A stretch of 64,000 nt of DNA from Sphingomicrobium sp. (GTDB taxonomy: Bacteria > Pseudomonadota > Alphaproteobacteria > Sphingomonadales > Sphingomonadaceae), in the NCBI GenBank assembly GCA_030447545.1, contig JAUJOV010000012.1:1-64000 (forward strand). Reading direction: 5' to 3'. Positions within the stretch are counted from its first letter, which is position 1, and every line of letters begins with the position of its first letter. The notes below the pieces were generated by a model. The model saw only the letters and a list, made by a program, of their open reading frames with translations, had not been told where the DNA came from and did no database searches. A program made the position numbers and the translations under genes. Shown one piece after another: positions 1 to 64,000 of the stretch.

Positions 1-176
1 AGCATCAGCAGGCCGCGGCGGGAGTGATTGTCCTTCGCGTGGGTCTTGAAGTGCTGGGTCAGATTGTTGATGCGCTCTGTGAGGATGGCGACCTGGACCT
101 CGGGCGAGCCGGTGTCGCTGGAGTCGCGGCGATGTTCCTTGATCAGCGCTTGCTTGCGCTCGGCAGTAATCGACAT
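1..176 (-). CDS. rpsO: 30S ribosomal protein S15, 3' end cut by window edge
   Basis: The first 58 residues are visible, starting [12 protein letters not shown] and containing the S15 signature stretch ([14 protein letters not shown], then [10 protein letters not shown]). S15 binds 16S rRNA helices 20-22 and nucleates the platform of the 30S subunit. The start lies only 18 bases after the truB stop, the usual truB-rpsO order, so it probably ends the rimP-nusA-infB transcript. The C-terminal third is outside the window. Confidence 0.97.
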
Positions 177-194
177 CGTCAAACTCCTGTCTTC

Positions 195-1121
195 TTAAAG
201 GTTGAAGCCCCGAACGACCGTCAGGCCGTCGGCCGAAGCTTCCACCAGGGCGACCGGACGTCCTCCGTCGGTGGCCAGTTGAAGCCCCGGCTTCGCGGGG
301 AAACCGGCAAGGCGCTGTCCATGTCTGAGCAGCTGTGCCTGGCCGGGAGTGACGGGGAGGGCCGGGATGTCGTCCAGCGCCGCTTCCATCGGAAGCACCA
401 CCTCCGTCAGCCGCCGCGCCTTAGCGGCTTGATCGAGAAAGTCCAGCGAAATGGCCTGTTCGAGGGAGAAGGGGCCGGCGCCGGTGCGCCGGAGCATGGT
501 GACGTGGCCGACCGTTCCGAGCGCGCGGGCGATGTCTCGGGCGAGGCTGCGGATGTAGGTGCCCTTGGAGACTTGGGCCGAGAGCGTCACTTGCGCCAGC
601 CCCACCGCGCCTTCGCGCGGGGGCTCGGAGGTGCGCAAAGAGTGGACGGTGACTGTTCGCGGCTTCATTTCCAGCGTCTCGCCGGCGCGGGCTCGCGAAT
701 AGGCGGCCTTGCCGCCGATCTTCAGCGCGGAGAAAGCGGGCGGCACCTGCTCGATCTGTTCGATGAAGCTCGGGAGCGCCGCTTCGACTTGCTCGAGCGT
801 CGGCCGCGCGTCGCTCGTCGCCACGACCTGCCCTTCGGCGTCGAGCGTGTCGGTTTCTTGGCCAAACGACACGGTGAAGTCGTATGCCTTGGTCGCGTCG
901 AGCATGCGTCCGCCGAGCTTGGTCGCTTCGCCGATCGCGACCGGAAGCACGCCGCTTGCAAGCGGGTCGAGCGTGCCGCCGTGGCCCACCTTTGCCCTTG
1001 GCGCGCCCGCTTCGCGCAAGGCGCGTTTGACTGCGCTTACCGCTCTGGTCGAGCCGAGACCGACCGGCTTGTCGAGGATGATCCAGCCGTGAAGGTGGAC
1101 GGGCGGCATGGGGCTGGCCAT
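195..1121 (-). CDS. truB: tRNA pseudouridine(55) synthase TruB
   Basis: A 308-residue protein of the TruB family, which converts U55 in the T-loop of tRNAs to pseudouridine. The catalytic block GGTLDPLASGVLP is at about residues 48-60 and holds the active-site Asp. The GWIILDKPVG N-terminus and a later SKGTYIRSL segment are also typical. Two ATGs lie at the start (1121 and 1109); the second is equally possible. It follows rbfA in the operon, although two plus-strand genes sit between them, which may separate the transcripts. Confidence 0.96.
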   Translation of the reverse strand: MASPMPPVHLHGWIILDKPVGLGSTRAVSAVKRALREAGAPRAKVGHGGTLDPLASGVLPVAIGEATKLGGRMLDATKAYDFTVSFGQETDTLDAEGQVVATSDARPTLEQVEAALPSFIEQIEQVPPAFSALKIGGKAAYSRARAGETLEMKPRTVTVHSLRTSEPPREGAVGLAQVTLSAQVSKGTYIRSLARDIARALGTVGHVTMLRRTGAGPFSLEQAISLDFLDQAAKARRLTEVVLPMEAALDDIPALPVTPGQAQLLRHGQRLAGFPAKPGLQLATDGGRPVALVEASADGLTVVRGFNL

Positions 1122-1173
1122 AACTCGCGCCTAAGAGCCGTTCCGCTCCGAATCAAAGGACTCAATCGCAAGC

Positions 1174-2241
1174 GTGCTCGAAATCGTCGGAACCTGTCCT
1201 CACCGAATCTTCAACCTCTCACCCGTCGAACGGCTACGGCGCCAGCTCGAGGCGATAAATCGCCAGCGCACGAACCGGGGGCACCCTCCGCTGGGGCTCG
1301 TTGCAAGGGCCTGCGCGGTGTTCGACGACGCCGCCATTGCGTGGCTGTTCGAGCATCAGGGCGAGGTGCTCGGAACGCCCGATGGCCGGCCGCTGGCGGT
1401 GGTCATGCCGATCGAGAGCCTCGCCGAGGGGCGCCGGCTCCTCGAAGGCGGCGCCGAGGCGTCGCGATCCGGATCGCGCCAGTTCGTCCGCAAGCTCCGC
1501 CGGCAAGTCGAGATGCTTGCAGTTTCGGCCGACGAGCTCGACCTGAAGTCGATCGAGCGGCGGCTGTACCGCAATGTCTACAAGGGCGTGACGGACGTCG
1601 TCACCAAATATGTCTGGCCGGAGCCCGCCTTTCACGTGACCCGCCTGTGCGCCGCGCTGAACGTCAAGCCGAACACGGTGACGATCGCCGGAATGGTGAT
1701 GATGCTGCTCGCGGCATGGCTGTTCTGGCGCGGGCAGTTCGTCGGCGGCCTTGCCGCGGCTTGGTCAATGACGTTCCTCGACACTGTCGATGGCAAGCTT
1801 GCACGAGTGACCGCGCAATCGAGCAAGATCGGCAATTTGCTCGACCACGGCACCGACATGCTTCATCCGCCCTTGTGGTGGTGGGCAGTCACGATCGGCG
1901 CAGCGAAGCTCAGCGAGTCGCGCGACATGCTGCTGTGGTACTGCTTCATCGTGATTGTCATGTCCTATGTGCTGAGCCGGCTGGTCGAGGAGGGCTTCAA
2001 GCTCCGGTTCGGCTTCAATGCCTTCCTGTGGAGGCCGTTCGACAGTCGCTTCCGGCTGATCGTTTCACGCCGCAACATCCTGCTTTTGATCCTTACGGCC
2101 GGTGTGTTGATCGACCGGCTTTCGGAAGCCTGGATTGCAGCCGCCGCATGGAGCGTGCTGTCGCTGTTGATCCAGACTGTTCGCCTCATGATGGCCGAAG
2201 CCGCGTACCGGCGCGGTGAAATGCGCGCCTGGCTGGAGTGA
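1174..2241 (+). CDS. CDP-alcohol phosphatidyltransferase with N-terminal extension
   Basis: A 355-residue integral membrane enzyme of the CDP-alcohol phosphotransferase family, which moves a phospho-alcohol from a CDP-linked donor. The metal-binding signature DG-x2-AR-x8-G-x3-D-x3-D is read at about residues 209-231 (DGKLARV then GNLLDHGTD). Hydrophobic helices flank it. The first ~130 residues are soluble and resemble a degenerate nucleotidyltransferase domain of the sort fused to these enzymes in other sphingomonads (from memory). The start is GTG. Its stop overlaps the start of the next gene by 4 bases, implying coupling. The alcohol substrate (inositol phosphate, glycerol phosphate or other) cannot be assigned. 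Confidence 0.85.
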   Translation: MLEIVGTCPHRIFNLSPVERLRRQLEAINRQRTNRGHPPLGLVARACAVFDDAAIAWLFEHQGEVLGTPDGRPLAVVMPIESLAEGRRLLEGGAEASRSGSRQFVRKLRRQVEMLAVSADELDLKSIERRLYRNVYKGVTDVVTKYVWPEPAFHVTRLCAALNVKPNTVTIAGMVMMLLAAWLFWRGQFVGGLAAAWSMTFLDTVDGKLARVTAQSSKIGNLLDHGTDMLHPPLWWWAVTIGAAKLSESRDMLLWYCFIVIVMSYVLSRLVEEGFKLRFGFNAFLWRPFDSRFRLIVSRRNILLLILTAGVLIDRLSEAWIAAAAWSVLSLLIQTVRLMMAEAAYRRGEMRAWLE

Positions 2242-3197
2242 ATCGCACCGGCGTCCGCGCTCTGGCAGTGCGGGAATATCTTCCTCTGGCTGGGTGGCTG
2301 CTGTGCTGGGTGCTGCTGGCGCTTGCCCTGGGCCACGCGGATGCGGTCCGCCTGCTTGCTGCGCACATCTTCGTGCAGGCCGCGCGAGCGTTCGGCACTC
2401 TCGAGGTGATGCCCCTGCTCGCTCGCTTGGTTGGCGCCGAGCCGGCGGTGTGGCGAAGCTCCCGAGCGCGAGCCCTGCGCATCGAGCTTGGTGCGCTGCT
2501 TGCCAGCAGCCTGATTGTGGCAGCGGTCGCGGGCGTGCTTGTTGCAATCGGTGCTGCCCAGGTCGCTGCAATGGTCGCAATCATCGCCATCGGTGTCCCA
2601 GCACGCCACCCTGGCCAGTTGCTCGTTGCTGCGCGAGACCGGGTCGCTGCGTGGCGGCTTGGTGCCGGAGCGACGATCGCGGCGGGGGCGGCGATCGTCT
2701 ACTTGCGGGCGCCGGACTGGCAGCCTGCCGCCTTGGTGCTCGGGCTGCGGGAATGGGGCGGGCTGCTTGCGGCGTTTGTGTTCGCCCCGCGGCGCAAGCC
2801 TCGCGAGCGCCTCGATGCGCAGCCTCTGACATTCGCGCGAGCGGCGGAACAGACGGAGATGGGAGCGCGGCGAAAGCTCACCTACCGCCTGCTCAAGGGG
2901 GTCCTGACCGCAACCTTGGGACCCGCCGGCGCGGTTTTCGCACGCGCCGGAAGGGGCGCGCGGCTCGATTCACGAATCAGCCGGCTGGTCCCTCGGCACC
3001 GCGGTGGGATGGCCCTGTTCGCGTTCGTCACGGCGGGAATTGCAGCCACCATCCTGCTCCTGTCGCGGGAACCTTCGGCATTGTTGCTGGGCGCGGTCTT
3101 CACGCGCCTCGCCGCTTCATCGGGCGCGGCATTGTTGTGGTGGAGCTACGCCAAAGAGGGCGAAATCGCGGCGGACGAAGACGAGGACGAGCTCTAG
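2238..3197 (+). CDS. Hypothetical polytopic membrane protein
   Basis: A 319-residue Ala/Leu-rich protein with roughly six to eight hydrophobic segments and an acidic C-terminal tail (ADEDEDEL). It starts inside the stop of the CDP-alcohol phosphatidyltransferase gene (ATGA-type overlap), so the two are translated together and probably act in one envelope-lipid task. I recognise no family motif. An export or flippase-like role for the lipid made upstream is only a guess from position. It faces rbfA and ends 34 bases before it. Confidence 0.7.
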   Translation: MNRTGVRALAVREYLPLAGWLLCWVLLALALGHADAVRLLAAHIFVQAARAFGTLEVMPLLARLVGAEPAVWRSSRARALRIELGALLASSLIVAAVAGVLVAIGAAQVAAMVAIIAIGVPARHPGQLLVAARDRVAAWRLGAGATIAAGAAIVYLRAPDWQPAALVLGLREWGGLLAAFVFAPRRKPRERLDAQPLTFARAAEQTEMGARRKLTYRLLKGVLTATLGPAGAVFARAGRGARLDSRISRLVPRHRGGMALFAFVTAGIAATILLLSREPSALLLGAVFTRLAASSGAALLWWSYAKEGEIAADEDEDEL

Positions 3198-3231
3198 GCT
3201 CGCGCGCGCCTGCAGCAGCCCCCCGCAAGCG

Positions 3232-3624
3232 TCATTCGTCCGCCAGGTCCTGCGCGACGTGCTCGGAGCGGAGCAGCCGGTCGATATGGCTGCCCTCGTC
3301 GAAGCTCTCGTCGGTCAGGAACTTGAGCCGGGCCGCATATTTCGTGCGCACGCGCTGGGCGACCTCGCGCTGGAGGAAGGCGGTGTTCTGCCGCAGGGCC
3401 TTGAGGACCGCTTGCTCGTCCTGGCCGAGCAGCGGCTTCACATAGACGGTTGCGTGCCTGAGGTCGGGGGACATGCGCACTTCGGTGACGCTGACGAGAT
3501 GGCTTTGCAGCACCTCGTCATGCACCTCCCCTCGCTGGAGCAGCTCGCTCAGCACATGGCGCACCTGCTCGCCGACGCGAAGCAGGCGGACCGAGCGGCC
3601 TTCGGGAGTTTCGGTGCGGCGCAT
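3232..3624 (-). CDS. rbfA: 30S ribosome-binding factor RbfA
   Basis: A 130-residue protein with the RbfA KH-type fold pattern: an N-terminal [17 protein letters not shown] helix and a [14 protein letters not shown] strand-turn. RbfA assists late 16S rRNA maturation and cold adaptation of the 30S subunit. Its ATG lies 3 bases after the infB stop, so they are co-transcribed. Length fits the family (about 120-135). Confidence 0.95.
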
Positions 3625-3627
3625 CGG

Positions 3628-6150
3628 CTAGAGCGTCCGCGCGCGCTCCTCGACCTCGAACACCTCGAGCATGTCGCCCGCCTTGATGTCGTTGGTGTCG
3701 GCGAGCATCACGCCGCATTCGAGGCCGGCACGCACTTCGGCGACGTCGTCCTTGAACCGGCGAAGCGAGGAGATTGTGGTCTTCGACACGATCACGTCCT
3801 CGCGCGTGAGGCGGGCGTTGAGGCCCTTGCGGATCACGCCTTCGGTGACCAGCAGGCCCGCCGCCTTGTCGCGCTTGCCGGCCGGGAACACCTCGCGCAC
3901 TTCGGCGCGGCCGACGACCGTCTCGATGATCTCGGGGCCGAGCTGGCCGCCCATCGCCGCCTTCACCCAGTCGGTGAGGTGGTAGATCACGTCGTAATAG
4001 CGGAACTCGACCTTGTTGCGCTCCGACACCTCGCGCGCCTTGGCGTTCGGGCGGACGTTGAAGCCGATGATCGGCGCTCCGCTGGCGCTTGCCAGAGTGA
4101 CGTCGCTCTCGGTGATCGCGCCTACCCCCGAATGGAGGATGCGCACGCGGATTTCGTCGGTCGAAAGCCGGGTGAGCGCATGGTTGATGGCTTCGACCGA
4201 GCCGTGCACGTCGGCCTTGATGACCAGCGGGAACTCCATCGTCGTCGACTGGTGCGAAGCGAACATGTTCTCGAGGCTGACCGGCGCCGCGGTGGTCCGC
4301 TTGCGGTCGAGCACGCCCTGGCGGTAGGCGGCGACCTCGCGCGCGCGCGCCTCGTTATCGACCACCGTGAACGGGTCGCCGGCCGACGGCACCGCCGACA
4401 GGCCGAGCACCTCGACCGGGAAGGAGGGGCCCGCCTCGCGCACCTGGCGGCCCTTGTCGTCGATCATCGCGCGGACCTTGCCGCTCGACGCGCCCGCGAC
4501 GAGCGCGTCGCCGACGCGCAGCGTGCCGCGCTGGACCAGCACGGTCGCGACCGGGCCGCGGCCCTTGTCGAGCTTGGCCTCGATCACCGTGCCTTCGGCC
4601 TCGCGCTCGGGATTGGCCTTCAATTCGAGCAGCTCGGCCTGGACCTGGATCGCGGCGAGCAGCCCGTCGAGATTGGTCTGCTTGAGCGCGGACACCTCGA
4701 CGTCCTGGACGTCGCCGCCCATGTCCTCGACGATCACTTCGTGCTGAAGCAGCTCCTCGCGCACTCGCTGCGCGCGGGCGTCGGGCTTGTCGATCTTGTT
4801 GATCGCGACGATCATCGGCACGCCCGCGGCCTTGGTGTGGTTGATCGCCTCGATCGTCTGCGGCTTGAGGCCGTCGTCGGCGGCGACGACCAGCACGACG
4901 ATGTCGGTGACCTTGGCACCGCGGGCGCGCATTTCGGTGAAGGCCTCGTGGCCCGGCGTATCGAGGAAGGTGACTTTCGAGCCGTCAGCCACCTGCACCT
5001 GATAGGCCCCGATGTGCTGGGTGATCCCGCCGGCCTCGCCCGAGACGACGTCCTCGCCGCGGATCGCGTCGAGAAGCGACGTCTTGCCGTGGTCGACGTG
5101 GCCCATGATGGTCACGACCGGAGGCCGCGGATGCAGCGTTTCGGCCGCATCCACGTCGGCCGACGTGTCGATGTCGATGTCGCTTTCGCTGACTCGCTTC
5201 ACGCGGTGGCCGAACTCGGTGATCAACAGTTCGGCGGTATCCTGGTCGATCGTTTGCGTGAGCGTGACCGGCATGCCCATCTTGAACAGCGCCTTCACCA
5301 GATCGGCGCCGCGCTCGGCCATGCGGTTGGCGAGCTCCTGGACGGTGATTGCTTCGGGCACGACGACGTCGCGGACCTGCTTTGCGGCCGGGCCGGCCTG
5401 CTGGTGGTGGCGCTTTTCCTTTTCGCGCGCGCGGCGAAGCGCTGCGAGCGAGCGGGCGCGGCTGTCGTCCTCGCCCGAAAGGGCACGAGTGACGGTGAGC
5501 TTGCCCGAGTGGCGGCGGTCCTCGCGGCCGCGCGTCGGGCGGGCGGGCTCCGGCCGCTTGGGCGCAGGCGCGTGGACGGGGCGGCGGAAGCCGCGCTCCT
5601 CCTCCTCGTTGGCGGGCGCGGGCGCCGGTGCGGCCTGCGGCTCGGCGGGCGCTTCGAGCGCGCGCAGCGCCTCCTCGGCGGCTCGGCGCGCCTCTTCGGC
5701 CTTGGCTTCGGCCGCCTCTTCCTCGGCCAGGCGGTTCTCTTCGGCGCGGCGGCGCTCGTCCTCGTTGGCCGAGGTGCGGGCCTGTTCCTCGCGGCGGCGC
5801 GCCTCCTCGAGAGCGGTCATGCGCGCTTCCTCGGCCTCGCGCAGGAGCCTGGCCTGCATCTCCTTGCGCGCGGTGATGTCGTCGGCGGGGCTCGGCCGGC
5901 GCGGCTCGGGCGCGGGCGGAGCGGGCTTGGGCGCCGGCTTGGGCGCTTCGGCCGCGGGGGCGGGCGCGGGCGCCTCGGCAGGCGGCGCTTCGCCCGGGCG
6001 GCCGAGGATCCGGCGCTTCTTGACCTCCACCACGACCGTGTTCGAGCGGCCGTGGCTGAAGCTCTGCTTGACCTTGCCGGTCTCAACCGTGCGCTTGAGG
6101 CCCAGCGGCGGCCGGGTTCCAAGCTTCGGCTTTTCGGTCTGGTCTGCCAT
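3628..6150 (-). CDS. infB: Translation initiation factor IF-2
   Basis: An 840-residue initiation factor that brings fMet-tRNA to the 30S subunit and promotes subunit joining. After a charged Ala/Pro/Glu/Arg-rich N-terminal region (residues ~35-230) comes an IF2_N segment (about 265-315). The GTPase domain follows: P-loop [12 protein letters not shown] at ~350, DTPGHEAF, and NKID. The C-terminal domains II-IV complete the protein and no frameshift is seen. It starts 1 base after the ylxR stop and ends 3 bases before rbfA, tightly packed in the operon. Confidence 0.98.
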
Positions 6151-6151
6151 T

Positions 6152-6865
6152 CTATTCCTTCGTCAGTTCTTCAGCCGAGCCGCTACCGGAGGCGGGAGCG
6201 CCGCCCCCCAGACCGGCACGGGGGTCAATGAAAGCGCGCCACCGGGAGAGCGCGTGGAGCACGCGCGCCGCAGCGGCACGATCGGTCAGGGCTACATGTA
6301 CCACATTTTCGCGGCCCAAGGCCATGGACAAGATGGTGCGATCCTCGGGGAATAGAAGGCCTTGGCCGCCGCTCTTCGCAACAGCCTCGTCAGGCCCGCC
6401 CACGCGCCAGGCCTGATCGAGCTTCCTTCGCCCGTCCTCGGCCGCGTCGGATGCGTGGATCAGAAGCTCGACCTTGCCCATGCGCGCGGCGGTTTCGACG
6501 CGATCCGAGCCGTTGATCAAATTGCCGGCGCGAGCCTCCATCCCGAGCCGATCGAGAGTGGCCTGTTGAAGCGCCGAAGCGATGCGTTTCCCGAGGTCGG
6601 CGGGGACTTTCACGTCGTTCGTGCGGAAAGCCCGGGCGAGCGCGCCCTTGAGCTTGCCCTTCGCATTGGCTGCGTCGAGCTCGTCGCGGGAGACACCGAT
6701 CCAGGCGCCGCGGCCCGGCGCCCGCGCCCGGACATCGGGCGCGATGCTGCCGTCGGGGCCGAGCGCGAGCCGGATCAGCTCCTCGCGCGGCCCGGTCCGC
6801 CGCGAGAGGATGCAGGTGCGCTCCGGAACGTGCGCGTCTAGCGGATCATTGCTCCTCGCCCCCAA
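6152..6865 (-). CDS. YlxR/DUF448 RNA-binding protein fused to an L7Ae-like domain
   Basis: A 237-residue protein lying between nusA and infB, where ylxR genes occur across bacteria. The N-terminal half carries the YlxR pattern (ERTCILSR at ~15, later GRGAWIG). The second half (from ~95) looks like an L7Ae/S12e-type RNA-binding fold (LEQ-like helices, then [10 protein letters not shown]). Such YlxR-L7Ae fusions are common in alphaproteobacteria. The proposed ATG overlaps the nusA stop by about 20 bases; a slightly later start is possible. Role: probably RNA binding in transcription-translation coupling. Confidence 0.85.
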
Positions 6866-8484
6866 CCGCGTCCTCCTCTGCGGAAGCCGGCGCGGACGCG
6901 CCTTCCTCGTCCTCGAACCAGTGCGCGCGGGCGGCCATGATGATCTCGTTGCCCTGCTCTTCGGTGAGGCCGAAATCGGAAAGGATGCCGCCCTTGTCCT
7001 CGGGCCGCTTGGGCGCGGTCTCGGCGCGGCGGCGCGGCTCGACGCGCTTCTTCTGGATCAGCTCGTCGGTCGCGAGGTCGGCAAGGTCGTCCAGAGTGCG
7101 GATGCCCGCCTTGCCCAGAGTCACCAGCATCGCCTCGCTGAGGTGGGGAAGTTCAGCGAGCTCATCCGACACGCCGAGCGCTCGGCGCTGCTCGCGGGCG
7201 GCGGCTTCGCGGCGCTCGAGCGCCTCGGCGGCGCGGCTCTGCAGCTCGCTTGCGATCTCGTCATCGAGGCCCTCGATCGAGGCGATCTCGTCCAGCGCGA
7301 CGTAGGCGACCTCCTCGAGGCTGGTGAAGCCTTCGGCCACCAGCAGCTGCGACAAGGTCTCGTCGACGTCGAGCTCGGTCTGGAACATCTCGGTACGTTC
7401 GACGAACTCGCGCTGGCGCTTCTCGCTCGCGTCGGCCTCGGTGAGGATGTCGATCTGCGAGCTGGTGAGCTGGCTTGCGAGCCGCACGTTCTGGCCGCGG
7501 CGGCCGATCGCGAGGCTCAGCTGGTCGTCGGGCACCACCACCTCGATCCGGCCCTCTTCCTCGTCGATCACGACTCGGCTGACGGTCGCGGGCTGGAGGC
7601 CGTTGACGACGAACGTCGCGAGGTCCTCGGACCACGGGATGATGTCGATCTTCTCGCCCTGGAGTTCCTGAACGACGGCCTGGACCCGGCTGCCCTTCAT
7701 TCCGACGCAGGCGCCGACCGGATCGATCGAGCTGTCGTGGCTGATCACGCCGATCTTGGCGCGGCTTCCGGGTCGCGGGCGGCGGCCTTGATCTCGATGA
7801 TCGTCGGCGTAAATCTCCGGCACTTCCTGGGCGAACAGCTTCTTCATGAACTCCGGATGGGCGCGCGACAGGAAGATCTGCGGGCCGCGTGCTTCGCCAC
7901 GCGCAGGATCAGCGCTCGGATTCGGTCGCCGACGCGAACCATCTCGCGCGGGATCTGCTGGTCGCGCCTGATCACGCCTTCGGCGCGGCCGAGATCGACG
8001 ACGCGTGGCCGAACTCGACGCGTTTGACGACGCCGGTGATGACTTCGCCGACGCGGTCCTTGAACTCCTCGTACTGGCGCTCGCGCTCGGCATCGCGGAC
8101 CTTCTGGAAGATCACCTGCTTGGCGGCCTGCGCGGCGATCCGGCCGAATTCGATCGGGGGAAGCGGGTCGACGATGAAATCGCCGACGCTCGCGCCCTTC
8201 TGAAGCTTCTGCGCGCCGCGCTCGTCGATCTGCTTGAAGTGATCGTCGACTTCCTCGACCACCTCGAGAACGCGCCAAAGGCGAAGGTCGCCGGTCACGG
8301 GATCGAGCTTGGCACGGATGTCGTTCTCGGCGCCATAGCGGGCGCGGGCGGCGCGCTGGATCGCATCCTCCATCGCCTCGATCACGATCCCGCGGTCGAT
8401 CAGCTTCTCGCGCGCGACGGAGTCGGCGATCGCCAGCAGCTCGGCCTTGTTTGCGGATGGGGAGGCGGGGGCGGCAGTGGCCAT
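6846..8484 (-). CDS. nusA: Transcription elongation/termination factor NusA, frameshifted as read
   Basis: The N-terminal domain reads cleanly from ATG at 8484 to about 8015 (ending [11 protein letters not shown]). The S1-like domain then continues in a second frame ([18 protein letters not shown]) to about 7895. Next comes a third frame ([18 protein letters not shown]), with two further shifts bracketing [11 protein letters not shown] at 7760-7805. The KH domains ([16 protein letters not shown]) and the C-terminal acidic repeats read without break to 6846. NusA binds RNA polymerase and nascent RNA and modulates pausing, termination and antitermination. Because it is essential and each piece is conserved, the four or more indels are most likely sequence errors. 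Confidence 0.93.
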
Positions 8485-8486
8485 GT

Positions 8487-9032
8487 CTAGTCCTCTATCG
8501 TCTGAATGGTGTCGGCGCCCTCGTTGCTGAGCGGCGCGGTCGCTTTGATGAGCTTGTCGGTCAGGAGCAGCTTGGCCGAGTGGATTGAGGCGAACGGGAT
8601 GGTGTAATCCTGCCCGTCCCTGGCGGTCAGGTGGACGGCCTCGCTTGACCCGGTGCCCTGGAGCGTTCCGGAGAATTGCTTGCGGCCCGCCATCGGCTCG
8701 GCGAGCGTGATCCGCGCTTCGTGGCCCTTCCAGTCGTCGAAATCGGCGAAGCGAGTCAGCGGCCGGTCGATACCCGGCGAGGAAACTTCAAGCCGGTAGC
8801 TGCCCTCGACCGCGGCTCGGCCCTGTGCCTCGCTTTCGTCGAGAACCTCGGACAGGCGGCGCGAGATTCGCTCGCAGTCGGACAGGTCGAGCTGGCGGGT
8901 GTCGGGGCGCTCGGCCATCACCTGCAGCGTTGGGTCGGAGCGGCCGCCGACGAAGGTGACGCGCACCAGGCGGTAGCCGAGGCTCTCGACCTCGGGCTCC
9001 AGCAGCCTGCTCAATGCGATCATGTCGGCCAA
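8487..9032 (-). CDS. rimP: Ribosome maturation factor RimP
   Basis: A 181-residue RimP, which acts in assembly of the 30S subunit. It shows the family pattern LEPEVESLGYRLVRV near the N-terminus, then CERISRRLSEVLD and EVSSPGIDRPLTRFADF around residue 90. It is the first gene of the rimP-nusA-ylxR-infB-rbfA operon and stops 2 bases before nusA. The ~196-base gap upstream (9033-9228) should hold the operon promoter, but I could not pick out convincing -35/-10 boxes. Confidence 0.95.
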   Translation of the reverse strand: MADMIALSRLLEPEVESLGYRLVRVTFVGGRSDPTLQVMAERPDTRQLDLSDCERISRRLSEVLDESEAQGRAAVEGSYRLEVSSPGIDRPLTRFADFDDWKGHEARITLAEPMAGRKQFSGTLQGTGSSEAVHLTARDGQDYTIPFASIHSAKLLLTDKLIKATAPLSNEGADTIQTIED

Positions 9033-9228
9033 GCCAAACGCCCTTTTCGCAACACCAATGTCCCCTCGGACCGACCGGGCCCCCGGTCAGCCTCAACGTC
9101 GCTAACGATGTCGAGGAGAGGCTGGCGCTATAGGCCGCGGCAAGCCTTCGCGCAAGCTGGCAGGGCTGCACTCGAGCCCCTATATCGCACCCGCCGATCC
9201 CGGCGTGTTCCTTCCAGTGAGTCAATGA

Positions 9229-10389
9229 ATGAGCTTTCGCTTGATGCAAGCCGCCGCGGTCATGGTCCTCGCGGCCTGTGGAGCCGCGCAGACGCCCAGT
9301 TCCGCGGAATCCAGCAGCCAGCAGCAGTCTTCCGGCACCGCGCAGCAGTCAATTTCGCGCGAGCCGTTCCGGATCGCCGAAGTCGCGCGCTTCGAAGCGC
9401 CCTGGGCGATCGAGTTCCTGCCCGGGAACGACCCGCAGACGAGGAACATGGCGCTGGTCACCAACAAAACGGGGACGCTGTGGCTGATCGATGTCGCCAC
9501 CGGTCGGCGCCAGCAGGTCGCCGGAGTGCCTGCGGCCAAGGTCGAGGGGCAGGGCGGGCTCGGCGACGTGGTCGTCCACCCGGACTTCGCCGGCAACCAG
9601 CGGATTTACCTCAGCTTCGTCGAGGGGGGAAGCGGTGACACTAGCGGCGCGGCGGTCGGCTACGGCCGGCTGAACCTTGCTTCCGGGCAGCCGCGGATCG
9701 AGGGCTTCAAGGTGATCTGGCGCCAGACCCCCAAGGTCAGCGGCAGCGGCCATTTCGCGCATCGCATCGCGTTCGCGCCCGACGGGACGATGTTCGTCAG
9801 CTCGGGCGAGCGGATGAAGGGCGAGCCTGCGCAGGACCGCAACAGCGACCTTGGCAAGATGATCCACATGACCGCCGAAGGCGAGCGCCTCGGCGGCCGC
9901 TTCTACACGCTCGGGCACCGCAACGTGCTCGGGATCGCCTTCGCTCCCGACGGGCGGCTGTGGGCGGCGGAGATGGGACCAAGGGGCGGCGACGAGTTCA
10001 ACCTGATCGTGCGGGGCCGCAACTATGGCTGGCCGGTGGCGTCGTACGGCAGCGAATATGGCGGCGGCGACATCCCGGACGAGCACCGCAGCCGCGGCTT
10101 CGAGGAGCCCAAGCTTTGGTGGAACCCGGCGATCTCGCCCGGCGGCATGATGATCTACACGGGAGACCTGTTCCGCGGCTGGAAGGGCGACGCGTTCATC
10201 GCCGCCTTGTCGGGCCAGGCGCTGGCGCGCGTCGACATCGACGGAGCAAATGCTCGCAAGGCCGAGCAATGGCCGATGGGAGCGCGAATCCGCGCCGTCG
10301 AGCAGGGCCCGAACGGAGAGATCTACGTGCTGGAGGATGCTCGGCGCGGCACGGGCGGCAGGCTTCTTCGGTTGACTCCGGCGGGCTAG
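9229..10389 (+). CDS. PQQ-type (YliI-like) soluble aldose sugar dehydrogenase, lipoprotein
   Basis: A 386-residue six-bladed beta-propeller dehydrogenase. The N-terminus is a lipoprotein signal with lipobox LAAC (Cys about residue 18) followed by a Ser/Gln-rich linker, so it should be anchored on the periplasmic side. Typical motifs are HFAHRIAFAPDG, a GHRNVLGIAF strand, and EMGPRGGDEFNLI with GRNYGWP. Family members oxidise aldoses using PQQ; the natural substrate here is unknown. It stands alone and converges on chrA, ending 17 bases from it. Confidence 0.9.
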   Translation: MSFRLMQAAAVMVLAACGAAQTPSSAESSSQQQSSGTAQQSISREPFRIAEVARFEAPWAIEFLPGNDPQTRNMALVTNKTGTLWLIDVATGRRQQVAGVPAAKVEGQGGLGDVVVHPDFAGNQRIYLSFVEGGSGDTSGAAVGYGRLNLASGQPRIEGFKVIWRQTPKVSGSGHFAHRIAFAPDGTMFVSSGERMKGEPAQDRNSDLGKMIHMTAEGERLGGRFYTLGHRNVLGIAFAPDGRLWAAEMGPRGGDEFNLIVRGRNYGWPVASYGSEYGGGDIPDEHRSRGFEEPKLWWNPAISPGGMMIYTGDLFRGWKGDAFIAALSGQALARVDIDGANARKAEQWPMGARIRAVEQGPNGEIYVLEDARRGTGGRLLRLTPAG

Positions 10390-10405
10390 TTCCAGCGCGC
10401 GCGGC

Positions 10406-11641
10406 TCAGCCGAACAGGAGAAGGCCGGCGGCGGCTGCTCCGAACACGACCCACAGCACGGCCGTGGTAGCCCTGAACGCGTAGAGCGCGGCCAGCGAGG
10501 CTGCGAAGATCGCGGCGGGGGTCCAGGGCGACGGGAAGTTCGCGAGGGTGGTGCCGGCGAGCTCGATGGTCGTCGCGGCGATGAGGCCGACGACGCCGGC
10601 GGCGACGCCCTCCAGCAAGGCGCGGATCGTCGGCTCGTGGACCAGCCGCTCGAGCTGGTTGTGGAAAAGCAGCGAGAAAGCGAACGCCGGCAGGAAAATG
10701 CCGGCCGTCATGACCAGCGCGCCAATTGGACCGCCGCCGACGTAGCCGACGAAGGTCGAGAAGATGATCAGTGGCGCCGGCAGGATTCCGGATAGCGCGA
10801 GCCCGTCGAGGAACTGGGCGTCGGTCATCCAGCCGTTCCCGACCGCGTCTTCCCGCAGGAACGGAATGACCGTGTACGCCCCGCCGAAGGTCAGCAGGCC
10901 GGCCTTGAGGCCGGAGAGGAACAGCTCGACGAGCGAAGGTCGCTGTTCCGCCGCGGGTTCGGGCGCGAGGACGGCTTCGACTGGCGCAGCGCCCAGCGTG
11001 CTCCAGGCGAAATAGAGTGCGAGCGCGGCAAGGCCGGCGGTGAGCAGGGCCGCCGCCGCGTTCCGCCCGCGCACGGCGAGCATGTAAGAGACGCCCGATA
11101 GCGGGAGGGTCAGCCAGAACGGCGCCTGCGCGAGTGCGGCAGCGCCGGCGAGCAAGGCGATCGCCCAGAGCCAGCGATCGAGCAGCACATGGCTGGCGAT
11201 CCGGTGCACCGCCCGGACGATCAGCGCGACGACAGCCGGCTGGACGCCGAGGAAGGCTGCCGCGGCGGCCGTGGCCATGATGCCCGTCGAGACATAGAGC
11301 CAGGACAGGAAGAACATCAGGATGAAGCCGGGGAGCATGAAGCCGAAGCCGGCGAGGATGCCGCCGAGGCGACGGCCGGAGAGCATTCCAAGGTGCACGC
11401 AAAGCTCGTGCGCCTCCGGACCGGGAAGCACCTGATAGACCGCGAGCAGCCGGTTGAAGCGAGCGCTCGATATCCAGCGCCCTTCGTCGATCAGCTCGCG
11501 CCGGATCATCGCGATCTGAGCGACGGGGCCGCCCCAGGCGAGCAGGCCGAAGCGAAGGAAGCGCCGGAAGATCGCCCCGTGCGAGAGTTGCGGCACCGGT
11601 TCGTCGGAGGGCGCTGCGTCGGCTGGTGGCGGTCCCGCCAT
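10406..11641 (-). CDS. chrA: Chromate transporter family protein ChrA
   Basis: A 411-residue two-domain CHR protein with an internal duplication. Each half begins with a Phe-x-Gly-Leu/Ala-Trp-Gly-like motif (FLRFGLLAWGGP at ~25, FLSGLKAGLLTFGGAYTVIPF in the second half), with about ten membrane segments. Such proteins export chromate and confer resistance in some bacteria; the physiological anion here is unproven. The ATG overlaps the trmB stop (ATGA), so the start is set by coupling; the open frame continues upstream but only through trmB in another frame. Confidence 0.93.
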   Translation of the reverse strand: MAGPPPADAAPSDEPVPQLSHGAIFRRFLRFGLLAWGGPVAQIAMIRRELIDEGRWISSARFNRLLAVYQVLPGPEAHELCVHLGMLSGRRLGGILAGFGFMLPGFILMFFLSWLYVSTGIMATAAAAAFLGVQPAVVALIVRAVHRIASHVLLDRWLWAIALLAGAAALAQAPFWLTLPLSGVSYMLAVRGRNAAAALLTAGLAALALYFAWSTLGAAPVEAVLAPEPAAEQRPSLVELFLSGLKAGLLTFGGAYTVIPFLREDAVGNGWMTDAQFLDGLALSGILPAPLIIFSTFVGYVGGGPIGALVMTAGIFLPAFAFSLLFHNQLERLVHEPTIRALLEGVAAGVVGLIAATTIELAGTTLANFPSPWTPAAIFAASLAALYAFRATTAVLWVVFGAAAAGLLLFG

Positions 11642-12339
11642 CACATTCTCCGGTAGCGCAGGTAATAGGGCCTGCGTCCCTCGCGGCGGGACTTGGCGCC
11701 GTAGCGGGTCTCGATCCAGCCGCCGGGCGGCTCGAGGAAGTGGGCGGGGCGCTCGGCGAGCCAGTCGAACTGGTGCTGGTGGCGCTGCATGACCATCAGC
11801 GCCCATTCGATATAGGTCGGGTCGTCGCTCGCAAGGCGAAACTCGCCGCCCGGCCTGAGCTTGGCCGCGAACAGGTCGATGGGTGCATCGTTGACCATCC
11901 GCCGCTTGGCGTGGCGGGCCTTGGGCCAGGGGTCGGGGTGGAGCAGATAGAGGAAGCTCAAGGCGGCGTCGGGAACTCGGCTCAGCACTTCGAGCGCGTC
12001 GCCTCGCCACAGGCGCACGTTGGCGAGGTGCTGGTCGCGGATGTGCGCGAGCGCGGTGGCGACGCCGTTGAGGAAGGGCTCGCAGCCGATGAAGCCGTGG
12101 TCGGGCAGCAAATCGGCTCGGTAGGCGAGATGCTCGCCCGAGCCGAAGCCGATCTCGAGGTGCAGCGGGCGGGCGTCGCCGAACAGGCGCTGCGACGTGA
12201 CCTCGCCGTCGTGCGGCACTGCAATCTGTGGAAGCAGGCCGTCGACCAGCTCCTGCTGGCCCTTGCGCAGCTTGTGGCCGCTCGAGCGGCCGTAGAGCCG
12301 GTTGAGAGTGGTCGGGTCGCCTGGCTTGTGGGCAGTCAA
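11641..12339 (-). CDS. trmB: tRNA (guanine(46)-N7)-methyltransferase TrmB
   Basis: A SAM-dependent methyltransferase making m7G46 in tRNA. Motif I is HLEIGFGSGEHL, followed by the TrmB-specific LHPDPWPKARHAKRR and a C-terminal ETRYGAKSRREG. I chose the TTG at 12339 (TTG ACT GCC CAC AAG), giving 232 residues. The ATG at 12528 would add 63 non-conserved residues overlapping the neighbouring plus-strand gene. It is followed by chrA with a 4-base overlap. Confidence 0.93.
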   Translation of the reverse strand: MTAHKPGDPTTLNRLYGRSSGHKLRKGQQELVDGLLPQIAVPHDGEVTSQRLFGDARPLHLEIGFGSGEHLAYRADLLPDHGFIGCEPFLNGVATALAHIRDQHLANVRLWRGDALEVLSRVPDAALSFLYLLHPDPWPKARHAKRRMVNDAPIDLFAAKLRPGGEFRLASDDPTYIEWALMVMQRHQHQFDWLAERPAHFLEPPGGWIETRYGAKSRREGRRPYYLRYRRM

Positions 12340-12431
12340 AATCGGGAACCTGCGGCTGGTTTCGGGCGTCGAGCTTGACGCTGCACAGTGAGCAGGCGAG
12401 TTAATCGCCCGGGCAAAGGGAGGACAAGAGG

Positions 12432-12950
12432 ATGAGCCAGGCCGACCCCGAACTCCGTCACGATCACCCGCGGAGCACCGCCACAATCGGCGGTCATCCG
12501 ATCCATCCGATGCTGATCCCGTTTCCAATCGCCTTGCTGGTCGGCGCGTTCGTCACCGATCTGCTGTTCATGATCTATGGCACCGACGGCTTTGCCAATG
12601 CGTCGAAGTGGCTGCTTGCGTTCGGCATCGGCACCGCGCTGCTTGCAGCAGTGTTCGGCTTCATCGACTTCATGGGCGACGACCGGATCCGCAAGCTCGG
12701 CCATGCGCTGCAGCACATGATCGCCAATGTCGCCGCGGTCGTTGTGGCGATCATCAACCTCATCGCGCGGCTTGCGGACGAGACCGCCAACGTCGACTCG
12801 CTCGGCATCTATCTGTCGGGCGCGACGGTGCTGATCCTGATGTTCAGCGGCTGGCGCGGCGGCGACCTCGTCTATCACCATGGCGTCGGCGTGCACCACC
12901 ACGCCGACCGCAGGCGCCACGGTGGCTCAGGCGGGGATCGCGCTCCTTAG
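12432..12950 (+). CDS. DUF2231 family membrane protein
   Basis: A 172-residue protein with the DUF2231 hallmark [20 protein letters not shown] at residues ~21-40 and four membrane helices, ending in a His-rich tail ([10 protein letters not shown]) that could bind metal. An AGGACAAGAGG stretch just upstream serves as the ribosome site. Its last 24 bases overlap the 3' end of metK on the other strand. Function of the family is unknown; members often sit near electron-transfer or metal genes. Confidence 0.88.
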
Positions 12951-14156
12951 CTCGTGGATCAGGTCGGTCCGCTCCCAGGGGAACAGGTCGCCGTCGGCCT
13001 TGCGGCCGAAGTGGCCGTAGGCCGCGGCGCGCTCGTAGATCGGCTTGTTGAGGTTGAGGTGCGTGCGGATGCCGCGCGGGGTGAGACCGCCAAGCGCGTC
13101 GATGCTCCCGATCGCCTGCTCGATCGCCTCGTCGCCGATGCTGCCGGTGCCGTGCGTGTCGACATATAGCGACAGCGGCCGCGACACTCCGATCGAATAG
13201 GCGAGCTGGATCGTGCAGCGGCGCGCAAGGCCCGCAGCGACGATGTTCTTGGCAAGGTAGCGAGCGGCATAAGCGGCCGAGCGGTCGACCTTGGTCGGGT
13301 CCTTGCCGGAAAAGGCGCCGCCGCCGTGCGGGGCCGCGCCGCCGTAGGTGTCGACGATGATCTTGCGCCCGGTAAGGCCCGCATCGCCGTCGGGGCCGCC
13401 AATCTCGAAGCTGCCGGTGGGGTTGATATGGTAGACGGTCTCGTTGCCGAGCAGCTCGGCCGGTATCACGTCTGCGACGACAGACTTCACGTAGGAGTGG
13501 AGCTCCGCCTGCTTCTCGCCCTTGTCGTAGCCCGGCTTGTGCTGGGTCGAGACGACGATCGCCGTCGCCTTGGCCGGCTTTCCATCCTCGAAGCGAAGGG
13601 TCACCTGGCTCTTGGCGTCGGGCTCCAGGAACGGAGCGGCGCCCGAGTGGCGGTCGTCGGCCATGCGCTGAAGGATCTGATGGCTGAAGTAGAGCGTCGC
13701 GGGCATCAGCTCGGGGGTCTCGTCGACCGCGAAGCCGAACATGATGCCCTGGTCGCCGGCGCCTTCCTCCTTGTCGGCGGAGGCATCGACACCCTGCGCG
13801 ATGTGCGCCGACTGGCCGTGAAGGTGGTTCTCGAAGCTCGCGGTCTGCCAGTGAAAGCCGGCCTGCTCGTAGCCGATGCGCCTGACCGTGTTGCGGACGA
13901 CCTGCTCGATTTCGTCGCGCGCGCCTGGGGCCCAGCCGCCGGTTTCCTTGAATCGATCCTCGTCATAGACCGGCCGGCAGCGGATCTCTCCGCCGATGAC
14001 GATGCGCTGCGTGGTGACGAGAGTTTCGCACGCCACGCGCGATTCGGGGTCGTGGCCGATGAAATAATCGACCAGCGCATCGCTGATCTGGTCGGCGACC
14101 TTGTCCGGGTGGCCTTCGGAAACGGATTCGGAGGTGAAGAGATAGGAGCTGCGCAT
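12927..14156 (-). CDS. metK: S-adenosylmethionine synthetase
   Basis: MetK makes SAM from ATP and methionine. From ATG 14156 ([20 protein letters not shown]) the protein has 409 residues and contains [25 protein letters not shown] and [22 protein letters not shown], the ATP- and phosphate-binding signatures. An ATG 51 bases upstream (14207) would add a Pro-rich leader that does not look conserved. A 63-base space separates it from lnt upstream and contains a short inverted repeat, see findings. Confidence 0.97.
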
Positions 14157-14219
14157 AGGGGAAGAGGGGTCCTCGTGAGGGCGCTCCGGAGGCGGCCGGA
14201 ACGTCATATAAAGATTTCC

Positions 14220-15827
14220 TTAAGTCCGCCGCCGCCGCCGATAGCGCTCCACCGGGCCGAGGGCAATGCCGACGATCAGAAGCGCGAAGGCGATCACGAG
14301 CGGGATGATGTTGCCGAAACGGGCGAACGGCGGGGCAACGATCGCGGGCGGCGGCAAAGCGGCGTCGATCACTCCGGCAGTGCCCATCCCCAGCGATTTC
14401 ACCACCCGCCCGCGAGCATCGATGACCGCGCTGATCCCGGTGGGAGTTGCACGGATAATCGGCAAGCCTTCCTCGGCCGCGCGAAGCCGCGCCTGCGCAA
14501 GGTGCTGAGGCGGTCCCCACCGGCCGAACCAGGCATCGTTCGACGGGTTGAAGATGAAGCCTGGCCGGTTGTTCCGATCGACCACCTGGCCGGAAAAGAT
14601 GATCTCGTAGCAGAGCTGGAAGCCGACCCTGCCCCATCCGGGCAGAGTGACCGTCCGAGGCCCAGGGCCGGGGATGAAGTCGACGTCCCCGGGCGCAAGC
14701 CGGGACAAGCCGATCGCCGACAGCAGCGGCCGCATCGGAAGATATTCTCCGTAGGGCACGAGATGTGCCTTGTCGTAGCGGCCGACGATTTGCCCGTCGG
14801 GCCGGAGCACGTAGACGCTGTTGGCCGCGCCGGTGATCCGCCGCCCGTCGGGTGAGAAGAGCGCAATGCCGCCGGTGAGCAGATATTCGCCCGGACCGAT
14901 CGAGGCGGCGGCGCGGCGGCGCTCGAAGGCCGTGTAGGCCGAATAGGCCCCGGCGCGCTGGTCGATCAGCGGCTGGGTGACCGCGGCTTCCGGCCAGAAG
15001 AGCAGGCGCCGGCGCTCGCCGCCGGGCTGTGCGGAAAGCTGCGCGAGCCGCTGCGCCGCGATCTCCGAGAAGCCGGGGCGCCATTTGTCCTGCTGGCCGA
15101 TATTCGGCTGGACGACGCGGATCGGCTTGCGCGCGAGCGGATGGTCGGGAACCCGCGAGGACGGGAGCAGCCACAGCAGGGCCGTCAGTCCAAGGATGAG
15201 CACCGTCGGCAGCCACTTGCGGTAGAACTCCAGCCAGATTGCGCCTGCGAGGAGGACCACGAGGAGCGAAAGGCCATAGGTGCCCACGAGCGCGCTCAGC
15301 GACAGCAAAGGCGTGCTGACGAGCGTCGCACCGACGGGATTCCAGGCAAAACCGGTGAACATGCCCGCGCGCAGCCATTCGGTGATCGCCCAGGCGCCGG
15401 AAAGGGTCACCACGAGCTCCACCGGGCGTTCGCGCCCCAGCCTCCAGCCCAGGCCGGTCGCGAGCGCGGGATAGACCGCAAGGTAGAGCGACAGCAGCAG
15501 CACTGCGCCCCAGCCCAGGGAGGCCGGCATCGCTGCCTGGTAGGTGAAGGCGGTCGCGATCCAGTTTAGCCCGACGACGAACTGGCCAAGGCCGAAGAAC
15601 CAGCCGAGGAGGAGCGCGCGGGTCAGGCTGTGCGTCCGCTGCAGAAGCTCCAGCAGCACCGCGAATGCGACCGGCATCAACGGCCACAGGCCGGCGGGTT
15701 CGAACGCGAATGCGGAAGCCGCGCCGAGCGCCAGGGCAATGAGCCAGCCGAAGCGGTCGCTCGGGCTCGAAGCTTCCCCGGACTGGCTGCGCGCGAACTG
15801 CCGCAAGGTTCGCAACCTTACGGGCAC
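14220..15827 (-). CDS. lnt: Apolipoprotein N-acyltransferase
   Basis: An inner-membrane enzyme that adds the third acyl chain to lipoproteins. About eight N-terminal hydrophobic segments precede a nitrilase-like domain (from ~residue 225) carrying the catalytic Glu (LLFWPEAAVTQ), Lys (KAHLVPYGEYLP) and Cys (FQLCYEIIF). I propose GTG 15827 (535 residues). The frame remains open to 16013, but that would run into the divergent VOC gene. It lies between corC and metK, and the corC-lnt order is common. Confidence 0.93.
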   Translation of the reverse strand: MPVRLRTLRQFARSQSGEASSPSDRFGWLIALALGAASAFAFEPAGLWPLMPVAFAVLLELLQRTHSLTRALLLGWFFGLGQFVVGLNWIATAFTYQAAMPASLGWGAVLLLSLYLAVYPALATGLGWRLGRERPVELVVTLSGAWAITEWLRAGMFTGFAWNPVGATLVSTPLLSLSALVGTYGLSLLVVLLAGAIWLEFYRKWLPTVLILGLTALLWLLPSSRVPDHPLARKPIRVVQPNIGQQDKWRPGFSEIAAQRLAQLSAQPGGERRRLLFWPEAAVTQPLIDQRAGAYSAYTAFERRRAAASIGPGEYLLTGGIALFSPDGRRITGAANSVYVLRPDGQIVGRYDKAHLVPYGEYLPMRPLLSAIGLSRLAPGDVDFIPGPGPRTVTLPGWGRVGFQLCYEIIFSGQVVDRNNRPGFIFNPSNDAWFGRWGPPQHLAQARLRAAEEGLPIIRATPTGISAVIDARGRVVKSLGMGTAGVIDAALPPPAIVAPPFARFGNIIPLVIAFALLIVGIALGPVERYRRRRRT

Positions 15828-15986
15828 GAACGCACGTCGCGGGACCCACAAGGGCCGGTCGCGACTGTGCGCCGATTGACGCTGGAGGAGGCGTTTCGAT
15901 TCACGCGCGCGGCTATGCCTCAGGCGCGGCGCTGTAGAACAGTCTTTTCTTGTGCCTTGCGCGAAGCGGAGCAGCGGTGACATGGG

Positions 15987-16415
15987 ATGCGCATGAGCCT
16001 TCCGCCGTTCCACCTAGCCTTTGTCGTTGACGACCTCGCGGCCGCGCGCGGTTTCTACGGCGAGCTGCTCGGCTGCCGCGAAGGGCGCAGCGCCGACCAT
16101 TGGGTCGACTTCGACCTGCACGGCCACCAGATCGTCGCGCACCTCGCGCCCGAGGCCGCAACGCGCCGATCCAACAACCCGGTGGACGCTGAGCAGGTGC
16201 CGGTGCCGCACTTCGGCCTCGTGCTGGAAATGGCGGAGTGGAAGGCGCTGGCGCAGCGGCTCGAGGATGCGGGAGTCGAGTTCGTCATTCCGCCGACGGT
16301 GCGCTTCGAGGGCGAGCCCGGCGAGCAGGCGACGATGTTCCTGCTCGATCCCGCGGGCAATGCGCTCGAGTTCAAGGCGATGGCCGATCCGGCGAAGCTG
16401 TTCGCGAAGAGCTGA
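15987..16415 (+). CDS. VOC/glyoxalase-family protein
   Basis: A 142-residue single-fold vicinal-oxygen-chelate protein: [22 protein letters not shown] at the start (first metal-His region) and [15 protein letters not shown] at the end (Glu metal ligand). The family includes glyoxalases, dioxygenases and resistance proteins; substrate unknown. Start chosen at MRMSLPPF; the second Met is equally plausible. The last 44 bases overlap the 3' end of corC on the opposite strand. Confidence 0.88.
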
Positions 16416-17283
16416 TCGGGCCTTCGGGCGCGCGGAGCCTCACTCGAAGCACTCGGCGGGAGTCGGCGGCGAGGCATTCGAGATGCCAGCCCGACGGGTG
16501 GAGCACGGACTCGCCGGGCTCGAGGATGCGGCCGGCGAGCAGGAAGACGAGGCCGCCGAGCGTGTCGACGTCGTCGTCCTCGTCGGGCACCAGCCGGGCG
16601 TCCACGGCCTGGGTCAGCTCCTCGATTTCGACTCGCGCGTCGGCTTCCCACAGCCCGTCGTCGAGCATGGTCAGCATCGCGCCGGGGTTTTCGATGTCGT
16701 GCTCGTCCTCGATGTCGCCGACGATCTCCTCGACCACGTCCTCAATCGTCACCAGCCCCTCGGTCCCGCCGAACTCGTCGACGACGATCGCCAGGTGGAT
16801 TCGCTCGGCGCGCATTCGCGCGAGGAGGTCGATGACGCCCATGGATTCGGGCACGAACAAGGGCGTGCGCAGAAGCGCCGCGACCGACCGATCGCGCTCC
16901 GGGTCGTTGAGCGCGACGAACACGTCCTTGATGTGGAGCATGCCGACGACTTCATCGAGGCTGTTGCCATAGACGGGCAGGCGGCTGTGCTCGGCCTCTG
17001 CGAAGGCGCGGACCAGATCGTCGAAGCCGATGTTCGAGGGCACGGCGATGATCTCGCCGCGAGTCACGCAGACATCGCCCGCGGTGCGCTCGCCGAAGTG
17101 AAGCAGGTTGCGCAGCATCTGCCGCTCGGTCGGAGTGAGGTCGCCCGCCACCGGGCGCGAATCCTCGGCCTCGTCGATCGCTTCCTCGATCTCCTCGCGA
17201 AGGCTCTGTTCGTCCTCCCCGAACAGGAGCGAGCGCATTCCCCGCCAGAGGCGCGACGGGCCTTCGTCATGGCTGGTCGCCAC
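16372..17283 (-). CDS. corC: CorC/HlyC-type CBS-domain protein
   Basis: A 303-residue soluble protein with two CBS motifs (residues ~75-190; [21 protein letters not shown] and [20 protein letters not shown]) and a C-terminal transporter-associated domain with an acidic ED-rich loop. CorC-type proteins are linked to Mg/Co efflux and membrane homeostasis. It starts 2 bases after the ybeY stop, in the order phoH-ybeY-corC-lnt found in many Gram-negative bacteria. Confidence 0.92.
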
Positions 17284-17285
17284 GG

Positions 17286-17792
17286 CTAGCGCTCCTCACC
17301 GTAGGGATCGGCGATCCCGAGGCGGGCAAGCGCGCGGGCTTCGCGCCGCTCCATGTCGGCGGCCGCGTCGTCGGCCTGGTGATCACAGCCCAGCAGGTGA
17401 AGCGTACCGTGGACCAGCAGATGCGCCGCGTGGCGCTCGAGCGGGATCGCCTTTTCGGCTGCCTCGCGCTCGCACACGCCGCGCGCGAGCACGACGTCGC
17501 CGAGCATTAGATTGGGCCCCTGTTCGTCCGGCTGGTCGAGATCGCCCTGCTCGGCGAGCGGGAAGGACAGGACATTGGTAGGCTTGTCCTTGCCGCGCCA
17601 CTGCGCGTTGAGCGCCCGGACCTGTTCGTCGCCGGTCAGCCGGACCGAGATTTCGACCGGGCGAAGGCTTTGCGCGAGGTCGGGGAAGGCGCTTTCGGCG
17701 ACCGCGGCTTCGGCCGCGCGGCGGGCGAGCAGCGACCAGTCGGTGCTACTGTCCCACTCCTCATCGGCTTCGATGTCGATTTCGAGCATCAT
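17286..17792 (-). CDS. ybeY: Endoribonuclease YbeY
   Basis: A zinc-dependent RNase for 16S rRNA 3' maturation and ribosome quality control. The metal motif H-x3-H-x5-H is clear (HLLVHGTLHLLGCDH, residues ~118-132), and the upstream LNAQWRGKDKPTNVLSFP strand is characteristic. I start at the MMLEID Met-Met pair (17792), giving 168 residues. An ATG at 17825 would overlap phoH. It lies between phoH and corC. Confidence 0.95.
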   Translation of the reverse strand: MMLEIDIEADEEWDSSTDWSLLARRAAEAAVAESAFPDLAQSLRPVEISVRLTGDEQVRALNAQWRGKDKPTNVLSFPLAEQGDLDQPDEQGPNLMLGDVVLARGVCEREAAEKAIPLERHAAHLLVHGTLHLLGCDHQADDAAADMERREARALARLGIADPYGEER

Positions 17793-17799
17793 TCGCGCA

Positions 17800-18798
17800 T
17801 CAGGCCCCGGGGCCTTCATAGGCATCGACGATGCGGCCGACCAGCGGGTGGCGCACGACGTCGGCCGCGGTGAAGCGAACGACGGCGATGCTCTTGATGC
17901 CCGTCAGTCGAGTGACCGCGTCGGCGAGGCCCGAGCGCGACGGGTCGGGCAGGTCGACCTGGTGCGGGTCGCCGCAGACCACCATCCGGCTGCGCATTCC
18001 GAAGCGGGTGAGGAACATCTTCATCTGCAAGGGCGTGGTGTTCTGCGCTTCATCGAGGATGATGAAGGCGTCGTTGAGCGTGCGGCCGCGCATGAAGGCG
18101 ATCGGCGCGATCTCGATCTCGCCCGAGGCGATGCGGCGCTCGACCTGCTCGGTCGGGAGCATATCGTAGAGGGCGTCATAGAGCGGGCGAAGATAGGGGT
18201 CGACCTTGTCCTTCATGTCGCCCGGAAGGAAGCCGAGGCGCTCGCCGGCTTCGACCGCCGGGCGTGAGAGGATCAGCCGGTCGACGCTGCCGGAGATGAG
18301 CTGCGACACCGCCTGCGCGACCGCGAGATAGGTCTTGCCGGTGCCGGCCGGACCCAGCGCGAACACCATGTCGTCGCGCGCGAGCGCCTCCATGTAGGCG
18401 GTCTGGACGGTCGAGCGGGGGACGATGGTCTTTTTGCGCGTGCGGATCATCACGCGAGGGGGCGAGGCGACCTCGTCGTGGACGATCCCCTCGAGGTTCG
18501 GCTGGACGGCCATTCCGAGCACAGCCTCGACCGCCTCGGCATCCACGTCATGGCCCTGGTCGAGCCGTGCGTAGAGGCCGAGGAGGACTTCGCGGGCGCG
18601 AGCGGCGGAATCGGCCTCGCCCTCGATCTGAACGCGGTTGCCGCGGGCGGCGATGTGGACGCCCAGGCGGGTCTCGATGGTGATCAGGTGGCGGTCGTAA
18701 TCGCCGAACAGCGGGCCCAGCAGGTAGGGCTGTTCGAACTCGAGCTCGAGGCGGGCGCGGCCGGGTTCGTTGGCGGCGGCAAGGTCGCGTCGGGCCAT
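17800..18798 (-). CDS. phoH: PhoH family ATPase
   Basis: A 332-residue PhoH-like protein with an N-terminal KH-like region (residues 1-110) and a P-loop ATPase core: GPAGTGKTYLAVAQAV at ~150, Walker B-like AFIILDEAQNTTPLQ, then GDPHQVDLP. Family members are RNA-associated ATPases found with ybeY. Its ATG shares one base with the miaB stop (TAATG), strongly suggesting translational coupling. Confidence 0.95.
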   Translation of the reverse strand: MARRDLAAANEPGRARLELEFEQPYLLGPLFGDYDRHLITIETRLGVHIAARGNRVQIEGEADSAARAREVLLGLYARLDQGHDVDAEAVEAVLGMAVQPNLEGIVHDEVASPPRVMIRTRKKTIVPRSTVQTAYMEALARDDMVFALGPAGTGKTYLAVAQAVSQLISGSVDRLILSRPAVEAGERLGFLPGDMKDKVDPYLRPLYDALYDMLPTEQVERRIASGEIEIAPIAFMRGRTLNDAFIILDEAQNTTPLQMKMFLTRFGMRSRMVVCGDPHQVDLPDPSRSGLADAVTRLTGIKSIAVVRFTAADVVRHPLVGRIVDAYEGPGA

Positions 18799-20111
18799 TA
18801 CGCGGCTTTCTTCGCCGGAACGACGCCGGTCATGCTGTTCGGGCCAGCGGCGGCAAGAGTGACCTCGACGATGTCGCCGGGAGCGGCGGCGGTTTCGACA
18901 TGGACCGACTGGAGCCAGGGCGAGTGGCCGATCATCTGGCCGGCATGTTTGCCGCGCCGTTCGATCAGGATTCTGGTGTCGCTGCCCACTTTGGATTGAT
19001 TGAACGCGATCTGGTGTGCATTGATCCGCGCCTGCAGCCGCTGGAGGCGCTCGTCCATCACTTCGGGAGCGATCTGGTCCTCCATGGTTGCGGCCGGCGT
19101 GCCGGGGCGGGGACTGTACTTGAACGAATAGGCCGACGCGTAGCCGACTGCATCGACCATGCTCAGCGTGGCCTGGAAATCCTCTTCCGTCTCGCCGGGG
19201 AAGCCGACGATGAAGTCGCCCGACAGCGCGATGTCGGGCCGGGCGGCGCGCATCCTGTCGATGATTTCGAGATAGCTTTTCGCAGTGTGGCTGCGGTTCA
19301 TCGCACGGAGGACTGAGTCACTGCCCGACTGCACCGGGAGGTGGAGGTAGGGCATCAACTTCTCGACTTCGGCATGGGCGGCGATCAGCGCCTCGCTCAT
19401 GTCCGTCGGATGGCTGGTCGTGTAGCGGATGCGCGCCAGGCCGTGGATGCGGGCGAGCGCCCGGATCAGGTCGGCGAGGCCGCGCCCGTCGTTTATCCAG
19501 GCGTTCACATTCTGGCCGAGCAGCACGATCTCGCGCGCGCCGACTTCGACGAGTGCGTGCGCCTCCGCGAGGATGTCCTCCCACGGCCGCGAGATCTCGG
19601 CCCCGCGGGTGTAGGGGACGACGCAATAGGTGCAGAACTTGTCGCAGCCTTCCTGCACGGTGAGGAAGGCCGAAGGCGCGGCGCGGCGGCGCTTGGGAAG
19701 CGCGTCGAACTTGGAGATGGCCGGCATGTCGGTATCGACCGGGCGAGCGCCGCGGGACGCTTGCGCGACCATCTCGGGCAGCCGGTGGTAGGCTTGGGGG
19801 CCGACGACCAGGTCGATCGCGGGTGAGCGGCGCTTTGCTTCGGCGCCTTCCGCCTGCGCAACGCAGCCGGCAAGCGCGATCAGGGGGCGCGAGCCGTCCT
19901 CGCGCTTCAGGCGGCCGACCTCGGAATAGGCCTTCTCGGCCGCCTTCTCGCGGATGTGGCAGGTGTTGAGGACGACGAGGTCGGCGTCTGCGCCGTCGGC
20001 CGCGGCGGTCATGCCCTGGTCGGCGAGGAGCTCGGCCATTCGCTCGCCGTCATAGACGTTCATCTGGCAGCCGAACGACTTGATCCGGAAGCTCTTGGGA
20101 ATACTGGTCAT
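18798..20111 (-). CDS. miaB: tRNA-2-methylthio-N6-dimethylallyladenosine synthase MiaB
   Basis: A 437-residue radical-SAM methylthiotransferase that modifies A37 of tRNAs. The N-terminal cluster cysteines are in FGCQMNVYDG, NTCHIREKA and AGCVAQAEG. The radical-SAM motif is CDKFCTYCVVPYTRG, and a TRAM domain closes the protein. Start MTSIPKSFRIKSFGCQMN. It overlaps the upstream acyltransferase gene by 4 bases and phoH by 1. Confidence 0.97.
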   Translation of the reverse strand: MTSIPKSFRIKSFGCQMNVYDGERMAELLADQGMTAAADGADADLVVLNTCHIREKAAEKAYSEVGRLKREDGSRPLIALAGCVAQAEGAEAKRRSPAIDLVVGPQAYHRLPEMVAQASRGARPVDTDMPAISKFDALPKRRRAAPSAFLTVQEGCDKFCTYCVVPYTRGAEISRPWEDILAEAHALVEVGAREIVLLGQNVNAWINDGRGLADLIRALARIHGLARIRYTTSHPTDMSEALIAAHAEVEKLMPYLHLPVQSGSDSVLRAMNRSHTAKSYLEIIDRMRAARPDIALSGDFIVGFPGETEEDFQATLSMVDAVGYASAYSFKYSPRPGTPAATMEDQIAPEVMDERLQRLQARINAHQIAFNQSKVGSDTRILIERRGKHAGQMIGHSPWLQSVHVETAAAPGDIVEVTLAAAGPNSMTGVVPAKKAA

Positions 20112-20860
20112 CGGTCGGCCGGATATAGGGGAGTGGCCGCGCGACTTGAAGCGAGCGTTTTGGCGATCGCATCGTGAGCGGCCCTGGCGAGCGCCTTTCG
20201 GTCGCCGGTGCGATCGAGCGGCGGGAGGATTGTCACGGTTACCGGGAGCGTCCCGGGGCGGCCCAGGATCTGCAGCACATTGTCCCTGCCGCTCGTGTCG
20301 AACCAGCTGATCTGCGTCGCGGCCGGGCCATAGTCTACGGCGACGGGGCGGACCTCGACGTCGCGGCGAGCGAAGTTCACCGCCTCTATGAGGGTCGATC
20401 GGAACGGCAGAAGCTGGTCGCCAGGCCCGACCGTGCCTTCGGGGAAGAGAGCGACCGGCTGGTCGCGCTCAAGAGCCTCGGCGATCGTCACGGCCTGGTT
20501 CTTCGCGGCCTTGCGCTGCTCGCGCGACACGTAGATCGTGTTGTTGAAGTCGGCGAGCCAGTGGACGAAGCCGTTGCCGAGATTGTCCTTCGACACGAAT
20601 GCGCAGCGGGTCGCGCCGCCGAGCACGAATATGTCGAGCCAGCTTACGGGGTTGCACAGCAGCAGGCTGTGCGGCGGGGGCGTCTCGCCGCCGACGCGAG
20701 TCCTTGCGCCGATGATCCAGCCGGCGGCGCCGAGAAAGCGCGGTGGCCAGCGCGACCGGCCGAGCACGAGGCGTGAGAGCAGGTGGAGTGGCACGCATAC
20801 CGCGAACAGCCCGACCAGCAGCGCGACGCGCCCCGCGGCGCGAAACGCTGAGCCCCGCAT
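20108..20860 (-). CDS. 1-acyl-sn-glycerol-3-phosphate acyltransferase-like protein (altered HX4D motif)
   Basis: A 250-residue PlsC-type protein with an N-terminal membrane anchor (about residues 10-35). The expected NHxSWLD active-site motif reads NPVSWLD, so the catalytic His is a Pro; a single base (CAC to CCC) explains it. Other motifs are present: FVSKDNL, YVSREQRKAA and FPEGTVGPG (substrate-binding EGT). It overlaps miaB by 4 bases and starts 6 bases after the fur stop. If the Pro is real the enzyme should be impaired; a base-call error is equally likely. Confidence 0.85.
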   Translation of the reverse strand: MRGSAFRAAGRVALLVGLFAVCVPLHLLSRLVLGRSRWPPRFLGAAGWIIGARTRVGGETPPPHSLLLCNPVSWLDIFVLGGATRCAFVSKDNLGNGFVHWLADFNNTIYVSREQRKAAKNQAVTIAEALERDQPVALFPEGTVGPGDQLLPFRSTLIEAVNFARRDVEVRPVAVDYGPAATQISWFDTSGRDNVLQILGRPGTLPVTVTILPPLDRTGDRKALARAAHDAIAKTLASSRAATPLYPADR

Positions 20861-20865
20861 CCAGT

Positions 20866-21288
20866 CTACCGGTTGCGATCGAGCGCGACGCCGTAAAGCT
20901 CCATCCGGTGGTCGACCAGGCGGAAGCCGAGCTTCTCGGCGATTCGCCGCTGGAGGGACTCGAGCTCCTCGTCGACAAACTCGATCACGTCGCCAGTCTC
21001 GACGTTGATGAGATGATCGTGATGAGCGTCGGACGCGGCTTCGTAGCGCGAGCGGCCGTCGCCGAACTCGTGCCGCTCGAGGATCCCGGCTTCCTCGAAC
21101 AGCCGCACCGTGCGGTAGACGGTGGCGATCGAGATCCTGGGGTCGATTGCGGCAGCGCGCTCGTGAAGCGTCTCGACGTCTGGGTGGTCCTCGGCCTCCG
21201 ACAGGATCTTGGCGATAATCCGGCGCTGCTCGGTGATCCGCAGGCCCTTGTCGGCGCACAGGGCCTCGATATCGATCTTGCGGCTCAT
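20866..21288 (-). CDS. fur: Ferric uptake regulator family protein
   Basis: A 140-residue Fur-family metalloregulator with a winged helix (LRITEQRRIIAKIL, ISIATVYRTVRLFEEAGIL) and metal ligands in the HHDHLINVETGDVIEF segment. The Cys-x2-Cys zinc pair of some Fur proteins is absent, as in many alphaproteobacterial Fur/Mur proteins, so whether it senses iron or manganese is open. It precedes the acyltransferase and miaB on the same strand. Confidence 0.92.
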   Translation of the reverse strand: MSRKIDIEALCADKGLRITEQRRIIAKILSEAEDHPDVETLHERAAAIDPRISIATVYRTVRLFEEAGILERHEFGDGRSRYEAASDAHHDHLINVETGDVIEFVDEELESLQRRIAEKLGFRLVDHRMELYGVALDRNR

Positions 21289-21341
21289 GAGCCTCAGTTA
21301 GGACGAGCAGAGGCCACCGTCAAAGGCCCTGAGGGATGCCT

Positions 21342-21794
21342 TTAAGCGCTCTTGCCCTTGCCACCGCCGCCGCCGCCGCCGCGGGTGCGCCGGCGCTTGG
21401 TGCCGAGCCCTATCGACTTGGCAAGCGTGCGCCGCTGCTCGGCATAGTTGGGAGCGACCATCGGATAGTCCGCGGCAAGTCCCCACTTCTGCCGATATTC
21501 GGCCGGCGTCATGTTGTGATTGGTCATCAGATGCCTCTTGAGCATCTTCTGCTTCTTCCCGTCCTCGAGGCACACGATGTACTCGGGCTTGACCGACGAG
21601 CGGATCGGCACCTTGGGCTCCGGCCTTGCTTCGGGCGCGCTGCCCCTGGGCGAGATACCCGACAGCGCCGAGTGCACGTTCTGGATGAGATTTGGCAGGT
21701 CGTTGACCGCGACGCTGTTGTTGCTGACATGGGCCGCAACGATGTCGGCGGTGAGCGTGAGCAGCGTGTCGTCTGCCCCTTCATTTGCATTCAT
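21342..21794 (-). CDS. MucR/Ros-type transcriptional regulator
   Basis: A 150-residue MucR family protein (zinc-finger H-NS-like regulator of alphaproteobacteria). The core is SVKPEYIVCLEDGKKQKMLKR then HLMTNHNMTPAEYRQKWGL, with one zinc Cys and His ligands; the tail is Gly/Lys/Arg-rich. I start at MNANEG (21794). The open frame extends upstream to 21887 but without conserved sequence. MucR proteins silence AT-rich and horizontally acquired genes, exopolysaccharide and motility genes. Confidence 0.92.
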   Translation of the reverse strand: MNANEGADDTLLTLTADIVAAHVSNNSVAVNDLPNLIQNVHSALSGISPRGSAPEARPEPKVPIRSSVKPEYIVCLEDGKKQKMLKRHLMTNHNMTPAEYRQKWGLAADYPMVAPNYAEQRRTLAKSIGLGTKRRRTRGGGGGGGKGKSA

Positions 21795-21914
21795 TTCAAA
21801 GCCTCTTCCCGAGCACGAGTTGGCAACGGCCTGACCGCCGCGAGGGTGACCTAGTAAGGGATGTGCTGGAGAACAGCAACAGCACAAAAGGCGCTATCCT
21901 GAATTAAACCAAGT

Positions 21915-22400
21915 CTATAGTTGGCGGCTCAGAGTGAGGGCGTCGAACTCGCCACCGAATCGGCCCCGATAGTATTTGCGCCGTCGGCCCTGCAGACGAA
22001 ATCCTGCGCCCCGATACATTTGCACGGCCGGGTTTCCGTCGCGAACTTCAAGATGGACCTTAGTCGCGCCGGATTGGCGAGCATTGTCGAGGAAGTGGTC
22101 GAGCAGCGTTCGCCCAACTCCCCGCCGCTGGAACTCGGGCGCGACGGCGAGCAGCAGCAGCTCGGCTTCGGGGCCGAGCGTGCGGTACAAGGAGAAACCC
22201 GCGGCGAGGCCGTCGGCAAAGCGCGCCACGACCATGCGCACGCCGGGCATCGGCAGGATCCCGGCGCATTGCGAGCGGGTCCAGCCTTCCCCGAAGCGCT
22301 CGTCGAATGCCGCGTTCATGACTTCGATGACGGCGTCGAGATCGCCCGAGCCGCCGTCGGCAATCGCGACGTCGCTCACCGGCGAGGCGCGAGCGCTCAT
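21915..22400 (-). CDS. rimI: Ribosomal-protein-alanine N-acetyltransferase RimI-like
   Basis: A 161-residue GNAT acetyltransferase with the acetyl-CoA signature LLLAVAPEFQRRGVGRTLL (Q/RxxGxG/A) and LEVRDGNPAVQMYRGAGF, which is typical of RimI. It follows tsaB with an ATGA overlap, the classical tsaB-rimI pairing. RimI acetylates the N-terminus of ribosomal protein S18 in other bacteria; other substrates are possible. Confidence 0.9.
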   Translation of the reverse strand: MSARASPVSDVAIADGGSGDLDAVIEVMNAAFDERFGEGWTRSQCAGILPMPGVRMVVARFADGLAAGFSLYRTLGPEAELLLLAVAPEFQRRGVGRTLLDHFLDNARQSGATKVHLEVRDGNPAVQMYRGAGFRLQGRRRKYYRGRFGGEFDALTLSRQL

Positions 22401-23008
22401 GCCGCGTTCCGGGCGCGCGCGTCGGGCGCGCGGGCATAAACGGGCTTGGCGCCAAGCGAACGAAGGGCGTGCGGAAGGCGCAGCGCGTTGGACGCACAAG
22501 GCCAGCCTTCGAGCGCCTCGCCGAAGCCGCGCGCTTCGACCAAAGTCGCGGCGCCGGGCCCGATCACCCGTTCGGCGCGGATTCGGTTCGCAGCCTGGCC
22601 GGGCGGCAGGTTGAACAGGTCGCTCGTCGGCGTGAGGGTCGCGCCATCGAACTGCTGGACGAACAGCTCGCCATGCCCGCCGTCCACCGCCGCGGCGACT
22701 TCGCCGTTTGAGCGCGCTCCGGCGGCAAGCAGTGCAAGCGAGGACATGCCGACAAGCGCGCAGCCCCAGCCGATCGCAAGACCGTGGGCTGCGGCGATGC
22801 CGACGCGAATGCCGGTGAAGCTGCCGGGCCCCACACCGACCAGCACCTGCGTTGCGGCTCGTCCGGCAAGGAGCTCGTGGAGCAGCGGCACCAGCCGCTC
22901 GCTATGTCCGCGGCCGATCAGCTCGTCGCGCTGGCCGATGCAGCAGCCGCCCTCGTCGAACAAGGCGGCGCTGCACGCAGCGGTCGATGTGTCGATGGCC
23001 AGGATCAT
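22397..23008 (-). CDS. tsaB: tRNA threonylcarbamoyladenosine biosynthesis protein TsaB
   Basis: A 203-residue ASKHA-fold protein starting MILAIDTSTAACSAAL. It includes VGVGPGSFTGIRVGIAAAHGLA (about residues 65-85), which defines TsaB. TsaB partners TsaD and TsaE in making t6A37 on ANN-decoding tRNAs. The upstream ATG at 23044 would add a non-conserved dozen residues. It overlaps rimI by 4 bases. Confidence 0.94.
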   Translation of the reverse strand: MILAIDTSTAACSAALFDEGGCCIGQRDELIGRGHSERLVPLLHELLAGRAATQVLVGVGPGSFTGIRVGIAAAHGLAIGWGCALVGMSSLALLAAGARSNGEVAAAVDGGHGELFVQQFDGATLTPTSDLFNLPPGQAANRIRAERVIGPGAATLVEARGFGEALEGWPCASNALRLPHALRSLGAKPVYARAPDARARNAA

Positions 23009-23077
23009 CCGGTCCTCAACTCGCGAAACACGGAATGTGGTCACATGCCGGCGATGCGAGCAAGGAGAATCGAGCCG

Positions 23078-23650
23078 TCAGACGGCTTCGACCGATTCCA
23101 CTTCGGGAACGTAGTGGCGGACCAGATTCTCGATCCCGCGCTTGAGGGTGATAGCCGATGACGGGCAGCCCGAGCAGGCGCCCTGCATGGCGAGATAGAG
23201 CCGGCCGTCCCTGTAGCCGCGGTAGACGATGTCGCCGCCGTCCTGCGCGACGGCGGGGCGCACGCGGGTCTCGATCAGCTCCTTGATCTGCTCGATGATC
23301 TCGGCGTCGGCCGGGTCCTCGTCCACCGTGGGCGCGTCGTCGATGTGGATTCCGGCGGCCGTGCCCGCCGTGAACAGGAGCGCGCCGCTGACGAAATGGT
23401 CGAGCAGGGTCTCGAGGATGATGGGTTCGAGGTCGGTCCAGGAGACTCCGGGCGCGGCGGTCACCGAGACGAAATCGGTGCCGAAGAACACCCCTTCGAC
23501 CATGCCGCTGGCGAACAAGGCCGCCGCGAGTGGCGACGCCTGGGCCGCGTCCGCATCGGGAAAGTCGCGCGTTCCAGCTTCCATCACCTTCTGACCGGGC
23601 AGGAACTTGCGCGTCGCTGGGTTGGGCGTCTGCTCTGTGCGGATCAGCAT
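23078..23650 (-). CDS. Nfu-type iron-sulfur cluster carrier (NifU C-terminal domain)
   Basis: A 190-residue protein with an N-terminal Nfu_N domain (MLIRTEQTPNPATRKFLPG) and a C-terminal NifU domain holding the cluster-binding C-x2-C in GACSGCPSS (~residue 162). Such proteins deliver 4Fe-4S clusters to apo-enzymes. It is the first gene of the tsaB-rimI direction, with a 69-base gap to tsaB. Confidence 0.94.
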   Translation of the reverse strand: MLIRTEQTPNPATRKFLPGQKVMEAGTRDFPDADAAQASPLAAALFASGMVEGVFFGTDFVSVTAAPGVSWTDLEPIILETLLDHFVSGALLFTAGTAAGIHIDDAPTVDEDPADAEIIEQIKELIETRVRPAVAQDGGDIVYRGYRDGRLYLAMQGACSGCPSSAITLKRGIENLVRHYVPEVESVEAV

Positions 23651-23729
23651 GAGCTCGATGTGGCCTTGGCAGGCGCTGCGTTCAAGGCAGGGCCAACGCC
23701 CGCTGTCGAGCCAAGCCGCTCATCGGGTC

Positions 23730-23969
23730 TTAAGGCAGTATCTCCACGCAAGCACGAAATGGCAGAACCAGCTTCGTCTTGCCGTCATCGCTTTCGATCT
23801 CGATGTGGTGGCTGAGCGTGATCTTACCGTCGGATTGCACATCATCCGCCATGATGGCGCGGCACGCTTCGGTGGCTTCAACCTTGGCGGCTTGGACCGT
23901 CGGCAGTTCCATGCCCACATCGTCGTGGACGCTCACCGAATTATGCAAATGGAAAAAGAAACGGGGCAT
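23730..23969 (-). CDS. DUF6894-type small protein
   Basis: A 79-residue protein from ATG 23969 (MPRFFFHLHNSVSVHDDVG). The opening PRFFFHLHN, the DxxG turn and the mid AAxxEA segment match a small protein family abundant in alphaproteobacteria (DUF6894, from memory). Function unknown. No cysteine or membrane segment. An ATG 27 bases upstream is possible but less like the family. Confidence 0.75.
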   Translation of the reverse strand: MPRFFFHLHNSVSVHDDVGMELPTVQAAKVEATEACRAIMADDVQSDGKITLSHHIEIESDDGKTKLVLPFRACVEILP

Positions 23970-24011
23970 TAGGCTGCTCCTGTGAACGCGGAGCAACCGA
24001 TACTCGGGCGT

Positions 24012-24328
24012 TTAAATAGAGGTGGTGTGCAGATGAGCGCCGGCTAGGCGCTGCGGTTCTCTGGTCGGGTGTCTTGTGCGCCTGGCATGGGCTGGAGCTG
24101 AGCCCTTCACCGCCTTTTGCGCACGCCTCTGTTCGAGGAGCTGCGAAGCGAGATCGAGCGCCTCCAGTCGTGCTACCTTCCGGCGCGAGCACCAAAGCTC
24201 CAACGCGAGCCCGCCTCGCCTGGCCTCTGCCAGCGCACGGCCTCGCGGTCGTCAGCGGCATCAAATTCCTCGAACCGCTCAATGTGGCCCGAGAAGGTCC
24301 GCATGATATAAAGCCGGTAGTAGCTCAT
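24012..24328 (-). CDS. Small hypothetical protein, frameshifted as read
   Basis: From ATG 24328 the sequence reads MSYYRLYIMRTFSGHIERFEEFDA with DDREAV, then the frame breaks near 24234. It resumes one base over as LAEARRG then LELWCSRRKVARLEAL, ending at 24012. The joined product (~105 residues) resembles small sphingomonad hypothetical proteins that open YYRLYxxxxxGHI. One missing base explains the break, so it may be an error rather than a dead gene. It is transcribed toward the DUF6894 gene. Confidence 0.55.
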
Positions 24329-24538
24329 TGTCTCTGCCCCACGTTTGTGGCTGGAGCGCGACGAATGTCTCTCAGGCGCCAATGTGCCGAATCGGATGGC
24401 GATTGCACCACCTTACACTTCGAGCGAGGATTCGCCTAATTACTTCTACATAAAGCAATATTCGCCCGCGCCCACCGAGACCAAAGCCCCAATTCGCCGC
24501 ACTTTCTGCTTTCGACTGCTGCCCCGATATTGGCAGGA

Positions 24539-24576
24539 CACTTGTCAGCTTCCATCGTACCGCCCACTTGTCAGCT
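24539..24576. repeat. 12-bp direct repeat upstream of a small membrane-protein gene
   Basis: CACTTGTCAGCT occurs exactly at 24539-24550 and 24565-24576, 26 bases apart, and ends one base before the ATG at 24578. The spacing (two and a half helical turns) and position suggest a regulator or translational-control site, but no partner is known. Confidence 0.5.
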
Positions 24577-24577
24577 G

Positions 24578-24799
24578 ATGCGTGAGATCCTCTACATTGT
24601 TGCTTTCGTTGCGGCGCTGTCCCTCCTTGCCACGGCTGTCGCCTGGTGGAGAATCTACCGGGACCCTCGCGACGATCTGACCGTCGCCGGCCCCGTGTCG
24701 GGACGTTTGAAGCCTGCGGCGATGCTCACGGCCGTGTCCCTGGGTCTGTGCGGCCTTGCAGCGCTCCTTGCCGTCATCACACGGATAGTGCTTTTGTAG
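24578..24799 (+). CDS. Small two-helix membrane protein
   Basis: 73 residues beginning MREILYIVAFVAALSLL, with a hydrophobic segment at ~5-25 and another at ~48-70. They are separated by a charged loop (RIYRDPRDDL). No family recognised. The start is fixed by the hydrophobic N-terminus; the upstream 250 bases (24329-24577) hold no other convincing gene. Confidence 0.6.
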   Translation: MREILYIVAFVAALSLLATAVAWWRIYRDPRDDLTVAGPVSGRLKPAAMLTAVSLGLCGLAALLAVITRIVLL

Positions 24800-24936
24800 A
24801 TAAGGGACGGCTGTTCCTGGCTGACGTGTGGCATGTCACGCGCCATTCATGCGCAAGATCCTAGAAGGTCGGATCACTGAGATCGCACCGAGCGCCCTGT
24901 GACAGAGAGACACTCCAGTGCTCTCGCTCGCAGGAG

Positions 24937-25152
24937 ATGATCGTGGAAAAAGCATATTGGCTCAGCCGCCAGCGGGAGGCTTTGAGGTCCGCCAAGACCG
25001 CAGGCAATTCCGAGGCACGGTTGATCCACTACGACCTGGCCGGCCGCTATAGTGTGAAGGCCAATTCAGCTGAGGCACGGGGGGTAAACCCCGATAGTGC
25101 GCTGCCTCTTTCCATGAATGATGTGAGCAGCGATGGGGCGGGGCCGAGGTGA
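24937..25152 (+). CDS. Small hypothetical protein of sphingomonad type
   Basis: 71 residues with the core YWLSRQREALRSAK then SEARLIHYDLAGRYSVKAN. This matches a class of tiny helical proteins I recall from sphingomonad genomes; function unknown. GGAG lies just upstream. Start may be ATG 24937 or the GTG two codons on. It overlaps by a few bases the open frame that leads into the next gene. Confidence 0.6.
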   Translation: MIVEKAYWLSRQREALRSAKTAGNSEARLIHYDLAGRYSVKANSAEARGVNPDSALPLSMNDVSSDGAGPR

Positions 25153-25220
25153 GGCAGCCGCCGCTCGCCGGGCGTCAAGTCGCCCGCACCATGGGCACCC
25201 TTCCAACGAGCGAGGACAAC

Positions 25221-25454
25221 ATGGTCAATTCTTACGCGCTGTTTGTGCGAAGAGCCCTGATCCTGTGCGCTGTTGCAGTGCCGATTGTGGGGCTCAACAT
25301 CTTCGCATCTTCCCAGAATAATGACGCGATCCTCTATTGGTCCGTTGCCAGTACGCTCACTGCCACTCTGTTCGGCAGCGCGTTCATCCTCTGGACGGCG
25401 AACATCCTCTGGCCCATCACAGCGGCGGTGCTCCGCCCGCAATCCAGCGGGTGA
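25221..25454 (+). CDS. Small membrane protein
   Basis: 77 residues from ATG 25221 (MVNSYALFVRRALILC) with two clear membrane helices (residues ~10-30 and ~42-68). GAGGAC precedes the ATG. The last 38 bases overlap the 3' end of the cytochrome b561 gene on the other strand. No recognisable family. Confidence 0.55.
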   Translation: MVNSYALFVRRALILCAVAVPIVGLNIFASSQNNDAILYWSVASTLTATLFGSAFILWTANILWPITAAVLRPQSSG

Positions 25455-26103
25455 TTGCAAGCGCGACGATCAGGCACAGCAGCGCGACCCACCGTCTGGC
25501 CGGGCGCATCGGCTCCGTCGGGGGGTCGAGCTGGGCGTGGCCGGTGATCATCGCGCGCGTGAGCCGTTTGCCGAGCGCGAGGCGGTAGGACAGCACCGCG
25601 GCGACGTGTAGCGCGATGAACGCGAGGAGCACGTCGAAGACATCGTCGTGTAGCTCATGGACAAGGTCCGAGGCATCGAAGCTGATCAGCGGGGCGAGTG
25701 GGCCTTCGACAAGGCCGTCGTTGTCGCTGTTGAACAGGCCGAGCACGGTCTGCGCGCCGATCAGCAGCAGGAGCGCAAGAACGCTGAGAGCGCCAAGCGG
25801 CGTGTGGCCGATCGCTCGCCAGCCGTGCATGCCGCGCACATAGGCGAGAACGGTGCGCGGGCCGCGCACGAAGCTCGCAAAGCGCGCGGTCGAGCTTCCG
25901 ACGAAGCCCCACAGCAGGCGGAAGATCAGCAGCGTCAGGATCGCGAGCCCCGACCAGATGTGCCAATCCAGGCGCTCGGTCTCCGCGGTCCACCAGCTGA
26001 ACGCGATCAGCGCGACCAGCAGCCAGTGGAACAGGCGCGTTGGCAGGTCCCAGACCGGAACCTGGACGCGCTCGGGAATCGGCCGATCAGTTCTCCTCTT
26101 CAC
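25417..26103 (-). CDS. Cytochrome b561-type diheme membrane protein
   Basis: A 228-residue four-helix cytochrome b with conserved histidines: PTRLFHWLLVALIAFSW (His ~27), LDWHIWSGL (~48), and the later ALHVAAVLSYRLALG pair. It starts 17 bases inside the 3' end of the upstream cytochrome c-prime gene. The two overlap and are surely expressed together, with the periplasmic cytochrome exchanging electrons with this membrane partner. Confidence 0.88.
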   Translation of the reverse strand: MKRRTDRPIPERVQVPVWDLPTRLFHWLLVALIAFSWWTAETERLDWHIWSGLAILTLLIFRLLWGFVGSSTARFASFVRGPRTVLAYVRGMHGWRAIGHTPLGALSVLALLLLIGAQTVLGLFNSDNDGLVEGPLAPLISFDASDLVHELHDDVFDVLLAFIALHVAAVLSYRLALGKRLTRAMITGHAQLDPPTEPMRPARRWVALLCLIVALAITRWIAGGAPPL

Positions 26104-26653
26104 GGTAGAGGTCGTGGCACGCCTTGCAGCTCTTGCCGAGGTCGGCGTTGGCGGCGCGGATGGCGGCGATGTCGCTGCCTTGGGCCGCCGCGTTGAACGC
26201 CTGCGCGGCCTGCTCGAAGGCGCGAGACTTGGCCGCGAAATCCTCGGGCTTCTGCCAGATCTGGGGCAGTGCGTGAGTCTTGCCGGCCTCGGGACCGGTG
26301 CCCGGCGGGAACCAGCCTTTCACCTCGGGCGCCAGGCGATTGACCGTGGCCGCACTTGCGCGCAGGCGCGCAAGATCGGGAGAGTCGCTCTTCAGTTCGC
26401 GAGTGATGACTTTCATCTCGTCGCCGATGTCTTCCATGCCGTCGTGGCGGACCTTCATCAGCCGCTTCGCCTCGTCGCCCGAGACAGCGGCGCCGAGCGG
26501 CGCGGCTCCGGCCGGGGCGGCGGCGTTTGCCGCAGGAGCCGGGCCCGGCGCGGTGTTGGCCGCTGCTTCGCCGGTCTCCTCGTCGGTCGCCTGTTCGCGG
26601 CACGCGCCGAGGAGCGAAACGGCGGCGAGGGCAGTGAAGATGGTGTTGCGCAT
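26087..26653 (-). CDS. Class II cytochrome c (cytochrome c-prime/c-556 type)
   Basis: A 188-residue exported protein with a lipoprotein-like signal (LLGAC, Cys ~18), an Ala/Pro-rich linker, and a four-helix domain. The single heme motif CKACH is near the C-terminus (~residue 177), as in class II cytochromes c. RHDGMEDIGDEMK resembles the start of helix one. It overlaps the downstream cytochrome b561 gene by 17 bases. Confidence 0.88.
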   Translation of the reverse strand: MRNTIFTALAAVSLLGACREQATDEETGEAAANTAPGPAPAANAAAPAGAAPLGAAVSGDEAKRLMKVRHDGMEDIGDEMKVITRELKSDSPDLARLRASAATVNRLAPEVKGWFPPGTGPEAGKTHALPQIWQKPEDFAAKSRAFEQAAQAFNAAAQGSDIAAIRAANADLGKSCKACHDLYREEEN

Positions 26654-26661
26654 GCTTGCTC

Positions 26662-27553
26662 CTATTCGGCGTTCGGCTTCTGCCAGCTGTCGTCGATCAT
26701 CCGGATGATTCCAGAAAAATCCTTCGAGCCGCCGCCCCGGTCCTCCAGCCTCGCTTCGACGTCCTCGGCATTGCCGCCCTATGGCGTGTAGCTGTAGCCC
26801 TGGTGCGCCGCGTACATAGCGAGGTTCTGTTCCTTGAGCAGCGGCGCGGCCGCGAACCCGCCTTCATAGTCGTGGTCTGCCGGCGTCTCCGGGCCGACGC
26901 CTGGGACCGGGCAGTAGCTGGTCATCGACCAGCTCTGGCCCGAGGCTCTCGAGGCGATGTCGAAAAAGGTCTGCGCCTCGAGCCCGAGCTTCGGGCGAGG
27001 CGCAACGCCTCGCAGGTGGCGATCATCGTCGCGCCGAGTATCATGTTGTTGCAGATCTTCGCCGCCTGGCCGGCGCCGGCGCCGCCCGCGTGGATCACGG
27101 CCATGGGCTCGAGGATCGGCCGCGCGCGCTCGAACGCTTCCGGCGAGCCGCCGACCATGAACAGCGTGCCTCCGGCGGCCGCGGCAATGCCGCCCGAAAC
27201 GGGCGCGTCGACCATCGTGTAGCCGCGGCCGGCGGCTTCCTGCTCGATGGTGCGAGCGCTCGCCACGTCGATGGTCGAGCAGTCGATCAGCAAAGCGTCC
27301 GTCGGTGCGTGGCCCAATACCTGGCTGCGGTAGACGTCGACCACGTGCTTTGCCGCGGGGAGCATGGTGACGACGGCTTGCGCGTCCGCATGCCTCCTGG
27401 AGTCGATCCAGCGCGGGCGCAGCCCTGCTCGGCGGCATGAGCGAGCGCTTCCTCGCTGAGGTCGAACGCGCGGACTTCGTGCCCCGCCTTGACGAGGTTC
27501 GGCGCCATCCCGCCGCCCATGTGGCCGAGGCCGATGAAAGCAATGCGTGCCAT
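26662..27553 (-). CDS. mmsB: 3-hydroxyisobutyrate dehydrogenase, interrupted as read
   Basis: The enzyme oxidises 3-hydroxyisobutyrate to methylmalonate semialdehyde with NAD in valine breakdown. The N-terminus reads [20 protein letters not shown] (NAD Rossmann motif). The frame shifts near 27400, continuing with LLIDCSTID and the substrate motif [16 protein letters not shown], then shifts again near 26996. An in-frame TAG follows at 26779-26781; beyond it the same frame runs [13 protein letters not shown] (family C-terminus) to a TAG at 26662. Last gene of the valine operon. Confidence 0.88.
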
Positions 27554-27563
27554 GTAGGCCTCC

Positions 27564-28340
27564 TCAGCGCCCGTCCATTGACCCGGCCGCTTGTCGACGA
27601 AGGCGGTCATGCCTTCCTTCTGGTCCCTGCGTGCCGAACAGGCCGTGGAACAGGCGGCGCTCGAAGCGGATGCCTTGCGAGAGCGGATCTCGAACGCGGC
27701 GTTGACCATCTCCTTGACCGCGATCGCCGCGAGCGGCGCCATTGCCGCGATGCTTTCCGCGGTCTTGAGCGCCTCGTCGAGCAGCTGGTCGGCGGGGACG
27801 ATTCTGGCGACGAGGCCGGAGCGCTCGGCTTCGGCCGCGTCCATCATTCGGCCGGTCAGGCACATTTCCATCGCCTTCGCCTTGCCCAGCGCGTGCGCCA
27901 TGCGCTGCGAGCCGCCCATGCCGGGCGTCACGGCGAGCTTGATTTCCGGCTGCCCGAACTTCGCGCTGTCGGCGGCGATGATGAAGTCGGCCATCATCGC
28001 GACTTCGCAGCCGCCGCCGAGCGCGTAGCCCGGCGACCGCCGCGATCCACGGCTTTCGCGTGGCGGTGACCTTTTCCCAGCCGGCGAAGAAGTCGGATGA
28101 ATACATGTCGGCGAACAGCTGCTGCTGCATCTCCTTGATGTCGGCGCCGGCGGCGAAGGCTTTTTCCGAGCCGGTGAGGACGAGGCAGCGCTGCGAGGGG
28201 TCGGCGTCATAGGCGGCGAAGGCGGCGATCAGCTCCTTGAGGACCTCGCTATTGAGCGCATTGAGCGCCTGCGGGCGGTTGAGGGTGACGAGGGTCACCG
28301 CGCCGCGCTGCTCGACGAGGATGGTGCTGGTGTCGGTCAT
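27564..28340 (-). CDS. Enoyl-CoA hydratase, frameshifted as read
   Basis: A crotonase-fold hydratase of short-chain acyl-CoA. Start [39 protein letters not shown] (oxyanion hole), then a shift near 28035 to [14 protein letters not shown] and [16 protein letters not shown] second region of shifts at ~27640-27690 and one at ~27570 are needed to reach the family end RPGQWTG. It overlaps the upstream hydrolase gene by 4 bases. In the valine pathway it would hydrate methacrylyl-CoA. Confidence 0.88.
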
Positions 28341-29393
28341 TGGGCGGTCTCCGGGAAAGGCGTCCAGGCTTCGCTGTCGGGAAGCGGCGCGAACAGCACG
28401 TCGAGCATCTCGTCGCTGACCTCTTCGGGCGTCGGCGGGTCCCAGCGCGGCTCGTTGTCCTTGTCGATCAGGAGCGCGCGCACGCCCTCGCGGAAGTCGT
28501 GGGTGCGCACCACCCGGCCGGCCAGCGCATGTTCGGCGCGCATCTCGTCGGCGAAGCTCGCGCGGGTTGCCCCTCCGCGAGCAGCCGGAGCGAGACCTTG
28601 CACGACAAGGGGCTCTTGGTGCGCATCGTCGCGAGCTCGGACCGTGCCCAGTCGCTTTCGTCGGCCTCGAGCGCGGCCTCGATCTCCTCGAGCCGGTCGG
28701 ACGCGAATAGCCTGTTGATCGCCGCGAGGTTCGCCGCCATCCTGGCGTCCGGCGCAGGCTGCGAGACGGCGCCCAGCGTCCCCTGGATCCGGCTCGGTGC
28801 CTTGAGGATGCGCTCGACCAGCTCTTCGAGCGCGGCGTGGGGCACGTAGTTGGTCGCAAAGCCGAGATAGACGCAGTCGGCCGCGTCGAGCCGCGCTCGG
28901 TCAGCACCATGTACTGGCCGACGCGGCCCGGCGGGCGGGTCAGGTGCCAGCCGCCGCCGACATCGGGGAACAGGCCGATGCTCGTCTCCGGCATCGCCAG
29001 GCGCGTGTTCTCGGTCGCGACGCGGTATTGGCATGGAAGCGAGATGCCGACGCCCCCGCCCATGGTGATGCCGTCCATGATCGCGATCGTCGGCTTGGGG
29101 TAGGTGAACAGCAGATGGTTGAGGCGATATTCGCTGAAGAAGAAGGCTTTTGCGTCGCTCGCGTCCTCGGCGCCGCTACGCGCGAGCATCACCACGTCGC
29201 CGCCTGCGCAAAAGCCGCGGCCGGTCGCGTGGTCGACGAGCACTGCCTGCACTTGCGGGTCGCTGCGCCACTTGAGCAGGGCCGCGCTCATCGTGTCGCA
29301 CATCTCTCGCGTGAACGCATGGATCGCCTTTGGGCGGTTGAGGCGCAGCCGGCCGACGTTGCGCTCGACGGAAATCAGGACGTCGCGGGTCAC
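28337..29393 (-). CDS. 3-hydroxyisobutyryl-CoA hydrolase (crotonase family), frameshifted as read
   Basis: Starts with GTG 29393 inside the stop of the acyl-CoA dehydrogenase gene (GTGA overlap). Motifs: NRPKAIHAFT, GRGFCAGGDVVML, MDGITMGGGVGIS and MPETSIGLFPDVGGGW, the hydrolase-specific block. Frame shifts occur near 28893 and 28570, after which RTHDFREGVRALLIDKDNEP and the C-terminus follow. The length (~350 residues after repair) fits the hydrolase rather than simple hydratases. Confidence 0.88.
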
Positions 29394-30532
29394 TGCCGAA
29401 GCATATCGCGGCTGACGATTACCCGCATGATCTGATTGGTGCCCTCGAGTATCGAATGGACGCGAAGGTCGCGCCAGAAGCGCTCGATCGGATAGTCCAT
29501 CAGATAGCCGTAGCCGCCGTGGAGCTGCAGCGCGCGATCGACGACCGAGGAGCCGGTGTCGGTCGCGAGCCGCTTGGCCATCGCCGCGAACCTGGTCTTG
29601 TCGGGCGCATTGGCGCTGACCTTCACCGCGGCCACATAGAGCAGGTAGCGTGCGGCCTGGAGCTCGGTCTCCATGTCGGCGAGCGTGAACTGGGTCGCCT
29701 GGAAGTCGGCGATCGGCTGGCCGAACTGCTTGCGGTCCTTGGTGTAGTTGACCGCTTCGTCGAGGCAGCGCTGAGCGCCGCCGAGCGAGCAGGCGCCAAT
29801 GTTGAGCCGGCCTCCGTCGAGGCCCATCATGGCGATGCGGAAGCCTTCGCCCTCGGCGCCGACGCGGTTTTCGACCGGCACTCGGACCTCGTCGAAATTG
29901 ACCTGTGCCGTCGGTTGCGAATGCCAGCCGAGCTTCTTCTCCTGAGCGCCGAAGCTGACGCCCTTCATGTCCCTTTCTATGACAAGCGCAGTGATGCCCC
30001 TGGGGCCCTCCTCCCCGGTGCGCACCATGGTCACGTAGATCTCGTTCTCGCCGCCGCCCGAGATGAAGGCCTTCGAGCCGGAGACGACATAATGGTCACC
30101 GTCGCGCACGGCCCGGGTCTTGAGCGCCGCCGCGTCCGAACCCGACGAGGGCTCGGTCAGGCAATAGCTGCCTATCCGCTCCATCGGGATCATCGACGGC
30201 AGGTACTTCTGCTTGACCTCGGCGGAGCCGAAGCGGTCGATCATCCACGCGGACATGTTGTGGATCGAGATGAAGGCGCTGGTCGAGGGACAGCCATAGG
30301 CCATCGCTTCCATGATCAGCGCCGCCTCCAGACGGCCAAGCCCGATCCCGCCGGCTTCCTCGCTGACGTAGATCGCCCCGAACCCGAGCTCGGCGGCCTC
30401 GCGGATCGTGTCGCGCGGGAACACATGCTTCTCGTCCCATTCGGCCGCGAACGGGACAATCGCATCGGCCGTGAACTTGCGCGCCATCTCCTGGATCTGG
30501 AGCTGGTCCTCGGTAAGCTCGAACTGGTGCAT
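29390..30532 (-). CDS. Acyl-CoA dehydrogenase (probable isobutyryl-CoA dehydrogenase)
   Basis: A 380-residue FAD flavoenzyme: MHQFELTEDQLQIQEMARKF start, YCLTEPSSGSDAA (FAD/substrate loop), and GYGYLMDYPIERFWRDLRVHSI with the C-terminal LEGTNQIMR signature. It heads a four-gene operon with 4-base overlaps (hydrolase, hydratase, hydroxyisobutyrate dehydrogenase). That operon covers the valine route from isobutyryl-CoA to methylmalonate semialdehyde. Substrate is inferred from this context. The start was chosen at MHQF; the longer open frame begins at 30583. Confidence 0.92.
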   Translation of the reverse strand: MHQFELTEDQLQIQEMARKFTADAIVPFAAEWDEKHVFPRDTIREAAELGFGAIYVSEEAGGIGLGRLEAALIMEAMAYGCPSTSAFISIHNMSAWMIDRFGSAEVKQKYLPSMIPMERIGSYCLTEPSSGSDAAALKTRAVRDGDHYVVSGSKAFISGGGENEIYVTMVRTGEEGPRGITALVIERDMKGVSFGAQEKKLGWHSQPTAQVNFDEVRVPVENRVGAEGEGFRIAMMGLDGGRLNIGACSLGGAQRCLDEAVNYTKDRKQFGQPIADFQATQFTLADMETELQAARYLLYVAAVKVSANAPDKTRFAAMAKRLATDTGSSVVDRALQLHGGYGYLMDYPIERFWRDLRVHSILEGTNQIMRVIVSRDMLRQ

Positions 30533-30725
30533 GGCCGCGGCGTCTAGCGGGAGAGTGCCTGCTCTGCCAGTCCCGGCAGCCAATGAACCATTTTGCTCGA
30601 ATAGGCGGCCCAGCTACGGGGGGCGGAGAGGGTGGCGCGCCCTTCCGAGCGCAAATTCGTACCGGGCCTTGTCGGTCTCGCGGCCATGAACCTTCGCCGC
30701 GGTTGTGCTTTGGACGGACAAGCAG

Positions 30726-31199
30726 ATGAGACAGGCAATTCTGCTCCTGACCCCCCTGCTGGCGGCGTGCGGCGGAGGCGGAGGCGAGACCGGCGAACGC
30801 GACTCCCGCGGCGCCGTGCAAACGGCGGAGCTCACCGGCCTTTACGAAGCGCGCGGCCAAGGCGGGCAGGGCGATCGAATGTGCATGGTCTCGGAGCCCT
30901 CGGCCGCAGCGGGGTTCGGGATCGTCATCGAGGGGCCGAACGGCAGTTGCGGCGGCGCGGGCGAGGCAGTGCTTGCGAACGATCGACTGCGCCTCGTGAT
31001 GACCGGGGACGAGCAATGCGTGATTGAAGCGCGGGTCGAGGGGACGCAGGTGGCGTTCCCCTCCACCGTTCCCGAAGGCTGCGCTTATTATTGCGCTCCA
31101 GGCGCGACGCTTTCGGGCGCACGCTTCGAGAAGACCGGGGGCACTGCCGAGGACGCAATGCGCGCACTGGACCTGGCGGGCGATCCGCTCTGCCGTTGA
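30726..31199 (+). CDS. Putative lipoprotein
   Basis: 157 residues with a clear lipoprotein signal (MRQAILLLTPLLAAC, lipobox LAAC, Cys 15) followed by a Gly-rich spacer. The mature part has an LTGLYEARG opening, then several Cys residues (MCMVSE, NGSCGG, DEQCVIEA, CAYYCAPG) that may form disulfides in the periplasm. No domain recognised. It points toward, and ends 32 bases before, the M15-type peptidase gene. Confidence 0.7.
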   Translation: MRQAILLLTPLLAACGGGGGETGERDSRGAVQTAELTGLYEARGQGGQGDRMCMVSEPSAAAGFGIVIEGPNGSCGGAGEAVLANDRLRLVMTGDEQCVIEARVEGTQVAFPSTVPEGCAYYCAPGATLSGARFEKTGGTAEDAMRALDLAGDPLCR

Positions 31200-31231
31200 G
31201 CGCGCCGCACCCACGGGCGCCACGCCGCCGC

Positions 31232-31861
31232 TTAGGCGAAGCCCCGGTTGCAGGGCGAGCTCGCGCCGCGGCCGTCGGCGCCCCATTTGCGGAACCCGCT
31301 GCTGTCAACGTGGAACCGCGAGCCGCTGTAGAAGCCGAGCCCGGTGCTATACTCCGGACCGCGTTGAGCATGGGCGGTGCAAAGCCGCGCAACCATGTCG
31401 CCCTGGGCGATTTGAGCAACCGGAACCAGGTCCATCGCGAAGAACATGCGGTGCGTCGACCGGGGCCTGCCGTTCGAGCAGCCGTTCAGATGCTCGTTGC
31501 GGAAGCCCGAGAGAGCCTCGACCTCGCCAATCGCAGGCCTCACCTCGTTCTTCACGAACGCGAGGGTGCGGACGATGTTTTCCCACTGCCGGGCGGGAGC
31601 CACCTCGAACCGGTCAGCGCTGCACTGGCGCCACGACGAAGAGGTGCGGACGATCTGCCACACCGGCACCACGTCCTGGACCTGGTTCCGGGCCAGGAAT
31701 GTGCGGAACGAGCGCACGCTCTCCCGATTCTCGGGCGACTGGGCGAGCCACGCGAGATAGTCGGCCTTCGACTGGCCGGGCGCAACGCTCTGCGCGCTGG
31801 CGGTGGTCGGTGTCAGGGTCGCGGCCGCTGCGATGGCGGCGATGAGAATGCGCTTAAGAAT
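31232..31861 (-). CDS. Peptidase M15-family-like exported protein, non-ATG start
   Basis: The protein has a signal peptide (KRILIAAIAAAATLTPTTASAQ) and a catalytic-domain core with STHRMFFAMDLVP (zinc His and Asp spaced as in D-Ala-D-Ala peptidases) and a later FHVDSSGFRKWG (second His-x-Asp). It likely trims peptidoglycan peptides in the periplasm. No ATG/GTG/TTG precedes the signal sequence in frame; ATT at 31861 is the nearest candidate, so the start may be mis-sequenced. An internal ATG (31717) would lose the signal peptide. Confidence 0.65.
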   Translation of the reverse strand: MLKRILIAAIAAAATLTPTTASAQSVAPGQSKADYLAWLAQSPENRESVRSFRTFLARNQVQDVVPVWQIVRTSSSWRQCSADRFEVAPARQWENIVRTLAFVKNEVRPAIGEVEALSGFRNEHLNGCSNGRPRSTHRMFFAMDLVPVAQIAQGDMVARLCTAHAQRGPEYSTGLGFYSGSRFHVDSSGFRKWGADGRGASSPCNRGFA

Positions 31862-31999
31862 GATTTTTCCCCCGATTGATCCTGGCTGCGGCGCTCCTGT
31901 CGTAGGGGCCTCAACCTCTTGTTTTCGATACGATTTTCGGGCTTAATCCGACCTGAACCCAAGGATGCCTGCGATGAGGCAGCACAGCGAAAAATGTGT

Positions 32000-32041
32000 C
32001 GCGCCCGGCAGGATTCGAACCTGCGACCCCAAGCTTAGAAG
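32000..32041. repeat. Left attachment-site repeat (tRNA-Arg 3' fragment)
   Basis: This 42-base stretch is identical to 46900-46941 within the intact tRNA-Arg gene and covers the T-arm, variable loop and the 3' side of the anticodon stem. Identity stops at the discriminator base (flank differs from the encoded CCA) and just past the anticodon. It is the left att core left by site-specific integration. Confidence 0.93.
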
Positions 32042-32080
32042 TTTTGTGGTTGGTTTTTCAGGGCGTTTCATCGCAATTCG

Positions 32081-32710
32081 ATGAGCCGCAGGAAACTGCC
32101 ACTATTTCCCCTCCCATTCGTGCGGCTGCTGTTCGCAACGCTTCAAAGACGGAATGAGGTCGCGCGGCTGCCGTGGGCAGAGCTTCACCAAGCAGAGGCT
32201 CGGTGGCACATGGAGGGCGATCGGGCGAAGAATGAAGAGCCGCACCTGGTCCATCTGAACGCGCGCGCTCTGACAGAGCTTGACGCTCTCGGCTGGAAGC
32301 GACGTGGGCTAGTCCTGTCCACAACCGGCTCAACGCCCATCAGCGGCTTCTCAAAGATGAAGCGCAAGCTGGATGCGGCCATGCTGCCGATCCTTCAGGA
32401 CATGGCCGACAAGCGGGCTGCTGTTCTTGGTGAAGAATCTCATCCGGTCGGCGTCGATCGCTGGACGCTGCACGACATACGGCGCAGCGGGACAACCGCG
32501 CTCCAGGCGCTCGGCTTCCCGGTCGAGGTCACGGAGAAGGTCATCAACCACAAGAGCGGCGAGGTTTCGGGGATCAGGGCCGTCTATAACCTGTGGACCT
32601 ATGAGCCGGAGAAGCGGGCCGCGCTCGATGCATGGGGCACCTATCTCGACAAACTGATCGCGGGTGCCGATGCGCCCAATGTTGTTCAGCTCGCGGCAGC
32701 GCGAGCGTGA
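32081..32710 (+). pseudogene. Tyrosine recombinase (island integrase), N-terminal part missing
   Basis: Only the catalytic domain remains (209 residues). It has the first Arg in LQRRNEVARLPW, the HDIRRSG motif (His-x2-Arg), INHKSGEVSG (second His), and a VYNLWTY segment where the nucleophilic Tyr falls. Full P4-type integrases have ~400 residues; the core- and arm-binding N-terminal half would have to lie left of 32081, but only 39 bases separate it from the att repeat. It is therefore truncated at the boundary and probably cannot excise the island unaided. Confidence 0.85.
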
Positions 32711-32804
32711 ACGGTGGCGTGGCTAGGGTAGCTCCCGAAGAGCCGGATTTCCGCTCCGGCCTGCCGCGTCACTCTGCTCTGCGGATCGCCTACGGAGGGC
32801 GTGA

Positions 32805-33512
32805 ATGTCTGACTCGTTTATGGTGACCCCGGCAGAAGTGGTTCTGCCCTCGCTCACTCCCCGGGAAGTGGCGCATGCGCTCTCAACAGCGCTGGGTGCC
32901 CCTCCTATGATTAAGCGCCTGAGCGGCGACAGTCTGGTTGTTTACTACGCTGGGCAAATCGAGTTTGAGGATCAGCCCGGCGTAATCAGAGCCTCCGCCG
33001 AAGCTGTGCGGGATGCTCTGATTCAGGGCACTTGGCTTCGGTCCTACATTCAAGTCCCTGCTAGCGGCGCATTCTTCCGCATTCCCACTGGGTATTGGGT
33101 GATGAAGTCCGGCGTCGAGAACCCCTGGAGTGTGCTCGAGACGCTGGATCGCTTTCCTCACGCTGCCGGATTCGATGACAGTATGGTCGGCGAGCCAATC
33201 CACATTCCCGAGAAGCGATCTTCCAGCTTCATCGCCCAAGTGATGGCAAGCCTTCGGGGTACGAAGCCCGAGGGGGTTGAGGCGCCTCCTGTTGAGCCGC
33301 GTGTTCGGCCCAACGGGGACGACTTGGTAAAGTGGGCGTCGGAGTGGGTGGATGCTGGTCGGCCCATACGTCAGATCACTGCGAAAGAAATAGCAACGAG
33401 ATGGCCAGGCAGAAAGCGTCCGACAATCAAGGAGGCGCGAGAGGCGGTGACTGTGGAGTCACACAAGCGGGGCATTGAGGTGCGCCCCGGTCGCCCGGGT
33501 CCTAAATGTTAA
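32805..33512 (+). CDS. Hypothetical island protein
   Basis: 235 residues with a strong ribosome site (GGAGGG) upstream of ATG. The N-terminal ~130 residues look globular (LTPREVAHALSTALG, ALIQGTWLRSYIQVP). The C-terminal part is basic (ITAKEIATRWPGRKRPTIKEA, ending VRPGRPGPKC) and may bind DNA. No recognised domain. It sits between the integrase and the AlpA-like gene. Confidence 0.6.
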   Translation: MSDSFMVTPAEVVLPSLTPREVAHALSTALGAPPMIKRLSGDSLVVYYAGQIEFEDQPGVIRASAEAVRDALIQGTWLRSYIQVPASGAFFRIPTGYWVMKSGVENPWSVLETLDRFPHAAGFDDSMVGEPIHIPEKRSSSFIAQVMASLRGTKPEGVEAPPVEPRVRPNGDDLVKWASEWVDAGRPIRQITAKEIATRWPGRKRPTIKEAREAVTVESHKRGIEVRPGRPGPKC

Positions 33513-33538
33513 ATGAGCTAATGTGTCGCCTTTTGTGA

Positions 33539-33550
33539 CACTAAATAGTG
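33539..33550. promoter_or_regulatory. Inverted repeat in the region upstream of the AlpA-like gene
   Basis: CACTA-AA-TAGTG is a perfect 5-bp-arm inverted repeat, immediately preceded by a second imperfect dyad (GTGTC...GACAC, 33522-33540). The surrounding 33513-33647 has no gene and is AT-richer than its neighbours. It is a plausible operator/promoter for the rightward replication genes, but no -35/-10 pair is certain. Confidence 0.4.
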
Positions 33551-33647
33551 CAACATTACCGCACAATTCATTGGCTCGTCGTCTCCTGATCTACTTTCGC
33601 CCTCGTTCCGATACGCGCTTTTGCGTTCGGCGGCTGAGGGCAGTTCG

Positions 33648-33860
33648 ATGCGAAACGATGATGATCTTCTAACAACGGAAGAGATGGCAGAGGTCCGCGG
33701 CGTTCCGCCCAGCCGTCTGCACAAGGAGCGGCTGACCGGCATCGATTGTCAGCCATTCATCAAGGACGGTCACCTGGTCCGCTACCGGTGGGGTGACTAT
33801 CGGGAGTGGTTGCGGGCTCGCCCCCGTGCAACCTCCACTTCGCAGTCGGTCGCCGCGTGA
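33648..33860 (+). CDS. AlpA/excisionase-like helix-turn-helix protein
   Basis: A 70-residue protein: LLTTEEMAEVRGVPPSRLHKER (helix-turn-helix opening), then a wing-like VRYRWGDYREWLRAR, the arrangement of MerR-type AlpA and phage excisionase proteins. In P4-like elements AlpA controls integrase expression and excision. It starts the rightward run of island replication genes; the next ATG follows 2 bases after its stop. Confidence 0.65.
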   Translation: MRNDDDLLTTEEMAEVRGVPPSRLHKERLTGIDCQPFIKDGHLVRYRWGDYREWLRARPRATSTSQSVAA

Positions 33861-33861
33861 C

Positions 33862-34074
33862 ATGCGCGACCATCTTGGGCTGCGGCCCCGACGAGAAAAG
33901 GCGGCCAGTGGGCCTGACCGCCTCTCTCTTACCGTGCCTAACCTCTCCGGTCTGGGCATCCCCCTCACTAACGATGAGATCCGCGAGACGCAACGCTTCG
34001 CCCAGTCCCTCATCGCTGCGATCGAGGCGTGGCAGCACCGCGAGAAGCGGCGCCGCGAAGGGTGGCGGCGATGA
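33862..34074 (+). CDS. Small hypothetical protein
   Basis: 70 residues from ATG 33862 (MRDHLGLRPRREKA); the second half is helical and polar (PLTNDEIRETQRFAQSLIAAIEAWQHREKRRREGWRR), i.e. a basic amphipathic helix. It sits 1 base after the AlpA-like stop and overlaps the next gene by 4 bases, so it is part of the replication operon. No family known to me. Confidence 0.55.
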   Translation: MRDHLGLRPRREKAASGPDRLSLTVPNLSGLGIPLTNDEIRETQRFAQSLIAAIEAWQHREKRRREGWRR

Positions 34075-34475
34075 GCGCGCTGGATCCCGGAACGCAGCGT
34101 CGGCTGATCGCAGCCGCAAGATTGCTCGAGAGCGACAAGCCGGGCGAGCGGCAGGCGGCAACCGAAGCCATGCTTAGACTTCTCCCTCAGGGCATGACCG
34201 TGGCGGATTTGCTCGAGAGAGCAATCTCGCCAGTTGCGCCAATCAGAAGGGTCGAGCATTTCCGGCCAACGCGCAACCAAGCGCCCGAGCCTTTCACGCT
34301 TCTTCGGCGCTGGCAGCACAAGGCGCTGATGCTCCTGTCGTTCCCGGAGATGTTGAACGATCGCGAGTTGGAGTTTGCGCAGGACATGCGGGTCCGCCGC
34401 GATGAGCCGACGCAAAAGCAGATGGCGTGGCTGAACAACTTGGCCGCCCGTGTCGAAGCGAGAACGGCAGCATGA
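34071..34475 (+). CDS. Hypothetical protein preceding the primase
   Basis: 134 residues starting MSALDPGTQRRLIAAARLL. The helical N-terminus is followed by FTLLRRWQHKALMLLSFPEMLN and PTQKQMAWLNNLAARVE, the last resembling a short helix found at the end of small phage DNA-processing proteins. It overlaps the genes on both sides by 4 bases (ATGA), so it is co-translated with the primase. A role as a primase/helicase accessory is only inferred from position. Confidence 0.6.
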   Translation: MSALDPGTQRRLIAAARLLESDKPGERQAATEAMLRLLPQGMTVADLLERAISPVAPIRRVEHFRPTRNQAPEPFTLLRRWQHKALMLLSFPEMLNDRELEFAQDMRVRRDEPTQKQMAWLNNLAARVEARTAA

Positions 34476-35377
34476 GCGCCGTCGACTTTGCCGCGGTCAA
34501 AGCGGTGCAGCTCTCAGCGGTTGTCGGCCAGTCCGTGCAGCTCAGACGGAGCGGTCACGAGTGGATCGGATGTTGTCCGTTTCACCAGGATCGAACGCCT
34601 AGCTTCACCGTCAGCGACGCCAAGGGCTTCTACCATTGCTTCGGATGCGGTGCTCACGGCGACGCAGCGGACTTCGTGGCGGCGCTCGACGGCTGTGGGC
34701 TTCGCGAAGCTGCGCCGCGTTCGGGTGCTGGTGATCTGCCGGCATTCACAAATCGGACGACATCTGCCGTTTTGCCCGACAAGGCCGAAACCGTTGATGC
34801 CGCACGGCGCATCTGGCGGGAGGCCATACCAATCAAGGGCACGCCGGCCGAAGCTTATCTATGGGGCCGCGGCATTCATGCGCCGCTGCCTCCGACGTTG
34901 CGGTTCGCACGGTTGCGTCATCCTGAGGGTGGGGTTCACCCGTGCCTGGTCGCGGTGGCTATCTCTCCGGAGCGCACGTTCGCAGGGATTCAGCGCACCT
35001 ACCTGACTGATGCCGGGCTGAAGGCCAGCGTCGAGCCGGTGAAGATGTCGCTGGGCAGGATCGGGGGCTGCGCGATCCGTCTCGCCCCTCCTGCTGGCGA
35101 ACTGATCGTCTGCGAGGGTGTCGAGGACGGCCTCACGCTTCTCCAGGAGCTCGGGCGCGGCGTGTGGGTGGCAGCCGGGGCTTCCATGCTGGCGTCGATG
35201 CGCTTTCCGCCGATCGTGCAGTCGGTCGTGATTGCCGCCGACAACGACACTGCTGGGGAGCGCGAAACCCAGAAAGCGGCTTCGGCCTTCAGTGAGCGCG
35301 GCCTTCGCGTTCGCGTCATGCGCCCAGCGGCCGGCTTCAAGGACTTCAATGAAGAGTTGCAGGGGGGGCCGAAATGA
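34472..35377 (+). CDS. Island DNA primase (CHC2 zinc finger plus Toprim)
   Basis: 301 residues. The N-terminal zinc site is read as GCCPFHQDRTPSF then FYHCFGCGAHGDA (Cys34/Cys35, His38, Cys56, Cys59). The C-terminal Toprim domain shows LIVCEGVEDGLTLL (Glu) and VIAADNDTAG (Asp-x-Asp). This is the short primase architecture of phages and plasmids; it would make primers for replication of the island. It overlaps the helicase gene by 4 bases. Confidence 0.85.
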   Translation: MSAVDFAAVKAVQLSAVVGQSVQLRRSGHEWIGCCPFHQDRTPSFTVSDAKGFYHCFGCGAHGDAADFVAALDGCGLREAAPRSGAGDLPAFTNRTTSAVLPDKAETVDAARRIWREAIPIKGTPAEAYLWGRGIHAPLPPTLRFARLRHPEGGVHPCLVAVAISPERTFAGIQRTYLTDAGLKASVEPVKMSLGRIGGCAIRLAPPAGELIVCEGVEDGLTLLQELGRGVWVAAGASMLASMRFPPIVQSVVIAADNDTAGERETQKAASAFSERGLRVRVMRPAAGFKDFNEELQGGPK

Positions 35378-36309
35378 GCGGTGCTACCATGAAGGACCGG
35401 CTGGATAACGCCGAAGTGTTCGAGTTCCGCCAGCCGTTCGCGGCTATTGGGTTGGATGAACTGCTGTCGCGCCAATTTCCGCCTAAGGAGATGCTGCTGG
35501 CGCCTTGGCTCCCGTGCAAGGGAGTCGCCATGGTCTTCGCCCCCCGAGGCGTGGGAAAGACGCACTTTGCTCTGGGCGTCGCTTACGCGGTGGCGAGTGG
35601 CGGATCGTTCCTGGGCTGGCGCGCACCCAATTCTCGCAAGGTGCTGGTCATCGACGGTGAGATGCCTGCGGCTGCACTCCAGGAGCGGTGGGCAGAGATT
35701 GTAGCCAAGAGCGAAATGTCTCCTCCGAGCGGCGATGACGTGCGGATCCTCGCCTCCGATCTGTCCGAGTTCGGGCTGCCCGATCTCTCGACCGAGAAGG
35801 GGCAAGAGGCGATCTAGCCGCATATCGGCGATGCCGAGCTGATCGTCGTGGACAACCTCTCCACACTGGCCCGCACCGGCAAGGAGAACGAGTCAGAAAG
35901 CTGGGGCCTGATCCAGGCTTGGGCGCTCAAGCAGAGGCGAGAAGGCCGCTCGGTCCTGTTCGTCCACCATGCCGGCAAGGGTGGTGAACAGCGCGGCACA
36001 TCCAAGCGCGAAGACATCATGGACTCGGTGATCAAGCTGTCGCTGCCTTCTGACTACAGCCCGGTCGATGGCGCTCGGTTCGTCGTGCAGTTCACCAAGT
36101 CGCGCGGCTTCTCAGGGCCGGATGCCGAGCCTTTCGAGGCGGCGCTTCGCGATGGCGCATGGTCCATGAAGTCACTGGAGGATGTTCGCACCGCGCAGAT
36201 CCTCGAACTGCACGGGGAGGGGCTCAACCAACGCGACATCGCATCGGAGGTCGGCTGTTCGGCGGCCACCGTAAACCGGGTGATCAAGCGCTCGAAGGTG
36301 GGAGACTGA
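35374..36309 (+). CDS. RepA-like hexameric replicative helicase, in-frame TAG at codon 148
   Basis: The Walker A motif FAPRGVGKTHFALG is at residues ~55-68, with VLVIDGEMPAAAL following. A TAG at 35815-35817 then interrupts the frame. Past it the same frame continues with ELIVVDNLSTLARTG (Walker B), VLFVHHAGKGGEQRGTS (arginine-finger region) and a C-terminal helix-turn-helix (LNQRDIASEVGCSAATVNRV). One substitution (GAG to TAG) explains the stop. The reconstructed 311-residue protein is a RepA/RSF1010-type or DnaB-superfamily helicase partnered with the preceding primase. Confidence 0.82.
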
Positions 36310-36312
36310 ACC

Positions 36313-36898
36313 ATGTCGCTCAAGGCCCTGGCCAGTGAAACTCTTGCCCGGCTGCGAGCTGGCGAGATGGGGCATGAAACAATGAATGAAACACAGTTGA
36401 AACAGGTGAAACAGGCTGAACCTTGTTTCACGGATGGCAGCCAGCGTTTCACCCCTGTGAAACACGATGAGCGGCAGAAAACCTCAAAAACGAACTTCTG
36501 TTTCACTGTTTCACTCCCTAGGGGTGAAACACATGAAACAAGCCTGCCGGATAGCGTGGTGGCGGGCTTGGCTCGATTGCGGGTCGCCTCAGTTCCGAAG
36601 GGTGTGCTGGTAGAGCCGTGGGCGGCGGCGGTGGGCGCGCGCAGCGGCTAGCAGAGGACGGCTGGGCTGGTCGCGCACTGGCGCTGGGCTGGACCGAGCT
36701 GGACTCTCCTTCGGTGCGGTCACTGATCCTGATGGTGACTCTGCGGCAGATGGTCTGGCCGTGAAGCTCAATGGCCGACGGGTCCTGGCGATCGGTGAAG
36801 GCTTTGCGACCGTAGACGATGCCAACGGTGGCCGGTCGTATCTTCACCGCGGCGATACTAGCTCCGGGCGACTGTTGTGGAGTGGGGCGAATGACTGA
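36313..36898 (+). CDS. Unknown protein spanning the iteron-like array, frameshifted as read
   Basis: It starts 3 bases after the helicase stop (MSLKALASETLARLRAGE). Residues ~20-75 are low-complexity because they translate the repeat array (ETMNETQLKQVKQ, CFTVSLPRGETHET). The second half appears only after two single-base shifts (near 36645 and 36710): AQRLAEDGWAGRALALGW, then LFGAVTDPDGDSAADGLAVKL and RRVLAIGEGFATVDDANG, ending 36898. The clean coding character of the tail argues for a real gene. Function unknown. Confidence 0.6.
36375..36540. repeat. Iteron-like TGAAAC/GTTTCA array
   Basis: Seven direct TGAAAC words (starting 36375, 36387, 36398, 36407, 36458, 36525, 36534) and four inverted GTTTCA words (36425, 36446, 36500, 36508) lie within 166 bases. 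Two pairs make dyads: GTTTCAC-CCCT-GTGAAAC at 36446-36463, and a longer one at 36508-36530 centred on CCCTAGGG. It lies directly behind the primase and helicase genes, where replication origins of such elements are often found. Confidence 0.8.
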
Positions 36899-37336
36899 AC
36901 CGATAAATAGCGGTGGAATATCGGCTGGCCGGAATGAGGATGGCACCTTCGCGCCTGGAAATGCCGGCGGCGGCAAGCCCCGGGGGGCCCGCCCCAAGGT
37001 TACTCGGGCCGTCGAGGAACTGCTGGAAGGCGAGCACGAGGCGCTCACGCGCAAAGCGATCGAGAAGGCGCTTGAGGGTGACATGGCTGCGTTGCGTCTT
37101 TGCCTGGAGCGGATAGCACCGCCCAGGAAGGACGCGCCGGTCTCCGTCGCGCTTCCTCCGGTCAAGTCTGCTGCCGACGCCGTCGGCGCATCTGCTGCGC
37201 TTTGAGCGCCGTCGCTGCTGGCGAAGTCACTCCCGATGAAGCGGCTCGCGTCATGGTCCTGCTGACGGCGCACAAGGCCATCGTTGAGGCCGGGGACCTG
37301 GAGAGCCGCATCACAGCATTGGAGAAAGCGAAATGA
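36891..37336 (+). CDS. DUF5681-domain protein, frameshifted as read
   Basis: Start MTEPINSGGISAGRNEDGTF; then PGNAGGGKPRGARPKVTRAV (the DUF5681 Gly/Lys/Pro/Arg motif) and EALTRKAIEKALEGDMAAL with LCLERIAPPRKDAPV. The frame breaks near 37200 and resumes as SAVAAGEVTPDEAARVM, ending in a coiled RITALEKAK. DUF5681 proteins occur in phage and island contexts, often near terminase or replication genes, and are thought to bind DNA. It overlaps the previous gene by 8 bases and the next by 4. Confidence 0.75.
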
Positions 37337-37520
37337 CGCAGCTTCGAAAGCGCGTGGAAGGCCTGGAGACGAGGCCCTGCCGCCGATGGCGCCGCGTGAG
37401 TTTCACATCATCGGCATGGAAGACGGCCCAACAGAAGCGGAGGCTATCGCGCGCTATGGTCGGCCGATCGGGCCCGATGACGACATTGTCTTCCTGGTCG
37501 GGAGGAAGCCCTCGACATGA
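37333..37520 (+). CDS. Tiny tandem paralogue 1, frameshifted as read
   Basis: Opens MTQLRKRVEGLETR, then, one base over (near 37372), LPPMAPREFHIIGMEDGPTE and AEAIARYGRPIGPDDDIVFL. The reconstructed protein (~62 residues) has a short coiled-coil N-terminus and a compact alpha/beta tail. It shares this layout with the next two genes. ATGA overlaps on both sides bind it into one operon with the DUF5681 gene. Confidence 0.6.
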
Positions 37521-37708
37521 AGCGGCTTAATACGCGGGTGGCGGACCTAGAAGCCAAGCGCACACCGCCTTTCGGTCGGACGCACTCGATAATTCAGCGC
37601 GTTGGACACACGCAGGATGAGGCAATTGACGCTTATGGTCGCGCCCTAATTGGTGAGGATGATCTGCTCATCATCAACGTGATCGTGGCGCCCAATGAAG
37701 CGGCTTGA
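37517..37708 (+). CDS. Tiny tandem paralogue 2
   Basis: 63 residues: MKRLNTRVADLEAK (coiled coil), a linker, then HTQDEAIDAYGRALIGEDDLLI, which aligns by eye with paralogue 1 (TEAEAIARYGRPIGPDDDI). Intact reading frame, 4-base overlap upstream and 14-base overlap downstream. No known family; role unknown. Confidence 0.65.
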   Translation: MKRLNTRVADLEAKRTPPFGRTHSIIQRVGHTQDEAIDAYGRALIGEDDLLIINVIVAPNEAA

Positions 37709-37895
37709 TGCGAGGGTGGCAGATCTGGAGGCCAAACACATTCCGTTGAAGCGCGTTCGGGTGCGGTGTCACGAAGGGCAAAGCCAGGAGGAAGCGATCA
37801 TCGCTGCCGGGTACGATCCGAACGACGAGGGGCTTTTCATCATAGTCCGCACGCTTGTCTCGCCGCGCTTCAAACCTGATCCGAGTTCGAGCTAA
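37695..37895 (+). CDS. Tiny tandem paralogue 3
   Basis: 66 residues: MKRLDARVADLEAK is almost identical to paralogue 2, followed by SQEEAIIAAGYDPNDEGLFI, again the same alpha/beta tail. Its stop falls at the edge of a TGTCCGC dispersed repeat. The three genes form a tandem array produced by duplication and divergence. Confidence 0.65.
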   Translation: MKRLDARVADLEAKHIPLKRVRVRCHEGQSQEEAIIAAGYDPNDEGLFIIVRTLVSPRFKPDPSSS

Positions 37896-37923
37896 TGTCC
37901 GCTTTCGACCCAAAGCGGACATT
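37894..37923. repeat. Dispersed near-palindrome, copy 1
   Basis: AATGTCCGCTTT-CGACCC-AAAGCGGACATT: 12-base perfectly complementary arms around a 6-base loop. The best-preserved of the copies seen in this window. Confidence 0.75.
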
Positions 37924-38012
37924 CGGCAGCACCAAGACAATGACTGTCGTTGCTGGATCGTTGCTCGTGCAGTATCCGCTCGTGAAGTTGCCATCGCAGC
38001 AGGGGGCAGTGG

Positions 38013-38438
38013 ATGAGTGCACAACAGATTACCGTCTCGACGACGGTCCCGATCACGCCAGAGCGTGCATGGCAGCTCTACACTGACCCTCGTGAGGTCA
38101 CTCATTGGAACTTCGCCTCCGACGACTGGCACTGCCCGTCGGCAAGTGTCGATCTGCGGGTCGGCGGAACGCACACTGCTCGCATGGAGGCCAAAGACGG
38201 AAGTGTCGGCTTCGACTTCGAGGGAAGATACGTTGAAGTCGATGCGCCGCGTTCCCTCACGCTTATGCTCGGCGATGGGCGGAAGTCGCGGACGACCTTT
38301 CACCCTGTAGATGGCGGAACAATCGTCGAGACTACGTTCGACGCAGAAGCTGAAAACCCCCTTGAGATGCAACGTGACGGTTGGCAGGCGATCCTGAACA
38401 ACTATCGGAAACATGCTGAGCAAGTTTCCGCCAGCTGA
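38013..38438 (+). CDS. SRPBCC/AHSA1-type ligand-binding protein
   Basis: 141 residues of the START/Bet v1-like superfamily: ITVSTTVPITPERAWQLYTDP, then HWNFASDDWHCPSASVDLRVGG, FDFEGRYVEVDAPRSLTLML and a C-terminal DGWQAILNNYRKHAE helix. These proteins bind hydrophobic ligands or act as Hsp90-activator homologues; ligand unknown. It is cargo between two TGTCCGC repeats, with no operon partner. Confidence 0.82.
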   Translation: MSAQQITVSTTVPITPERAWQLYTDPREVTHWNFASDDWHCPSASVDLRVGGTHTARMEAKDGSVGFDFEGRYVEVDAPRSLTLMLGDGRKSRTTFHPVDGGTIVETTFDAEAENPLEMQRDGWQAILNNYRKHAEQVSAS

Positions 38439-38469
38439 GGACTGATCGTCGCACCGCCTGCGCAACTTG

Positions 38470-38498
38470 AATGTCCGGTTCGACCCAAAGCAGACATT
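38470..38498. repeat. Dispersed near-palindrome, copy 2 (degenerate)
   Basis: AATGTCCG...CGACCC...GCAGACATT: same layout as copy 1 with a one-base shorter left arm and one mismatch. Confidence 0.6.
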
Positions 38499-38579
38499 CC
38501 GACTGCACGCCAATAGCGAGGTTGGAGCCGTACGCGCAAAGCTGTTAGGCGAAGGCCCCTCCTAACTGGACGACTGACA

Positions 38580-39587
38580 ATGACGGACCACATCAAGCGT
38601 CCAGCTCCTCATGCCTGGCACGCGGACCATCTCAGGCTAGCGGTTGAGGCTGCTGGCGTGGCGCTTTGGGCGTGGAATGTGGACGATGATCGGTTCACGA
38701 TGGACGAGCGAGGCTTTGAGCTTTGGGGACTTCCCTGGAGTGAGACAGTCACCTTCGAAGAACTTTCCCAGCATATCCACCCGGCAGACCGGGATCGTGT
38801 GAGAGCCGGTTTCGCCGCCACCCGTGCCGTTCTTGGTGCGTATGAAACTGATTTTAGAATTATTCTAAGCGAAGAAATACGGTGGATCGCCGCTCGTGGA
38901 CAGGGTGAGGATGTCGGCATCGTCGGGCGGACCATGTTCGGCATCTTCCTGGATGTTACTGGTCGCAAGCAGGCTGAAGAAGGTCACGAACTGCTCGCCG
39001 GCGAAATGAGCCATCGGGTGAAAAACCTGCTCGCGATCGCTGCCGGTCTAACGTCGATCACCTCCCGCACGACAAATTCGACAGAAGACATGGCACGCGA
39101 ACTAATCCAGAGGCTTACGGCCCTCGGACGCGCACATGACCTAGTCCGGCCACTACCCGACACCCAAGGCACTGCGGCATTGCTGGGCGACTTACTCTCA
39201 GTACTGCTGGCGCCTTACGATGACCTCGGAGCATTCAGCGGACGCATCCGAGTAGCTGTAGAGCGGATGGGCGTTGGTGAGGCTGCGGCAACAAGTTTGG
39301 CAATGGTCGTGCACGAGCTTGCCACCAATTCTCTGAAGTACGGCGCGCTGTCGTCCGATAGCGGCACGCTGGACGTGTCGACGCAATCAACCGGTGATTG
39401 CATAAGCCTGATTTGGATGGAGAGGGGCGGCCCCTCCGTTAAAGCTCCTCCAAAACAGGAAGGCTACGGCAGCATGCTAATGCAGCGAAGCGTGTCCAGA
39501 CAGCTGGGTGGTACAATTGAACACAATTGGCTGGAGGAAGGCTTGGTCGTGACCGTTCAGCTCAGTCGCTCTAAGCTGAGTCGATAG
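38580..39587 (+). CDS. PAS-domain HWE-family sensor histidine kinase
   Basis: 335 residues, soluble. A PAS domain (residues ~20-135; VALWAWNVDDDRFTMDERGF) precedes the phospho-acceptor GEMSHRVKNLLAIA (His ~145) and a catalytic domain with HELATNSLKYGALS and WMERGG, the defining His and Trp-x-Glu of HWE kinases. No membrane helix, so it senses a cytoplasmic signal (light or redox via PAS is possible but the flavin Cys is not evident). A convergent response regulator gene lies 17 bases downstream. Confidence 0.9.
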   Translation: MTDHIKRPAPHAWHADHLRLAVEAAGVALWAWNVDDDRFTMDERGFELWGLPWSETVTFEELSQHIHPADRDRVRAGFAATRAVLGAYETDFRIILSEEIRWIAARGQGEDVGIVGRTMFGIFLDVTGRKQAEEGHELLAGEMSHRVKNLLAIAAGLTSITSRTTNSTEDMARELIQRLTALGRAHDLVRPLPDTQGTAALLGDLLSVLLAPYDDLGAFSGRIRVAVERMGVGEAAATSLAMVVHELATNSLKYGALSSDSGTLDVSTQSTGDCISLIWMERGGPSVKAPPKQEGYGSMLMQRSVSRQLGGTIEHNWLEEGLVVTVQLSRSKLSR

Positions 39588-39604
39588 CGACGCCGGCCCT
39601 CGGG

Positions 39605-39994
39605 TCAGTCGGAGGGGCCGCAGGGCTGGCGAAACTTCTCCGCAACCAACGCGATGAGCCGCTCTGCTCGGTACGGCTTGGCGATAAACGTGCCGTGATC
39701 CGGCAGCTCATCATCTGATAAGCTCATCGCACCTGATGTGACGATAAGGCCGACCTCAGGGCGAACCTTGTCCACTTCCTCAGCCAGTTCGAGCCCGTTC
39801 ATTTCTCCAGGCATGTTCACGTCGGTGAACAGCACGCCGATGAGCGGATGGTGGACGAGTGCTTCAAGTGCCTCCTCCGCATCACCCGCCTCCCAGGCGA
39901 TGATGCCTTCGTCCGCAAGCGCGTCGGCTACCACCATGCGCACGATCGGCTCGTCCTCGACTACAGGAATTTCCTTCTGGAGTGATCGCGTCAT
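39605..39994 (-). CDS. Single-domain response regulator
   Basis: 129 residues with only a receiver domain: acidic pair in VVEDEPIVRMVV, phospho-acceptor Asp in VLFTDVNMPGEMNG (~residue 58), Thr/Ser in IVTSGA and Lys in FIAKPYRAERL. Such CheY-like proteins are usual partners of HWE kinases in sphingomonads. Transcribed convergently with the kinase gene, so partnership is inferred from proximity only. Confidence 0.9.
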   Translation of the reverse strand: MTRSLQKEIPVVEDEPIVRMVVADALADEGIIAWEAGDAEEALEALVHHPLIGVLFTDVNMPGEMNGLELAEEVDKVRPEVGLIVTSGAMSLSDDELPDHGTFIAKPYRAERLIALVAEKFRQPCGPSD

Positions 39995-40052
39995 GATTGC
40001 TCAGCGAACTCGTACCTCAGACCCTCCCCGCCGCCACGACGCGAATCTCCGC

Positions 40053-40115
40053 AATGTCTGCTTTGCACGCAAAGGCGACTAACCCGTAGGTTCGCTTCGG
40101 ACCCATTGCGGACAT
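40053..40115. repeat. Dispersed near-palindrome, copy 3 (split by insertion)
   Basis: AATGTCTGCTTT at the left and ACCCATTGCGGACAT at the right, with about 35 extra bases between the arms; reads as a degenerate or composite copy. Confidence 0.45.
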
Positions 40116-40166
40116 CGCGGCGGCAGTCTCTAAGCTGCAGCCAACGCACCCTCGGAGATCGGCACG

Positions 40167-40478
40167 ATGTCATTTAAGGACCCCAGCTTCCAAGAAAGGA
40201 TTCGCAGTGCTGCCAAGGCCCAGGAGAAGGCGCTGGAGCGCCTGCGGTCTAAGCCGCCGCTGGACGAAGTGGCCGTAGCCGAGCGTAAGGCCAACCGGGC
40301 GGAGCGCGAGACCCGGGTTGCTGAGAAAAGCGCGGCCAAGAAAGCGAGCCTGCAGGCCGCGAAGGACAGCAAGGCCGTTGACGCTGCAGCTAAAGCGGCA
40401 ATCCCGCCGCCACCCACGGAGGCCGAGCTGAAGGCCGCCCGCGATGCCCGTTACGCCAAGCGAAAGGCACGCAAGTAG
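40167..40478 (+). CDS. DUF6481-type basic helical protein
   Basis: 103 residues, very Lys/Ala/Arg-rich, almost wholly helical: MSFKDPSFQERIRSAAKAQE, repeated AxxKA heptad-like stretches, a PPPPTEAELKAARDARYAKR end. This corresponds to a small uncharacterised sphingomonad family (DUF6481, from memory). It may bind nucleic acid. Followed by a TGTCCGC-type repeat. Confidence 0.7.
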   Translation: MSFKDPSFQERIRSAAKAQEKALERLRSKPPLDEVAVAERKANRAERETRVAEKSAAKKASLQAAKDSKAVDAAAKAAIPPPPTEAELKAARDARYAKRKARK

Positions 40479-40503
40479 GGCCTGGCACCATGCGGCTTTG
40501 CTG

Positions 40504-40531
40504 TGTCTGCTTTCCACCCATTGCGGACATT
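40504..40531. repeat. Dispersed near-palindrome, copy 4
   Basis: TGTCTGCTTT-CCACCC-ATTGCGGACATT; one arm carries mismatches relative to copy 1. The 229 bases after it (to 40760) hold a short open stretch (PVQLKPKSLREIVPPEMIA) but no gene I can support. Confidence 0.55.
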
Positions 40532-40760
40532 GGTTTCGAGCCGGAGCCTGGACGAAGCCCGTTCAGCTCAAGCCGAAGTCACTCAGAGAGATCGTGCCGC
40601 CAGAGATGATCGCGACCCTCCGCCGTTTCCACCAGGCTTTGCGCCTGCCCGGTAGGGCGCGGCTTGAGAAAGCCACTCTAAAAATTGACGGCTGACGGGC
40701 GAGGACCTTTCCGCCACATATGTCGGATGGACTCCATCGTTTCGTCGCGTGATCTCGAAA

Positions 40761-41715
40761 ATGGCCCGGGATCTGGCTCTGCTGGACCGTCTGTTGGTGA
40801 CGCTTGACGTTGACGTGCAAAGCCTGGCGCTTTGCCAGTAGAGCGCGGGTGGCGACTGATCGGCGAAGCGGTCGACGCGATCATGGTGCATTATGTGCTC
40901 GCCGGCACCCACTACATGACCATTCGGGGCTACGAACCTCTCGAGTGTCCCGCCGGCTCAATCGTAGTGCTCCTGCCTGCCCTCCAGCCGCGCGTTTCAC
41001 TGGACGACGGGCCGGCCGTTGACGTGGTCGCCCGAGAACAGTGCACCCTTACGCGCGAGGGCCTGTTTTTCGTCGATGCAACGAGCGGCGGAACGTACGA
41101 CCTGCGCTATGTCTCGGGAATCGTGCATGCGAGCCTGTTTGGCTCGTTCGGTCTGTTCGACAATTTGACGAAGCCCGTGGCGCAGCGCGTGGGTGAGCAT
41201 CAGTTCGTGCAGCAGGCGTTCGGAGTGATGGTGGACGAAGTGGGCAGCCCGAGCCTGGGCGCCCGCGCACTGACCAGCGCTCGGCGAAAGCCTGTCTCGT
41301 GCTGATGATCCGGCAGACCCTGGAGAACGGCGGGGAGGAGCTCCATGGTTGGTGCTCTCTCCGACAGGCGGCTGGGCAGAAGCATTGCAGCCGTGCTCGA
41401 TCGGCCAGGGCTGACCCTCACACGGCCGACAGCATGGCGGAGATCGCGCGGATGAGCCGGGCAAGCTTCTACCGTGCTTTCGCCGAGGCCTTCGACATGA
41501 CCCCCAAGCAGTTCGTCGCCAAGACGAGGCTTCACCACGCGGCGCAGATGCTTCGATCGACACCGCTTCCAGTCAAGCTGATCGCAGGAAACGTCGGCTT
41601 CTCCAGTCGAAGCCACTTCTCGCGCCTTTTCAGCGAGGCTTACGGCGTGGATCCTTCGGAGTTCCGCGCGCAGACACGCAATCGGCCGACCGATCCGCCC
41701 AAAGCGGTGCATTAG
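40761..41715 (+). CDS. AraC-family regulator with cupin-like domain, frameshifted as read
   Basis: From ATG 40761 (MARDLALLDRLLVTLDVDVQ) the frame breaks near 40840, resumes as VERGWRLIGEAVDAIMVHYV (AraC_binding_6-like sensing domain), and breaks again near 41280. It is out of frame through ~41340-41430 before SMAEIARMSRASFYRAFAEAF and GFSSRSHFSRLFSEAYGVDP, the two helix-turn-helix units of AraC proteins. It probably regulates an unknown target; several single-base errors or true decay must be distinguished. Confidence 0.75.
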
Positions 41716-41864
41716 CCGCGCCACCCCTAGACGCGCGGCTGGCTGTCGCTCGGAGCGTCTCATCGACCCCCTTCAGACATTATGCGCGCGGTGACTACAG
41801 CACGGAACGGTGTCGACCCAAGGGCGTTGAAAAGCACCGTACGAGACACTGCTCACCAATCTAA

Positions 41865-41900
41865 GGGCCCGCCCTAGCCTCCATGGGCGGGCCCTTTTTT
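41865..41900 (+). terminator. Rho-independent terminator
   Basis: A perfect 10-bp stem (GGGCCCGCCC / GGGCGGGCCC) with a 10-base loop is followed by six Ts. It lies about 150 bases after the AraC-type gene and would end rightward transcription in that part of the island. The rest of 41716-42014 has no supported gene. Confidence 0.88.
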
Positions 41901-42014
41901 CGAGCAGCGACCGCCTTGTGCCTCGGTCAGGACCACTGCCATTGCGACGAGCCGAGGCACCCGGAGGGACTAATGTGAGTTAGGCGGGAATGCGGACGTG
42001 AGTATTTCCTGAGT

Positions 42015-42197
42015 ATGTCTGTGCCACCACAAGACGAAAAGCAAAAACTCGGAAACCTGGAACGGGTGAACGCCGAGCTAACCGCAAGCTTGGCGAAGTG
42101 CCGGGGGCTGGTGGTCGACTGCCAAGCGAAGTTGGCGGCAAACTCAAACGAACCGCACCTCTTTTTCCCGGCGGAAGACGAGAGCCGCCCGACTTAG
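42015..42197 (+). CDS. Small hypothetical protein
   Basis: 60 residues, MSVPPQDEKQKLGNLERVNA then ELTASLAKCRGLVVDCQAKL: one short amphipathic/coiled helix with two Cys and a disordered end. Its stop overlaps the 3' end of the convergent SANT-like gene. No family known. Confidence 0.45.
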   Translation: MSVPPQDEKQKLGNLERVNAELTASLAKCRGLVVDCQAKLAANSNEPHLFFPAEDESRPT

Positions 42198-42423
42198 CTG
42201 TTTCTCGGTCGGCGCTTTCCGGTCACTGATCTACCCAAGTTTCGGGCATACCTCGCCACCGCTTCCTCGCTGCGACCAAGAGCAGTGGCAATCTCGCGCG
42301 CTGTTCTGCGCTGCTCAGCATCTCCAGGAGCTGCCGCTTCTCCTCCTCCGTCCAGAGACGCTGGCGACATTCCAAATTACCGACCATGCGCTGACCGGTA
42401 AGCAGCCGAGCATCTGCTTTCAA
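42194..42423 (-). CDS. Small SANT/Myb-like DNA-binding protein, frameshifted as read
   Basis: Starts MKADARLLTGQRMVGNLECRQ, then RLWTEEEKRQLLEML, the Trp-rich first helix of a Myb/SANT unit. A one-base shift near 42316 is needed to continue as AREIATALGRSEEAVARYAR (second and third helices) and NLGRSVTGKRRPRNS to the stop at 42194. This tiny helix-turn-helix type is frequent in alphaproteobacterial phage-like regions. Probable transcription or DNA-binding accessory. Confidence 0.6.
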
Positions 42424-42460
42424 TCGATTGCCAGATTGTTGAGCAAGCTATGTCAACTGG

Positions 42461-42653
42461 ATGAGCGAACCTGAGCACGACTCAACCGAAGAGCTGCGCT
42501 CATGCGGCGGGTGCTCGGTCGCTCTTGCACTCGTCTTGTTGCCGGGCGTGCTCCTCTCCGTGCTGACAGGTCCGCCTGCCGGCAGAAGAATGGCCCTTCG
42601 CTTTTTTCTACGGACTGCTGCTCGCCATACCATTCGCCTACCTCTCGCACTAG
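42461..42653 (+). CDS. Small two-helix membrane protein, frameshifted as read
   Basis: MSEPEHDSTEELRSCGGCSV opens an acidic N-terminus, then VALALVLLPGVLLSVLTG is a membrane helix. After a one-base shift near 42572 the sequence continues LPAEEWPFAFFYGLLLAIPF and AYLSH to TAG 42651. The second helix reads well only in the shifted frame. Function unknown. Confidence 0.5.
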
Positions 42654-42731
42654 CTGGCACCAGACACTGGCTCCCTTGGCTCGTCGCGAGCGTTTTGACG
42701 GTTCTGTTCTGGGAGCGTTCACTGCAATCTG

Positions 42732-42827
42732 ATGAAGACGGGAGTGGATGTTCGCTCGGCACTGGTGATGCTCGCCTTCCCATTACTGATCACAGTTAGA
42801 GCATGGCTGGCTAACCGCCGCACCTAA
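42732..42827 (+). CDS. Possible 31-residue membrane peptide
   Basis: MKTGVDVRSALVMLAFPLLI then TVRAWLANRRT: a single hydrophobic helix with a basic end. It follows the previous small membrane gene. The evidence is only composition and position, so this is tentative. Confidence 0.3.
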   Translation: MKTGVDVRSALVMLAFPLLITVRAWLANRRT

Positions 42828-42836
42828 CGCCAATCT

Positions 42837-42858
42837 CTTTCGACCCATTGCGCACATT
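42837..42858. repeat. Dispersed near-palindrome, copy 5 (half)
   Basis: CTTTCGACCCATTGCGCACATT: loop and right arm of the TGTCCGC repeat, left arm lost. Confidence 0.5.
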
Positions 42859-42982
42859 GGCAGCCGCACGTCATCGCAGCCGGCATTTGGTGCCCTCGTA
42901 AGCCTTTTTTGGTCCGGCTTCGTGGTGTGTCGCGTCTGAAGGCGACTGGACGTACCTCCTTTGGAGGTATCTCACGCAAAGC

Positions 42983-43205
42983 ATGGGTAAGCTCCGTTTA
43001 GAAGGCCTGTTGAGGCACCGCGAGTCGCTCGAAACGGCGCTTCGAACTGAGTCCGGCGCAGTCAGAACACTCGGGCGACGCAGCCAGATGGCCTCGGTAC
43101 AAATTGGCGAGATCCGCTGCGGACACCACAGAACAGCGCATCGCCAGCATTCAGAAGCGCATTGCCGAGATTGACGATCAAATTGAACGAGGTGATCACG
43201 CCTAA
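42983..43205 (+). CDS. Small coiled-coil protein, frameshifted as read
   Basis: MGKLRLEGLLRHRESLETAL is helical; after a one-base shift near 43072 it continues DAARWPRYKLARSAADTTEQ and RIASIQKRIAEIDDQIERGD to TAA 43203. Charged heptads suggest a coiled coil. No known domain. Confidence 0.5.
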
Positions 43206-43223
43206 CGGACGGTGCGGGTTTCC

Positions 43224-43535
43224 TCATCCGGGCACGTGCTGCCGCCAGTTCCACCCAAAAGTGGCCTTGGAAGGGGAGCCGACCGTAAAGCCGACCCCTT
43301 CCTTATCCGACTGACGGGCGGTTGCGTGAGCCCTTAATCCGCTGTCCAGACCGTGGCCCTCGCCGCCGTCAGGCGGTACCTGAAGCCGTGTAAGGCTCGT
43401 GCTTTCTTCGTAGAAACTCGTGCTTGGCAAACCTTCGAATGATCGCAGCCCTAAAGGAAAGGCCCGGCGCAACACCTGTCCGACCACGGCGCGCTCCTCA
43501 GGTGGCGGCATACCTGCCAATGTCTCACGTCTCAT
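43224..43535 (-). CDS. Small hypothetical protein, only N-terminus convincing
   Basis: The first ~35 residues (MRRETLAGMPPPEERAVVGQ, then VLRRAFPLG) resemble small sphingomonad proteins that open MRR...MPxxEERA. The rest of the 103-residue frame runs through a repeated DNA element at 43243-43317 and looks non-coding, so a frameshift near 43440 is suspected. Treat the end as unknown. Confidence 0.35.
   Translation of the reverse strand: MRRETLAGMPPPEERAVVGQVLRRAFPLGLRSFEGLPSTSFYEESTSLTRLQVPPDGGEGHGLDSGLRAHATARQSDKEGVGFTVGSPSKATFGWNWRQHVPG
43243..43317. repeat. Island repeat element, copy A
   Basis: Shares with 44290-44354 the ordered blocks CGCCA-TT-CACCCA, AAGGGGAGCCGAC, AAAGCCGACC and GACTGACGG. 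The two GCCGAC words and the AAGGGG...CCCCTT arms could fold. About 65-75 bases, imperfect. Confidence 0.6.
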
Positions 43536-43687
43536 CGCAACATCTCCTTGCCGCCCCTAACCCATGTGAGAAGGTGACGTGCCGCGAGTTGCAGCTGCGA
43601 AACGTCAGTCTGCCCACGACAGGAGAGGGAGCGAAGGACGGCAGCAACTTAGGGCCAGTGCCCCAAGTCTGCTTTTCGGAAGCGCGG

Positions 43688-43888
43688 CTAGACCTCAGCG
43701 GAATGTCGTTCGCGAGCAGGCACTGCAATGCGCAGCGTTGAGCGCAGCTCGGCCTGATCGACCAGGGCTTGATACTGCCGCGCCAACTCCTCGTGGATCT
43801 CGGCGACATTCCGCCGCTCTGACTTCAAGGCCAGGGCGCGCTCTTCGATAGCTCGCTGGCGATAATATTTAGTGTCGTTGTCGGACAT
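43688..43888 (-). CDS. Small hypothetical helical protein
   Basis: 66 residues from ATG 43888: MSDNDTKYYRQRAIEERALA then RRNVAEIHEELARQYQALVD. The YYRxRAxEER opening and the HxExAxxYxxL helix match a frequent sphingomonad small-protein pattern (no name known to me). An ATG two codons upstream is also possible. Part of the leftward island cluster. Confidence 0.65.
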   Translation of the reverse strand: MSDNDTKYYRQRAIEERALALKSERRNVAEIHEELARQYQALVDQAELRSTLRIAVPARERHSAEV

Positions 43889-43974
43889 CCCCATGCCCCT
43901 GCATTCAGCGGGAGCGCGACGCGATGTCCCCAGTCGCCCTTGCTGAAGTCTCGGCGGCGATGAGGCAGCTTACT

Positions 43975-44127
43975 CTATGTTGCTCGGACGAGCGAGTTCG
44001 GTGCCGACTGCCCGTCACGCATGGCCCTCTCAGCCCTCTGTTCAGCCAGAAACTCATCGATCTGGCGACTGATGCGAGCGCAGCGTTCGTCGCGCTGCTG
44101 CTGTGTCTCGGGAATGCGCTTTGGCAT
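43975..44127 (-). CDS. 50-residue hypothetical protein
   Basis: MPKRIPETQQQRDERCARIS then RQIDEFLAEQRAERAMRDGQ: a charged helical peptide ending SLVRAT at TAG 43975. The helical periodicity and position in the leftward cluster make it credible; another frame over the same DNA is long but Ser/Arg-rich and less protein-like. Confidence 0.5.
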   Translation of the reverse strand: MPKRIPETQQQRDERCARISRQIDEFLAEQRAERAMRDGQSAPNSLVRAT

Positions 44128-44289
44128 GTGGTGCGCGAAAAGCGGCTCATGCGGTGCACTAAATTAAGTGAGGCCGCGTCACCCTTAACTTTCAGGACCG
44201 GCGAACGTGTCCGCTAGCGGACGAAGCTGGTGGTCTGCTGGCCATTGTGTCCTTCGCCGACGCGCTGAACGTGACTTCGAGCGAGTGCC

Positions 44290-44354
44290 CGCCAATTGCA
44301 CCCACAAAGAAGGGGAGCCGACTACGAAAGCCGACCTCTCTGTCAGACTGACGG
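44290..44354. repeat. Island repeat element, copy B
   Basis: Second copy of the element at 43243-43317, with the blocks in the same order. It lies just downstream of the stop of the acidic small protein at 44370-44564, in the leftward cluster; copy A overlaps the 3' part of another leftward frame. Confidence 0.6.
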
Positions 44355-44369
44355 CAATACCTCAGGCGA

Positions 44370-44564
44370 TCATAGTCCATCGTCCACGTCGTGCGGTTCG
44401 TCCGTTACATTGCCGCCACCCGGATCGCTGACGGGACAGCCGCAGCCGCCTCCTGAGCCGTAACAGAGTGCCCAGAGGCTGAGCCCCTCGTCCTCTGTGT
44501 CGGTGGCGTCCTCAAGGTCTGGGTCCCCGTCCTCCAGGTCGAGCCGGTCGATCGCCTGCTCCAC
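44370..44564 (-). CDS. Acidic small hypothetical protein, start uncertain
   Basis: From GTG 44564: VEQAIDRLDLEDGDPDLEDA then TDTEDEGLSLWALCYGSGGG and a Gly/Cys-rich end (CGCPVSDPGGG). This strongly acidic DxDPDLED layout is typical of small sphingomonad proteins of unknown role. The frame is open upstream with plausible sequence (LIPSLPRPLLKRF), so the true start may be a TTG/CTG or lie beyond a frameshift near 44630. Confidence 0.55.
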   Translation of the reverse strand: MEQAIDRLDLEDGDPDLEDATDTEDEGLSLWALCYGSGGGCGCPVSDPGGGNVTDEPHDVDDGL

Positions 44565-44678
44565 AAACCGCTTCAGGAGCGGACGCGGAAGGCTCGGGAT
44601 CAGAGCAAGCGCGAAGTGGGAGGGCCGGAGCCCTCCCGGAAGTCGTGCGCATGGGTCGCCATCATGCCCTCCCGCTGC

Positions 44679-45016
44679 TCAGGAGGCGGCGGGCGTCCTT
44701 GCGAACGGTGCTGACCCTCTCTCGGCGTCCTCGGCGTCCGCTTCTTCCAGCATCCGTGCCAGCAGCTCGATCTTGAACAGCAGGCACTCATGGTCGGGAG
44801 CATCGGTCGCGAGCACAGCTTCCTGCGCGGACGCCCGCTCATCCACCGCTGCGTCAAAAGGCTTTTCCCAGGCGGCATGGTCGCGAAACGCCTCATCCCG
44901 GCGCGTGCACCACGTCTCGAAGTCGTCAACAACGCGGTAGGCGTCAGCTTGGCCTGCTTTGCTTCTTCCGGCGTCATGTGCCGCCCCGCAACCACGCGCT
45001 GGATCACGATGCTCAT
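44679..45016 (-). CDS. Small hypothetical protein, frameshifted as read
   Basis: MSIVIQRVVAGRHMTPEEAK opens; a one-base shift near 44960 gives DAYRVVDDFETWCTRRDEAF, RDHAAWEKPFDAAVDERASA and HECLLFKIELLARMLEEADA, ending TPAAS at TGA 44679. About 112 residues, helical. The start may instead be the ATG at 44977 (MTPEEAKQAK). Phage-like small-gene context; role unknown. Confidence 0.55.
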
Positions 45017-45032
45017 GTGCGCGGCTCGGAAG

Positions 45033-45319
45033 TTACGTTCGCGGCACGCCGCAGCCCAGGTCGTAGCGGCGGAAGAACTCGTCTCGGCGGGGGCATGCTG
45101 CCTCCGCGGCGTCGTGAGCTGCCGAGGTGTGAGCGTCGATGCGCTCGTATTCCTCCTCGGCTGTTTTCAATCTAGCGACCGCCCTGTTCCAGGTGCTGCG
45201 GTCGGGCTGCGTCGCTGTCTTGGCGATCGAGGCCCCTGCGACGGGAACGGCTGCGGTCGCACCCGCGAGGCCAATACCGATCAGGTTTGCCGGCGGCTGA
45301 TGGTGTTCTGGCGGTCCAT
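45033..45319 (-). CDS. Small exported-type protein with twin-arginine-like signal, frameshifted as read
   Basis: MDRQNTISRRQT starts it; after one missing base near 45284 comes LIGIGLAGATAAVPVAGASI, together resembling an S-R-R-x signal sequence. The mature part, STWNRAVARLKTAEEEYERI then DEFFRRYDLGCG, is helical. About 95 residues. The ATG overlaps the stop of the 44-residue gene before it. Confidence 0.6.
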
Positions 45320-45453
45320 CACAGCCCCGCCTTTCCAGCCAGCTCGGCGTCGGAAATGTGGCTGGCTGCGTTGGGTGCGCGGCCCAGGGCGAGCGCGATG
45401 AGTAAGGCCGCTAGAGCCGTCCAGTTCACGGTGGTATGAGGCTTGGTAGCCAT
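45319..45453 (-). CDS. 44-residue membrane or signal peptide, first gene of leftward cluster
   Basis: MATKPHTTVNWTALAALLIA then LALGRAPNAASHISDAELAG: a single hydrophobic helix and a short tail. GGAAGGGAT lies upstream as ribosome site. It is the first gene after the leftward promoter at 45538-45565 and its TGA is followed at once by the next ATG. Confidence 0.6.
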   Translation of the reverse strand: MATKPHTTVNWTALAALLIALALGRAPNAASHISDAELAGKAGL

Positions 45454-45531
45454 GGAAGCTTATCCCTTCCTTTGGTTAGGCTCGCCCTCGGTGTTAGTAG
45501 CACCGGGGCGAGCCGCTTTCCCCTTGAAAGC

Positions 45532-45546
45532 CGCTATAAAATAGCG
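45532..45546. promoter_or_regulatory. Operator 1, CGCTAT-AAA-ATAGCG
   Basis: A perfect inverted repeat with 6-base arms and a 3-base spacer. It overlaps the proposed -10 box of the leftward promoter. The sister site at 45576-45590 has the same layout, suggesting one dimeric repressor. Confidence 0.7.
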
Positions 45547-45565
45547 CCCTATTGCGTCTTGTCAA
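45538..45565 (-). promoter_or_regulatory. Leftward promoter of the small-gene cluster
   Basis: On the minus strand TTGACA (45565-45560, consensus -35) is followed 16 bases later by TATTTT (45543-45538). Its -10 is inside operator 1 and its -35 inside a 15-base palindrome (CGTCTTG-T-CAAGACG, 45555-45569). First gene downstream is the 44-residue ORF at 45453. Confidence 0.55.
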
Positions 45566-45575
45566 GACGGTACGT

Positions 45576-45590
45576 CGCTATTAGTTAGCG
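45576..45590. promoter_or_regulatory. Operator 2, CGCTAT-TAG-TTAGCG
   Basis: Same layout as operator 1 with one arm mismatch, ending 4 bases before the ATG of the Xre-type regulator. A repressor here would block its own gene, so autoregulation is likely. Confidence 0.65.
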
Positions 45591-45594
45591 CGTT

Positions 45595-45825
45595 ATGAAT
45601 TACCAACAATGCCGCATGGCCCGCTCCGGCTTAGGGCTTAACATAGCCGACATGGGGAAAGCAGCCGGCGTCCGGCCAATGACGATCAGCAGGCTCGAAC
45701 GTGGGTTGAAGGTCGCTCCGGGAACAGTCGAGCGGTTGCGCGCGTGGTTTGTTGGCCAGGATGTCGAGTTCATCAACGGCGGCAGGTCCGTTGGGGTAAG
45801 GGTGCCTCGGAAGGAACGAGAATGA
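45595..45825 (+). CDS. Xre/Cro-family repressor-like protein
   Basis: 76 residues with one helix-turn-helix: QCRMARSGLGLNIADMGKAA, then GVRPMTISRLERG (recognition helix), and a short tail with VEFINGGRSVGVRV. This is the size of a phage Cro-type regulator rather than a CI protein with a dimerisation domain. Two matching operators lie immediately upstream, one within the divergent leftward promoter. The next gene overlaps by 4 bases. Confidence 0.82.
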   Translation: MNYQQCRMARSGLGLNIADMGKAAGVRPMTISRLERGLKVAPGTVERLRAWFVGQDVEFINGGRSVGVRVPRKERE

Positions 45826-46103
45826 GCAAGGACGCAATCGACAAGCTCGCGAGCCTCGGTTCGCAAACTGAAGAACAGTTCGCTTTTGCCCAAGAAGTGG
45901 GTCGGGCTGACCTGACCCTGACGGCGTTGGCCGTTGCGATTCACGTGCTGGGCAAGGTTCCGCCTGAGCGCGGCCATGACGACTTAAAGGCTATGAAGCT
46001 GCTGCTCCATGAGCTTGCCGGGGACGACGCGGAGTTTTGGCGGGATCGAGCGAAACACCTTGTTGATGGAGCCGAGGCGTCGGGACAAGGCCGGAATGCC
46101 TAA
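45822..46103 (+). CDS. Small hypothetical protein
   Basis: 93 residues: MSKDAIDKLASLGSQTEEQF then AFAQEVGRADLTLTALAVAI and DAEFWRDRAKHLVDGAEASG. Mostly helical and acidic. It is coupled to the regulator gene before it (ATGA) and overlaps the next gene by 8 bases. No recognised domain. Confidence 0.55.
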   Translation: MSKDAIDKLASLGSQTEEQFAFAQEVGRADLTLTALAVAIHVLGKVPPERGHDDLKAMKLLLHELAGDDAEFWRDRAKHLVDGAEASGQGRNA

Positions 46104-46263
46104 GCCCCCGACGCCTCCTGATTTGGGGCACTGTCCCGACTGCGGAAAGGTGATCGGCCCGCACAAGGGTTGGTTAGGCCCCGAATGCCAGTGTCATCGG
46201 TCGCAACCTAGCGCCCTCCGCGGAGCCCACGGCGTCGGCACTGGAAGTAGCGAGGCGACCTAG
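46096..46263 (+). CDS. Small zinc-ribbon-like protein
   Basis: 55 residues with CPDCGKVIGPHKGWLGPECQ, i.e. Cys-x2-Cys and a later Cys-x-Cys-His that may hold zinc. It begins inside the preceding gene's 3' end. Unknown role; its stop overlaps the end of the convergent 50-residue gene. Confidence 0.5.
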   Translation: MPKPPTPPDLGHCPDCGKVIGPHKGWLGPECQCHRSQPSALRGAHGVGTGSSEAT

Positions 46264-46412
46264 AGGGCGGAGTTGGCACCCTGCCGCTGGTGCTCCCGCA
46301 GCGTTCCGAGCTTGAGCCGCTCAGTTAGCAGCTCGCGTTGCGCGGCAACCTCTTCCGCAGCAGAGCGAAAGGCGGTGAAGTATCTCGGCTTAGATGTGGT
46401 GGAATGGTGCAT
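46260..46412 (-). CDS. 50-residue hypothetical protein
   Basis: MHHSTTSKPRYFTAFRSAAE then EVAAQRELLTERLKLGTLRE, ending GANSAL at TAG 46260. The second half is an amphipathic helix. Too short to classify, but coding-like composition and tail-to-tail packing with the plus-strand gene support it. Confidence 0.45.
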   Translation of the reverse strand: MHHSTTSKPRYFTAFRSAAEEVAAQRELLTERLKLGTLREHQRQGANSAL

Positions 46413-46438
46413 CGTTGCCTCGTTAGCGCGGACAAGCC

Positions 46439-46588
46439 TTATGTGCTCGCGTCCAACGCTGCGACCAGGGTCATCAGCTCAGCTGGAAGGCGCGGTTCTA
46501 CGCTGAAGATGCTGCTTAGAGCGGCACCCCAAGAGCAGGCTGGCCGTGTCGCCATGGGGGCGATCGTGGTGGGTCCAGATACATTCAT
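46439..46588 (-). CDS. 49-residue hypothetical protein
   Basis: MNVSGPTTIAPMATRPACSW then LSSIFSVEPRLPAELMTLVA, TAA at 46439. It reads toward the previous small gene (27 bases away). Tentative; only ORF structure and packing support it. Confidence 0.35.
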   Translation of the reverse strand: MNVSGPTTIAPMATRPACSWGAALSSIFSVEPRLPAELMTLVAALDAST

Positions 46589-46896
46589 CGCTAGTTCCTT
46601 TTGGCGATCAACGCAGTGAGGCCCTCATCACACCATCGGAAACGATTGGACGTGGCAGGAACAGGCCAAACCAAGCTACCGGGAAGGCGCAGACGGCTGG
46701 GCTTTGCCAGCGCGCCTGTTAGTCCGTGCTGGAGCTATTGGCACTAATGGCACTAATGGCAGAAGGCGTGGCTCAGAGGTCCCTGATCGGCGCAATTTGG
46801 GCTCCAATCCGGTTCTGCGGATTACGTAGCGATTACGCAGCCTCGTGCCGGCCGCTTCTGCCACGGCGCAATCTAAACCTAAGTCTCTGAAAACGA
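46589..46896. other. Non-coding island end with short direct repeats
   Basis: I see no convincing gene in these 308 bases. Two tandem features stand out: GGCACTAAT repeated twice in tandem (46739-46756) and GATTACG-AGC, present as GATTACGTAGC and GATTACGCAGC about 11 bases apart (46818-46840). Short direct repeats beside an att site are what integrase arm-binding or excisionase sites look like. Confidence 0.45.
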
Positions 46897-46973
46897 TGGC
46901 GCGCCCGGCAGGATTCGAACCTGCGACCCCAAGCTTAGAAGGCTCGTGCTCTATCCGACTGAGCTACGGGCGC
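46897..46973 (-). tRNA. tRNA-Arg (anticodon TCT)
   Basis: A full cloverleaf is read on the minus strand: acceptor GCGCCCG / CGGGCGC, D-arm AGCTCAGTCGGATAGAGC, anticodon stem-loop CGAGC-CTTCTAA-GCTTG giving anticodon TCT, and T-arm with GGTTCGAATCC. A genomically encoded CCA ends it. Its 3' 42 bases are duplicated at 32000-32041. It decodes AGA, a rare codon in GC-rich genomes, and is a classic integration target. Confidence 0.97.
46900..46941. repeat. Right attachment-site repeat (inside tRNA-Arg)
   Basis: Identical over 42 bases to 32000-32041. Because the complete tRNA is at this side, integration restored the tRNA using element- or chromosome-derived 3' sequence. Confidence 0.93.
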
Positions 46974-47014
46974 GTGCCGGGAAGGTTTAGCTGATTGTCT
47001 GGCCGTGCGACAGT

Positions 47015-47683
47015 TCAGGCGGCGACGGTTTCCAGCAGCCCCTCGAACAGTCGCCGCCCGTCGGTGCCGCCGTGGGCGGGTTCGACCGCGCGCTCTGGGT
47101 GCGGCATCAGGCCGAGCACGTTGCCGGCGTCGTTGAGGATCCCTGCGATGCCGCGCGCCGAGCCGTTGACCGCGTCGAGGTAGCGCAACGCGACGCGGCC
47201 CTCGCCCTCGAGGCGGTCGAGAGTGTCGGCGTCGGCCTGGTAATTGCCGTCGTGGTGGGCGACTGGGAAGACGACCTGTTCACCGGTCGAATAGCCGCTG
47301 GTGAAGAGGCTCTGGCTGTTCTCGACGCGCAGCGGGGCCGGGCGGCAGACAAAGTTGAGCCCCGCGTTGCGCATGAGCGCGCCGGGCAGCAGACCCGCCT
47401 CGGTCAGCACCTGGAAGCCGTTGCAGATGCCGATCACCGGAACTCCGCGACCTGCTGCATCGGCCACTGCGCGCATCACGGGGGAACGCGCGGCCATGGC
47501 GCCTGAGCGCAGGTAGTCGCCGTAGGAGAAGCCGCCGGGCAGTCCGATGAAATCCACGCGGTCGGGAAGCTCGCTTGTCCGATGCCAAACCATCGCCGGG
47601 GCGCGGCCCGTCACCTCGCGAAGCGCAACCGCGAGGTCGCGGTCGCAATTGGAACCAGGGAAGACGATGACGGCGCTCTTCAA
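47015..47683 (-). CDS. purQ: Phosphoribosylformylglycinamidine synthase subunit PurQ
   Basis: 222 residues, glutamine amidotransferase class I type: nucleophile Cys in [20 protein letters not shown] (~residue 90), oxyanion turn LPGGFSYGD, and His-x-Glu in [10 protein letters not shown] near the end. It feeds ammonia to PurL for purine step four. It overlaps purS by 4 bases. The stop is 42 bases from the tRNA-Arg gene. Confidence 0.97.
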
Positions 47684-47922
47684 CGCGCGTCCTCCAGCCG
47701 CTCAATCCGGAAATTCTCGATGACCGTGTTGGCGAGCAGGCGGCGGCACATGGCCTCGATGTGCGCATCGCTCGTGCCGTCGGCAAGGTCGAGCTCGATC
47801 AGCTTGCCTGCGCGCACGTCGCGCACGCCGTCGAAGCCGAGGCCCTCGAGCGCATGGTGGATCGCCTTTCCCTGCGGGTCGAGAACCCCGGGCTTGAGCG
47901 TGACGAAGACGCGCGCTTTCAT
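47680..47922 (-). CDS. purS: Phosphoribosylformylglycinamidine synthase subunit PurS
   Basis: 80 residues with the PurS pattern [40 protein letters not shown] and a C-terminal [10 protein letters not shown]. It bridges PurQ and PurL in the three-subunit synthase. Upstream genes of the pathway are not in view; the next plus-strand gene starts 143 bases away. Confidence 0.96.
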
Positions 47923-48065
47923 CTTGAAGTGCCTGCCTGGTCGGTGATGTCCCGCCTATGGCGGCGGCGGGGGAGTGCGGCAAGCTTTACCCTATTTTCA
48001 CCCGACGAGGGCACTCTCAGGCTCGCCGGGGACCATATCCGGCAAAGTTGGAGGGGGGAGCGGCC

Positions 48066-48215
48066 ATGATCGGACTGGCGGTAGCCATGTTCATCGCCCT
48101 GTTCGGGTGGGGCGCGCAATATTTCGGCTGGCACGATCCCGTCGGAAAGGTCCAGCTCGCGCTGTTCACGAGCTTCGTCCTCGGGGCGCTCTGCGGCTAC
48201 AAGTCGAAGGCCTGA
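48066..48215 (+). CDS. Small membrane protein
   Basis: 49 residues, MIGLAVAMFIALFGWGAQYF then GKVQLALFTSFVLGALCGYK: two membrane helices. GGAGGGGGG is a strong ribosome site 8 bases before ATG. Unknown family; tail-to-tail with the DUF305-LVIVD gene. Confidence 0.6.
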   Translation: MIGLAVAMFIALFGWGAQYFGWHDPVGKVQLALFTSFVLGALCGYKSKA

Positions 48216-48249
48216 GCGCGCGCGGCTGAACGCGCCCAGGCTTCAAGCC

Positions 48250-50679
48250 CTAGCGCAGCCGCGCAGCGATTCCCGTCAGCGTCTGCCGAAGCGCGGCCAC
48301 GCGCTTGCCTGCAGCGGGGTCCGAGCTTGACGGGGCGACGCTTCCTGCGAGCGACGCGAGCCGCGCTGCGAGCTGGCCGTCGCGCGTCCCTGCCTCGACT
48401 CGCGCGCTCGCCGGTTCGAGCGCCTGCCTGAGCTCGGCAATGGTGCCGGCGGCTAGGCCGCCGCTGCGCTGAAGCTGGTCGAGATAAGCCAGCGCGACGA
48501 CCGGATGGTCGGGCCAGGTGACCGGCATCTGCTGCTGCGGGTTGAAGCGATCGCCCTGGTGGTCGGCAAGCGAAGCGGCGGCGATCTCGTTCGCGGTGAG
48601 ATGCTGGCTCGGGGTGAGCGCCAGCACGTCGAGGCCGCGCACGATCTCGGTCCCGTAGATGCGGCCGCCGTACCAGTAGGTCGACCAGAAGCCGCCCAGC
48701 ACCAGCGCGTCCTTGTCGATCGGTCCTCGGTCGAAGAAGGCAATCTCGATCGGGCGCATCGAATCGGTGAAGTCGACCACCGAAATGCCGCCCTGGTACC
48801 AGGCCTGGACGAAGATATCGCGGCCTGGGACGGGGATGATCGAGCCGTTGTGGGCGACGCAATTCTCCTGCTCGGTCTGGGCTGCGGGAAGCTTGTAGTG
48901 GCTGCGGTACCGGAGCTTGCCGTCGACGATGTCGTAGATCGCGTTGGCGCCCCAGTTGGCCGGGTCCTGCGGGCGGCAGCGCGGGCGCGACCCGCCGCCC
49001 CATTCGTCGGTGTACAGGACCTTGGTCCCGTCATTGTTGAAGGTCGCTGAATGCCAGTAGGCGAAGCCTGGGTCGGTCACTGCATCGATCCGGCGCGGCC
49101 TCCGGGGATCGGAGATGTCGAAGATGATGCCGTTGCCCGAGCAGGCGCCGGCGGCGAGCGAGCGGGTCGGGAAGGTGGTGATGTCGTGGCACTGGTCGGT
49201 GCGGCGCGTTTCCTGCGTGCCCTCCCCGTGCTCGCCGCCGCGCCACAGGCCCGCGATATTTCCCGACCGCGGGTCGGCGAAGACGGCGGGGCTGTCGATG
49301 ATCCGCGAGCGCGACGGATCGGCCACGGGTATCTCGATCACGTCGATTCGGAACAGGGCCGTGCGGGGGTCGCCGGGAACGTCGCCGATGCAGCCGGGGA
49401 GCTCCTTTTCCTCGCGCACCGACGAAGTGCCGGAATTGTAGACGATGATCGAGCCGTCGCGGCCTGGGCCCGACACCACCGAGTGGGTGTGCGAGCCGCG
49501 GCAGGTCTGCACCTGGCCCACCTGCACTGGAACCGCGGGATTGCGGATGTCGAAGATGCGCAGGCCCCGGAAGCGCTCGCGGCTGACGTCCTCGACCACG
49601 CCCTGGCGGCCGCAATCGACGCGGCCGCGGGTCTCCTGCGCCGACATGATGAGCAGGTGGCCGACGATCGACATGTCGCCCTGTCCTCCAGGGCAGATCA
49701 CGGAGCTGACGAGCTGCGGCGCGCCTGCGGTAAGGCGGTAGAGGTTGAAGCCGTGGTAATTGCCGACCGCCAGCAGGTCGCCCGAGAAGGCCATGTCGGT
49801 ATTGGCGAAGCCGAGCAGCGGGGAGCGTTCGCCTGCTGCTGCCGACTCCTTCTCGGCCGCGCCTTTGGCGCCGGGCTTCTTCGGCTTCAGGCCCGCGGGA
49901 TTCGCGGGATCGAAGAAGCCGGTCGGCTTGGGCAGCGAGGCGACCACCCGCATGTTGCCGAGCGCCTGGCCGGCATCACGGAAGCCGGCGGCGAGGGTCG
50001 GGCGTCGGTCGTCCGAAAGGCCGCGGAGGAGCTCGCCCATGCGCTCGATCTCCGCCTCCTGCTCGTTGATCACCTCGTTGACGAAGTCGTGCAGGACCGG
50101 GTCATAGGCCGAGCCGGGGCGCTCCAGAAGCGCATTGGCCATGTCGATCGCACCTTCGTGGTGCTCGATCATGCCCTCGAGGAACAGCCGCTCGAACGCG
50201 GTGCCCTTGGCTGCGGCGAGCGCCGCCATCTGCTGAGGGGTCGCCATGCCCTTCATTTCGCCCGGGCCGTGGGCGGCGTGCATCGCGTGCGCGGAACTGA
50301 GGTCGGGCGCGCTTTGGCCTCGCTCGCGAAGCCAGTCCCGCATGAACTTGATCTCGTCTTCCTGGCTCGCGTCGATGCGCTTGGCGACGGCGACGATCGG
50401 CGGGCGGCTGGTCCGGCCCTTGACCAGCTCGGCCATCTGCACCGCCTGGTGATGGTGAAGGATCATGTTCTGCATGAAGCGCACGTCGTCGGGCGAGAAG
50501 CGCGTGTTGGCGATACGCACCGCTTCCTGCGGGCTGATGGTGACGGTCGGCTGCCCAGGCGCGCCGGGCTGAAGGATGGGAACGGTCTGGGCGGTCGCCC
50601 CGCAGGCCACGGCGACGAGCGTGGCCGCAGCCGAGCAACGCAGTGCAAGACGAATGGAAGATGGACGCTGGACAGGCAC
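48250..50679 (-). CDS. Exported DUF305-LVIVD fusion protein
   Basis: 809 residues with a signal peptide (LALRCSAAATLVAVACGATA). Residues ~50-215 are a DUF305 ferritin-like four-helix domain with His/Met-rich helices (QNMILHHHQAVQMAELV, GMIEHHEGAIDMANALLE). From ~290 comes an LVIVD-type beta-propeller (LLAVGNYHGFNLYRL, GLRIFDIRNPAVPVQVG, ISVVDFTDSMRPIEIAFFD). DUF305 domains are associated with copper/metal handling; LVIVD propellers are surface or periplasmic and of unknown function. Monocistronic, no frameshift in 2.4 kb. Confidence 0.85.
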   Translation of the reverse strand: MPVQRPSSIRLALRCSAAATLVAVACGATAQTVPILQPGAPGQPTVTISPQEAVRIANTRFSPDDVRFMQNMILHHHQAVQMAELVKGRTSRPPIVAVAKRIDASQEDEIKFMRDWLRERGQSAPDLSSAHAMHAAHGPGEMKGMATPQQMAALAAAKGTAFERLFLEGMIEHHEGAIDMANALLERPGSAYDPVLHDFVNEVINEQEAEIERMGELLRGLSDDRRPTLAAGFRDAGQALGNMRVVASLPKPTGFFDPANPAGLKPKKPGAKGAAEKESAAAGERSPLLGFANTDMAFSGDLLAVGNYHGFNLYRLTAGAPQLVSSVICPGGQGDMSIVGHLLIMSAQETRGRVDCGRQGVVEDVSRERFRGLRIFDIRNPAVPVQVGQVQTCRGSHTHSVVSGPGRDGSIIVYNSGTSSVREEKELPGCIGDVPGDPRTALFRIDVIEIPVADPSRSRIIDSPAVFADPRSGNIAGLWRGGEHGEGTQETRRTDQCHDITTFPTRSLAAGACSGNGIIFDISDPRRPRRIDAVTDPGFAYWHSATFNNDGTKVLYTDEWGGGSRPRCRPQDPANWGANAIYDIVDGKLRYRSHYKLPAAQTEQENCVAHNGSIIPVPGRDIFVQAWYQGGISVVDFTDSMRPIEIAFFDRGPIDKDALVLGGFWSTYWYGGRIYGTEIVRGLDVLALTPSQHLTANEIAAASLADHQGDRFNPQQQMPVTWPDHPVVALAYLDQLQRSGGLAAGTIAELRQALEPASARVEAGTRDGQLAARLASLAGSVAPSSSDPAAGKRVAALRQTLTGIAARLR

Positions 50680-50751
50680 GTTGGCGGACTCCGGGAATAT
50701 TGTGCGGAGGGCCGCCTAGCACAGCGAAATGGGAGTCGGAAACGCCCCTGG

Positions 50752-52042
50752 TCAGCTCCAGTCAGCGTCTGCCTTGGGACGGAGCTCCGCGGCCGCGCGC
50801 GTTACGTCATCAAGGTCGACCGGCTCGTCGTAGGGGTCTTCGTCGAGCCTCGTGACTCGCTTCAGCCGCTCCTGCCAATGGTGCAGCCGCTGGACGTAAG
50901 GCAGGAATGGCTTGCGCATCAGCGCGCCGCTCGGGAGCAACTCGACGTCGGCAATCCCCATGTGCAGCCATTCGCCACTGTGCCAATCCTGCATGTCGAC
51001 CGCCGGGAACAGGCAGATGCCGTGGAGGTCCACGCCGCGGTTGACTGCGGCCAGGCACTCGCAGGTCATGTCGTCGAGCCACTCGGGCCGGCCGCCGTGG
51101 AGGCCCGAAGTCTCCGCGACGATGCATGGCCTTTTGTATTTGGCAAAGCTCTCCTCGATCAAATCGGCTACCGGCCGAATGCGATCGTCCCCGGGCTCGA
51201 GGGGTTTGTTGGGGCCGGTGCTGTGGTCATATTCCATCTGGCCGAAGCTGTAATTGTTGAGGCCGAGGATATCGATCAGCTCGGGGCTGCCGCCAAATTC
51301 GGGGTGCTTGAGCCCCGAGATCACATCCCAGGCGATGTACGCGTCTTCGTAGGATTCGCGGTGCGCTTCCTCGGCGAGGTCGGGCCGGTCGCGCGGCGGG
51401 ACGACCCAGATCAGCGGGTCGATATGGACGAAGCGCGCGTCGGGGAAGTCTTCGCGGATCGCGTTGCAGGCCGCGATGTCAGCCCGGGCAAGCGAGAGGG
51501 TGAACTGGCGGCGGAAATCGACGCTTTTGCCGAACGGCGCGCACCACGCCCACTCGCCGCCCATGTAGCCCCAGAAGGTCGGCTCGTTGATCGGCGTGAA
51601 GCATAGCGGCCCGTGATGCGCCCGTTCTGCGACATAGCGCGCGGCGGCGCGGGCATAGGCTGCAAAGCGTTCGACGAACGCATCGCTCAGCGGGTCGAGC
51701 CCGTCGGGATAGCCGTAATGGCACAGGTCCCAGATCGGCAGAACGTTGTGCCGCTGCTGCGCGTCCAGGAACGGGTCGATGGCCGAGAAGTCGTATTGGC
51801 CCTTGCCCTTGTCGACCAGCGGCCAGGCGATCCCCTCCCGGGCAACGGCAATGCCAAGCGGCTCGAGCATCATAATCTTCGTCCGCGTGGACATAGTGCT
51901 GCAGCTCGGCCGCGACGTCGCGCCGGCCGCGGTCCTTCCATTCGAAGCTCGAACATTCGAAGCCGGACAGGAAGAAGGTCGGGAAGATGCCGTCGCGCGC
52001 CACACCTACACTACGCGCGAACCGCGCTGCGCGTTGCCCCAC
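50752..52042 (-). CDS. Glycoside hydrolase (beta-glucosidase-like TIM barrel), frameshifted as read
   Basis: The N-terminus reads [20 protein letters not shown] with [11 protein letters not shown] from GTG ~52042, shifts near 51870, then continues [60 protein letters not shown] (acid/base Glu in NEP) and [13 protein letters not shown] (probable nucleophile Glu) follow. The NEP and ETSG motifs place it in glycoside hydrolase clan A. Exact family and sugar are uncertain. No signal peptide. Divergent from the fadJ-type gene. Confidence 0.75.
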
Positions 52043-52097
52043 TTCATCACCTTTTCCAGCCCGGCCTAGCGCCTCCCGCACGCGCCGAGGAGCCAAA

Positions 52098-54181
52098 ATG
52101 AGCGAAGTGACCGACAAGCCGGCCGCCACCAGCCCGGTGTGCACCAAGAGGCACGGCGACGTGCTGATGATTTTGGCCAATAACCCGCCGGTGAATGCTC
52201 TGTCTGCGGCGGTTCGTCAGGGGCTGGTCGCGGCGATCGAGGAGGCGGAGGGGACAGCGAGGTCAAAGCGGTGGTGATTGCGAAGGCCCGACCTTCTTCG
52301 CGGGCGCGGACATCAAGGAGTTCGGCAAGCCGCCGATCGAGCCGCTGCTTCCGAAGGTGGTCGAGCGGATCGAGAATTGTTCGAAGCCGGTGGTGGCGGC
52401 GATCCACGGCACCGCGCTTGGCGGCGGGCTCGAGATTGCGCTTGGCTGCCACTATCGCGCGGCCGTACCCAGCGCGAAGCTAGGCACTCCCGAAGTCAGG
52501 CTGGGGCTGCTGCCAGGCGCGGGCGGGACGCAGCGGCTGCCGCGCGTTGCCGGCGTGAAACGGGCGCTCGAGATGTGCGCGACGGGCAACCCGCTCGATG
52601 CACGCCAGGGGTTCGACTGCGGGCTTGTCGACCGCCTCGTCGAGGGCGACCTGATCCCGCACGCGGTCGCTTTTGCCGAGGAGGTGCGCGACATCCGGCC
52701 GCTGCCGAGATCTTCGGAGCGCCAGGACAAGCTGACCGAGTGCGATCCTTCGGTGTTCGACGAATACCGCGCGGCCAATGCGAAGAAGTTTCGTGGCTTC
52801 GCCGCGCCGAGGCGATCATCGAGGCAGTGAAGGTGGCATGCGAGAAGCCGTTCGCTCAAGGGGTGGTCGAGGAGCGCAGGCTCTTCGTGGAGCTGATGAG
52901 CGGCCCGCAGGCGAAGGCGCAGCAATATTTCTTCTTCGCCGAGCGCAAGGCCGGGAAGATCGACGGACTGCCGGACGAGGTGGTGCCGCGGCCGATCCAG
53001 AAGGTCGGTGTGATCGGCGCGGGAACCATGGGCGGCGGGATCTCGATGAACTTCCTTTCGGCCGGCAGGCCCGTGACCATCGTCGAGATGAGCCAGGAGG
53101 CGCTCGACCGGGGCACCGGAACCATTCGGAAAAATTACGAAGCGAGCGCCGCCAAGGGCAAGCTCACCAGCGAGCAGGTGTCGAACGCGACCGGGCTTCT
53201 GACGCCGACCCTCGACTTCGACGCGCTTGGCGACTGCGACCTCGTGATCGAGGCGGTGTACGAGAACATGGATGTGAAGAAGCAGGTGTTCGGGCGGCTG
53301 GATTCGATTGCGAAGCCGGCGCGATCCTCGCGACCACACCTCGTCTTATCTCGACGTTGACGAAATCGCCGCGAGCACTTCGCGTCCGCAGGACGTGGTC
53401 GGGCTTCACTTCTTCTCCCCGGCCAATGTGATGAAGCTGCTCGAGGTCGTGCGCGGGGCGAAGACTGCGCCGGACGTGCTGGTCACGGCAATGACGCTGG
53501 CCAAGCGCATCAGGAAGGTCGCGGTGGTCGCCGGCGTGTGCCCGGCTTCATCGGCAACGCATATTGATGCCGCGCCAGCGCGAGGCGACCAGGCTCGTGC
53601 TCGAAGGCGCGCCTGAGCAGGTGGACCGCGTTCACATCGACTTCGGAATGCCGATGGGGCCCTTCCAGATGGCCGACCTCGCCGGCGTCGACATCGGCTG
53701 GCACCGCGACCCGCCGCGCCGAGACCCTGCGCGACGCCCTGTGCGCGATCGAGCGCTGGGGGCAGAAGAAGCTGCGCGGGCTTCTACGATTATGACGAGA
53801 AGAGGCGGCCGATCCCCTCGCCGGTGGTCCAGCAGATCATCGAGGAATTCGCGGCCAGGCAGGGCGTCGAGTGCGCGAGGTCTCCGACCAGGTGATCGTC
53901 GAGCGCACGCTCTACCCAATGGTCAACGAAGGCGGCGAAGATCCTCGAGGAGGGCATGGCGCAGCGCGCGTCCGACATCGATGTGGTGTGGGTCTATGGC
54001 TATGGCTGGCCGGTCTACCGCGGCGGACCGATGTACTGGGGCGACAGCATCGGCCTCGACGTGGTGGTCGAGGGCCTCAGGCGGCACGAGGAGCGGATGA
54101 AACCCGAGTTCAGCTTCTCGCAGCTGCTGCTCGACAAAGCGGCGCGGGCGCGCCGAGCGCGGCGAGCGGTTTACCGCGTAG
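52098..54181 (+). CDS. Multifunctional fatty-acid oxidation enzyme (FadJ-type), heavily frameshifted as read
   Basis: Hydratase half: [16 protein letters not shown], then (after a shift ~52265) [13 protein letters not shown] and [17 protein letters not shown]. Dehydrogenase half (after a shift ~52810): [20 protein letters not shown] (NAD-binding), [32 protein letters not shown], then [18 protein letters not shown]. Further shifts lie near 53325, 53545, 53715, 53775, 53865, 53930 and 54145; the repaired frame ends at TAG 54179. It converts enoyl-CoA to 3-ketoacyl-CoA in beta-oxidation. The density of indels points to poor consensus here. Confidence 0.88.
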
Positions 54182-55389
54182 ACGCACCCCTCCCCTTGGG
54201 GCGCGCTCCTCCGGCAGCAGGTTGAGCATCGCGAGGGCGACCGCCGCCGCCCCGGCCCCCGCGACGAACGCCGCCTCGGCGCCCTGGCGGTCCCACAGCA
54301 GGCCGGCCGCGAGGCGGCGAGAAGCGTTCCCATGCCGCTGACGAAATGGAACGCGCCGAAGCTGGTCGCGGTGAGGTGCGGCGGCGCGTCGTCGGCGATC
54401 ATGCGCGCGAACACGCCTTGCGTAAGCGCCATGTGCGCGCCCACAGCAGCACTCCGAGCGTGAGCCCGACAAGGCCGATGTCGCGCGACAATATGATGTC
54501 GGCGGCGATCAGCACCGCCATCCCCGCCATCAGGATGGTCCGGGGGCTCACCCGGTCACTGAATGTCCTGCGGGGATAGGCAAGCGCAAGGAAGCCGAGG
54601 TTGAATACCACCAGCACGATCGGCGCGAGCGTTGGGAAACGCCCATGTCCAGCGCGCGAAGAACCAGGAAACCCTCGGAGAAGCGCGCGAGCATGAACAG
54701 GAAGGTGACCGCGAGGAGCCGCCGGGTCGGCAGTCGAGCTGGCGAAATCCAGCGAAAAAGGGCTGAAGCGTCGTTGCTTGGGCGGTGCTGCATTGGCTCC
54801 TTCAAGGCGCCCCATGCGAGCAGGAAGGGGGGGGGGGGGGGGGGGGGGCCCGCCGGGATTGCCGCGATCCAGAAGACCGCGCGAATGTCGTGGGCCAGGG
54901 CGATCATCAGGCCAACGGCGGCTAGCGGGGCGAGCAGCGCACCGACCGTGTCGAGCGCCTGTCTCGGCCCGAACGCGCGGCCGCGGATCCCGGGCGGGGT
55001 CTCGTCGGCGATGATCGCGTCCCGCGTGGCCCCGCGAATGCCGCACCGAGCCGGTCGGCAAAGCGCGCGCCCATCAGTGCTCGCCGCGCCTTCGGCAATC
55101 GGGAACAGGGGCTTCGATAAGCCGCCAGGCCGTAGCCCAGGCAGCACCCACGGCTTGCGCCTGCGGCTTCGGTCCGACAGCCGGCCGGACGCCAGCTTGG
55201 CGAAGCTGGCGGTCGCTTCGGCCACGCCGTCGATCGCTCCCAGCGCAAGCGCCGGAGGCCGACACGGTGACGAACACCGGCAAGCGCGTGGTAGATCTCC
55301 GAACTCAAGTCCATCAGCAGACTGACGAACCCCAGGATCCAGACGTTGCGGGAGGCGCGGGCGCGGCTTCGTGTCGAAACGATTCGCAC
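54171..55389 (-). CDS. MFS transporter, heavily frameshifted as read
   Basis: Segments in several frames form one transporter: [20 protein letters not shown] (helix 1), [20 protein letters not shown] then [17 protein letters not shown] (MFS loop 2-3 motif), [20 protein letters not shown] and [20 protein letters not shown], with later helices down to ~54171. A run of 22 Gs at 54827-54848 replaces part of one helix. I propose GTG 55389 as start. Divergent from a MarR gene with palindromes between; probably a drug or metabolite exporter. Confidence 0.75.
54827..54848. repeat. 22-base poly-G run
   Basis: An uninterrupted run of 22 Gs on the plus strand inside the MFS gene, where flanking code predicts a hydrophobic helix (FWIAAIPA before, [10 protein letters not shown] after). 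A Pro-only insert in a membrane helix is not credible, so this is probably an artefact of sequencing or assembly. Confidence 0.85.
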
Positions 55390-55427
55390 TGGATTGCCGC
55401 GCCGCGGCGCGGCTCGCAACTGATGCT

Positions 55428-55458
55428 GCAACAACGTTGCGCGGCGGCAAATGTTTGC
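55428..55458. promoter_or_regulatory. Tandem palindromes between divergent MFS and MarR genes
   Basis: Two perfect inverted repeats with the same ends: GCAAC-AAC-GTTGC (55428-55440) and GCAAA-TG-TTTGC (55447-55458), 6 bases apart. Placement between a divergent transporter and a MarR regulator is where MarR operators normally lie. Confidence 0.6.
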
Positions 55459-55470
55459 TAAGCTGCAACC

Positions 55471-55881
55471 ATGATCTGGGGCTCGTCACCCGCAGCGGTT
55501 GGTTCGCGCTTTTCCGGCGCTTGCGCAGCGCTATGTCGCCGATGGCCCGGCCGAGCGGATCGAACGCGCGCGCCGCGCGATCCTCGCGGCCGTCGCGGCC
55601 CACGAGCCGGCGACGCTGGGCCAGGTCGCTGCGGCAGTCGGCCGCGGCGCGCCGCGGTCAGCCGCTCGGTCGACAGCCTGGTGCGCGCGGGGTTGATCGA
55701 GCGGACAGCCGATCCGGCCAACCGTCGGCGGCTCGCCATGCGGCTGACCGACGCCGGCCGCGACGCGCTCGCTCGCCCGTCCAAGTCCGGCGGCGCGCTG
55801 CAGCGAAGCTCGAGCGCGCTCGCCCCGAGCAGGCTTCGCGCAGTCGAGCGGGCGGTCGAGATCCTCGAGCGCCGCGCCTAG
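55471..55881 (+). CDS. MarR-family transcriptional regulator, frameshifted as read
   Basis: The first part is best in one frame ([40 protein letters not shown]). From ~55655 the next frame gives the recognition helix and wing: [40 protein letters not shown]. This is the MarR winged-helix pattern with the wing RRxxxxLT. The start is not certain. It should repress the divergent transporter and itself. Confidence 0.7.
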
Positions 55882-55913
55882 CGCCGATTGCGCAGCTCGG
55901 CGCGCGCGCCTAC

Positions 55914-57759
55914 ATGCGCGGCTCACTTTTCACCGGAAAATCGCAGAACCTTCGTAACGTCGCGATCATCGCGCACGTCGACCATGGCAAGACGACCCTG
56001 GTCGACCAGCTGTTCCGCCAGTCGGGCACGTTCCGCGACAACCAGCGGGTCGAGGAGCGGGCGATGGATTCCAACGACCTCGAGAAGGAGCGCGGGCATC
56101 ACGATCCTCGCCAAGTGCACCTCGGTCGATTGGCAGGGCACGCACATCAACATCGTCGACACGCCGGGACACGCCGACTTCGGCGCCGAGGTCGAGCGCA
56201 TCCTGTCGATGGTGGATGGCGTGATCCTGCTGGTCGACGCGGCCGAGGGGCCGATGCCGCAGACCAAGTTCGTCACCGGCAAGGCGCTTGCGCTGGGCCT
56301 GAAGCCCATCGTCGTCGTCAACAAGATCGACCGCCCCGATGCGCGGCCGGCCGAAGTGCTCGACGAGGTGTTCCAGCTGTTCCTCAACCTCGACGCCAGC
56401 GACGAGCAGCTCGATTTCCCGACGCTCTACGCGAGCGGCCGTGCGGGCTATGCGGGGGTAAGCGACGATGTGCGCGGCGGCGATCTGACTCCATTGTTCG
56501 AAACGATCGTCAGCCATGTCCCGCGGCCGCGAGTCGACGCCGGCCCGTTTCGCATGCTCGCCACCTTGCTCGACCGCGATCCCTTCCTCGGCCGAATCCT
56601 CACGGGGCGCATCGAGAGCGGCCAGCTGACCATGAACATGCCGATCAAGGCGCTCGACGTGGACGGCAATGTCGTCGAGGAAGGCCGCGCGACGAAGATC
56701 TTCGCCTTCCGCGGTCTCGAGCGAGTGCCGGTGGAAAGCGCGGAAGCGGGCGAGATCGTCGGCATCGCCGGCCTCATCAAGGCTACCGTCTCCAACACTT
56801 TCGCAGACCCGGCGGTCAGCGCGCCGCTGAAGGCGCGGCCGATCGACCCACCGACGCTGGCGATGAGCTTCTCGGTCAACGACAGCCCCTACGCCGGGCG
56901 CGACGGCGACAAGGTGCAGAGCCGGGTAATCCGCGAGCGGCTCGAGCGCGAGGCCGAGGGCAATGTCGCGATCCGCGTGACCACTGCTTCCGACAACGAC
57001 AGCTTCGAGGTCGCCGGCCGCGGCGAGCTCCAGCTCGGAGTGCTGATCGAGACCCTGCGCCGCGAAGGCTTCGAACTGTCGATCAGCCGCCCGCGCGTGC
57101 TGTTCCGCGACGGGCCCAATGGCCGCGAGGAGCCGTACGAGACGGTGGTGGTCGACGTGGACGACGAATTCTCCGGCACGGTCATCGACAAGATGGCGCT
57201 GCGCAAGGGCGAGATGACCGACATGCGCCCGTCGGGCGGCGGCAAGACGCGGCTGACCTTCTCGGCGCCCTCGCGCGGCCTGATCGGCTATCACGGCGAG
57301 TTCCTGTCCGACACGCGCGGCACAGGCATCATGAACCGGCTGTTCGAGCGCTACGGGCCCTTCAAGGGTCCGATCCAGGGGCGGCAGAACGGGGTGCTGA
57401 TCTCGATGGAGCACGGCAAGGCGGTGGCCTATGCGCTCAATGCGCTCGAGGAGCGCGGAGTGCTGTTCATCGCGCCCGGCGACGATCTTTATGAGGGGAT
57501 GGTGATCGGCGAGAACGCCAAGCCGCAGGACCTTGAGGTCAATCCGCTCAAGTCCAAGCAGCTGACCAACTTCCGGGCGAGCGGCAAGGACGAGGGCATC
57601 CGCCTGACTCCGCCCAAGCGCATGACGCTCGAGCAGGCGATCGCCTATATCCAGGAAGACGAGCTGGTCGAGGTTACGCCCAAGGTGGTGCGCATCCGCA
57701 AGCGCTTCCTCGACCCGCACGAGAGGAAGCGGCAGTCGAGGAGGGCGGAGGCGGCGTAA
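55914..57759 (+). CDS. typA: Ribosome-associated GTPase TypA/BipA, one extra base as read
   Basis: A translational GTPase that assists ribosome assembly and stress growth. [20 protein letters not shown] (G1) then EKERG; one extra G near 56095 shifts the frame before [12 protein letters not shown]. The rest reads [16 protein letters not shown] (G3), [12 protein letters not shown] (G4) and the EF-G-like and BipA C-terminal domains ([20 protein letters not shown]) to 57759. About 614 residues when repaired, as expected. Confidence 0.95.
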
Positions 57760-57937
57760 GTTTCGCTTCCTGCTACCGGCTAGCGTCGGCTTTTGACCAA
57801 AGCACGTTAGTTAGGCCGCTACGCTGTTGGCCTTCCGGTAACCCCGCAACCAGCTGCAGGGCGGATGCGTTTTGCGCTGACAATGATCAGGCATGCGTCA
57901 CTTGATCTAAGTCAATCCCGTCGCGCGAGCGCCGCGG

Positions 57938-59077
57938 ATGAGTGACGCCGCGATAGCTGCATTCCTGGAACTCATTCATGTCCGGGTGGATGCATTCGCG
58001 ATTTGCGAAATAGGCAAGGAATACAGGCTTCGTCCCGAGCCGCTGGACGAGGTGCTGGTTCACTTTGTCCTGAAAGGCGAAGGGTTCCTGGAGTGCGGGC
58101 CGAGCGAATATCAGCTTACCCCCGGCACGGTGGCGGTGTTGCCGAAGAAGTTGCGAACCAGCCTGCGTGGTGTCGGGCCGATTACCCAGGTGTGCGAGGG
58201 GCAGACCGCTTGCCCGATGGAAGACGGGCTTGTTGGCTTTCGAGCATTCAGCGACGAGGCTGACCTGGTCCTTGGCTGCGCCATTCTTCATGCCACTGTC
58301 GCGTCCGATCAGCAGCTGTTTGGCCAGCTCAAGGAGCCGATTGTTGAGCAATCGGAACGGGGATTGCTGCTCCCGCTGTTCGAAGCAATGTTGCGCGAGC
58401 TCGAGGAGCCGCGCTTGGGAACTCGAGCTTTTGTCAGCGCTCTCATGAAGCAGATTCTGCTGGTGGTTCTGCGAGCGCAGGCATCCGACGAAGCATCCTT
58501 GTTGAGGCCCATGATGAACCCTCGGCTGGCTGGAGTCGCCGCGGCCATATTAAGCCGACCGCAGGACCGCCACACCGTGACCAGTCTCGCCGAAAGCGCA
58601 GGCATGAGCCGGGCCTGTTTCTGTCGGCATTTCTCAGAAGCCTATGGCACCAGCCCCAATGATTTCGTGCAGACAGTGCGCATGTCGTCGGTGGCCAAAC
58701 TGCTCAAGTGCTCGAACCTGCCGGTCAAGTCAGTCGCTGCCTCGGTGGGTTATGCGAGCCGCAGTCACTTTTCGCGCGCATTCCATGGCAGATATGGCGT
58801 CGGTCCAACCGCCTTTCGCCAGACACACGGCTCAGAGGCGACTGATTGGACGCAACGGAGCGCCAGCGGAAGCTCACTACCGACAAGTGTCCGCTTTCCA
58901 CCCAAACCAGACACCAGCGGCTCATGTCGGCTTTCCCACCCAAAGCGGACCTTAGGCAAGGTCTACTTCCCCGTCATCTCCTCCGCCTTCTCGAGGATGT
59001 TGATCTCGCGGATCAGTGCGTCGACGCTGCGGGTGAGCTCGGGCAGGAAGGTGATCTGGTGGCGCGCTCCGCGATAG
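57938..59077 (+). CDS. AraC-family regulator
   Basis: 379 residues as read; residues 1-300 are the real protein. An N-terminal cupin-like domain (ICEIGKEYRLRPEPLDEVLV) is followed by a C-terminal AraC domain with ESAGMSRACFCRHFSEAYGT and VGYASRSHFSRAFHGRYGVG. The last ~75 residues are translated from a TGTCCGC repeat and from the antisense of the next gene, so the true stop was probably lost by an indel near 58850. The island AraC gene has a similar DNA-binding end. Confidence 0.82.
   Translation: MSDAAIAAFLELIHVRVDAFAICEIGKEYRLRPEPLDEVLVHFVLKGEGFLECGPSEYQLTPGTVAVLPKKLRTSLRGVGPITQVCEGQTACPMEDGLVGFRAFSDEADLVLGCAILHATVASDQQLFGQLKEPIVEQSERGLLLPLFEAMLRELEEPRLGTRAFVSALMKQILLVVLRAQASDEASLLRPMMNPRLAGVAAAILSRPQDRHTVTSLAESAGMSRACFCRHFSEAYGTSPNDFVQTVRMSSVAKLLKCSNLPVKSVAASVGYASRSHFSRAFHGRYGVGPTAFRQTHGSEATDWTQRSASGSSLPTSVRFPPKPDTSGSCRLSHPKRTLGKVYFPVISSAFSRMLISRISASTLRVSSGRKVIWWRAPR
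58888..58952. repeat. Dispersed near-palindrome, copies 6 and 7 (outside island)
   Basis: Two adjacent copies: TGTCCGCTTT-CCACCC-AAACCAGACA (58888-58913) and ATGTCGGCTTT-CCCACCC-AAAGCGGACC (58924-58952). They show the repeat is chromosomal and not confined to the island. Confidence 0.65.
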
Positions 59078-59229
59078 GACTCGGCCATGAGGATCGCGTC
59101 GACGAGGATGGGCACCACCAGGCCCTCCGGATCGTCGAGCTCGGCAAGGCGGCGGAGCTTGGTCATGGCCTTGAGTCGCGCCGCCAGCGGATCCGACAGC
59201 GCCTCCGAACGGGCGATGGACCAGGACAT
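58963..59229 (-). CDS. Hypothetical 88-residue protein
   Basis: MSWSIARSEALSDPLAARLK then LDDPEGLVVPILVDAILMAE and LTRSVDALIREINILEKAEE. Likely all-helical and acidic-basic mixed; GGAGG upstream of ATG. No known family. It is convergent with, and overlapped by, the read-through end of the AraC gene. Confidence 0.6.
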   Translation of the reverse strand: MSWSIARSEALSDPLAARLKAMTKLRRLAELDDPEGLVVPILVDAILMAESYRGARHQITFLPELTRSVDALIREINILEKAEEMTGK

Positions 59230-59347
59230 GAAACCTCCCTCGAAAGAGGCTCAGGATAGCCGGTGCGTCACGGGCCGATAGTTCGGGTTGGCGCAGCAGC
59301 GGAGCGGTTCGGCGTTACCGCGCGGCCGCGACGACCCTGCGTCCCGC

Positions 59348-60302
59348 TTACTGCCCTTCGCCGGCCGGGCGGCGGCCGGACGGAAGCGGGCGGAAGTCGA
59401 ACATCTCGGCGCGGTGATAATGGCCGCTGACGTCGAGAGTCATCCGCTCGGCCGTGCTTCGCCTGAGGTCGAGGTCGGCAATGACGATCGCCGGCTCGTC
59501 GTACACGGGTCCCGCGACATAGGCGCCGTCGGGGCCGATGATCGCGCTCCCGCCGCGCAGCACCCACTGGTCGGGGTGGGTGACCCGCTCGGGGTGCGGC
59601 TCGAGCTCGGGCGGCAGGGCGCTCGCCCGCATCAGCGCGCCGGAGGCGAGCACCCAGCAGCGGCCCTCGAACGCATATTGCCGGCTCGCGACCTGATGCA
59701 TTTCATGCACCGTCGGCCAGACCGCGACGTGCACGTCCTCGCCCGATTCATGGAGCGCCTGGCGAGCCAGCGGCATCCAATGCTCCCAGCAGACCAGCGC
59801 GCTGACGCGCCCGGCCGGAGTGTCGACGGAGCGAAGCCCCTCGACGTCGCCGGTGCCCCACACCAGCCGCTCCGTATAGGTCGGCATCAGCTTTCGGTGG
59901 TGGTTGAGCAGCCGCCCGTCGGGGCCGATCGTCAGAAGCGTGTTGTAGAGAGTGCCGGTGCCCGGGCCGCGGGCGACCCGCTCGCTTGCGCCGAGCACCA
60001 GCGTCGCGTCGCACGCGCGCGCGGTCTCCGACAGGCGGTCGAGCTCGGGGCTCGGGACCGCGAGGCTGTTCTCGGCGATGCGTGCGAACACCTCCTTGAC
60101 CGGGCCGTGGTTCCACAGGCCGGCGTCGCGGCAATTGTCGAGCCAGGCGGGATAGCGGAATCCAGGTCTCCGGAAACACGATCAGCTTCGCGCCTTGCGC
60201 GGCTGCCTCGCGCGCCTTGGCGTCGGTCAGGGCGAGGCCTTCCTCGAGGCTGGCTGCCACTTCCGCCTGAACGATCGCGGCTCGAATGGTCTTTTCGCTC
60301 AT
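59348..60302 (-). CDS. Nitrilase-family carbon-nitrogen hydrolase, one frameshift as read
   Basis: MSEKTIRAAIVQAEVAASLE and KLIVFPETWIP (catalytic Glu) at the start. After one extra base near 60160 the frame continues YPAWLDNCRDAGLW, HHRKLMPTYTERLVWGTGD (catalytic Lys) and VSALVCWEHWMPLARQAL (catalytic Cys). The RxxMPTxxE and CWEH sequences fit true nitrilases/cyanide hydratase-like enzymes acting on organic nitriles. About 317 residues repaired. Confidence 0.85.
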
Positions 60303-60364
60303 GCCTCAGCCCCTAGCCGGACAGTCGCTCGCGAAAGAAGCCGATTACGCGGTCGACGGCGCGG

Positions 60365-60761
60365 CTAGCGCGCCATTTCGATGAGCTTGCGCCACTCATC
60401 GTCGCGCACGGGCGCGACCGAGAGGCGCGACTGGCGGATCAGCTCCATTTTCACGAGCGCCGGGCTCGGCCTTGATCTGCTTGAGGGTCACGGGCGCGAG
60501 CGGGCGGACCGGCTCGACCTCGACCGTCACCCAATCGGGGTCCTTTGGATCGGGCTGCGCCTCGCGCGTGATGCGCATGATGCCGACCACCGCCTTGTCG
60601 ACCACGCTGTGGTAGAAGAAGGCCTGGTCGCCTTTCTTCATTGTCTTGAGGTTCAGCCGGGCGGCGTTGTTGCGCACGCCATCCCATTCGGTGCGGCGAT
60701 CGCGCACCAGATCGTCCCAGCTGTAGCTGCCGGGTTCCGATTTCATCAACCAGGAAGCCAT
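60365..60761 (-). CDS. EVE-domain protein, frameshifted near C-terminus as read
   Basis: MASWLMKSEPGSYSWDDLVR and GVRNNAARLNLKTMKKGDQA then FFYHSVVDKAVVGIMRITRE: the PUA-like EVE fold, which binds modified bases in DNA or RNA. A one-base insertion near 60457 shifts the end; the repaired tail is LVKMELIRQSRLSVAPVRDD with EWRKLIEMAR to TAG 60365. Monocistronic. EVE proteins are linked to modified-DNA sensing and tRNA modification. Confidence 0.88.
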
Positions 60762-61083
60762 TGATTCGGTGGATTATCGACCCCGGAGGCGGCGCGGAAG
60801 CCTTTTTGACCGCCGCCGCGGCGCGGTGAACGGAGCCCGCTGGCGGATAAATGGAACCAATTTCAAACAGTTCCGCACGTTATCTCATAGGGGGCTCGAC
60901 TCGTCGCTGCGTGGGTTGGGTTTTCGAGTGATCTGACTATCTAGCCCTCAGCGAAGAGAGCGAGTGAGCAAGCGCCCGGGGGGCGCAGCGCTCCAGGGCA
61001 AGACGGACGACCCACCCCGTTAACGCGACGCGAGGCGCCTCAAAGCGCCCGGGGGGTCGTCCGCAAGGGCAAAAGAGGCACCA
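60762..61083. other. Intergenic region with long-range hairpin upstream of sleB-like gene
   Basis: No gene seen in these 322 bases. The half nearest the downstream gene carries AAGCGCCCGGGGGG twice (near 60970 and 61043) and a 9-bp stem GGACGACCC / GGGTCGTCC (61005-61013 with 61054-61062) enclosing about 40 bases. These probably belong to a structured 5' leader. No promoter was identified with confidence. Confidence 0.5.
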
Positions 61084-61842
61084 TTGAAGCGACTGTTTGG
61101 TCGCCGCGGTATTTCCGCGGCTGCGGGAATCTTCATGCTTATCGGTTCGAACCCGGCCACCGCGGCCCCGGTTGGCGCCGCTGCTCCGGCGACCACCGCC
61201 GTGACGCAGGCTTCCACCACCACCACGACCACGGCTCCGGCCCAGGCGGCCTCGACCGCCGCTCCCGAGGCGAAGGTCGCCTATCTGGCGGACGGCTCGA
61301 AGGTCGAGGTCGCGGCTCCCAAGGTCGTTTATCTCCCGGACGGAACCGCCATTCGGGTCGCCCCGGCCACTCCCGCCTCGACCATTGCCCAGGCTCCGCT
61401 GATGATGAGCCGCAACCTTCCGCTCAACACCCTGGTCGCAACCTATGTCGCCGGCGCTCCGCTCGACGAGCAGACCCAGTGCCTGGCAATCACCGTCTAT
61501 CACGAAGCGCGCGGCGAGACCCTCGAAGGTCAGCTCGCGGTCGCCAACGTGGTCATCAACCGCGCCAAGTCGGGCCGTTACCCGCCCAGCTGGTGCGAGG
61601 TCATGAAGCAGCCCTGGCAGTTCTCGTTCGTCAATCCAAAGACCGGCCTCTTTCCCGGCATCGACACCGCGTCGGCTTCGTGGAGCAAGGCGCAGGCGAT
61701 CGCCCGCATCGCTGCCCAGAACGTTGCCGCGGAAGTCGACCAGGACGTGCTGTGGTACCATGCCGACTATGTCGCGCCGTCGTGGGGCCGCCGCCTGACC
61801 CGGGTCGAGAAGATCGGAACCCACATTTTCTATCGCGCCTGA
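61084..61842 (+). CDS. SleB-type cell wall hydrolase
   Basis: 252 residues, start TTG with AGAGG 7 bases before. A signal peptide (ISAAAGIFMLIGSNPATAA), a Thr/Ala/Pro-rich spacer (residues 30-85), and the Hydrolase_2 (SleB) domain from ~135: CLAITVYHEARGETLEGQLA with the catalytic Glu, NVVINRAKSGRYPPSWCEVM, and QFSFVNPK. It likely cleaves peptidoglycan as a lytic transglycosylase in the periplasm; in non-sporeformers it is a general cell-wall remodelling enzyme. Confidence 0.88.
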   Translation: MKRLFGRRGISAAAGIFMLIGSNPATAAPVGAAAPATTAVTQASTTTTTTAPAQAASTAAPEAKVAYLADGSKVEVAAPKVVYLPDGTAIRVAPATPASTIAQAPLMMSRNLPLNTLVATYVAGAPLDEQTQCLAITVYHEARGETLEGQLAVANVVINRAKSGRYPPSWCEVMKQPWQFSFVNPKTGLFPGIDTASASWSKAQAIARIAAQNVAAEVDQDVLWYHADYVAPSWGRRLTRVEKIGTHIFYRA

Positions 61843-61870
61843 TCAAGCTTGGGGGCTGACAGGAGGGAAG

Positions 61871-61907
61871 GGCCGGGTCGCTTGAGAGCGGCCCGGCCTT
61901 TCTTTTT
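61871..61907 (+). terminator. Rho-independent terminator after sleB-like gene
   Basis: GGCCGGGTCGC, loop TTGAGA, GCGGCCCGGCC (one G-T pair) followed by TTTCTTTTT. It ends transcription 29 bases after the stop. Confidence 0.87.
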
Positions 61908-62038
61908 GCGTTGGACCTCGGCTGGGCGCCGGCGAGACTCGGTTCGTCGTAAACCGCGTTCACCAGGGTCTTCGCAGCAGCCGGGTTTCAGGCGAGCATC
62001 TTTCTCGAAAATTTCTCCGGGGGAATGGGGAGAACCGG

Positions 62039-62554
62039 GTGCTCAGAATCCTGATCGTCGAGGACGATTCACAGCTCGCGACAACGCTCAAATATCTGAT
62101 CGAGGACAATCCGCGATATCGCGTCGTGGCGATGGCGGACGAGGCGGATGTGGCGGTCGCGGCGGCCGAGCGACACCAGCCCGACCTTGCTCTGGTCGAC
62201 CTGCACCTCGCCCATGGGAGCAGCGGCTTTTCGGTCGCGGTAAGACTCAGGGACTGGGGCGTGCCGTGCCTGTTCGTCAGCGGCAAGGCGCCGAGCTTCC
62301 CGATGCCCGATCTTGCGCTCGGCTGCCTGATGAAGCCGTTCACCGCCGAGGAGGTCCACCGCGCATTGAACCTCGCCGAGGACAAGCTTCGCGGGCGCGA
62401 GACGCTCCGGCCGAAGATCCCGCAGAATCTGAAGATCTACGACGCTCCGGTCGAGCAGCCGGCGGCCGAGCCGGGCTTCATCCCATCGCGCCGATCGTGG
62501 TGGATGCGCATCGAGCACTGGGTCGCGGGCAACGCCGCGAGGCTCGCGCAGTAG
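62039..62554 (+). CDS. Receiver-domain response regulator
   Basis: 171 residues, GTG start with GGGGAGAA before it. LRILIVEDDSQLATTLKYLI (acidic pair), ALVDLHLAHGSSGF (phospho-Asp ~54), FVSGKAP and LMKPFTAEEV (Lys). The C-terminal ~60 residues are not a recognised output domain. No kinase is adjacent. Just past the stop, CTCGCGCAGTAG is tandemly repeated. Confidence 0.88.
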   Translation: MLRILIVEDDSQLATTLKYLIEDNPRYRVVAMADEADVAVAAAERHQPDLALVDLHLAHGSSGFSVAVRLRDWGVPCLFVSGKAPSFPMPDLALGCLMKPFTAEEVHRALNLAEDKLRGRETLRPKIPQNLKIYDAPVEQPAAEPGFIPSRRSWWMRIEHWVAGNAARLAQ

Positions 62555-62633
62555 CTCGCGCAGTAGCTCGCGAGGACCGCGGCTTTCGCGCCCCATTGCG
62601 GAGATCGACGAGCGGCTCGTACAGTCGGCAGCG

Positions 62634-63974
62634 ATGACCGACACGCCCCAGGCCGCTCGCCCGAACCTTCAAAGCTGGTGGATGCCGTTCACTGCCAACC
62701 GGCAGTTCAAGGCCTCGCCGCGCCTGCTCGCCCGCGCGAAGGGGATGCATTACTTCACGCCCGACGACCGGCCGATCCTCGACGGCGCCGCGGGCCTGTG
62801 GTGCGTCAATGCGGGCCATGGCCGGCGCGAGATCATCGAGGCCGTGACCGCGGCCATGGGCGAGCTCGATTACGCGCCGCCATTCCAGATGGGTCATCCG
62901 CTCGCCTTCGCCGCCGCCGAGGCACTCGCATCCATTCTGCCCGAGGGCTTCGAGAGCAGCTTCTTCGTCAATTCGGGAAGCGAGGCGGCGGACACCGCGC
63001 TGAAGATCGCTCGCGCCTTCCATGCCGCGAACGGAGAGCCGGAGCGGGTGTGGCTGATCGGCCGAGAGCGCGGCTATCACGGCGTCAATTTCGGCGGCAT
63101 CTCGGTCGGGGGAATCGCGAACAACCGCGCGGCATTCGGGCCGCTGCTGGCCGAGGTCGACCATCTTCGCCACACGCACGACCCGCAGCGCAACGCCTTC
63201 GCGCGAGGGCAGCCCGAGCATGGCCGCGAACTGGCTGACGATCTGCTTGGGATCATCGAGCAGCGCGGGGCCGAGCGGATCGCGGCAGTGATCGTCGAGC
63301 CGATGGCCGGCTCGACCGGGGTACTGCCGCCGCCGCAGGGCTATCTCGAGCGGCTTCGCGAAATCTGCAGCGCGAACGGAATCTTGCTGATCTTCGACGA
63401 GGTGATCACCGGTTTCGGGCGGCTCGGCGCTCCGTTTGCGGCCGAGCGGTTCGCAGTGACTCCCGACATGATCACCATGGCCAAGGGGCTGACCAACGGC
63501 GCGGTGCCGATGGGTGCGGTCGCGGTCACATCGCACATCCGCGAGACCATGATGCAGGGGCCGCCCGCAGCGATCGAGCTGTTCCACGGCTATACTTATT
63601 CGGGCCACCCGGCGGCCTCGGCGGCGCTGATCGCGGCGCTCGATGTGTATCGCCGCGAAGCCTTGTTCGAGCGGGCGCTCGAGCTCGAGCCTTACTGGCA
63701 AGGCGCGGTCCATTCGCTTCGGCAGGCGCCGAACGTCATCGACGTGCGCGACATCGGGCTGGTAGGGGCGGTCGAGCTTGCGCCAGTCGACGGCAGGGCC
63801 GGCGCGCGCGGCTATGACGTGCTCTGCCGCGCCTTTGCCGGCGGGCTGCTGGTGCGCGTGACCGGCGATACGGTTGCGCTTTCGCCGCCGTTGATCATTT
63901 CCGAAGCGCAGATCGACGAGCTGGTCGAGAAGCTTGCCGATGCGATCGCTTCGTCATCGCGAGAATTCCAATGA
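62634..63974 (+). CDS. Class III (omega-amino acid-pyruvate type) aminotransferase
   Basis: 446 residues. LDGAAGLWCVNAGHGRREII, FFVNSGSEAADTALKIARAF (phosphate-binding), LLIFDEVITGFGRLGAPFAA and MITMAKGLTNGAVPMGAVAV with the PLP Lys. Closest to beta-alanine/omega-amino acid:pyruvate transaminases; the substrate is not certain. Its stop overlaps the next gene (ATGA). Confidence 0.92.
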   Translation: MTDTPQAARPNLQSWWMPFTANRQFKASPRLLARAKGMHYFTPDDRPILDGAAGLWCVNAGHGRREIIEAVTAAMGELDYAPPFQMGHPLAFAAAEALASILPEGFESSFFVNSGSEAADTALKIARAFHAANGEPERVWLIGRERGYHGVNFGGISVGGIANNRAAFGPLLAEVDHLRHTHDPQRNAFARGQPEHGRELADDLLGIIEQRGAERIAAVIVEPMAGSTGVLPPPQGYLERLREICSANGILLIFDEVITGFGRLGAPFAAERFAVTPDMITMAKGLTNGAVPMGAVAVTSHIRETMMQGPPAAIELFHGYTYSGHPAASAALIAALDVYRREALFERALELEPYWQGAVHSLRQAPNVIDVRDIGLVGAVELAPVDGRAGARGYDVLCRAFAGGLLVRVTGDTVALSPPLIISEAQIDELVEKLADAIASSSREFQ

Positions 63975-64000
63975 GAGCAGTCGTTGCGATTGGCGCCTTG
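63971..64000 (+). CDS. Start of a further gene, cut by window edge
   Basis: Ten codons, MRAVVAIGAL, beginning in the stop of the aminotransferase gene (4-base overlap). The coupling supports a real start; the hydrophobic run could open a signal peptide or a Rossmann strand. Nothing more can be said. Confidence 0.5.
   Translation, partial: MRAVVAIGAL

What the first reader, a model, noticed from the sequence alone, without database searches (positions are those of the whole stretch)
36375..36540. Iteron-like array embedded in a translated gene right behind the primase and helicase
Eleven TGAAAC/GTTTCA words in both orientations and two nested dyads lie in 166 bases, and the reading frame through them stays open and continues into clearly coding sequence. 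This suggests a gene whose low-complexity middle is dictated by an origin of replication. Recurrent short words next to a primase-helicase pair are a classic replicon layout.
Basis: partly seen in the sequence, partly recalled or inferred. Interest (0 to 1): 0.75.

Follow-up and report, generated by a model that had tools for sequence, protein, structure and literature searches.

The report
Origin repeats hidden inside a gene
A small mobile island in a bacterial chromosome appears to keep its replication start site, a dozen short DNA words, inside the coding sequence of a gene, and related islands use different words that go with the DNA-reading helix of their own helicase.

Summary
In detail: 11 TGAAAC/GTTTCA words lie at 36375-36540 and a twelfth at 36336, against 10 in the rest of 64 kb. 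They sit in the gene just 3' of a primase and a RepA-type (AAA_25) helicase that ends in a helix-turn-helix. The window copy is decayed: helicase and array gene are both broken.

Relatives decide what it is. In a same-family genome, 9 of 12 words align in register, each with the same one-base change (TGGAAC), in a region only 167/297 identical. Of 80 AAA_25+HTH helicases (four places counted twice), 44 have a word array at the gene's 3' side, against 3 of 196 control stretches. Arrays lie in the helicase's 3' end, the next gene's 5' part, or beyond it; 22 of 45 are two strictly opposed sets. Of 291 helicase columns, the best predictor of the word is a recognition-helix residue (permutation p 0.0012; weaker or lost among distant pairs).

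Best reading: a PICI/SaPI-type primase-helicase-origin replicon whose iterons lie inside a gene and are read by the helicase's own HTH. There is no wet-lab evidence.

The parts
32081..32707 (+). Tyrosine integrase, short (209 aa; 450 aa in the G316 relative)
   Evidence: PF00589 E 2.4e-07; G316 integrase
32716..32784 (+). int-alpA RNA
   Evidence: Rfam RF02996, 47.6 bits, above the gathering score
33621..33860 (+).
   Evidence: No Pfam match; the G316 counterpart is HTH_17 PF12728
34427..35377 (+). DnaG-type primase
   Evidence: PF01807, PF23639, PF13362
35374..36309 (+). RepA-type (AAA_25) helicase with C-terminal HTH, interrupted by an in-frame TAG at 35815-35817
   Evidence: AAA_25 in both pieces, HTH profiles in the second; a close relative matches RSF1010 RepA 1g8y, E 4.8e-10
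36256..36291 (+). Codons of the recognition helix CSAATVNRVIKR, proposed reader of TGAAAC
   Evidence: Alignment and column ranking
36313..36651 (+). Open 5' part of the array gene, with conserved peptide SLKALASETLAR near its start
   Evidence: peptide also in relatives
36336..36539 (.). Array of 12 TGAAAC/GTTTCA words, proposed iterons
36464..36499 (.). Largest gap in the array, AT 0.56 (flanks 0.34), candidate melting site
36614..36895 (+). Remains of the conserved tail domain, out of frame with the array part
   Evidence: HMM hit 49.0 bits here and a weak one at 36555-36761;
36819..37205 (+). DUF5681 protein
   Evidence: PF18932 E 8e-08

Best explanation
The array is the replication origin, or its decayed remains, of a small int-alpA-primase-helicase island. 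The helicase is the initiator: its C-terminal HTH binds each word, hexamers collect on word sets that face in opposite directions, the AT-rich gap melts, the helicase unwinds and the neighbouring primase primes. The words lie in a translated gene, so the DNA word dictates that stretch of protein; when the word changes together with the recognition helix, all copies change and the protein follows. SHOWN by computation: the array, its place beside the helicase in many relatives, the in-register concerted word change, opposed word sets in many relatives, association of word with recognition helix. INFERRED: binding, hexamer loading, melting, autonomous replication, and that the window's copy is now inactive.
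For: Array far beyond chance. Concerted in-register change, 9 of 12 words. Arrays at the 3' side of 44 of 80 AAA_25+HTH helicases against 3 of 196 controls, and near the tail domain in 31 of 53 helicase-adjacent loci against 1 of 53 at a distance. Place relative to gene borders varies: 18 in the tail gene, 7 in the helicase gene, 10 downstream, 3 other. Orientation switches 94 against a permuted mean of 165.5 and minimum of 137; gap richer in AT than flanks in 37 of 45. Recognition-helix residue ranks first of 291 columns, p 0.0012; HTH columns against the rest p 0.0008. A helix-word relation noted agreed in 9 of 10 later loci that have an array. Same architecture as published PICI origins (PMC6092414, passages) and SaPI/SCC initiators (PMC7581432, passages).
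Against: No experiment. 36 of 80 helicases show no array at the threshold. The window's own array is not two clean sets (4 orientation switches), and the G316 gap is hardly AT-rich (0.42, flanks 0.40). Helix exceptions: L205/L210, L217, L218, L233; 9 of only 15 by the rule when loci without an array count as misses. In one search the third and fourth columns lie outside the HTH. Among pairs under 45% identity the effect is lost (p 0.0933, another column first, 10 same-word pairs). The window helicase and array gene are broken.
Confidence: 0.78

Rival explanations
1. The helicase HTH reads the words, but for control (operator, copy-number handcuffing, incompatibility) or partition rather than initiation.
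For: Same reader evidence; iterons of plasmids often serve control as well (recalled).
Confidence: 0.13
2. The array is a packaging site, read by a small terminase-like protein encoded downstream.
For: Terminase small-subunit profiles follow the helicase in L076; DUF5681 follows in the window.
Against: The word goes with the helicase HTH; DUF5681 was not shown to be a terminase subunit.
Confidence: 0.04
3. The words are half-sites of the chromosomal parS site (recalled consensus TGTTTCACGTGAAACA) that recruit host ParB.
For: GTGAAACA equals a parS half-site (recalled).
Against: No full site with up to 3 mismatches in the window; related islands use quite different words, which a host ParB would not follow.
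Confidence: 0.02
4. A low-complexity protein repeat or chance composition.
For: The region is translated and repeat-rich.
Against: Words in several codon phases and both orientations, encoded residues change while word positions stay, arrays in other genes or downstream of the tail gene in relatives, shuffles.
Confidence: 0.01

Closest known systems
PICI / SaPI primase-rep-ori replicons (PMC6092414 and PMC7581432, passages read)
   Same: Primase and initiator helicase side by side; origin immediately 3' of the helicase gene; short repeats, two sets flanking an AT-rich region; C-terminal domain of the helicase recognises the repeats. One relative helicase here is DUF927 (L117), the domain which PMC7581432 gives for Cch, a relative of the SaPIbov1 Rep.
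   Different: Here the words lie within translated genes in 25 of 38 arrays; the window's initiator is a RepA-type AAA_25 helicase with an HTH; islands are in what are mostly alphaproteobacterial records (titles); induction and packaging by a phage unknown.
Phage lambda origin inside gene O (PMC4488673, passages read)
   Same: Origin repeats lie within a coding sequence, next to an AT-rich stretch.
   Different: Lambda has four 19-bp repeats inside the initiator gene itself; here the words are 6-8 bp, about a dozen, in both orientations and in the gene behind the initiator.
PICMI satellites (PMC10803314, passages read)
   Same: Very small islands with integrase, AlpA and a primase (DUF3987 profile); DUF3987 proteins with arrays occur here (L135, L152).
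   Different: The word iteron does not occur in that paper's main text; Vibrio hosts; no RepA-type helicase described in the passages seen.
RSF1010 RepA helicase (PDB 1g8y)
   Same: Sequence match over residues 28-217 of the L083 helicase, E 4.8e-10.
   Different: The matched RepA chain is 279 aa and the match stops before the HTH; in RSF1010 a separate protein, RepC, binds the iterons (recalled).

Membership tests
PICI/SaPI-type pri-rep-ori replicon | primase and initiator helicase genes adjacent | tested here: met
   34427-35377 and 35374-36309; helicase broken by a TAG
PICI/SaPI-type pri-rep-ori replicon | short repeats immediately 3' of the helicase gene | tested here: met
   Words start 27 bases after the helicase stop
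[quoted passage not shown]
   Window: gap AT 0.56 against 0.34, but 4 orientation switches; 22 of 45 relatives strictly two-set
PICI/SaPI-type pri-rep-ori replicon | helicase C-terminal domain binds the iterons | tested here: inconclusive
   Association only: p 0.0012, p 0.0933 among pairs under 45% identity; no binding assay
PICI | integrase and alpA/xis genes | tested here: met
   Integrase (short), int-alpA RNA, small AlpA-like ORF without Pfam hit
PICI | attachment-site repeats | tested here: inconclusive
   No direct repeat of 18 nt or more brackets the island in the window or in L074; shorter repeats not tested, window copy decayed
PICI | terminase small subunit gene (in some) | tested here: inconclusive
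   Window: DUF5681 only; relative L076: PF20901 and PF03592
PICI | induction by a helper phage and packaging | not testable with these tools
   Needs experiments
PICMI | int, alpA and DUF3987/DUF5906 primase at the fis gene | tested here: not met
   Window primase is CHC2/Toprim and helicase AAA_25, no DUF3987; the fis site was not tested
lambda-type origin in the initiator gene | four 19-bp repeats inside the initiator gene | tested here: not met
   Short words in both orientations in the next gene
chromosomal parS site | 16-bp palindrome (recalled consensus) | tested here: not met
   0 matches with up to 3 mismatches in the window
RepA (RSF1010) helicase family | RecA-like hexameric helicase core | tested here: met
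   AAA_25; close relative L083 against 1g8y E 4.8e-10

The most novel reading that the evidence does not exclude
A family of retargetable origins. A RepA-type helicase reads its iterons through one HTH helix with a partly legible residue-to-base code (SAA with GAAAC, GLA/GLG with GGAAC, SKS/GKS with GGGAC, DRS/DRA with GCGAC, NKS/HKS followed by N with GCAAC). When the helix changes, all words of the array change in concert and drag along the coding sequence they lie in, so origin specificity overrides protein sequence in a translated gene. Islands that share a host stay independent by using different words.
Probability: 0.55. Interest if true: 0.85.

Novelty: new variant of a known kind. Interest (0 to 1): 0.74.

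Why it matters
If true, a cis-acting origin overrides protein sequence in a translated gene in many separate elements, and nature supplies a series of helix-word pairs from which initiator specificity can be read. One could then predict an island's origin word from its helicase, explain repeat-rich hypothetical proteins behind such helicases, and sort islands into compatibility groups. The question whether an initiator's helix alone sets origin specificity becomes directly testable with natural proteins.

Tried and rejected
Primase homology alone was a poor handle: of 61 genomes 55 matched, most only over the N-terminal zinc-ribbon part as in chromosomal DnaG. Of the primase-only relatives scanned, L061, L062, L064 and L069-L071 have no array of 19 or more; L068 (19.5), L075 (20.1) and L076 (31.4) do. 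No helicase is annotated right behind the primase in L069-L071 (the gene table is incomplete). A blind scan for three TGAAAC words hit 50 of 196 genomes; 30 loci were fetched and scanned and none matches the window's mixed-orientation array of 12, but they were not examined one by one. The tail-domain piece found nothing in plasmids.

parS half-sites: rejected. Attachment repeats: none of 18 nt or more brackets the island. A model of the HTH domain was requested and was unfinished at the last look, so exposure of the helix was not checked. Readers of the DUF3987 and DUF927 groups were not tested. Contrary or weak cases: SKS helices without GGGAC (L205/L210, L217, L218, L233); L306, L296, L243 without the predicted word; L158 with its array 1.5 kb off; L211 with a strong array 1.8 kb upstream of its helicase end (38.6, equal to the control maximum).

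Choices made after seeing data: thresholds 13.5, 16 and 19; loci under 16 and L210 were dropped (40 to 31 representatives) and L205 relabelled. The full 40 gave the same first column, but at least one of 300 permutations exceeded it.

Full report
1. What is there. The rest of the window holds 10. Dinucleotide shuffles of the stretch gave at most 3 in 2000; the commonest 6-mer of any kind reached at most 6 in 500. GTGAAACA occurs 6 times in the window, all here. The words fall in all three codon phases of the frame opened at ATG 36313 (one phase only once), so this is a DNA repeat and not a peptide repeat.

2. Surroundings. On the same strand lie a short tyrosine integrase, an int-alpA RNA (RF02996), a small AlpA-like ORF without Pfam hit, a DnaG-type primase, an AAA_25 helicase ending in a helix-turn-helix, the array gene and a DUF5681 protein. 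The copy is damaged: an in-frame TAG in the helicase at 35815-35817, the array gene's tail domain in two other frames, and an integrase of 209 aa against 450 aa in the G316 relative. A close relative of the helicase matches RSF1010 RepA (1g8y, E 4.8e-10). The host is presumably alphaproteobacterial: a same-class genome and a record titled Rhodospirillales share an identical tail ORF (L086, L129).

3. A homologous island with another word. Among 396 other genomes of the family one, G316, has the helicase (73% identical over the C-terminal piece). Its array gene is intact (183 aa) but built on TGGAAC. Aligned, 9 of 12 window words stand exactly opposite a G316 word and each differs by the same base. 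Of the other three, one (36525) is offset by a base, one (36425) is opposite a degenerate copy, one (36336) has no counterpart. The region is 167/297 identical. The encoded residues change with the word, for example LKQVKQ to LEQVER. A DNA-binding reader explains this; constraint on the protein does not.

4. The tail-domain family. A seven-sequence model of the array gene's conserved C-terminal domain finds it in 12 of 385 class genomes. A degenerate DNA pattern for its core gave 63 genome and 30 viral stretches; with 13 earlier loci these make 106, all with at least one HMM hit, a few weak. At 40 bits or more and with enough upstream DNA there are 91 distinct tail ORFs. In 53 the ORF before it belongs to one blastp-connected group that includes AAA_25, DUF927 and DUF3987 proteins (four upstream proteins checked). 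A word-enrichment score of 19 or more occurs near the domain in 31 of these 53 and at a distance in 1 of 53; in the other 38 loci in 1 near and 0 far, and that one (L124) is cut off 138 bases upstream. Grouped at 50% identity the 53 make 23 clusters, 14 with an array near and 1 with one at a distance. The window's own genome holds a second such element, L082, with GCTAAA words (5, score 17.9, under the threshold).

5. The array shifts against gene borders. Of 38 arrays of score 17 or more, 18 lie in the 5' part of the tail gene, 7 inside the 3' end of the upstream gene, 10 downstream of the tail gene, 3 elsewhere. L076, a same-genus relative, has 11 GGGACA words inside the 3' part of its helicase gene, and two terminase small-subunit profiles follow. 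For the 18 in the tail gene, shuffled arrays would stay open in 3.6 cases on average; as they were picked for lying in an ORF this is descriptive only. A peptide SLKALAxxxLxR occurs behind 10 of 80 helicases (two places counted twice) with different words: close to the helicase end in window, G316 and L300, and about 100 bases further on, amid the words, in L213 and L083. The array gene is therefore a real gene.

6. Layout. In 45 arrays (several closely related) word orientation switches 94 times, against a permuted mean of 165.5 and minimum of 137 in 5000. With one array per cluster plus L079 (18 arrays) it is 44 against a mean of 68.8 and minimum of 48 in 10000. 22 of 45 are strictly two opposed sets, and in 17 of the 22 the switch is at the largest gap; that gap is richer in AT than the flanks in 37 of 45. 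The window itself is less tidy: 4 switches, a 36-base gap with AT 0.56 against 0.34. In G316 the gap is hardly AT-rich (0.42 against 0.40). [quoted passage not shown]

7. Who reads the word. AAA_25+HTH helicases were collected from class genomes (16 of 385), viral contigs (79 loci) and two families (9 of 17 and 1 of 2 genomes). Of 115 loci given to, 80 had an alignable recognition helix; four places are among them twice (L200/L304, L213/L295, L202/L307, L214/L308), all with arrays. An array of score 19 or more lies within -250 to +700 of the helicase end in 44 of 80 (40 of 76 without the doubles), against 3 of 196 control stretches from the same loci. Helix residues go with words: SAA with GAAAC (window, L206, L300); GLA/GLG with GGAAC (L073, L213, L301 and kin); SKS/GKS with GGGAC (L083, L095, L224, L227; weaker L216, L201); DRS/DRA with GCGAC (L308, L226); NKS/HKS followed by N with GCAAC (L219-L221); RPF with GCAAC (L079). 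Exceptions: GAAAC with TKG (L251) and ATG (L211, weak); SKS with AACCGTT (L205, L210) or GCAAC (L217, weak).

8. A ranking of 291 helicase columns, matched for overall identity, puts the middle recognition-helix residue first (31 representatives; p 0.0012 over 5000 permutations, maximum over columns) and the HTH columns above the rest (p 0.0008); the second column is also in the HTH, the third and fourth are not. With only pairs under 60%, 50% and 45% identity p is 0.0030, 0.0337 and 0.0933; in the last set, with 10 same-word pairs, another column is first. The 40-representative set gave the same first column, but at least one of 300 permutations exceeded it. The relation noted, coded later as a rule, was tried on loci fetched afterwards: it agreed in 9 of 10 loci with an array of 13.5 or more and in 9 of 15 in all; five of the nine come from a family already seen.

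9. Interpretation. The simplest account is an origin: helicase hexamers load on the words through their own HTH, melt the gap and let the primase start. Control or partition roles with the same reader remain possible.

10. Known or new. The kind is known (PICI/SaPI pri-rep-ori), and lambda shows that an origin can lie in a gene (PMC4488673, passages). Intragenic word arrays of this helicase group, or a helix-to-word relation, did not show in the listings of the searches. Subscription papers are not held, so this is weak evidence of absence. I rate it a new variant of a known kind.

11. Limits. All evidence is comparative. Arrays were scored by exact 6-mers, so degenerate ones are missed. Related loci are not independent. 

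Noticed in passing
L082 (own genome G000, contig C82): A second tail-domain element in the same genome, behind a different helicase, with GCTAAA words instead of TGAAAC.
   Followed up: partly
32716-32784: int-alpA RNA (RF02996) between integrase and the AlpA-like ORF.
   Followed up: no
37517-37745: Two small ORFs in a row share a diverged start (51 nt, 78% identical; protein MKRL..RVADLEAK), an apparent duplication.
   Followed up: no
37904-37924 and 38479-38499: A 21-nt direct repeat, 95% identical, 575 bases apart, just beyond the island.
   Followed up: no
14497-14591: ARAGORN reports a tRNA with an unusual four-base anticodon call (ggca), probably spurious.
   Followed up: no
tail domain, model m9fb1dc7c73e0 (L073:947-1264): A widespread 106-residue domain modelled at pLDDT 96.6 without a PDB match at E <= 0.001; it also occurs without helicase and array, for example in Methylobacterium records.
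   Followed up: partly
L115, L126, L133, L135, L138, L149 (Sphingomonas and Sphingomonadales records): Two opposed triplets of ACAATAG words around a gap of 110-137 bases that holds an AT-rich stretch, downstream of the tail gene.
   Followed up: partly
L045: 31 TGAAAC/GTTTCA words in 2.4 kb, a repeat array not examined further.
   Followed up: no
L211: Eleven AATCAC words 1.8 kb upstream of the helicase end, the strongest control-region array.
   Followed up: no
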